Shown: positions 1 through 33,690 of the stretch, in pieces
How positions within the stretch are numbered: position 1 is the first letter of the stretch
Layout: each line of letters begins with the position of its first letter
Translations under genes and position numbers: made by a program
Notes under the pieces: model-generated
Database searches by the model: none
Told to the model about the DNA's origin: nothing
What the model saw: the letters and a program-made list of their open reading frames with translations, nothing else
From: Zetaproteobacteria bacterium
GTDB lineage: Bacteria; Pseudomonadota; Zetaproteobacteria; Mariprofundales; Mariprofundaceae
Length of the DNA: 33,690 bases
Reading direction: 5' to 3'
NCBI GenBank assembly: GCA_021545645.1
Contig: JAJRWP010000046.1
Coordinates: 1 to 33,690 of the forward strand

Positions 1-99
1 ACGGATGAAACCATCTATCCAGAACGGCGTGGCTGGGACACTGAAACGTTTACCGTCATCCGACACCATCATGAGGCAGCAACACACCATCTGCGCTGA
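1..99 (+). CDS. possible C-terminal end of a truncated CDS (…TDETIYPERRGWDTETFTVIRHHHEAATHHLR*)
   Basis: Open reading frame 1 from the window edge to TGA at 97-99; no start visible; competes with the 5..211 ORF in another frame. Confidence 0.25.
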   Translation, partial: TDETIYPERRGWDTETFTVIRHHHEAATHHLR

Positions 100-218
100 C
101 CTCGGAGACAACCATGAACCCGGACAAGACATTAGGAATTTGCTGCCCTATACGAGTTCACTTACCATGCGCCAACAGGATGGATCAGGAATTGTGCTTT
201 GTTTTTGTTAAAAGAACC

Positions 219-242
219 GTTCGATTCCCTTCACCCGCTCCA
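219..242 (+). other. tRNA-Gly-like 3' end fragment (T-loop plus acceptor 3' strand plus CCA), putative att scar
   Basis: GTTCGATTCCCTTCACCCGCTCCA reads as T-loop (GTTCGATTC) + acceptor 3' strand CACCCGC + T + CCA. The upstream T-stem half (AACCG) does not pair and no tRNA body precedes it. Confidence 0.55.
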
Positions 243-262
243 AATTATAAGTGTAGGTAAAT

Positions 263-445
263 ATGGATAAAAATAAGACCCGACCCTGCCCTGTTTGCCG
301 CAAAGCGGTGTCGCAGGACATGCCCGATGCCCCCTTTTGCAGCCGTCGCTGTCGGCAAATCGATCTTGGTCGTTGGGCCGCTGGCGATTACCGCGTCGAA
401 GGCGAATCGGCGATGCCGTGGGAACTGGAAAACGATGAAGACTGA
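263..445 (+). CDS. yacG: DNA gyrase inhibitor YacG-like zinc-binding protein
   Basis: 60 aa with CPVC…FCSRRCRQIDLGRW, the YacG zinc-finger signature. Confidence 0.92.
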   Translation: MDKNKTRPCPVCRKAVSQDMPDAPFCSRRCRQIDLGRWAAGDYRVEGESAMPWELENDED

Positions 446-1010
446 CACACATCTGATTCTCGCCTCAACATCACCTTACCGGAAAGCACTACTGGACCGT
501 TTACGCCTTCCTTTTACGGTTTGCGACCCTGATTTCGGGGAAGCAGCGCCGGGAAGCATGCCGCCTGCCGATCTGATTCGGCACAATACCCTCGGCAAAG
601 CAGGTGCGGTTTCGGCACTGCATCCGCATGCAACGGTTATCGCCGCCGATCAGCTTGCCGTGTGCGGCGACATTGTACTCGGCAAACCCGGAAATCATGC
701 CGCAGCCTGCGCGCAATTGGCGATGCTTTCGGGAAAATCCGTGGATTTTATGACCGGCGTCGCCCTGTATTGCGGCGATGAAAACCATTACGCAAGCGTC
801 CCGTTCCGCGTTTATTTCCGTGATTTAAGCGATAGCGAAATTGATGTCTACCTGCGCACCGAACGCCCCTACGGTTGCGCCGGCAGTTTCAAGGCCGAAG
901 CCTTCGGTATCGTCTTATTCGAACGCATGTGCGGCGACGACCCGACGGCATTGATGGGCCTGCCGCTGATTACGCTGGCAGGTTGGTTGAAACCGCTACA
1001 AACAGCTTAA
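435..1010 (+). CDS. maf: Maf family nucleotide pyrophosphatase (YceF-like)
   Basis: MKTDTHLILASTSPYRKALLDRL… and AADQLA… typical of Maf; start trimmed from the 327 ORF to ATG 435, overlapping the yacG end by 11 nt. Confidence 0.9.
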   Translation: MKTDTHLILASTSPYRKALLDRLRLPFTVCDPDFGEAAPGSMPPADLIRHNTLGKAGAVSALHPHATVIAADQLAVCGDIVLGKPGNHAAACAQLAMLSGKSVDFMTGVALYCGDENHYASVPFRVYFRDLSDSEIDVYLRTERPYGCAGSFKAEAFGIVLFERMCGDDPTALMGLPLITLAGWLKPLQTA

Positions 1011-1663
1011 CACGCGCTGTTTTTCTCCGCCCACAGACATTCGTCATAAATCGGGCATAAGTGACATTTGGGCTTGCGGGCGGTGCAGATGTATCGACCA
1101 TGCAACACCAGCCAGTGATGCGCATGTTCCATGAATTTTTTCGGAATTACCTTTACCAGCCCTTTTTCCACAGCCAGCGGTGTTTTACCGGGGGCCAGTC
1201 CTGTGCGGTTGCCGACACGAAAAATATGCGTATCGACAGCAATCGTTGGCTTGCCGAACAACACATTAAGCACCACATTCGCTGTTTTGCGGCCAACGCC
1301 CGGCAGCCGCTCCAGCGCTTCGCGTGTGTCCGGCACAAGGCCGTCATGTTCGTGAACTAAAATCGCGCAAGTCTTGATGATATTTTTCGCTTTGCTGTTG
1401 TACAGACCGATGGACGAAATATACTGCTTTAGCCCATCTTCACCGAGATCAAGAATCGCTTGCGCCGTATTGGCCACCGGATACAACTTGGCGGTTGCCT
1501 TGTTCACACCGACATCGGTGGCTTGCGCGGACAGAATCACCGCCAGCAGCAATTCGAGATCGGAGGTGTAATTTAGTTCGGTAACCGGCTGCGGATTGTC
1601 CGTTTGTAATTTTGCAAACAAACGCGTGACACGCGCCCGCGACATCGGTTTTGCAGCAATCAC
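1007..1663 (-). CDS. nth: endonuclease III
   Basis: HhH motif LPGVGRKTANVVL, VDTHIFRV, C-terminal 4Fe-4S cluster C…CHLCPIYDEC. Confidence 0.95.
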   Translation of the reverse strand: MIAAKPMSRARVTRLFAKLQTDNPQPVTELNYTSDLELLLAVILSAQATDVGVNKATAKLYPVANTAQAILDLGEDGLKQYISSIGLYNSKAKNIIKTCAILVHEHDGLVPDTREALERLPGVGRKTANVVLNVLFGKPTIAVDTHIFRVGNRTGLAPGKTPLAVEKGLVKVIPKKFMEHAHHWLVLHGRYICTARKPKCHLCPIYDECLWAEKNSAC

Positions 1664-1676
1664 GCTTATTGCTGCA

Positions 1677-2213
1677 TTAATTGACTTCGTTCAGGGTCAA
1701 TGTGGCTTTGCGTTTGACCGCTTCGCCGGCAGGGCTGAGTACAGCTTCCACAATCAGCACATTTTTATCGCTAATCGACACCACACGACCGCTATCGCGG
1801 CCAAGATAACTGCCCTTGCGTATCACATAGCCTTTGCCCTCGCTATCCTCGACCATCGCCACATGCGACTTGCCCATTTTCATAATCGCCACCAGTTTCA
1901 GTGCCGCTAAATCGAAATTTTCCAACGGCTCGCGCGTGCGTTGCGAATTTCTAACGCGTATTTTTTCTTTTTTCATGCGGTTATTCCGCTCAATAACCGC
2001 CAAATAGGATTCAAAGGGATCGCGCAACGACGCAATATCCACCTGCGGCGCTTTAATGCGATGCGATGCGACGGAAGTCGGCGCTTTGCCTTTGGCATGT
2101 TCGAGCTTTGCCTTGGCTGGCGATGCCGCCGATTCGGCGGCTGTTGCCAATGGCGTGTGAATAAAGCTCGCGGCCATAAACATGAGCAACATTGCTGTCA
2201 GCTTGTATGTCAT
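1677..2213 (-). CDS. PilP-like pilus assembly / periplasmic protein
   Basis: Signal-like N-terminus MTYKLTAMLLMFMAASF; RDPFE…PLENFDLAALKLVAIM…GKGYVIRKGSYLGRDSGRVVSI resembles PilP. ATG at 2213 preceded by GGAGGT. Confidence 0.72.
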   Translation of the reverse strand: MTYKLTAMLLMFMAASFIHTPLATAAESAASPAKAKLEHAKGKAPTSVASHRIKAPQVDIASLRDPFESYLAVIERNNRMKKEKIRVRNSQRTREPLENFDLAALKLVAIMKMGKSHVAMVEDSEGKGYVIRKGSYLGRDSGRVVSISDKNVLIVEAVLSPAGEAVKRKATLTLNEVN

Positions 2214-2326
2214 ACCACCTCCGGCAGGCAAGTTTGCGAGCTCGCACCGCCCATTCACTTGCTGTTCTGCATCATGCTGAGGCAGAAAAAAGCACACGTC
2301 AAATATTTCGCAGCGCAAAGACGGTA

Positions 2327-3091
2327 TCAAAAGCGGATAAAGCCGCCGATAAACGGCCCGGAAATGGAACTATCCAGCAATATGCCGGAACGATCCAACT
2401 TCAAATCAATCAAACGGTAACCGGCATAAACACCCAAACCCGGCAACGGTGAAAATTCGAGCTGCAGCTCGGTATCGAGGAAATAATTTCCGGCATAACC
2501 AAGATAACCGACACGTCCGTTCAGGCCCAAAAGGTCGGAAATAGCGACACGCCCACGCGCCCCGAGGGTCGGAATAGGCAGGGTGGTCGTTATTGACTGG
2601 CTAAGCCCTGTACTCCGGTTCTGCAATGTTGAAGTAACATGCACGGTTTTCACCGCCGCCTCCACGCCGAGCTGCATGCGTGCCGGAAGATCGTCTATAT
2701 TCAACACATAATAAGTGAGCGACGCATCGAACACATCCGCCTTTAGATTGGCATGCACATTATCGCCAGCGGCATAATTCTGGCCGTTGAATGCAACGCC
2801 AGAGACTAAAATGCCATCAGCGCTAAAATCGAGCGGAAAATAATTCAGTGCAATGCGGAAATCGCCCATTTGCAAGGCTGCTTCAAGGGTTTCCCGATTG
2901 CTGCGTGAGAATTGCATGGTCGAATCGAAATGAATCGGCGTACCCGCCAGCCCACCTGCCGCTGCAGCGAAATGACCGCGCGCATCCAGACTCATATAGC
3001 CGCTTTTCAGCATTACAGTCTCATCGGCAAAAGCGGGAAGGGCCGCCAGCATCAACATGCTATAAAACATCCAGCGCAATAATAAAAACAT
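2327..3091 (-). CDS. outer membrane beta-barrel protein
   Basis: Signal peptide (…LAALPAFA), amphipathic strand pattern, terminal Phe (…GGFIRF). Start at ATG 3091 with GGAGGT SD. Confidence 0.65.
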   Translation of the reverse strand: MFLLLRWMFYSMLMLAALPAFADETVMLKSGYMSLDARGHFAAAAGGLAGTPIHFDSTMQFSRSNRETLEAALQMGDFRIALNYFPLDFSADGILVSGVAFNGQNYAAGDNVHANLKADVFDASLTYYVLNIDDLPARMQLGVEAAVKTVHVTSTLQNRSTGLSQSITTTLPIPTLGARGRVAISDLLGLNGRVGYLGYAGNYFLDTELQLEFSPLPGLGVYAGYRLIDLKLDRSGILLDSSISGPFIGGFIRF

Positions 3092-3212
3092 ATGCACCTC
3101 CTTATCTTTGCCCTCCCGCCCCTTAATGCCGCACTCTGCACATCCCGCAAGGGTTTTCGCGGTGAGCAAAATCACAACTGCTTTAAGGCCGCGAAATCGT
3201 TATATTCGGCAC

Positions 3213-5183
3213 ATGTTGCTGGGCATTGATAGTGGCGGAACCTTTACCGACTTTGTCGTTTGCGACGGCGAGAACGTGCGTTTGCACAAAGAACTGTCCA
3301 CACCGCACGACCCTTCCGAGGCGATTCTGCGCGGCATTGAAGTGTTGGGGCTTGCGCCCGCATCGCTGCATCTGGTGCATGGCTCAACGGTTGCCACCAA
3401 CGCCGTGCTGGAACGAAAAGGCGTAAAAACACTGTTTGTAAGCAATCACGGCTTAGAAGACTTGCTGAGCATCGGACGGCAAACGCGCCGTGAATTGTAC
3501 AATCTTTGCCCGCCGCAAACACCGGCATGGACACAGCCCGACGATTGTTTCGCACTAAGCGGACGTATTGATGCCGAAGGCAAATGCATCGCACTACCCA
3601 CGGCACAAAATCTGCAGGCCTTGCGAAAAAAGGCCGAGGCATACCAAGCGGTTGCCGTATGCACGTTATTTTCCTTTCTCAACCCGGCGCAGGAAAAAAT
3701 GGCTGCCGAAATACTTCCCGAACATGTGTTTGCATCGTTATCGCACCGGGTTTTGCCCGAATATCGTGAATACGAACGCGCCTCGACCACCTTCCTCAAT
3801 GCCTATGTCGGGCCGTTGGTGCAGCGCTATTTACGCCGACTGGCAAAAAAACTATCTCCGCGCCATTTGTTCGTGATGCATTCGACCGGCGGGGTGATGG
3901 ATGTCGAGCAGGCCGGAAATAACGCCGTGCGTATGATTCTCTCCGGTCCAGCTGGCGGTCTGGTCGCCGCTACGGAAATTGGCCGCCAACTGAAGCGGAA
4001 GCGATTGCTCAGCTTCGATATGGGTGGAACCAGCACCGATGTGGCGCTGCTCGATGGACAAGCACACATCACCGTCGAAGGTCATATCGCCGACATGCCG
4101 GTTGCCGTACCGATGCTGGATATGCATACCATCGGGGCCGGTGGCGGCTCGATTGCTTGGCAGGATGCTGCCGGTTTATTGCGTGTCGGCCCGCAATCGG
4201 CCGGTGCACAACCCGGACCCGCCTGCTATGCGCGCGGCGGCGACAAAGTCACCGTCACCGATGCCAATGTCGTGCTGGGGCGTATTCCGCCGACGGCCAA
4301 ACTGGCTGGGAACCTGCCGCTCGATGTGCGCCGGGCGCAGCAAGTCATCGGCGAATTGGCGCAATGTTTCGGCTTGTCCGATGAAGCCATGGCGCTGGGC
4401 ATCATTCGCATTGCCGAGGAAAGCATGGCGGCGGCTTTGCGTGTTGTTTCGGTGCAACGCGGCTTCGATCCGGCTGAATTTTCTCTGCTTTGTTTCGGTG
4501 GCGGCGGCGGTTTGCATGCCTGCGCCCTCGGCGAAGCACTTGGCGTGGAAAATGTGCTGCTGCCGGTGGGTAGCGGTGCTTTTTCGGCGATGGGCATGCT
4601 GATTGGCAAGCGGCAATGCGATTTGTCGCGCAGTCGCCGCCTGCTGTTGCAGCATGCCGATACGCCAAGCCAAGCCGCAGGTGTTTTTGCAGCCCTGGAA
4701 AATGATGCCAGACAACGCATGCCCGGCCTTGATCTGACATTGGAAAAAAGTGCAGACGTGCGCTATGTCGGGCAAGGCTTTCATCTGACCATCCCGTGGC
4801 AAAACGATATGGCCTTGCTGCACAGCGATTTTAGCGAACGTCATCAGCAAACCTATGGGCATACGCTGGATCGCCCGCTGGAAGTAATGACGCTGCGTCT
4901 AAGCGCATGCGCCGACAGCCAAAGCCTGCAATTGCCGGAACTGACAACAGCCACGTCGCCTGCCGAAGCCTGCGCCGAATCAATCGTCAGCGGCGTTGGC
5001 CAAGTGCCGCATTTTCGCCGCCAAAGCTTGCATCCGGGGCATGCGATTTGCGGCCCGGCACTGATTCTCGAAGACACCGCAACGCTGTGGCTGCCGCCGG
5101 ATTGGCAACTTGGCGTCTCAACATACGGGCATTTGCTGCTGTCACAGCAAAAAACAGGGCTTTCAGCGAGGAAAAACGCATGA
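3213..5183 (+). CDS. hyuA: hydantoinase A / 5-oxoprolinase N-terminal family protein
   Basis: MLLGIDSGGTFTDFVV, HGSTVATNAVLERKG, SGPAGG, DMGGTSTDVAL motifs of the HyuA family. Confidence 0.92.
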   Translation: MLLGIDSGGTFTDFVVCDGENVRLHKELSTPHDPSEAILRGIEVLGLAPASLHLVHGSTVATNAVLERKGVKTLFVSNHGLEDLLSIGRQTRRELYNLCPPQTPAWTQPDDCFALSGRIDAEGKCIALPTAQNLQALRKKAEAYQAVAVCTLFSFLNPAQEKMAAEILPEHVFASLSHRVLPEYREYERASTTFLNAYVGPLVQRYLRRLAKKLSPRHLFVMHSTGGVMDVEQAGNNAVRMILSGPAGGLVAATEIGRQLKRKRLLSFDMGGTSTDVALLDGQAHITVEGHIADMPVAVPMLDMHTIGAGGGSIAWQDAAGLLRVGPQSAGAQPGPACYARGGDKVTVTDANVVLGRIPPTAKLAGNLPLDVRRAQQVIGELAQCFGLSDEAMALGIIRIAEESMAAALRVVSVQRGFDPAEFSLLCFGGGGGLHACALGEALGVENVLLPVGSGAFSAMGMLIGKRQCDLSRSRRLLLQHADTPSQAAGVFAALENDARQRMPGLDLTLEKSADVRYVGQGFHLTIPWQNDMALLHSDFSERHQQTYGHTLDRPLEVMTLRLSACADSQSLQLPELTTATSPAEACAESIVSGVGQVPHFRRQSLHPGHAICGPALILEDTATLWLPPDWQLGVSTYGHLLLSQQKTGLSARKNA

Positions 5184-6778
5184 ATGCCATCGAACTCAGC
5201 CTGTTTGCGCATCGCCTGAGTGCCGTTTGCGATGAAATGGGCGCGGTGCTCAAACGCACGGCGATTTCGCCGAATATCAGGGACCGCGAGGATTATTCTT
5301 GTGCGCTATTCGATGCCGATGGCGAATTGGTGGCACAAGCGGCGCATATTCCGGTTCACCTCGGTTCGATGGCTTATTGCATGCGCGATGTGGTGCGCCG
5401 AATCGACTGGCAGGACGGCGATGTGGCGGTATTTAACGACCCGTTTCTCGGCGGCACCCACCTGCCGGACATCACCGTGGTGCAACCCGTATTTTTCGAT
5501 GGTCAATGCATCGGCTTTGCCGCCAGCCGCGCGCATCATGCCGATGTCGGCGGCATCACCCCCGGTTCGATGGGTATTCACCGGCAACTGAGCGACGAAG
5601 GTGTGGTGATTTCTCCCGGCCTTTGGTGGCGCGCCGGTCGCGAAAAAACCGTTTTTTTACGCGAGTTTTTCACCCGCGTACGCAATCCCGACGAGCGCTT
5701 GGCCGATTTAAGCGCCCAGCGCGCCTGCTGCGCCTGCGGAGCCCGGCGTTTGCAGGCCATGCACGCCAGCCACGACTGCCGACATGCATTCAAGAGCCTG
5801 CTGGAAGTATCCGAAGCCTATGGACGCACGGCTATAGCGGCGATTGCCGATGGCGAATACCGTTTCGATGATATTTTGGAGGATGACGGATTGGCTAGCA
5901 CGCCGTTGAGCATAAATGTGACGATTCGCATCCAAGGCGACAATGCCAAGGTCGATTTTTCCGGCAGCGCAGCGCAATGCAGCGGGCCGCTTAATTGCCC
6001 GATGCCGGTGACTGCTGCCGCCGTGTTTTATGCTTTTCGCTGCCTAATGCCGCCGGAAACACCGCAAACTTCGGCTGTTTTCCGCTGTATCGAACTATCC
6101 GCGCCAAAGGGCTGCCTGCTCAATCCGCATGCGGGCGCGGCAGTGGCGGCGGGCAATGTCGAAACCAGTCAGCGCATTGTCGATGTGGTGCTGGGTGCAT
6201 TGGCCGAAGCGGCTCCCGAACGCATTCCGGCGGCAGCGCAAGGGACGATGAATAATGTAATTTTCGGCGGCATGTGCAACGAAGATTCAGGAAGCGATTC
6301 GAGAAAAACTGCTTGGGTATATTACGAAACACTGGCCGGTGGCATGGGCGCGCATGCGAATGGTGACGGACTTTCCGCCGTGCAATGCCATATGACCAAT
6401 ACACGCAACACCTCGATTGAAATGCTGGAAATGCATTATCCGTTGCGTATCACGGAATATGCTATTCGGCGCGGTTCCGGCGGCGGCGGGCAATATCGCG
6501 GCGGCGATGGTTTGTGCCGCGAATGGCAGGTGCTGGAAGACTGTCAGGTTTCACTGCTCAGCGAACGGCGAACAAGCGCCCCTTACGGGCTGAACGGCGG
6601 AAAACTCGGCGCAAGTGGGCGGAATTTACTGCTGCGTGACAGAAAAACGCATGTGCTTGCCGCCAAAACCACGCTAGATTTGAAAATCGGCGACCGCTTA
6701 CGCATCGAAACACCGGGCGGCGGCGGTTTTGGCCCGCCGGAAAAAGCAGAAAACATCGCAGGAGAAACAGAGACATGA
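5180..6778 (+). CDS. hyuB: hydantoinase B / 5-oxoprolinase C-terminal family protein
   Basis: NDPFLGGTHLPDITVVQPVF, SRAHHADVGG, RGGSGGGGQYRGGDG; ATGA overlap with hyuA stop. Confidence 0.92.
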   Translation: MNAIELSLFAHRLSAVCDEMGAVLKRTAISPNIRDREDYSCALFDADGELVAQAAHIPVHLGSMAYCMRDVVRRIDWQDGDVAVFNDPFLGGTHLPDITVVQPVFFDGQCIGFAASRAHHADVGGITPGSMGIHRQLSDEGVVISPGLWWRAGREKTVFLREFFTRVRNPDERLADLSAQRACCACGARRLQAMHASHDCRHAFKSLLEVSEAYGRTAIAAIADGEYRFDDILEDDGLASTPLSINVTIRIQGDNAKVDFSGSAAQCSGPLNCPMPVTAAAVFYAFRCLMPPETPQTSAVFRCIELSAPKGCLLNPHAGAAVAAGNVETSQRIVDVVLGALAEAAPERIPAAAQGTMNNVIFGGMCNEDSGSDSRKTAWVYYETLAGGMGAHANGDGLSAVQCHMTNTRNTSIEMLEMHYPLRITEYAIRRGSGGGGQYRGGDGLCREWQVLEDCQVSLLSERRTSAPYGLNGGKLGASGRNLLLRDRKTHVLAAKTTLDLKIGDRLRIETPGGGGFGPPEKAENIAGETET

Positions 6779-7794
6779 ACATCCTCGGCATTGAAACATC
6801 CTGCGATGAAACGGCAGCGGCAATCTGGCAAAGCACAGCCAATGGCGGGCATATTTTGGCCGAAAAAATCGCTTCGCAAATCGACATTCATGCACGTTTC
6901 GGCGGTGTTGTGCCGGAAATCGCTTCGCGCGAACATCTGACCACACTGCCGCCGCTGGTCGATAGCGTGTTGCAGGATGCGCAGCTTGATTGGTCGGCAA
7001 TCGATGCGCTTGCCGTTACCGCCGGGCCGGGATTGATGGGCGCGCTGCTTGTAGGCACGGCTTGGGCGCGCGCCGCAGCCTGCGTGCATAAAATTCCATT
7101 GATGCCGGTGCATCACATGGAAGGACATTTGCTGGCCCCCGGACTGGATGGCGAATTACCGCCGTTTCCGTTTATTACGCTGCTGGTTTCCGGTGGTCAC
7201 AGCATGCTGGTGCGCGTCGATGCTATCGGATGCTATACACAACTCGGGCAGACGATTGACGATGCCGCTGGTGAATGCTTCGATAAATCCGCGCGCTTGT
7301 TGGACATGCCCTATCCGGGCGGCCCGGCGATTGCACAACTGGCCGAGACTGGGAATGCGGCGCGCTTCCCCCTGCCGCGCCCGATGTTGAATAAAGATAA
7401 GCTGAATTTCAGTTTTTCCGGTTTAAAAACTGCGGTGATGTATGCAGTGCGCGGACTCAGCGATATGGATGATCAAACGCGCGCCGATATGGCGGCTTCG
7501 GTCGAAGCGGCAATTTGCGATGTACTGGTCGGTAAAAGCCTGCGTGCCTGCCGCCGTGAACATATCAAGCATCTGGTCATTGCCGGTGGGGTGGCCGCCA
7601 ATGGTTATTTGCGCCGTTTATTGGATGAAAAGGCGAATGCCGCACATATCAGCGTCCACATGCCGCGCCCGGAACATTGTACCGACAACGCCGCAATGAT
7701 TGCTTTTGCCGCCGCCCAGCGCTTGCAACGGGGCATCACACCACCCGAAGCTTGGGATGCCCGGCCACGCTGGCCGCTGGCCGAACTCGCATAA
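6775..7794 (+). CDS. tsaD: tRNA N6-adenosine threonylcarbamoyltransferase
   Basis: MNILGIETSCDETAAAI, HHMEGHLLAP, SGGHSMLV, GGVAANGYLRR; ATGA overlap with hyuB. Confidence 0.97.
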   Translation: MNILGIETSCDETAAAIWQSTANGGHILAEKIASQIDIHARFGGVVPEIASREHLTTLPPLVDSVLQDAQLDWSAIDALAVTAGPGLMGALLVGTAWARAAACVHKIPLMPVHHMEGHLLAPGLDGELPPFPFITLLVSGGHSMLVRVDAIGCYTQLGQTIDDAAGECFDKSARLLDMPYPGGPAIAQLAETGNAARFPLPRPMLNKDKLNFSFSGLKTAVMYAVRGLSDMDDQTRADMAASVEAAICDVLVGKSLRACRREHIKHLVIAGGVAANGYLRRLLDEKANAAHISVHMPRPEHCTDNAAMIAFAAAQRLQRGITPPEAWDARPRWPLAELA

Positions 7795-7822
7795 ACCAAG
7801 GATTGATTGATCGGCAACGCCC

Positions 7823-8152
7823 TTAAGCAACACCTTCGATTAGGCTGCGAATTTCTTCAATCGCATCGTGATTTTCGGCTTCGATCAGGCCGATAATATG
7901 GCTTTCGATGGTGCGCGGCAGCAGATTCGGTTCGTCCAGCGAGCCGCGCGAGTAAATGATAAAACCATTGAGAAAGCCTTCAAAATGCTCGTTGCAGAGT
8001 TTTTCGTAGTTTTTATTTTTCGGCCCGGCCATAAAGGCTTTGATCTGACTGCTGCTGAATTCAAAACCGCCCAGTGCAAAAACCTCTTTCATTTCGAAAT
8101 GCTTGAGATTGTTGGCGATGGCTATTTTTTTGAGGATATTGTTATTGGTCAT
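7823..8152 (-). CDS. DUF1456 (YehS-like) protein, single-repeat form
   Basis: MTNNNILKKIAIANNLKHFEMKEVFALGGFE…FLNGFIIYSRG matches the DUF1456 repeat; only one repeat seen. Confidence 0.75.
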   Translation of the reverse strand: MTNNNILKKIAIANNLKHFEMKEVFALGGFEFSSSQIKAFMAGPKNKNYEKLCNEHFEGFLNGFIIYSRGSLDEPNLLPRTIESHIIGLIEAENHDAIEEIRSLIEGVA

Positions 8153-8320
8153 GGCCTTAGCCTAGCCAATCACAGGTAAGATGGCACGGCATACGCCCAG
8201 CTCGCCCTGCCAAGCATCCTGTTGACGCCTCAGCCTCGGCGCTTATTTCCCGCTATTTTCTAATGGTTTCTTAATGTGCAACAAGGCATGCTTGGCAACT
8301 GGTAATTTCCGAAGGTGTAA

Positions 8321-10213
8321 ATGATGACAACAACTGATCCCGTGCAAACCACGTTTGCCGACTTAAATTTAATTCCGCCACTGCTCAAGGCACTACAAGA
8401 CGTAGGCTACGAATCGCCTTCGCCGATTCAGGCGCAAACCATCCCGCTGCTGCTCGAAGGCAAGGATGTGCTCGGTCAAGCGCAAACAGGAACCGGCAAA
8501 ACCGCCGCTTTTGCACTGCCGCTGCTGTCGCGCCTTGATTTAAGTCAAAAAACGCCGCAAATCATGGTACTGGCTCCGACACGCGAGCTGGCGATTCAGG
8601 TGGCCGAAGCATTCCAAACCTACGCGCATCATTTAAAAGGCTTCCATGTGTTACCGATTTACGGCGGTCAGAGCTACGATATTCAATTGCGTCAACTCAA
8701 GCGCGGTGTGCATGTTGTGGTCGGCACGCCGGGGCGGGTGATGGACCATATGCGCCGCAAAACCTTGAATTTAAGCAATTTGAATGCGTTGGTACTTGAT
8801 GAAGCGGATGAAATGCTGCGCATGGGTTTTATCGACGATGTGCAATGGATACTTGAAAAAACGCCGGACAACCGCCAAATCGCACTTTTTTCGGCAACGA
8901 TGCCGCCAGCCATCCGAAAAATCGCCGAAAGGCATTTGAATAATCCGCAGCAAATCACCATCAAGGTAAAACAAGCCACTGCCGAAACGATTCGTCAGCG
9001 CTACTGGATGGTCAGCGGCGGTCATAAATTGGATGCGCTGACCCGTATTCTTGAAGCCGAACCGTTTGATGCCATGCTGATTTTTGTGCGTACCAAAATT
9101 GCCACCGAACAACTGGCGGAAAAACTGGAAGCACGCGGTTATGCCGCTACTGCACTGAATGGTGACATCGCCCAGAAACAACGCGAAATCACCGTCAACC
9201 GCCTGAAAAAGGGCAAGTTGGACATTCTGGTGGCCACCGATGTGGTCGCACGCGGACTTGATGTGAAACGCATTTCGCATGTCATTAACTACGACCTGCC
9301 GCACGATACCGAATCCTATATCCACCGCATCGGACGCACTGGCCGGGCCGGTTGCCAAGGTGATGCGATTCTGTTTATCACACCGCGCGAAAAGCGCATG
9401 CTGTACACCATTGAGCGCGCAACGAAAAAGCAAATCGACAAATTCGAGATGCCGACCACCGAATCGATTAATGACAAACGTATTGCCGAATTCAAACAGC
9501 GCATTCGCGAAACACTGGCCTCGGATGACGATTTAACGCTATTTGCCGACATCGTCGAACAACTGCAAACAGAAAGTAATATTCCAGCCAACGAAATCGC
9601 CGCTGCTCTGGCAAAAATGTTACAGGGCGACAGGCCGCTGCTGCTCAAAGACGAACCGCAACGCAAAACACAGCATCAACGCTCGGACCGCAATCCGCGC
9701 TTCGATGCGCCGGAAGACAAACGCAAGCGCGTACGCAACCTTTCACCCGACGAATACGCAGACGACGAACGCAAATCGCGCAGCACACCACGCCGCGAAC
9801 GCGCACCGCAGCAATTGAGAAACGGGCCGAAGCTGGCGCACGGCATGCAGCGCTACCGTTTGGAAGTCGGCGAAGCCCACGGCGTGAAAACAGGCAATAT
9901 CGTAGGCGCGATTGCCAATGAAATCGGTCTGGAAAACGAATTTATCGGCCAAGTGCAGATTATGGACGACCACACCACCGTGGATTTGCCCGAAGGCATG
10001 CCGAAAGCGATTTTCAAGGATCTGCAGCAGGTGTGGGTGTGCGGGCAACAGCTCAAAGCATCGTTGATTTCGGCAGAGCCCGGCGGCGCAAAAAAACCGA
10101 GAAAACGTTTCAAAGCCGCTGGCGACGAGCGGCGACCGGGGCACAACAGACCGGACCGCAAACGTTCATCCAATCAAGGCGGAAAGAAGCCGCCAAGACG
10201 CAAAAAAACATAG
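8321..10213 (+). CDS. deaD: DEAD-box ATP-dependent RNA helicase (DeaD/CsdA type)
   Basis: AQTGTGKT, PTRELA, DEAD, SAT, HRIGRTGRAG plus a C-terminal DbpA-like RNA-binding domain and a basic tail. Confidence 0.92.
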   Translation: MMTTTDPVQTTFADLNLIPPLLKALQDVGYESPSPIQAQTIPLLLEGKDVLGQAQTGTGKTAAFALPLLSRLDLSQKTPQIMVLAPTRELAIQVAEAFQTYAHHLKGFHVLPIYGGQSYDIQLRQLKRGVHVVVGTPGRVMDHMRRKTLNLSNLNALVLDEADEMLRMGFIDDVQWILEKTPDNRQIALFSATMPPAIRKIAERHLNNPQQITIKVKQATAETIRQRYWMVSGGHKLDALTRILEAEPFDAMLIFVRTKIATEQLAEKLEARGYAATALNGDIAQKQREITVNRLKKGKLDILVATDVVARGLDVKRISHVINYDLPHDTESYIHRIGRTGRAGCQGDAILFITPREKRMLYTIERATKKQIDKFEMPTTESINDKRIAEFKQRIRETLASDDDLTLFADIVEQLQTESNIPANEIAAALAKMLQGDRPLLLKDEPQRKTQHQRSDRNPRFDAPEDKRKRVRNLSPDEYADDERKSRSTPRRERAPQQLRNGPKLAHGMQRYRLEVGEAHGVKTGNIVGAIANEIGLENEFIGQVQIMDDHTTVDLPEGMPKAIFKDLQQVWVCGQQLKASLISAEPGGAKKPRKRFKAAGDERRPGHNRPDRKRSSNQGGKKPPRRKKT

Positions 10214-10219
10214 CCAGTC

Positions 10220-10723
10220 TTAGGATTTAGCCATTCGGCGCACCAAATCGCCAGTGGAAAGCACGCGATCAATGAACAGCACGCCGTCCAAGTGGTCGAT
10301 TTCGTGCTGAATCACCCGCGCCTCGAATCCGCTGCTATCCAATTCCTGCACCGCGCCCGTAACATCCTGATAACGCACGCGAATCGAACGGGCGCGCGCC
10401 ACCACACCGACCCATTCCGGTACCGACAAACAACCTTCGCGGCCCAGCACCTTTTCCTGCGAAAATTCAATAATTTCAGGATTCGCCATATACAGAAGGC
10501 CCTGATTGCGACATTGATGCCGCGCCAACGTGCAATCAACAACCAGCATACGCCGGTTTATCGCCAACTGCGGCGCGGCAATACCGACACCGCCGGGACC
10601 GCTACGCATGGTGTTATCAAGCATTTGGAACATCCCCTGCAAACCCGCGTCAAAAGCCGTAACTGGCTTTGCCGCCCGTCGCAGGCGTTTATCGGGCAGT
10701 GTTAAAATCACTGGAATATTCAT
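10220..10723 (-). CDS. def: peptide deformylase
   Basis: GVGIAAPQL, EGCLSVP, QHEIDHLDGVLFID signatures. Confidence 0.97.
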   Translation of the reverse strand: MNIPVILTLPDKRLRRAAKPVTAFDAGLQGMFQMLDNTMRSGPGGVGIAAPQLAINRRMLVVDCTLARHQCRNQGLLYMANPEIIEFSQEKVLGREGCLSVPEWVGVVARARSIRVRYQDVTGAVQELDSSGFEARVIQHEIDHLDGVLFIDRVLSTGDLVRRMAKS

Positions 10724-10747
10724 GCCGTCAATGCGCAGAAAGGCGTG

Positions 10748-11284
10748 TTACAGTATTTCCCCGTCGAGTTCGTGTACTTCAATATCTACGGCCAATTTGT
10801 CAGCCACAGCCTGCAAATTCGCGCGAATTTTATCCGTATTCCCGCCTGCAGCTACTTCCAGTGCCATCATGTACAGGCTGTTGCCACCCTCGTCCTGCTG
10901 ACTGCGTGTCGAAAGATCAACCACCGCCGCATCCAGCGCCGCCAAAACATCCGTCACCGCATGCACAATACCCGGTTTGTCCGAACCGCTAACCGTCACC
11001 ACACAATCAGGCTCTGGCGCACGCCGCGCGAATTCGTCTGCTGATAGCACCAGCGACTGAACATGCAAGCCCGTCTGCTGCTCCAAATGCGCCATCGCCG
11101 CCTGCAATTCGCCCAATTTGCTTGATTCGCCCAGCGACACCATCAACATCATCGCAAAACGGCCACGCAACGCCGTCATTGAAGAATCTTCGATATTCGC
11201 ATCCAGTTCAAGCAGCGCCCCAGACACATCGCGCACAATACCGGCACGATCCTTGCCGGAAATGGATAATAAAACTGTGTTCAT
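10748..11284 (-). CDS. two-ACT-domain protein, GcvR-like
   Basis: MNTVLLSISGKDRAGIVRDVSGALLELDANIEDSSM… and a second ACT unit VVTVSGSDKPGIVHAVTDVLA; GGGAGG SD before ATG 11284. Confidence 0.78.
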   Translation of the reverse strand: MNTVLLSISGKDRAGIVRDVSGALLELDANIEDSSMTALRGRFAMMLMVSLGESSKLGELQAAMAHLEQQTGLHVQSLVLSADEFARRAPEPDCVVTVSGSDKPGIVHAVTDVLAALDAAVVDLSTRSQQDEGGNSLYMMALEVAAGGNTDKIRANLQAVADKLAVDIEVHELDGEIL

Positions 11285-11431
11285 AAGGCCTCCCGCCCTG
11301 CTGGTATCACAGGCGCACAACATGCTCGCCACAAAAGAGGAAGGTACAACGTCGCTCTGCATCCCGCCACAGGAAAACGACTAGCGCGAGCAGAGGGCGG
11401 CAAGCTGGCAAACCGCAACACCTGCCTCGCA

Positions 11432-11447
11432 TGTGTGGTACATCACA
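11432..11447 (+). promoter_or_regulatory. CRP-family-like palindrome TGTGT-GGTACA-TCACA
   Basis: One mismatch to TGTGA-N6-TCACA; ends 50 bp before the small ORF at 11497. Confidence 0.55.
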
Positions 11448-11496
11448 GATTGAAACACCTGTTTATGCGATTCTACCTAGGTATTCGGAGGCCATC

Positions 11497-11607
11497 ATGA
11501 ACACATTTTCTTCCAACCCTTATAACTGTAAAGCCGAATTAGGCCCGGTCGGCTATGTGATTTTATTTTTCGCGCTCATGGCGGTGGCTTGGCTTATCAG
11601 CGCTTAA
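11497..11607 (+). CDS. small (36 aa) single-pass membrane protein, unannotated in the ORF track
   Basis: MNTFSSNPYNCKAELGPVGYVILFFALMAVAWLISA*; SD CGGAGG 5 nt from ATG; followed by a terminator; similar to the peptide at 19857..19961(-). Confidence 0.72.
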   Translation: MNTFSSNPYNCKAELGPVGYVILFFALMAVAWLISA

Positions 11608-11630
11608 AAGAAGTCGCGCGGCGGGCACAA

Positions 11631-11665
11631 AAAAAGCCTGCAAGCACCAAGCTTACAGGCTTTTA
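11631..11665. terminator. bidirectional intrinsic terminator
   Basis: AAAAAGCCTGCAAGC-ACCAA-GCTTACAGGCTTTTA stem flanked by A-run and T-run, between convergent small ORF and secG. Confidence 0.8.
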
Positions 11666-11701
11666 TCGGTTTTTACTTAAAATATTCTGTTACGAGATAG
11701 C

Positions 11702-12076
11702 TTAATTGGCTGCCGGAAGATCGTCGGCAGCACCACCCGTACCCTTCAACTTGGACGGATCGAAACCACTGCGGCCATCGGCTGCTGGCAATGTGTTCTG
11801 CTGGGCAGGCTGTTCAATCACCTGATCGCTGACCACCGATTTCACCTGCTTCTGCGAGAAAAAAGCCAGCGTCAGGCTGGTAAGCATGAACAAACCAGCA
11901 ATACCGCCCGTCACTTTACCAAGAAAAGAACCGGAACCACGGCTACCGAATAGCGTTTGCGCGCCACCGCCGCCAAACGAGACGCCCATATTGGCACCTT
12001 CACCGCGCTGCACCAAGACCAGAATAATCAGCGTTAACGCGGCAATAATATGAATCGAAACAATCAGAATAGTCAT
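11702..12076 (-). CDS. secG: preprotein translocase subunit SecG
   Basis: MTILIVSIHIIAALTLIILVLVQRGEGANMGVSFGGGGAQTLFGSRGSGSFL. Confidence 0.95.
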   Translation of the reverse strand: MTILIVSIHIIAALTLIILVLVQRGEGANMGVSFGGGGAQTLFGSRGSGSFLGKVTGGIAGLFMLTSLTLAFFSQKQVKSVVSDQVIEQPAQQNTLPAADGRSGFDPSKLKGTGGAADDLPAAN

Positions 12077-12079
12077 GCT

Positions 12080-12853
12080 TTATGCTCCTGCGGCCACGCT
12101 GGCGGCGGCCTGCACAATCTTCGAAAATGATTCGGCCTGCAAACTCGCACCACCGACCAATGCACCTTCCACACCCGCACAACCCATCAGTTCCGCAGTA
12201 TTTTCAGGCTTGACGCTGCCGCCGTACAACACACGGCAATCGTGACCGAGGCGGGTCAATTCTTCATGAATAAAAGCATGCGTTTCGGTGACTTGTTCCG
12301 GCGATGCGGTTAATCCGGTACCGATGGCCCAAACCGGCTCGTAAGCAACGGTTAGCGCTGCACCTTCCGGGGCATCCTCCAACACACTCAATTGCTGACG
12401 CAATACGCTGTTGGTTTCACCGTCTTGGCGTTCTTCGAGATGCTCGCCGACGCACAGAATCGGCTCTAAACCGTTTTCCCATGCTGCATTCAGCTTTTTG
12501 CTAATCAATTCGTTGGCTTCGCCCATAATATCACGGCGCTCGGAATGGCCGACAATCACATAATGACAACCGGCATCGCGCAACATCACCGGACAAATAG
12601 AGCCGGTAAATGCACCTTTCGGCTCATGATAAACACTCTGCGCGCCTAACTGGACGCCTTTTTGACGAAGCGGCTCGGCCAGCGGGTGCAGCAGGGTAAA
12701 CGGCGGCATCAGCGCCACCTCGATGTGATCCGGAGCCGGATTTTCGGCAAGTTCGGCAACAAATTGCTGCGCTTCTTCAAGAATCCCGTTCATTTTCCAG
12801 TTGCCGGCAATCAGATGGCGCCTGGGGCTGGTGTAGTTTCCGCTCTGGCTCAC
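12080..12853 (-). CDS. tpiA: triosephosphate isomerase (GTG start)
   Basis: RRHLIAGNWKMNG, VGHSERRDIMGE, AYEPVWAIGTG, VLYGGSVKPEN; GTG at 12853 with AGGAGG SD upstream. Confidence 0.95.
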   Translation of the reverse strand: MSQSGNYTSPRRHLIAGNWKMNGILEEAQQFVAELAENPAPDHIEVALMPPFTLLHPLAEPLRQKGVQLGAQSVYHEPKGAFTGSICPVMLRDAGCHYVIVGHSERRDIMGEANELISKKLNAAWENGLEPILCVGEHLEERQDGETNSVLRQQLSVLEDAPEGAALTVAYEPVWAIGTGLTASPEQVTETHAFIHEELTRLGHDCRVLYGGSVKPENTAELMGCAGVEGALVGGASLQAESFSKIVQAAASVAAGA

Positions 12854-12911
12854 GATGTTTCCTCCTGCAAAACAAACCTGAAAACGCACTCAACGGCGTC
12901 AGGGGGACGGG

Positions 12912-12939
12912 ATTGTAGAAAAACACACGCACAAAGCAA
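12912..12939 (-). promoter_or_regulatory. candidate promoter for tpiA-secG (TTGCTT-N16-TACAAT)
   Basis: Minus strand: -35-like 12934-12939, -10-like 12912-12917. Confidence 0.4.
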
Positions 12940-13105
12940 GAAAAAGGTTGATTTCTTATTTGTTGATGCCGCCCGCTACTGCAAACGCAGATGCGATAAG
13001 ACTTGTTGGTATTCAGTCTCGATTCGCCGCAGTCAGAAATTCTTCGATTCAAAGTCCGCGCTGAATTTACACAACTGGTACGCTAGCTTATTTTACCTAG
13101 CCCTC

Positions 13106-14368
13106 CTACTGCACGGTATAATCAAATCCGCCAAGAGGATTCTTCGTCACAGCGATATTCGCCACCGGCACTGGCGATGCATTACCGCCTGAAAACCTAG
13201 GTGCAGCAAGAACCCGCGAAAAAGATTTAACCGCTGTTCCCGCCTTAATCTGCACCGTCGCCGTTTCCGGTCGCGCTGATCCGCTATAATAATTGACCCC
13301 GACAGCATAGTTTCCCGGTTGAATTGTATTGCATGCAATAAAATAGTGTTCGGGTCCAAAACCCCATGTGTTGTCCACATCCAGAAAGCCATTCACGCCC
13401 TGTCGCCGTGCATAAAAAACATGTGCGCCGCTAGGCTCGAACACATGCAAATCCACATCTGTTGCATGCGTCCAAGTTAGGGTAACGGTAACTGCGCCGC
13501 TAGCCAACGTCGCCTGTGGATATTGCAGACTCTGTAACATCGCCGACATATTGGACAAAATCATTGGCTGGGTAGAAAAACCGCGCATATAGTGCTTTGT
13601 AAAACTATGACCCATCACATCCTGACTGGTGCCGTCTCCGGCATTCGTCACATTGGCGGGTAACGGCGGCACAATACCCGGCACACCGAGAGCTGCGGCG
13701 GCTGTAATCGCACCAATCACCAAATCCTCCGAGGCCGTCACATACGGGCCGCCACTGGCCACAAAACTTGCCGGTGAGGCCACCTGCACATTGCCAACAT
13801 TCGCGGCAAACTGACCACTCAAAGCACTATACGCAGCATTGGCATAGAAATTCCCTTGCGAGTGCGACACAATCAACACTCGCTTGCCTTCCTGCAATGC
13901 TGGTCGATAAATAGTATTCAGATGGCTCTGCAAATCGGCATCGTTCGCATAGACTCGCGTTGTCGCCTGCGCCGCGATATTCTTCATCGCTTGCTGAAAC
14001 CACGTCGGAGCAATGTCGATACTTGCCAGCAACCGCCAGAAATAGCTGGTGGAATCCCCCCTTTTCTGAATATACACCTCTAATAGCTGCCTTAGGCCGG
14101 AAAGAGAGCCGGGGCCAGTCGCCCCGCCATTGTCGGCATAGGCCAGCTTAAATGGCGCAAGTTCGGCGCGAAGGGTAGAAGATGCAGGCAGTGAATTCTT
14201 GAATGTATTTTGAAGTTTCAACATTGATACCTTGGCTCCATATGGAGTGTTAAACATCCCATTCCCATAAACAACCAGCGTCTTACCTTGACATATCGTG
14301 ACAGCATATGCCGAATTTCCGATGGCAAGAAAACTGGCAAGGAAAATAAATCCAATAATTTTTTTCAT
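13106..14368 (-). CDS. secreted lipase/alpha-beta-hydrolase-like protein with C-terminal DUF2135-like beta domain
   Basis: Signal peptide MKKIIGFIFLASFLAIGNSAYA; VSHSQGNFYANAAY nucleophile-elbow-like motif; VTLTWTHATDVDLHVFEPSGAHVFY domain. Confidence 0.6.
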   Translation of the reverse strand: MKKIIGFIFLASFLAIGNSAYAVTICQGKTLVVYGNGMFNTPYGAKVSMLKLQNTFKNSLPASSTLRAELAPFKLAYADNGGATGPGSLSGLRQLLEVYIQKRGDSTSYFWRLLASIDIAPTWFQQAMKNIAAQATTRVYANDADLQSHLNTIYRPALQEGKRVLIVSHSQGNFYANAAYSALSGQFAANVGNVQVASPASFVASGGPYVTASEDLVIGAITAAAALGVPGIVPPLPANVTNAGDGTSQDVMGHSFTKHYMRGFSTQPMILSNMSAMLQSLQYPQATLASGAVTVTLTWTHATDVDLHVFEPSGAHVFYARRQGVNGFLDVDNTWGFGPEHYFIACNTIQPGNYAVGVNYYSGSARPETATVQIKAGTAVKSFSRVLAAPRFSGGNASPVPVANIAVTKNPLGGFDYTVQ

Positions 14369-14377
14369 ATAGCCCCC

Positions 14378-14884
14378 TTAGTTCGGCATCGCATTGGGGT
14401 TGAATTTGCAACCCTGGATCCCCTTCGCCAACGAAGAAAACCCTCTTCCGCTCAAGTTCCGATTCGCCTGTATATACGCACGAGATCGCAGCGCCGTATT
14501 CATGATAACTGCATCAAGTAGTTCCGAGTACCGGATAGCTTCTCCTGTGTCTGGATTCGGATAGATATACCACAGACAATCAATCGCTTTCCCCATTTGC
14601 ACGGCGGCGTCGTAAACCAATTGTTTGTCATTCGATAGCAGCAACATATTCTGATTATCCTGCGCCATTTGCCTTAGCGCCGCCCGCGTCTTCTGCGAAT
14701 TGGGGAATGTGATCGCAATCCAACGCTGCACGTCGTCGCGCACCCCGTCGCCGTCCGAATCGATGCCTGCCAGTGTCAGTTTTCCCGCCGGGCCGGGATC
14801 GGGCGGCAGACTGTCAAGCACATCATCTACCGCCCGCGCCGAAGCGCCAAAAGAAAATAACACCATGAGAAATATCGCGCACAT
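14378..14884 (-). CDS. secreted protein with Ca-binding-like DSDGDGVRDD motif
   Basis: MCAIFLMVLFSFGASARA signal; PPDPGPAGKLTLAGIDSDGDGVRDDVQRWIAITF. ORF track start 14899 is a TTG overlapping the upstream TGA; ATG 14884 is an alternative. Confidence 0.65.
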   Translation of the reverse strand: MCAIFLMVLFSFGASARAVDDVLDSLPPDPGPAGKLTLAGIDSDGDGVRDDVQRWIAITFPNSQKTRAALRQMAQDNQNMLLLSNDKQLVYDAAVQMGKAIDCLWYIYPNPDTGEAIRYSELLDAVIMNTALRSRAYIQANRNLSGRGFSSLAKGIQGCKFNPNAMPN

Positions 14885-14895
14885 TATTCCCCGCC

Positions 14896-16323
14896 TCAAT
14901 TCGGCATCGCATCAGGATTGAACTTGCAACCCTGTTTCTCATTTCCAATCCCCAAACTAGCTATCCCTCTTCCGCTTAAATTTCGACTCGCCTGCATATA
15001 TGCACGAGATCGCAGCGCCGTATTCATGACCATACTTTCCAACAAGCTTCCAGTATCGTAGGAATTGATCGGATCAATATATTCTATACATTCAGTTGAC
15101 ATCCCCATCCGAATAAAGGCATCGTAAACTCGTTGTTTATCGTTCGCCCATAGCAGCATATTCTGAAAATCCCCTGCCATCTGCCGCAGCGCCGCCCGCG
15201 TTTTCTGCGAATGGGGGAATGTGATCGCAATCCAACGCTGCACGTCATCGCGCACACCGTCATTATCCGAATCGATACCTGCTAATGTCAATTTGCCAGC
15301 AGCACCGGGGTCGGGGGGCAACCCGGCCAGCACGGAAGTATCATTGACCGTTACAAGCTGGGTTGCCGTCACGGCATTGCCGTTGGCATCGGTAGCTGTC
15401 CAAATCACGGTTGTTGCGCCGAGCGGGAAAGTAGCTGGCGCATTGTTGATAATCGTAACTGGCGCAAAAGCATCAATCGCCGTAGCTGTGCCAATCACAA
15501 CCGCAATCGGCTGGCCGGTTGTCGAATCCACAGTAACGGCGGCGGGTACGGTAATAATCGGCGGCGTGGTATCCTGCACCACCACATTCTGCGTCGCACT
15601 GGCCGTATTCCCCGCTGCATCAGTGGCCGTCCAAACGACCTGTGTTACGCCCAGCGGGAATGTCGCAGGTGCATTATTCACGGGCACAATCGCGCCGCTG
15701 ACCAAATCGCTGGCAGTAACAAGTCCGAGATTCACCGGCGTTGGCGAGACTGTCGCCTCGACGGTGATTGCCGGTTGCCCAATGGAAATAACGGGTGGGG
15801 TGGTATCTGTGATCGTCACCGTCTGCGTGGCGATTCCGATATTGCCCGCAGCATCACTGGCGCGCCATGTCACGGTATTCACACCGAGGGCGAACGCACC
15901 TGTAACGGAAGGCGTGGCGATCAATCCGACATTCACATTATCCGTCACCGAGGCAACACCAAGAATGACATTGGTCAGCGACCCTGTCGCTTCCTGCGTG
16001 ATATTCAAGGGAGGGACAATAACTGGCGGTGTAATATCCACTACCGGCACTGGCGGTGCGGGCGTTGGTGTTACACCTCCAGCCGTTCCTTCATCTGCAT
16101 TGTTATTGCCAGAGCTATTGGAATGACTGTTTTTGTCAGCTTTTTCATCATCGCCTTCATCTGCATGGCGTTGATCGTCGGCATGTTTGTCTTTGTTCGC
16201 ATCGTCATCGGCGATGGCTGTGCTAACGCTCGGAAACAGGATGCTCGATGGCAGATCCACCGCCGAAAATGGCGATGCAAACCAACCTAAAAAAACACTT
16301 ATCCAGATGATGCGCTTGAACAT
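14896..16323 (-). CDS. secreted/surface protein with about three HYR-like repeats and a C-terminal DSDNDG domain paralogous to the next gene
   Basis: Repeated DTTPPVI…ATFPLGVTQVVWTATDAAGNTASATQNVVVQDTTPP units; acidic linker after signal peptide; SD AGGAGG. Confidence 0.72.
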   Translation of the reverse strand: MFKRIIWISVFLGWFASPFSAVDLPSSILFPSVSTAIADDDANKDKHADDQRHADEGDDEKADKNSHSNSSGNNNADEGTAGGVTPTPAPPVPVVDITPPVIVPPLNITQEATGSLTNVILGVASVTDNVNVGLIATPSVTGAFALGVNTVTWRASDAAGNIGIATQTVTITDTTPPVISIGQPAITVEATVSPTPVNLGLVTASDLVSGAIVPVNNAPATFPLGVTQVVWTATDAAGNTASATQNVVVQDTTPPIITVPAAVTVDSTTGQPIAVVIGTATAIDAFAPVTIINNAPATFPLGATTVIWTATDANGNAVTATQLVTVNDTSVLAGLPPDPGAAGKLTLAGIDSDNDGVRDDVQRWIAITFPHSQKTRAALRQMAGDFQNMLLWANDKQRVYDAFIRMGMSTECIEYIDPINSYDTGSLLESMVMNTALRSRAYMQASRNLSGRGIASLGIGNEKQGCKFNPDAMPN

Positions 16324-16355
16324 GGTTCCCTCCTTGCCCGGCGACTTCAGGCGAC

Positions 16356-16387
16356 ACTATACCCCCCCCCCATCGGGTCAATGTCAA
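16356..16387 (-). promoter_or_regulatory. putative phase-variable promoter with G10 spacer tract
   Basis: Minus strand: TTGACA (16382-16387) / TTGACC (16376-16381) … G10 (16362-16371) … TATAGT (16356-16361), 5'UTR of about 26 nt to ATG 16323. Confidence 0.65.
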
Positions 16388-16473
16388 GATGGGAAATCAG
16401 AAAAGGCTTGATTTAGTTCATTCGCTCACAGGCAATGCATGTGTCGCCAGTCAATTCTGTTATCCTCGCCCAC

Positions 16474-17259
16474 ATGTTTAAAAACGCGTCTGCCTCGCGC
16501 ATAAAAAAATCCCTCGGTCAGCATTTTTTAATCGACCGCAACGCTATTTCCCGCATCGCCGCAGCGATTCCGCAAGGCGCGCAGGTATTGGAAATCGGCC
16601 CCGGTCGCGGCGCAATTACCAACGCCCTGCTCGAACGCGCGGCAAGCCTGCTGCTGATTGAAAAAGACGATGTGCTGGTTGCCGAATGGCAGGAAAAAGC
16701 GCGCAATATTTCGTCGTTGAGCGTGATTCACGGCGATGCCTTGGCATTGATTGCGCAAACGGTTGCCACGCATCAGCCGCAATGGATTGCCGGCAATCTT
16801 CCCTACAATATCAGCGGCCCGTTATCGGTGGCGATGTTTGCCTGCAATCTTTCCGGCGGCATGGTGCTGATGTATCAACGCGAAGTGGGCGAGCGCATTC
16901 GCGCCGATGCGGGCAGCAAAACCTACGGCGGTTTGAGTGTACTGGCGCGGCATTTTTACGATGTTCGGCGTCTGCTCAGCTTGCCGCCGGGCGCGTTTTC
17001 ACCGCCACCGAAGGTGCATTCGGCAGTGCTTTTGTTCACGCCGCACGGTCGAACCCCCGTCTGCGATTATTCAATCCTGCAAAAAACGGTGCGCCAAGGC
17101 TTTGCCCACCGGCGCAAAACCATCGCCAACAATTTTCGCGGCGTGCTGAATGCTGCCGATTGGCAAGCGTTGGACATTGATGCCGGATTGCGCCCGGAGC
17201 AGTTGGATTACCCGGTTTGGGCGCGACTGGCGAAGCATCTAGCAGGTATGACCGGATAA
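16474..17259 (+). CDS. rsmA: 16S rRNA (adenine1518/1519-N6) dimethyltransferase
   Basis: SLGQHFLIDRNAISRI, VLEIGPGRGAIT, NLPYNISGPL, FSPPPKVHSAV. Confidence 0.96.
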   Translation: MFKNASASRIKKSLGQHFLIDRNAISRIAAAIPQGAQVLEIGPGRGAITNALLERAASLLLIEKDDVLVAEWQEKARNISSLSVIHGDALALIAQTVATHQPQWIAGNLPYNISGPLSVAMFACNLSGGMVLMYQREVGERIRADAGSKTYGGLSVLARHFYDVRRLLSLPPGAFSPPPKVHSAVLLFTPHGRTPVCDYSILQKTVRQGFAHRRKTIANNFRGVLNAADWQALDIDAGLRPEQLDYPVWARLAKHLAGMTG

Positions 17260-17271
17260 CTCCGATCAGTT

Positions 17272-17336
17272 GACTGCTGAGGCAAGCGAAAAAATGGGAT
17301 TAAGCAGCAACGTCGCGCCTATTTTTTCGCGCAGTC
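17272..17336. repeat. imperfect long inverted repeat/hairpin
   Basis: GACTGC…GCGAAAAAAT … ATTTTTTCGC-GCAGTC in the ksgA-plsC intergenic region. Confidence 0.5.
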
Positions 17337-17378
17337 GAGGGTCTCCGTAGGACAGACAAATGCCGGGCGCATTTCTTG

Positions 17379-17408
17379 GTTCGTTCTTTGTGCGTGCAAA
17401 GAATGAAC
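17379..17408. repeat. hairpin GTTCGTTCTTTG-TGCGTG-CAAAGAATGAAC
   Basis: 12-bp stem with a single G·U-type mismatch and a 6-nt loop; possible interspersed-repeat component. Confidence 0.6.
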
Positions 17409-17444
17409 AAACCCTTTGTTGAAATAACTTGTTGTGCGGGAATG

Positions 17445-18161
17445 CTAACCGCCAAGCTCTGCGGTTGCCGTTTCTATATCCTGCTGCAAACGCTTGAGTA
17501 AATCGTTGCGCTTGGCTGCTTTCACCTCTTCCGGCGAAATATAGGGCAAAAAACGCACACGAATCACACCCGGTTTTTTAATAAATCCGCGCTTCGGCCA
17601 GCAACGTCCGGCATTGTGCGCCATCGGCAAAATACCGACCCCGGCTTTTTGCGCCAAAACGATACCACCGGGCTGATATTTACCGCTTTTGCCGGGTTCC
17701 GAACGCGTTCCTTCGGGAAAAACCACCACCCAGCGCCCTTTGTGTAAAAAGGACGTACCCTGTGCAATCACTTGCTTTATCGCCTCGCGCGGATTGCCGC
17801 GACGAATGGCAATCGTGCCCATCACCGCCAGCGCCCAACCGAAAAACGGAATGTAAAACAACTCGCGTTTTAGAATCCACACATACGGCGGCACCAAAAT
17901 CGGCATGGCAATGGTCTCCGCCGCCGATTGATGCTTGGCCATCACCAGACAAGCGGTTTGCGGCATGTGTTCGCGCCCTTCCACCTCAAGGCGAATGCCG
18001 CAAACAATACGCAACGCGGCAAAAACAAACGCCGACCATGTGCGCGCCCAAAACCACGCCGCATCGAAGCCAAAAAGCCGCGTTATCACGACCAGTGTCG
18101 AAAAAACCACCGTCGCCAGCATAAACAACAGATTGAAAATCAGAGAACGGATAAAAAGCAT
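17445..18161 (-). CDS. plsC: 1-acyl-sn-glycerol-3-phosphate acyltransferase
   Basis: KHQSAAET acyltransferase motif I variant, FPEGTRS motif III. Confidence 0.9.
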   Translation of the reverse strand: MLFIRSLIFNLLFMLATVVFSTLVVITRLFGFDAAWFWARTWSAFVFAALRIVCGIRLEVEGREHMPQTACLVMAKHQSAAETIAMPILVPPYVWILKRELFYIPFFGWALAVMGTIAIRRGNPREAIKQVIAQGTSFLHKGRWVVVFPEGTRSEPGKSGKYQPGGIVLAQKAGVGILPMAHNAGRCWPKRGFIKKPGVIRVRFLPYISPEEVKAAKRNDLLKRLQQDIETATAELGG

Positions 18162-18165
18162 GGCG

Positions 18166-18717
18166 TTAGGCTAGCAGGGCATCCACCGCAGCGGCCAGAT
18201 CGGCGTAACAACGGATATCCGGCATCAGCGCCCGCGATTTCTCCAAAATCGCCGCCGCATCGCCGTAACCGCTTTGCACCAGCATCGCCGCAACACTAGC
18301 TGCATGCGCCGCCTGCACATCGCGAATCGAATCGCCGATAAAAAGCGCCTCGGCAGCATTGATTTGCAACACCTGCAAGGATTCGTCGATCATCCCCGGC
18401 AGCGGTTTGCGGCAAGCACAGCCGTCGTCCGGCCCATGCGGACAATAGGCCACATGCGCGATTTCACCGCCTTTTTCCTCAATCGCCAACATCATCTTGG
18501 CGTGAATGGATTGAAAAACCTGCTGATCCAGCATACCGCGCCCCAACGCCGACTGATTGCTGCAAATTGCCACCTGAATGCCCGCACCACTAAGCCGCGC
18601 AATCGCCTGCAAACTGCCGGGAATCGGCAACCACTGCTCCGGCGCAAGAATATAGTCCGGCGAATCGAAATTAATCACCCCATCGCGATCAAGAAGCACT
18701 GCCTTTGGTAAAATCAT
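18166..18717 (-). CDS. gmhB: D-glycero-beta-D-manno-heptose 1,7-bisphosphate 7-phosphatase (HAD)
   Basis: AVLLDRDGVINFD, SNQSALGRG, CPHGPDDGCACRKPLPGM, FIGDSIRDVQAA. Confidence 0.93.
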   Translation of the reverse strand: MILPKAVLLDRDGVINFDSPDYILAPEQWLPIPGSLQAIARLSGAGIQVAICSNQSALGRGMLDQQVFQSIHAKMMLAIEEKGGEIAHVAYCPHGPDDGCACRKPLPGMIDESLQVLQINAAEALFIGDSIRDVQAAHAASVAAMLVQSGYGDAAAILEKSRALMPDIRCYADLAAAVDALLA

Positions 18718-18876
18718 CGCTAAACGGTACGTTTAGACAGGCGTAAAAGAAAGCACAGGCTGCATGCAGCCCGTAAATCGGACCAAGCCCAATCGGAATG
18801 CACCGCCTATAGCTTCCCGCAATCGCAGAATTGCTTTATATTGCCGCGTTCTGAATCTTTGCTAGGAGAGATGAAC

Positions 18877-19803
18877 ATGACACCGAACTTTGCCGACCGC
18901 GACGGGCTGATCTGGTTTGATGGTAAAATGGTAGCGTGGCGCGATGCACAGGTGCATGTGCTGACGCACACGCTGCATTACGGCATGGGTGTGTTCGAAG
19001 GCGTGCGCGCCTACGACGCCGATGGCGGCACAGCTATTTTTCGCTTGCAAGCACACACAGACCGCTTGTTCCGTTCGGCGCATATTATGAATATGCAGAT
19101 GCCTTTTTCTAAAGAAGTACTGAACGAAGCGCAACGCGCCGTAGTGCGTGAAAACGGTTTAAGTTCGGCGTATATCCGGCCAATGGCATTTTACGGTTCC
19201 GAAGGCATGGGCCTGCGTGCCGATAATCTGCAAACACATTTGGTTGTCGCCGCTTGGCAATGGGGTGCATACCTTGGCGACGACGGTATCAACAATGGCA
19301 TCCGCATCCGTACCTCGTCATACACGCGACATCATGTGAATATCGCTATGTGCAAGGCCAAAGCCAACGGGCAATACATCAATTCGATGCTCGGCCTATC
19401 CGAAGCATTGCGCGACGGTTACGACGAAGCCTTGTTTCTCGATGTCGATGGTTTTGTTGCCGAAGGCTCGGGAGAGAATATTTTTCTGGTCTACGACAAG
19501 GTGATTTACACACCGGATTTGACCAGCGCGCTGGACGGCATCACCCGCGCCACGGTGATGCAATTGGCCGAAGAAGCGGGTTATAAAGTGGTGGTCAAAC
19601 GCATCACCCGTGATGAAGTTTATGTTGCCGACGAAGCCTTTTTCACCGGCACGGCAGCCGAAGTAACGCCGATTCGCGAAGTCGATGGCCGAGCCATCGG
19701 CGCGGGTACGCGCGGCCCGGTCACCGCCGAATTACAACAAAAATATTTCGATGTGGTGCATGGGCGCAGTGCCGCACATGCCGATTGGATCGCAAAAGTT
19801 TAG
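18877..19803 (+). CDS. ilvE: branched-chain amino acid aminotransferase
   Basis: GLIWFDGKMVAWRDAQVHVLTHTLHYGMGVFEGVRAY, EGSGENIFLV; TAGGAG SD before ATG 18877. Confidence 0.95.
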   Translation: MTPNFADRDGLIWFDGKMVAWRDAQVHVLTHTLHYGMGVFEGVRAYDADGGTAIFRLQAHTDRLFRSAHIMNMQMPFSKEVLNEAQRAVVRENGLSSAYIRPMAFYGSEGMGLRADNLQTHLVVAAWQWGAYLGDDGINNGIRIRTSSYTRHHVNIAMCKAKANGQYINSMLGLSEALRDGYDEALFLDVDGFVAEGSGENIFLVYDKVIYTPDLTSALDGITRATVMQLAEEAGYKVVVKRITRDEVYVADEAFFTGTAAEVTPIREVDGRAIGAGTRGPVTAELQQKYFDVVHGRSAAHADWIAKV

Positions 19804-19856
19804 CGGCTCTTAGCTGTGTAAATCCTTGCTTTTGATTATCGGGCGATACTGCCGCG

Positions 19857-19961
19857 TCAGAATGACATCACCCACGCAAGGCCCATCAATACACTGAATA
19901 GGGCCGTATAGCCGAGCAGCGATCCCTTTTGCTTGTTGTAAAAGTGGCCAGAATCCGTCAT
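19857..19961 (-). CDS. small (34 aa) single-pass membrane protein, paralogue-like to 11497..11607
   Basis: MTDSGHFYNKQKGSLLGYTALFSVLMGLAWVMSF*; AGAGAGG SD; shares G-Y-x2-LF-x2-LM-x2-AW-x2-S with the other. Confidence 0.72.
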   Translation of the reverse strand: MTDSGHFYNKQKGSLLGYTALFSVLMGLAWVMSF

Positions 19962-20002
19962 GAGCACCTCTCTCCCCTGTAATGTGCAGCCAACGTTAAG
20001 CA

Positions 20003-20018
20003 TGTGAGGCATGTCACA
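20003..20018. promoter_or_regulatory. CRP-family-like palindrome TGTGA-GGCATG-TCACA
   Basis: Perfect TGTGA-N6-TCACA, 42 bp upstream of small ORF start at 19961 (-). Confidence 0.6.
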
Positions 20019-20019
20019 A

Positions 20020-20035
20020 TGTGATTTACATCACA
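20020..20035. promoter_or_regulatory. CRP-family-like palindrome TGTGA-TTTACA-TCACA
   Basis: Second perfect TGTGA-N6-TCACA in tandem, overlapping the yjbQ stop codon. Confidence 0.6.
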
Positions 20036-20465
20036 TTCCGCTGATATGTACGATAAGCTGCCGCCGCGATGCATGCTGCCGGTGTTCGTAGAGATAAATG
20101 CCCTGCCAAACGCCGAGAACCATCTCTCCGTCGGCAACAGGAATACTCAAACTGGTAGCGGTTAGCGCTGTGCGCACATGCGCAGGCATATCGTCCGGAC
20201 CTTCGGCAGTGTGCGAATAAATAGCATCGCCATCGGGAACGAGGCGCGACAAAAAGCGTTCCATATCCGTCTGCACATCGGGATCGGCATTTTCTTGAAT
20301 CAGCAACGAGCAACTGGTATGACGGACAAACAGATGCAACATGCCGCATTTGATACCACTTTCGGCCAGCACCTGCGCGACCTCGCGCGTGACATCCAAC
20401 ATGCCGCGACCGCGTGGCATGATATTCAGCACGGCTTGCTGTTGTTTGGTAACAGGATGACTCAT
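20031..20465 (-). CDS. yjbQ: YjbQ/UPF0047 family protein
   Basis: GMLHLFVRHTSCSLLIQENADPDVQTDMERFL…HTAEGPDDMPAHVRTALT…GVWQGIYLYEHR. Confidence 0.93.
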   Translation of the reverse strand: MSHPVTKQQQAVLNIMPRGRGMLDVTREVAQVLAESGIKCGMLHLFVRHTSCSLLIQENADPDVQTDMERFLSRLVPDGDAIYSHTAEGPDDMPAHVRTALTATSLSIPVADGEMVLGVWQGIYLYEHRQHASRRQLIVHISGM

Positions 20466-21226
20466 GCGCCTGCCAATTCCACCCATACCGGCGCATGATC
20501 GCTGGGCCGCTCTTGAGCGCGTTCTTGGCGGTGTACGCCTGCCGCTTCGGCATGCAGCGTCGGCGTTGCCAACACATGATCGATACGGATGCCCCAATTG
20601 CGCGGAAACGCATTGAGCCGGTAATCCCACCACGAATGCATGCCCGCTTCGGGATGCAACGCACGCACACAATCAATCAAACCGCTGTTCAGCATGGCCG
20701 AAAAATACGCGCGTTCGCGCTCCGAACACATGATTTTCCCCTGCCAGCGCAACGGATCGTGAATATCAATATCGGCAGGCGCGATATTGAAATCGCCAAG
20801 TACAATCAGTTTATCGTGTGCCTGCATTTGCTGCTGTAAAAAGGCCGAAAACGCATCCAGCCAGCGCAGTTTGTACTGATATTTCTCGCTGCCGACCTCC
20901 TGCCCGTTGGGAATATAAACATCGATGATGCGTACGCCGTTTATCGTCGCCGCCAACACCCGCCGTTGCGCATCGTCGAATTCCGGCATGCCGGCCTGCA
21001 CATTGCTTGCCGTGTTTTTGCTCAGAATTGCCACACCGTTATATGTTTTCTGGCCGCAAAACACCACCTGATAACCGGCGGCTTCGATGTCGGCCTGCGG
21101 AAAACGTTCGTCCGGTACTTTGGTTTCCTGCAAGGCCAAAACATCCGGTGTATGCTCATCCAGATAACGCAACACATGCGGCAGCCGCACATTCAGCGAA
21201 TTGACGTTCCAAGTGACAATATTCAT
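20462..21226 (-). CDS. xthA: exodeoxyribonuclease III
   Basis: MNIVTWNVNSLNVRLPHVLRYL, LQETKVPDE, LGDFNIAPADID, WDYR, RIDHVLAT. Confidence 0.94.
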   Translation of the reverse strand: MNIVTWNVNSLNVRLPHVLRYLDEHTPDVLALQETKVPDERFPQADIEAAGYQVVFCGQKTYNGVAILSKNTASNVQAGMPEFDDAQRRVLAATINGVRIIDVYIPNGQEVGSEKYQYKLRWLDAFSAFLQQQMQAHDKLIVLGDFNIAPADIDIHDPLRWQGKIMCSERERAYFSAMLNSGLIDCVRALHPEAGMHSWWDYRLNAFPRNWGIRIDHVLATPTLHAEAAGVHRQERAQERPSDHAPVWVELAGA

Positions 21227-21229
21227 GGC

Positions 21230-22312
21230 TTAACTCTGCTCCAGATGCACGGTGCGTGTCGGAAATGCGAAATCCAATTGCAGCGATTCGAGCAATTGCA
21301 TGATTTGCATATTCACTTCCTGACGTACCTGCAAATATTCGGACCAATCGGTCGAGGCGGAGAAATAATAGAGGAAAATAGACAGCGAAGAATCCTCGAA
21401 CTCGTCGAATTTAACCAACTTAAACTGCTGATCGACGCCCGCATGCTGCGTCAGTATCGCTTCGATGCCTTCAATCGCCTGCTGCATTTGCTGCGGCGTA
21501 GTGTCGTAGGTCAGGCCGATGCGCATTTTCACCCGCCGTCTGGCACGCGCATCGATATTATCAATCACCATATTGGCCAGCATCGAATTGGGTACGTTGA
21601 CCAGTGTTTGTGCAAAGGTACGGATGCGTGTCGAGCGGAAGCCGATTTCTTCGACCACACCCTCGAATTCGCTGGTTTTGACCCAATCGCCGATGGTGAA
21701 CGGGCGGTCGATAAGAATCATTACCGAGCCAAACACATTGGCGATGGTATCGCGTGCGGCCATGGCCACGGCGATGCCGCCGATGCCCAGTGAAGCAATC
21801 AGACCGGAGATGGAATAACCCATATTCTGCGCCACCACCAAAATGGCGGTGATGGCGGTAAATATTTTCAGGGTTTTGGCAACAAAGGGAACCAGTTGAT
21901 CGTCCAGCGTGGATTCCGTTTCTGCGGCGCGGGCGCGGAAATACGCCGCCAAGCCGTCAATCAAACGCCACAAAAACCATGCGCCGATAATCAGTGTTAA
22001 TACCCGCCCGATTTGGTCAATCAGCGGCATAATCGGGAAAATATCCGCAGGTGGATTGAGTACATGCAGGGTGGCCAGAATACCGAGAGTATAGAGCAGC
22101 CAACCGGCGGGTTTTTCGGCGACTTCGAGCAGTAAATTATCGAGTTGGGTTTCGGTGCGTGCGGCAAGCTTTTGCGCAAAACGGTGAAAAAGGCCGATCA
22201 ACCAGCGCCGACAAACGATGGTGATAAACAGAATCAGCATTGCCGCTATCCAGCGCGAAGCCGGAATATCGAGCAGTGTCCACGCTTGTAAATATTGCCA
22301 CCATGTCAGCAT
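21230..22312 (-). CDS. MscS-family mechanosensitive ion channel
   Basis: Multiple TM helices, GLIASLGIGGIAVAMAARDTIANVFGSVMILIDRPFTIGDWV pore/beta-domain signature. Confidence 0.93.
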   Translation of the reverse strand: MLTWWQYLQAWTLLDIPASRWIAAMLILFITIVCRRWLIGLFHRFAQKLAARTETQLDNLLLEVAEKPAGWLLYTLGILATLHVLNPPADIFPIMPLIDQIGRVLTLIIGAWFLWRLIDGLAAYFRARAAETESTLDDQLVPFVAKTLKIFTAITAILVVAQNMGYSISGLIASLGIGGIAVAMAARDTIANVFGSVMILIDRPFTIGDWVKTSEFEGVVEEIGFRSTRIRTFAQTLVNVPNSMLANMVIDNIDARARRRVKMRIGLTYDTTPQQMQQAIEGIEAILTQHAGVDQQFKLVKFDEFEDSSLSIFLYYFSASTDWSEYLQVRQEVNMQIMQLLESLQLDFAFPTRTVHLEQS

Positions 22313-22650
22313 CGGGTTTCCTCCTGCGCGGCGTCGGAAGTGCCGTGTTCGTCACATTGGCACGTATTGTGGCGCAGTTCGGAAAATTCGTACAGGCCGG
22401 TGTCGTGGCCGTCGTCGAAACTGATGCGCAATGCATAATTACCGACCGGATCAATACTGCTGATGCGCACGTTTTCTTTGCCGCAAATGACTTTGGCCTG
22501 TTCCGGCGTATGCCCGCGACAATCGGCGCACGGGCATTGCACACGCAGATGTTCATGACTGTAGCGACTGCGGTGGCCGTCGGACCAATTGATTTCCAAA
22601 TATCCATCGGCTTGATAATTACGGATGGCTGTGGGCAAGGTTTGTGGCAT
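22306..22650 (-). CDS. DUF971 family protein
   Basis: L…I.WSDGHRSRYSHEHLRVQCPCADC…VGNYALRISFDDGHDTGLYEF. Confidence 0.85.
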   Translation of the reverse strand: MPQTLPTAIRNYQADGYLEINWSDGHRSRYSHEHLRVQCPCADCRGHTPEQAKVICGKENVRISSIDPVGNYALRISFDDGHDTGLYEFSELRHNTCQCDEHGTSDAAQEETRC

Positions 22651-22696
22651 ACTCTCTCCGTGGCTCGGCATTTGTGCCGATTGCAAGGAGGATGAA

Positions 22697-22984
22697 ATGA
22701 GCGACCCGGCATTGCAAGGATTGGTTCAGGACAACGAAGCGATGTGCGCTTTGGTCGGGCGTCGGGTGCGTTATTTAAACGAGGCATACGAAATCACCGA
22801 TGTGATTTTCAGCGAGGATATGATGATTCTATCCGCCGATTCGAATACCGAAATGCAGGAAGACAGCTACGGACGGGCGCACCGGCGTGTGCCGAAGGTA
22901 CAAAATTTACGTTTTCGCGATGCCACAGGCTTGCCGACGCAGGTGTGGGAAGATGTTTCTTTTCTCGATGGACCGATTGTTTAA
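22697..22984 (+). CDS. conserved hypothetical protein
   Basis: 95 aa from ATG 22697 with AAGGAGGA SD; VGRRVRYLNEAYEITDVIF…; divergent from DUF971. Confidence 0.65.
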   Translation: MSDPALQGLVQDNEAMCALVGRRVRYLNEAYEITDVIFSEDMMILSADSNTEMQEDSYGRAHRRVPKVQNLRFRDATGLPTQVWEDVSFLDGPIV

Positions 22985-23012
22985 GCCGCAAACACTGCAA
23001 TCACGACGATAT

Positions 23013-23984
23013 TTAACCACCAATAGCTTTTTCTGGCACAGGTTTAGACCTTATAGGAACGGACCGCAAGGAACGGGCGGTATCCTCGAAGGTCGCATAG
23101 GCATCTTGGGTATCTTTTTTCGGCGTGTTGCGGCTTAACCAGCGCACCAGATCGCGCCACATGCGATTGATTTCGCCCCGGCTTGGCATCGTGCCGGCGC
23201 GCGGCAATTCCATGGTAATCACCGGAATACGATGCTGAACCCCGGCACAATTGCCCAGCGAACCGGGATAGGTTCCCAGCAATTTCAGGTGTAAATAACC
23301 CATGCGGTGCGGTGCTTCGGGCGGACCGTCGAAATCCAGCACCCCGTAGGGCGCATGCACGGAAATAATCACATCGGGGCGGAAATTGCGGATTTCCTCG
23401 TACAACCAGCGCGATTCCGGTTCGCTGAGCGCGGCTTTTCCGGGGTAGCGGCGCGGATCTTTGTGCGTGCGCCGCTGCCAGTAATCGCGTGTTTGATTCA
23501 GCCAGTCGGGGGTCGGAAAATTGCGGTTCAGATCGACACCGTTGGCATTTAAGCGGGACGATTTTTTTTGCAGCAGGCCGTCGGGATTGAGCAGCGGCAC
23601 AACATGCCAGTGAAACAGCCCCGAATGGTAGCGATTCAGCTTTTTTATCCATTTGAACACCACGCTGACCGAGGAGTATTCATCGCCGTGAATGCCGCCG
23701 ATCATCAGCACCCGTGCTTGTGGTTGTCGCTTGCTCAGCGGCGGATATTCGCGCACAAGAATCGGCTGGCCGCGCACCGATGATGCGCCGCTGCTCTTCA
23801 ATTCCGCGTTATAACAATCGCGCACGCTGACACTGCCGAGCTTGTGGCCGATTTTCTTGCATTCGAGGCGCGCCGGATCGGCGGGGGTTTGCCTGTCTGC
23901 GGGTGGCTGATTTGCAGCCGCTACGCATGTCGGCATCAGCAATGCCACGCCGAGCAGGAAGAAAGGGTATTTCAGGACAGCCAT
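23013..23984 (-). CDS. secreted M14-family peptidase, MpaA-like
   Basis: GGIHGDEYSSVSV (Zn ligands), NPDGL…NANGVDLNRNFPTPDW, SVHAPYGVLDFDG, ITMELP; signal peptide from ATG 23984. Confidence 0.8.
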   Translation of the reverse strand: MAVLKYPFFLLGVALLMPTCVAAANQPPADRQTPADPARLECKKIGHKLGSVSVRDCYNAELKSSGASSVRGQPILVREYPPLSKRQPQARVLMIGGIHGDEYSSVSVVFKWIKKLNRYHSGLFHWHVVPLLNPDGLLQKKSSRLNANGVDLNRNFPTPDWLNQTRDYWQRRTHKDPRRYPGKAALSEPESRWLYEEIRNFRPDVIISVHAPYGVLDFDGPPEAPHRMGYLHLKLLGTYPGSLGNCAGVQHRIPVITMELPRAGTMPSRGEINRMWRDLVRWLSRNTPKKDTQDAYATFEDTARSLRSVPIRSKPVPEKAIGG

Positions 23985-24033
23985 ATTTCGCAGTGTGCGT
24001 GCATGAAGGCGACCGTCAATGCGGGATATGCTT

Positions 24034-25017
24034 TCACGGCAGCAGACTTTTCCGGTTGCCACGCCAAATCAACCATGCACGCGGTGTTTCACCTATTTCA
24101 ATACGCAGGCGGAACGGCGTTTCGGCATCTTCGATACCCGCGCCGAAACGCAGATCGCCGAATTCGAGATGTTTCTCATCGCGCTCCAGCAGCACCGGAA
24201 AACGCGCGAACCAACGGTAAAAGGCAACGCCGGGAAGCGCGTCGATATTTTTGACGCTGCGCATCGCCTGCAATGTTTGCCAGCGCAATTGTTTCTCCAC
24301 ATGCAGCGGCGGCATATACGCCTGCACAAAGCTATCGGGGAAAAATACCGCGCTGCCCGCAAACGATGGCCGCAGATTGATGCCGGTGCGCACATAATGA
24401 TCGGGAAAGCTGGCAATCAATTGCCAGTGAAAAGGGGAAAAGGGAAGCGGCAAGGCGGCGTGACTGACGGCATTCGGATAGGCATGCTGAACAACAAACA
24501 TGGCGCGCTGGTGCGCCCATGCAGTTAAGCTCAAATAACTTGCCGTTAAAAACAGCGCCAAGATGGCCAATTTCCGTGCCTGCCGACGAAAAACAGCAGC
24601 GGCCAGCAGTGGCAGCAACAGGCAGGCGGTAAACAACGGGTCGATGATGAACACCAAATCGAGTGCGGCGCGCCAACCGGAAAAAGGCGCTAAAATCATC
24701 GTCCCGAATGAGGTAATCAGATCCAAAACGATATGCAACGCGATAGCCGCGCCGATCAGCCATGCCGGAATAGCGTGTTGCGTTCTACTCAGCAGCGCAT
24801 AAAAAAGCCAAGTCCACAACGGCAGCATCAGCAGCGAGTGGGTGATGCCACGGTGGTATTCGAGATAAGTGGTGTCGGAAATGATTTTGAGTACAAAATC
24901 GGCATCCGGAACCATGGTTAACAACACCAGCAAGGCGATTTGAGCATTTGCCAGCGGTTTTTTCGGCAGCGCCCGCGCCAGCACCGCCCCGGAAAGGGCG
25001 TGGGTTAGCGGGTCCAC
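24034..25017 (-). CDS. membrane-bound metal-dependent hydrolase, YdjM/DUF457-like (GTG start)
   Basis: VDPLTHALSGAVLARA…VPDADF…YHRGITHSLL; GTG at 25017 overlapping anmK 3' end. Confidence 0.82.
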   Translation of the reverse strand: MDPLTHALSGAVLARALPKKPLANAQIALLVLLTMVPDADFVLKIISDTTYLEYHRGITHSLLMLPLWTWLFYALLSRTQHAIPAWLIGAAIALHIVLDLITSFGTMILAPFSGWRAALDLVFIIDPLFTACLLLPLLAAAVFRRQARKLAILALFLTASYLSLTAWAHQRAMFVVQHAYPNAVSHAALPLPFSPFHWQLIASFPDHYVRTGINLRPSFAGSAVFFPDSFVQAYMPPLHVEKQLRWQTLQAMRSVKNIDALPGVAFYRWFARFPVLLERDEKHLEFGDLRFGAGIEDAETPFRLRIEIGETPRAWLIWRGNRKSLLP

Positions 25018-26159
25018 GTTGGGATGTGTTGCAAAAGTTGCGGCCAGTTGCCACCCGGTGTGATAAGGCCGCCGCAAACATCGCGATTCGCGCCGGTGAC
25101 GGCGCTCAGCGTGTTGTGTTGTCCGCGCAGTGTTCGATAAGCAAGCATGGCGAACGATACGGCTTCCACCGCTTGCGCCGGTATGCCGGTTTCATCGGTA
25201 GTCGCGATGCTAGCCGGTGCAAGCTGTGCCTTGATGCCTGCCAGCAGATGCCGATTGCACACACCGCCGCCGCAAACCAGCCAGCGCTGCGGTTTATCAT
25301 CGAAAAACCGCACGGCATCGGCGATGCAGCGAACAGTAAACGCGGCGGCGGTCGCCATGCGGTCGGCATCGGAAAGTTGCGGCCAAGCGGTGATTGTTGC
25401 CAGCATATCAACACCGAATTCCTCGCGCCCGGTCGATTTCGGCGGTCGGCGCTGCAAAAACGGGTGTTGCATCAATGCCTCCAGCAACGCTTCGCATATT
25501 TCGCCAGAAGCTGCCAGCTCGCCATCGGCATCGTAGCCGTTGCGCCCGTCGCTGAGTTCCAGCATCAATGCATCCATCAACATATTGCCCGGTCCGCAAT
25601 CGAAGCCCGTCGTTTCGCCGTCTTTGCCCAGCCAGGTGATGTTGGCGATGCCGCCGATGTTCAGCACGGCGGTGTTTTGCGTTGCCGATGCGAATAATTG
25701 ACGATGCGCAAACGGAACCAGCGGCGCACCTTCGCCGCCCGCCGCCATATCGCGGCTGCGAAAATCGGAAACAACGGTGATGCCGGTTTTTTCAGCAAGA
25801 ACGGCGGCGTTGCCGATTTGCAACGTGAATGGATGGCGGGCAGCGGGCCTGTGCCGGATCGTCTGCCCGTGACAAGCGATGGCCGCGATACTTGATGCTT
25901 GCAAACCGGCATCGGCAATAGATTTCAGCACCGCATCGGCAAATGCCTGCCCCAGCAGCACGTCCAATTCGCCCATGGTATCGATTTCATTGATGCCGGG
26001 TGCTGCCAAACGCAACAGCGGCTCGTGCAATTCGGCAGGCAGCGGATATTCGCAGAAATGCACGATTTCCGGCTTCTCATTCATGCGTACAATGGCAACA
26101 TCAATACCGTCGCACGATGTGCCGGACATAATGCCGATGAATAGCGGGTGTTTATTCAT
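25005..26159 (-). CDS. anmK: anhydro-N-acetylmuramic acid kinase
   Basis: FIGIMSGTSCDGIDVAIV, ACHGQTIRHRP, NIGGIANIT, FDCGPGNMLMD, GGGVCNRHL. Confidence 0.96.
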   Translation of the reverse strand: MNKHPLFIGIMSGTSCDGIDVAIVRMNEKPEIVHFCEYPLPAELHEPLLRLAAPGINEIDTMGELDVLLGQAFADAVLKSIADAGLQASSIAAIACHGQTIRHRPAARHPFTLQIGNAAVLAEKTGITVVSDFRSRDMAAGGEGAPLVPFAHRQLFASATQNTAVLNIGGIANITWLGKDGETTGFDCGPGNMLMDALMLELSDGRNGYDADGELAASGEICEALLEALMQHPFLQRRPPKSTGREEFGVDMLATITAWPQLSDADRMATAAAFTVRCIADAVRFFDDKPQRWLVCGGGVCNRHLLAGIKAQLAPASIATTDETGIPAQAVEAVSFAMLAYRTLRGQHNTLSAVTGANRDVCGGLITPGGNWPQLLQHIPTWTR

Positions 26160-26202
26160 ATGTGACTCATTTTTGCGTATAACGTCAAAATCAGCGGCGA
26201 GT

Positions 26203-26901
26203 TTACGAATCCGCAGGTTTTTTTTGTTGGGTTTTTTCCTGCTTCTTTCTCTCAGCTAATTGAACAAGCCCTGACATGCGCTGTTGTCGTTCGTATCGCT
26301 GTACATACCAATCTGTGAGGAGCGTTTCTATAAGCCAGATCAATAAACCCGCCTCTTCCGGGTCAACATCTATGATTAAGTTCACATCCTTTTCCATATG
26401 GGCGCCTATGTTTCCAACATGGCGAACTGAATTAATGGCATCCCATGTTATAGGATCAATCTTCTCTTGAAGCTCATTAATCTCGTCCACTAATCGGCCC
26501 TTTTTTATCCCCCAAAAGTCACGGATAATGCCTTGTAAACACCTTCTGCTTAGAGTGGCTGAAGCTTTAGGGCTTTTGTTTTGGATAAGACAAGCTTCTT
26601 CATAGTCGTTTCTTAATTGTTGAGGTATATAATCAGGAAATGGTTTGGCTGCAGATTCTGGTAATAGATTCCAATGATGCACTTTTTCTATTTCGGTTTC
26701 GAAATGCGGATCAATCTTGATAATTGTCAAAGAGATTGTTCTCTTGCGACATTCAGGATTTGGGCAAACAGTTATTTGCGTTGACGCTTTATACTTACCG
26801 TATTCTTCGGAAATATAATTTTTGCCGCTTATAATCCGAACGTCGTCTTTGCCGACAGTACAGGGGCGATTGCAATACGGGCATGTCCATTTACTTGCCA
26901 T
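26203..26901 (-). CDS. DUF4145 domain-containing protein with N-terminal zinc-finger-like region
   Basis: CPYCNRPC…CPNPECRKRT; …ASATLSRRCLQGIIRDFWGIKKGRLVDEINELQEKIDPITWDAINSVRHVGNIGAH typical of DUF4145. Confidence 0.8.
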   Translation of the reverse strand: MASKWTCPYCNRPCTVGKDDVRIISGKNYISEEYGKYKASTQITVCPNPECRKRTISLTIIKIDPHFETEIEKVHHWNLLPESAAKPFPDYIPQQLRNDYEEACLIQNKSPKASATLSRRCLQGIIRDFWGIKKGRLVDEINELQEKIDPITWDAINSVRHVGNIGAHMEKDVNLIIDVDPEEAGLLIWLIETLLTDWYVQRYERQQRMSGLVQLAERKKQEKTQQKKPADS

Positions 26902-26924
26902 AGCTACCTCTTAAAACCCAATTT

Positions 26925-26946
26925 GGTAATACGTCCATGTATTACC
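26925..26946. promoter_or_regulatory. operator/hairpin-like inverted repeat GGTAATAC-N6-GTATTACC
   Basis: Perfect 8-bp arms 24 bp upstream of the DUF4145 start. Confidence 0.5.
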
Positions 26947-27099
26947 TTCCTATATACGCCCTAATCGTCCTTGCGATTGGATATTACAGACCAAACAAGG
27001 AAAAATCGCGTTGCTTCATGTTGCGACTGTAGGGCAGGCGATGAACAATGCAAATCCCTTGTGTGCTAAGAGCAGGCTTTAAGGGGAACAGTGCATGAT

Positions 27100-27143
27100 T
27101 TGACAGTGGTGGTTAAAGTAATCATTATGATTAATATAATCAT
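27100..27143 (+). promoter_or_regulatory. TA promoter/operator: TTGACA-N17-CATTAT overlapped by TAATCAT/ATGATTA repeats
   Basis: -35 27100-27105; -10-like 27123-27128; half-sites 27119-27125, 27127-27133 (inverted), 27137-27143. Confidence 0.6.
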
Positions 27144-27161
27144 ATTCACAGAGGTTGAATC

Positions 27162-27410
27162 ATGCAATCTATCGCCGCAAAAGAAGCCAAGACACATTTC
27201 GGAGAGCTCATGGATACTGTGCAGCGTGAGCCTGTAAGCATTAAAAAATACGGGCGGCCTGTTGCTGTGGTGATGTCGGCGGAAGAATACAAGCAATTCA
27301 AATTGGAGCAATTAAGGGTGCGGCTTGCCATTGGTGAAATCCAATTGGATAGAGGCAAGGCGCTGGACGGGCGCACATTTTTTCAGGAGTTAAACCAAGA
27401 AAACGTCTGA
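27162..27410 (+). CDS. Phd/YefM-family antitoxin
   Basis: MQSIAAKEAKTHFGELMDTVQREPVSIKKYGRPVAVVMSAEEYKQF. Confidence 0.92.
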   Translation: MQSIAAKEAKTHFGELMDTVQREPVSIKKYGRPVAVVMSAEEYKQFKLEQLRVRLAIGEIQLDRGKALDGRTFFQELNQENV

Positions 27411-27706
27411 TGGCGCACTATCTTCTTTCCGAGGCGGCTCAGCAGGATATTCTCAGTATCCGCGATTACACCACGCACACATGGGGCAAGACACAAGCCA
27501 ATAAATATTTACGCCAATTGGAACAGCGGCTTGAATGGTTGCTTCATCACCCCGCATCGGGCAAAAAAAGAAATGAAATCAAAGCAGGTTATCTCAGTTT
27601 CCCCGAAGGTCGGCACATTATTTTTTACCGAACGGCAGAGCATGGCATTGAAGTCATCGGCGTGATTCATCAAAGCGAAGATATAGACACACATTTTAGT
27701 AGCTAA
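27410..27706 (+). CDS. RelE/ParE-family toxin
   Basis: YLLSEAAQQDILSIRDYTTHTWG…GYLSFPEGRHIIFYRTAEHGIEVIGVIHQSEDI; TGATG overlap with antitoxin. Confidence 0.92.
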   Translation: MAHYLLSEAAQQDILSIRDYTTHTWGKTQANKYLRQLEQRLEWLLHHPASGKKRNEIKAGYLSFPEGRHIIFYRTAEHGIEVIGVIHQSEDIDTHFSS

Positions 27707-27708
27707 GT

Positions 27709-30700
27709 TTAATCCACCCAACGTCGCGCATTGCGGAACATGCGCAGCCACGGGCCGTCTTCGCTCCAGCCTTGTTCGTTAGAAGCCTCGGGATGCCAAG
27801 AATGCTGCACGCTGCGAAACAGGCGTTCGGGATGTGGCATCATGATGGTGAAACGGCCATCTTCGGTGGTGAAACCGCTTAAACCGTCCGGCGAGCCGTT
27901 CGGGTTGTGCGGGTATGTTGTCGCTGCTTGTCCGTCTGCGCCGAGATAGCGCAATGCGGCATGCGCGGCATGTTGTTGCTCCGGTGAATCGAATGCAGCG
28001 CGGCCCTCGCCGTGTGCGACGACCAGCGGCAATGTCGAACCATGCATGCCGGACAAAAATAGCGACGGCGAATCGAGTATCTCGACCTGCAACAATCGCG
28101 CCTCGAATTGTTCGGATCGGTTGCGCACAAACTGCGGCCAATCCTCAGCGCCGGGAATTAACGATTTTAATGCACTCATCATCTGACAGCCGTTGCACAC
28201 GCCAAGCGCAAAGCTGTCGGAACGATCGAAAAATGCGGCAAATTCGTCGCGCGCCCGGTCGTGGTAAAGAATCGAATTGGCCCAGCCGCGCCCCGCACCA
28301 AGCACATCACCGAACGAGAAACCGCCGCAAGCGGCCAAGCCCTGAAATTCATGCATGCGCCTGCGTCCGGCAATGATGTCCGACATGTGCACATCCACGC
28401 AAGCGAACCCGGCGCGATCAAAAGCGGCGGCCATTTCCACCTGCCCGTTGACACCCTGCTCCCTGAGAATGGCCATTTTCGGACGCGCTTTGCCGATATA
28501 CGGCGCGCAAATATCCTCGTTCGCATCGAAGCTCAAATCGGCAGAAAGGCCCGCATCATCAAGGTTCGCAATCGCATCGAATGCCTCGCGCGCGCAATCC
28601 GGATTGTCGCGCAAAGCTTGCATGCGGTAGCTGGTTTCGGCCCATTGCTGATGCAGTTCTTGAACCGGCGCATCAATCAGCCCACCGCCATGCCCGTGCA
28701 TGTACACAATACCATCCTTGCGCGGATGACCGATAACATGCGCGATATGCGCCAAACCCGCATCGGCCAGATGCGACAATACCGTTGCCCGCTGACTGCG
28801 CCGCACTTGAATCACCGCCCCCAATTCCTCGGCAAATAAAATTCCGGCATCGTCATGGCCCAGCGCATCCAGATGCACGGTCAGACCGCAACGCGCGGCA
28901 AAGGCCATTTCGCACAAAGTGACAAACAGGCCGCCGTCGGAGCGGTCGTGGTAGGCAAGAATCAGGTTTTCACGGCTCAAACGGCGGATACCGGCAAAAA
29001 ACGCCTTCAACAAATCCGCATCATCGACATCCGGCGGTGTTTCTCCGGTCGCGTTGAACACCTGTGTTAGCGCCGAACCGCCAAGGCGATGCTTGCCGTT
29101 GCCCAAGTCGAGCAGAATCAAATCGCTATCGCCTGCATCCATGCGCAGTTCGGGCGTTAGCGTGCGCCGCACATCGCTTACCGGCGCAAACGCCGAAATA
29201 TTCAGCGACACCGGTGAAATCATTTCGCGTGTTTCGCTGTGGCTGCCAGCCAGCGGCCAGACACTTTTCATCGACAAGGAATCCTTGCCGACCGGAATCG
29301 AAATCCCCAAAGCCGGACAAAGCTCTAAACCAACGGCCTGTACGCTGTCGAATAATCGCGCATCTTCGCCTTGATGCCCGCACGCCGCCATCCAGTTGGC
29401 CGAAAGCTTTATATCGCCGATTTTTTCGATGTCGGCTGCGGCGATATTGCTTAGTGCCTCGCCAATGGCCATGCGCGCCGCCGCCGGGGCATCGAGTATG
29501 GCAATCGGACTGCGTTCGCCCATGGCCATGGCTTCACCGCAATAACCCGTGTAATTGCTCAGCGTTACCGCGCAATCGGCGACCGGAACCTGCCACGGGC
29601 CGACCATCTGATCGCGCGCCACTAGGCCAGTTACCGAACGGTCGCCAATAGTAATCAGGAATTCCTTGCTGGCCACGGCAGGCAGCCGCAACACCCGCCG
29701 CGCCGCTTCGCCAATATCGATATGGCCGACATCCAGCGGGTTTGTCCGCGCGGGATGCCGCTTTACATCGCGTTGCATTTTCGGTGGTTTTCCGAGCAGC
29801 ATATCCAGTGGCAAATCCGCCACCTTGTTGCTGAATTCGGGATCGTTGACCAGCAAACGCCGCTCAAGGGTGGTTTCGCCGAGTACCGCGAACAAACAGC
29901 GTTCGCGCTCGCAAATTTCGCGGAAATGGTGCAGTTCGGCTTTGCTAATCGCCAGCACATAACGCTCTTGCGCTTCGTTGCACCAAATCTGCATCGGACT
30001 CATGCCCGGCTCCATATTGTGCACGGCGCGCAAATCAATCCAGCCGCCGCGCCCGGCATCGTCAATCAATTCCGGCACGGCATTGGATAAGCCGCCCGCA
30101 CCAATGTCGTGAATAAACAGAATCGGATTGGCATCGCCCATTTGCCAGCAGCGGTCCAGCACCTCTTGGCAACGGCGCTCCATTTCCGGATTGCCACGCT
30201 GCACCGAATCGAAATCCAGCGCCTCGACATTGCTGCCCGCATCCATGCTCGAAGCCGCGCCGCCGCCAAGACCAATGAGCATCGCCGGACCGCCGAGTTG
30301 AATAATCAGCGCTCCTTCCGGGACCTCGGATTTGTGAATATGGCGGGCGTCGATATTACCGACACCACCGGCAATCATGATCGGTTTGTGGTAACCGTAC
30401 AGCGTGCATTCTTCATCTGTTCCGACCTGTTGTTCGTAGCTGCGGAAATAGCCGCACAGATTCGGACGGCCAAATTCGTTGTTAAACGCTGCCGCGCCAA
30501 TCGGCCCTTCGAGCATAATATCCAGCGCCGAGGCAATGCGCCCGGGCTTGCCGAAATCTTTTTCCCACGGCTGCTCAAAACCGGGAATACGCAAATTGGA
30601 TACCGCAAAACCGCATAATCCCGCTTTCGGTTTGCTGCCGATACCGGTTGCGCCTTCGTCGCGGATTTCGCCGCCGGAACCGGTCGCCGCACCGGCAAAC

Positions 30701-31647
30701 GGCGAAATAGCGGTTGGATGGTTATGCGTTTCCACCTTCATCAGGATATGCATCCGATCGTCGTGCGCGGCATAATTTCCGTCTGCATCGGGATAGAATC
30801 GCGGTGTGCTTTTTTCGCCGCCAGCACCCTCAATCACCGACGAATTATCGCTGTAGGCAATCAATGTGCCGTCGGGATTGCTTTGATGCGTGTGGCGAAT
30901 CATGGCAAACAGGCTTTGCGCCTGCGCTTCGCCGTCGATCAGCCAATCGGCATTGAATATTTTATGTCGGCAATGCTCGGAATTGGCCTGCGCGAACATC
31001 ATCAATTCGGCATCCGTCGGATTGCGTTGCATGGCGATGAAATGTTCGAGCAGATAATCGATTTCATCGTCGGCCAGCGCCAAACCGAGCGTTTGATTGG
31101 CGTTTACCAGTGCATCACGCCCGCCGTCCAACACGTCCACACACACCAACGGTGCAGATGCTTGATGCGAAAAAAGTTGTGCCAAATTTGCTGTATCTGC
31201 CAATACCGATTCGGTCATCCGATCATGGATGCAGGCGGCAATGACAGCCCGATCAGCAGCTTTTGACCCCGCGATTTGATACACGATACCGCGCTCCAGC
31301 CGTTGCAAACGATCAAGGCCGCAATGCGCGGCAATATCGCTGGCCTTGGACGACCATGGGCTAATCGTACCGATGCGCGGGGTGACGATGAATAAATCAT
31401 CCGCAGCTTCGGCGGCAAAAACATCGGCATCGTGACCGAGAATCGCGGCCAGCCGTTGGCTGTCCGATTCGGACCAAGTATCATCAACCTCGGCGATATG
31501 CACAAAAAATGCTTCAATACCGACATCGCGCACGCCATAAACCGCCAGCGCATCGAGAAGTTTACGGCGGCGAAAATCGGACAATGCAGCTTGGCCTTGC
31601 AGGGTGATAATGCGGGAGATTGCGACGTTATCAGACATGCGCTTCAT
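27709..31647 (-). CDS. purL: phosphoribosylformylglycinamidine synthase (large single-chain)
   Basis: 1312 aa; [26 protein letters not shown]-terminal glutaminase [12 protein letters not shown]. Confidence 0.97.
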
Positions 31648-31728
31648 GCTAGCAGCCTGCCGGGCTTAGACAATTTATTGTGTGCAGACTGTGTGCAGAT
31701 TCTTTTGCGCGAACCGCTGCCTGCGGAT

Positions 31729-32496
31729 TCAAACAAGGTTGCGGCGGCTGAATACAAACGCAGAAACCGCCAGCAACAGAGCGATTTCCAGCGAACCGTA
31801 CATCAGCACGCCCATCATGCGTTCGCTGCCGAACGAAGCAATATCACCAGCACCGTTGCGCAGATTAACCGCTTCCAGATTGGGCAGCAAATAATACACG
31901 CCCTCGCCCAAGCCGCGCATCAGCGGCTGATCGGCTTGCGCGGAAAATTGGTGAATGGTGGTCGTGAAACGCCCGGCAATATCGGCGGTGAAGGTCAATA
32001 AAATGCCGAGAAACAGGCTCGATGCATGCGCAAATACCAGCCCGATGGCTAAAACCATGCAAATTTCGATCAGCGTTGCCGCCAGTGCCTGCATCACCGA
32101 TGTCCAATACACATCGCCGAAAAACGCCACCAACAGACAGAGCAACACCCACATCAACACCACCAAACCGCCAAGCACCGCCGCCAAACCGATGAATTTT
32201 CCGACAATATACCAGCCGCGCGACGGCAAGCGGGTGAGCAGCACATACAGGGTGCGTTCGGCATGTTCCTGTTGCAGCGATTGCACGGCAAACACAATGG
32301 CCATCAGGTTGGCAATCAAAGAAATCGCCCCCATGCCCAGATCGAGCAGCAGCAATTCGGTGCGTCCCATGGTCACTGTGGCGATAGCCAGTGCCGCTAG
32401 CAGCAGCAACACAACAAAAACAAATACCCCGTAGAGCATGCGATTGCGCAAGGCATCGAGAAAGCTCATGCGGGCGATTTCTAACATGCCCTTCAT
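31729..32496 (-). CDS. ABC-2 type transporter permease
   Basis: MKGMLEIARMSFLDALRNRMLYGVFVFVVLLL… about six TM segments; ATGA overlap with ATPase gene. Confidence 0.85.
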   Translation of the reverse strand: MKGMLEIARMSFLDALRNRMLYGVFVFVVLLLLAALAIATVTMGRTELLLLDLGMGAISLIANLMAIVFAVQSLQQEHAERTLYVLLTRLPSRGWYIVGKFIGLAAVLGGLVVLMWVLLCLLVAFFGDVYWTSVMQALAATLIEICMVLAIGLVFAHASSLFLGILLTFTADIAGRFTTTIHQFSAQADQPLMRGLGEGVYYLLPNLEAVNLRNGAGDIASFGSERMMGVLMYGSLEIALLLAVSAFVFSRRNLV

Positions 32497-33413
32497 GTTT
32501 CCCCCTCGCCGTTCAGCAAAGCGACAAAGGCATCTTCCAAGGTTCGCCGTTGCTGTTCGACGGCCAGCAGGCGGCAATGTTTCATGCCTATAATGCGGGT
32601 AATCAAGGCATCGCGCTGGTTTTCGCTTTCCAGCAGAAAGCGGAAGCGGCCTTGCCCCATATTCTCCGGTTGCAGATCGGCAAGAAACGTAACATCGCCC
32701 TCAATCATCACCACCCAGCCGCTCCCACCAATCAAATCGCCCAACTCGCCCTGATGCACAATGCGGCCACTATCAAGCACCAGCACCGCATCGCATATTG
32801 CCTCTGCATCGCTTAAAATATGCGAAGAAAACAGCAGCGTTGCACCCTGTGCATGAATATCGCGCAGCACTTGCTTGACCTGCTCGCGGCCCATCGGATC
32901 GAGCCCGGAAAGTGGTTCGTCGAGCAAAATGAATTCCGGTTCGTGCAACAATGCCTGTGCTAAGCCGACGCGCTGAACCTGCCCCTTGGAGCAGGTATGC
33001 AGCGGCTGATGCAATACCGCTGCAAATGCCAAACGTTCGGCCCATTCGCCGATTTTCCCTGTAAGATGCTGTTGCGCCATGCCGGACAAGCGCCCCAAAC
33101 CGCGCAGCAACTCAAAAGGGGTCAGATTGCGGTAAAAATACGGTTGCTCCGGCATGAAGCCGAAGCGTTTTGACGGCAAGCCGCCATGCACTTCGGATTT
33201 ATCAAAAAACACCTGCCCGCTATCGCAACGGCACAGGCCGCAGAGGATGCGGAAGGTGCTGGTTTTTCCCGCGCCGTTGGCTCCCAAATAGGCGGTTGCC
33301 GAACCGCGTTCAACCGAAAAACTGACCTGATCCAACACCTGTTTTCGGCCCTGAATCACATGCCCGGTCGGCACACTCAGGCATACATCGCGCACTTCAA
33401 GCAGGACGCTCAT
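32493..33413 (-). CDS. ABC transporter ATP-binding protein
   Basis: Walker A GANGAGKTST, signature CSKGQVQRVGLAQALL, Walker B FILLDEPLSGLDP. Confidence 0.94.
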   Translation of the reverse strand: MSVLLEVRDVCLSVPTGHVIQGRKQVLDQVSFSVERGSATAYLGANGAGKTSTFRILCGLCRCDSGQVFFDKSEVHGGLPSKRFGFMPEQPYFYRNLTPFELLRGLGRLSGMAQQHLTGKIGEWAERLAFAAVLHQPLHTCSKGQVQRVGLAQALLHEPEFILLDEPLSGLDPMGREQVKQVLRDIHAQGATLLFSSHILSDAEAICDAVLVLDSGRIVHQGELGDLIGGSGWVVMIEGDVTFLADLQPENMGQGRFRFLLESENQRDALITRIIGMKHCRLLAVEQQRRTLEDAFVALLNGEGET

Positions 33414-33688
33414 GGCGTCACCTGTTGCTTTGTTTTTTGGCGAAGCAATTGCGCGCGTTTCGGCGGTACAAACACTTTAAAACGCTTGCCGCTGATGCTG
33501 CTGACAATGCTGCCGTCTTTTTTCACGACAATTCGCCCGCCATCCGGCAGGTGCGCCGGGATTGTCACGCCTGCCTGCTGCAATTGCCGCAGATCGCGGG
33601 CATCAAAAAAGCGTGTCGGCAAAGCGGCAAGCTGCGCGTCGATGCGGCGCAACACCTTTTCGCTTGCGATGCGTTTGCTTAATTGCAA
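33410..33688 (-). CDS. hypothetical protein, probably truncated at the window edge
   Basis: 92 aa overlapping the ABC ATPase start (ATGA); the listed start is a TTG at the window edge, so the true start is likely outside. Confidence 0.5.
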   Translation of the reverse strand: MQLSKRIASEKVLRRIDAQLAALPTRFFDARDLRQLQQAGVTIPAHLPDGGRIVVKKDGSIVSSISGKRFKVFVPPKRAQLLRQKTKQQVTP

Positions 33689-33690
33689 AA

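What the first reader, a model, noticed from the sequence alone, without database searches (positions are those of the whole stretch)
16356..16387. Poly-G slipped-strand promoter with two alternative -35 boxes in front of a secreted-protein operon
On the minus strand the sequence reads CTTGACATTGACCCGAT-GGGGGGGGGG-TATAGT, 26 nt before a likely TSS-to-ATG leader with an AGGAGG SD. The G10 tract forms half the -35/-10 spacer. With 10 Gs the spacer is 20 nt from TTGACA and 14 nt from the overlapping TTGACC, each exactly 3 nt from the 17-nt optimum. Loss of 3 G (G7) would optimise the perfect TTGACA, and gain of 3 G (G13) would optimise TTGACC. This matches the established logic of phase-variable promoters with homopolymeric spacers (e.g. 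porA/opc in Neisseria), here with an unusual possible two-ON-state design. The downstream genes encode a HYR-repeat surface protein, a paralogue and a lipase-like protein, which are plausible phase-variable targets.
Basis: partly seen in the sequence, partly recalled or inferred. Interest (0 to 1): 0.82.

Follow-up and report, generated by a model that had tools for sequence, protein, structure and literature searches.

The report
Slippage-tuned promoter in marine iron-oxidizers
A run of ten Gs sits exactly between the two halves of a promoter for secreted proteins in a marine iron-oxidizing bacterium, and the same arrangement recurs with different run lengths across its family, mostly before surface-protein genes, so these free-living bacteria probably switch surface proteins on and off by random copying slips.

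Summary
Minus-strand TTGACA-N20-TATAGT contains G10 (16362-16371), 38 nt before the ATG of an exported HYR-repeat protein with a strong SD. The window belongs to Mariprofundaceae (Zetaproteobacteria).

Comparison supports a spacer-length (porA-type) contingency promoter. The same core recurs with G9 in a congener, before another exported gene, although rsmA is only 72% identical. It recurs with an interrupted tract (GGGGAGGGG) before a paralogue. An apparent orthologue in another genus has G8 between -35 and -10.

Across 74 family genomes, TTGACA-C7+-TANNNT occurs at 11 sites (0 in the reversed-pattern control), most before exported proteins. In an outer-membrane barrel gene of four species the tract is C8, C9, C9 and C10; two of these leaders are identical over 73 bases except for C9 versus C10.

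The two-ON-state idea is not supported: the second -35 box is lost in the paralogue and absent from the other genus. The opc precedent is also wrong: its tract overlaps -35.

Within-population length variation, TSS and promoter activity were not testable. The kind is known; its family-wide use in free-living iron-oxidizers was not found in the papers searched.

The parts
16382..16387 (-). -35 box TTGACA (6/6)
   Evidence: conserved in G000:C96, G003:C23 and G071:C219
16362..16371 (-). G10 homopolymer abutting the -10, forming half of the 20-nt spacer; inferred slippage site
   Evidence: G9 in G003, GGGGAGGGG in the paralogue, G8 in G071
16356..16361 (-). -10 box TATAGT (5/6)
16327..16335 (-). 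Shine-Dalgarno region AAGGAGGGA
   Evidence: sequence; also present in the paralogue C96
14896..16323 (-). gene 1: exported protein (N-terminal signal-like segment), three HYR domains, C-terminal domain of about 145 aa
   Evidence: PF02494 E=1.1e-18
14378..14884 (-). gene 2: small exported paralogue of the gene 1 C-terminal domain (probable ATG at 14884; the longest ORF starts with TTG at 14899)
   Evidence: (75% identity to gene 1 residues 330-475)
13106..14368 (-). gene 3: exported protein with conserved SHSQGNFYAN motif (serine-hydrolase-like nucleophile elbow, inferred); no Pfam or NCBIfam family
12940..16440 (.). approximate extent of the operon lying between tpiA and rsmA; in G003 tpiA and rsmA are direct neighbours
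   Evidence: boundaries judged by eye

Best explanation
The tract is a contingency element inside a sigma-70-type promoter. Slipped-strand mispairing during replication changes the number of Gs, which changes the -35/-10 spacing and so the transcription of the operon for three exported proteins. With G10 the spacing is 20 nt, so the assembled allele should be off or weak; G7-G8 (17-18 nt) should be on. Shown here: the anatomy, its conservation, different tract lengths at the same position between species and paralogues, and recurrence of the same architecture before unrelated surface-protein genes in the family. Inferred: slippage within populations, the TSS, and the dependence of expression on G number.
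For: (1) Promoter core conserved in a congener with 72% rsmA DNA identity, but with G9 instead of G10. (2) Paralogue in the same genome with the same promoter and an interrupted tract, GGGGAGGGG. (3) G8 in the spacer before the apparent orthologue of gene 1 in another genus, G071:C219. (4) Family-wide TTGACA-poly-C-TANNNT: 11 sites against 0 in the reversed control; G version 6 sites against 3. (5) Most of these sites precede exported proteins: OMP barrels, an Ig-like lipoprotein, other lipoprotein-like proteins. (6) Outer-membrane barrel gene in four species with C8/C9/C10/C9; two leaders are identical over 73 non-coding bases except for C10 versus C9, while their coding DNA is 82% identical. 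(7) Further tracts in the same operon type: G13 and G11 at the ribosome-binding site of the gene-3 relative in G002 and G019, and a T8 run at the frameshift in G019. (8) Spacing effects of such tracts are established for porA, fetA and tp0126 (PMC7864442, PMC5320596).
Against: No length variation within the window's own species was seen; only one assembly is held. The paralogue keeps a 19-nt spacing with an interrupted, presumably stable tract, so a long spacer may be tolerated or needed. All four HYR-type promoters have 19-20 nt, not 17. Orthologous operons in G001, G002 and G019 have no promoter tract. MutS is present, which lowers slippage rates.
Confidence: 0.76

Rival explanations
1. An ordinary or regulated promoter with a long, G-rich spacer. 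The G run is kept for DNA shape or as part of an activator site that compensates for a 19-20 nt spacer (as MerR-type regulators do), and its length is not used as a switch.
For: All HYR-type copies have 19-20 nt spacers; the paralogue C96 keeps 19 nt with an interrupted tract.
Against: No dyad is shared by the spacers (MerR operators are dyads; read by eye from the alignment). Tract length differs while flanks are identical in the OMP gene. Poly-C tracts in other spacers have unrelated flanks and give 14-22 nt spacing.
Confidence: 0.15
2. A two-ON-state switch: G7 optimises TTGACA and G13 optimises TTGACC.
For: The arithmetic holds: G7 gives 17 nt from TTGACA, G13 gives 17 nt from TTGACC.
Against: TTGACC is TTGGCC in the paralogue and missing in G071; only the window and G003 have it. 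Reaching G13 needs three gains, and TTGACC is 5/6.
Confidence: 0.05
3. A neutral or assembly-generated G run, for instance poly-G from two-colour sequencing.
For: One other G12 in the genome (C131) follows a CRISPR-like repeat and could be such an artefact.
Against: The tract is embedded between conserved -35 and -10 boxes and recurs in independent assemblies.
Confidence: 0.04

Closest known systems
Neisseria meningitidis porA promoter (poly-G between -35 and -10)
   Same: Poly-G tract inside the -35/-10 spacer before a surface protein; spacing sets transcription (PMC7864442, citing van der Ende 1995)
   Different: Host-adapted bacterium and a porin; here a free-living marine iron-oxidizer and a HYR-repeat operon, with the length effect not yet measured
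Treponema pallidum tp0126 (OmpW homologue) promoter
   Same: Poly-G between -35 and -10, optimal when spacing is 17 nt (PMC7864442)
   Different: Unrelated bacterium; there the effect on transcription was established
Neisseria gonorrhoeae fetA promoter (poly-C in spacer)
   Same: Poly-C spacer tract altering expression (PMC5320596), like the poly-C sites found here in relatives
   Different: Different gene class and organism
Neisseria opc promoter
   Same: Homopolymer in the promoter of a surface protein
   Different: Poly-C covers the -35 region, not the spacer (PMC7864442), so it is not the right precedent

Membership tests
Spacer-length phase-variable promoter (porA/fetA/tp0126 kind) | Homopolymeric tract located between recognisable -35 and -10 boxes | tested here: met
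Spacer-length phase-variable promoter (porA/fetA/tp0126 kind) | Tract length varies among related copies while flanks are conserved | tested here: met
   G10/G9/G8 and C8-C10 between species and paralogues; C9 versus C10 with 73 identical flanking bases. Between species only.
Spacer-length phase-variable promoter (porA/fetA/tp0126 kind) | Tract length varies within a clone or population | not testable with these tools
   No reads, and one assembly per species
Spacer-length phase-variable promoter (porA/fetA/tp0126 kind) | Transcription depends on tract length, with optimum near 17 nt | not testable with these tools
   Needs reporter fusions
Spacer-length phase-variable promoter (porA/fetA/tp0126 kind) | Controls a surface-exposed or secreted product | tested here: met
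   HYR domains, and an N-terminal signal-like segment by inspection; relatives precede OMP barrels and lipoproteins. Surface location itself is inferred.
MerR-type long-spacer promoter | Dyad operator within a 19-20 nt spacer | tested here: not met
   No dyad shared by the window, C96 and G003 spacers (aligned, read by eye)

The most novel reading that the evidence does not exclude
Free-living Zetaproteobacteria carry a family-wide set of transcriptional contingency loci (poly-G/poly-C promoter spacers, plus poly-G ribosome-binding sites and coding tracts) that diversify their outer surface, perhaps against phages or for attachment, as host-adapted bacteria do.
Probability: 0.5. Interest if true: 0.72.

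Novelty: new member of a known kind. Interest (0 to 1): 0.6.

Why it matters
Spacer-length phase variation is known mainly from pathogens, where immune escape explains it. Finding it repeatedly in free-living marine iron-oxidizers, before outer-membrane and secreted proteins, would point to another pressure such as phage, grazing or surface attachment. It also gives a sequence signature that can be checked in existing metagenome reads. No paper in the held library joins Zetaproteobacteria with phase variation in a relevant way (one irrelevant hit).

Tried and rejected
Viral contigs searched for strain variants of the HYR and OMP promoters: none. Pfam, NCBIfam and PDB sequence searches for gene 3: no significant match. 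Counting all G/C>=8 tracts as regulatory: rejected, since many lie inside genes. Sites G070:C60 (inside a pilin-like gene), G013 (HU-like), G086 and G079 (7-mers, housekeeping-like) were treated as likely chance. MerR-type operator: no shared dyad. Two -35 design: not conserved. Structure prediction was not run; without an alignment it would say little about the promoter.

Full report
Observation. The reported anatomy is exact. On the minus strand TTGACA (16382-16387), a 20-nt spacer ending in G10 (16362-16371), TATAGT (16356-16361), AAGGAGGGA and ATG (16323) follow one another. G10 occurs in none of 100 shuffles of the window, and the TTGACA...TATAGT pair is expected 0.01 times. Only three places in the 2.0-Mb, 185-contig assembly have nine or more Gs in a row.

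Organism. A related contig, G019:C24 (156,300 bases), has the same length as Mariprofundus sp. UBA1536 DCPU01000001.1, found with the same protein. The window genome is in the same family as G019, so it is Mariprofundaceae, Zetaproteobacteria (for lineage). This identification rests on the length match and the shared family label.

Operon. Gene 1 has a signal-like N-terminus, an acidic linker, three HYR domains and a C-terminal domain that gene 2 repeats. Gene 3 has an invariant HSQGNFYAN stretch in four relatives, reminiscent of a serine-hydrolase nucleophile elbow. No family model or solved structure matches it, so 'lipase-like' remains an inference. In congener G003, tpiA and rsmA are direct neighbours with no operon between them, so the operon was inserted in the window lineage or lost in G003.

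Same promoter elsewhere. TTGACA-N4..22-GGGGTATANT occurs three times in 74 family genomes. The sites are the window (G10, spacer 20), a paralogue in the same genome (C96, GGGGAGGGG, spacer 19, same leader and SD) and G003:C23 (G9, spacer 19). Each stands directly before a gene for an exported protein with an acidic linker. The neighbours differ: rsmA in the window, an rnhA-like gene in G003 (identified by reading its translation). rsmA is 72% identical between window and G003, while the promoter core differs by one base and one G. The G003 and C96 genes run off their contigs.

Second genus. A wider search found G071:C219: TTGACATTTCGA-G8-CGTTC-TATGTT (spacer 19, -10 only 4/6). It precedes a protein whose start (MLRFLSVTILLSFLMAAPALAKDEEKGFFSNAW...) resembles gene 1 of G019 (MFRLFAISVLLSFLLVPPAFADDKGFFSSSW...). 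It also runs off its contig, so orthology is likely but not proven.

Family-wide pattern. TTGACA-N0..12-C7-N0..8-TANNNT gave 11 distinct sites in 74 genomes and none for the reversed pattern; the G version gave 6 against 3. Downstream products are an outer-membrane beta-barrel (PF13505) in four species, an Ig-like/Calx-beta lipoprotein, two lipoprotein-like proteins, a bPH_2 membrane protein, a LuxR-type regulator, and a few housekeeping-like genes with 7-mers that are probably chance. In the barrel gene the tract is C8 (G010), C9 (G073), C10 (G071) and C9 (G074), with spacers of 15, 15, 16 and 16. G071 and G073 share 73 identical non-coding bases from -35 to ATG and differ only in C10 versus C9, while the coding DNA is 82% identical. 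That is the strongest sign that the tract mutates faster than its flanks.

Other tracts in the same operon type. In G002 (G13) and G019 (G11) a G run fills the ribosome-binding site before the gene-3 relative, where other relatives have short SD sequences. In G019 that gene is out of frame at a T8 run by the SHSQG motif. These fit a contingency locus, but pseudogene formation or sequence error is not excluded.

Mechanism. Slippage changes spacer length, and so transcription. At G10 the spacing (20 nt) predicts low activity; G7-G8 predict high activity (spacings). That such spacing matters is established for porA, fetA and tp0126 (PMC7864442, PMC5320596). MutS is encoded; in Neisseria, a mutS mutant showed more opc tract variation (PMC3447861).

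What fails. The second -35 box is not conserved (C96 TTGGCC; none in G071). opc has its tract over the -35, not in the spacer (PMC7864442). All HYR-type promoters sit at 19-20 nt and one has an interrupted tract, so a use for the long spacer cannot be excluded.

Verdict. A new, well-supported candidate of a known kind, in a group where I found no report of it. It lacks population-level and expression evidence.

Noticed in passing
G010:C12 (L246/L207), start of the OMP_b-brl gene: The start reads ATGAAAAAATAA, one A fewer than in relatives (ATGAAAAAAAT), so the barrel gene is out of frame in this assembly, next to its poly-C promoter.
   Followed up: partly
G002:C3 near 51321 (L146): G13 in the 5' coding part of an oxidoreductase-like gene (MKVAIIGGGG / SGLAAAYHLKEQ) leaves the two parts in different frames: a possible coding contingency tract.
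   Followed up: partly
G019:C24, gene-3 relative (L033): Frameshift at a T8 run right after the SHSQG motif, besides G11 at the ribosome-binding site.
   Followed up: partly
G000:C131, L029:1882-2050: Three 37-nt direct repeats spaced 66 nt, CRISPR-like, followed by TCCGATCTCG and G12; the G12 may be a sequencing-adapter artefact. The same repeat occurs in G002:C3 (L147).
   Followed up: partly
several relatives, e.g. G001 L187, L189, L194; G019 L165, L168: G8-G10 runs often sit at the ribosome-binding-site position in this family.
   Followed up: no
window 14425-15333: Gene 2 and the C-terminal part of gene 1 are a tandem duplication (265-nt repeat, 76% identical).
   Followed up: no
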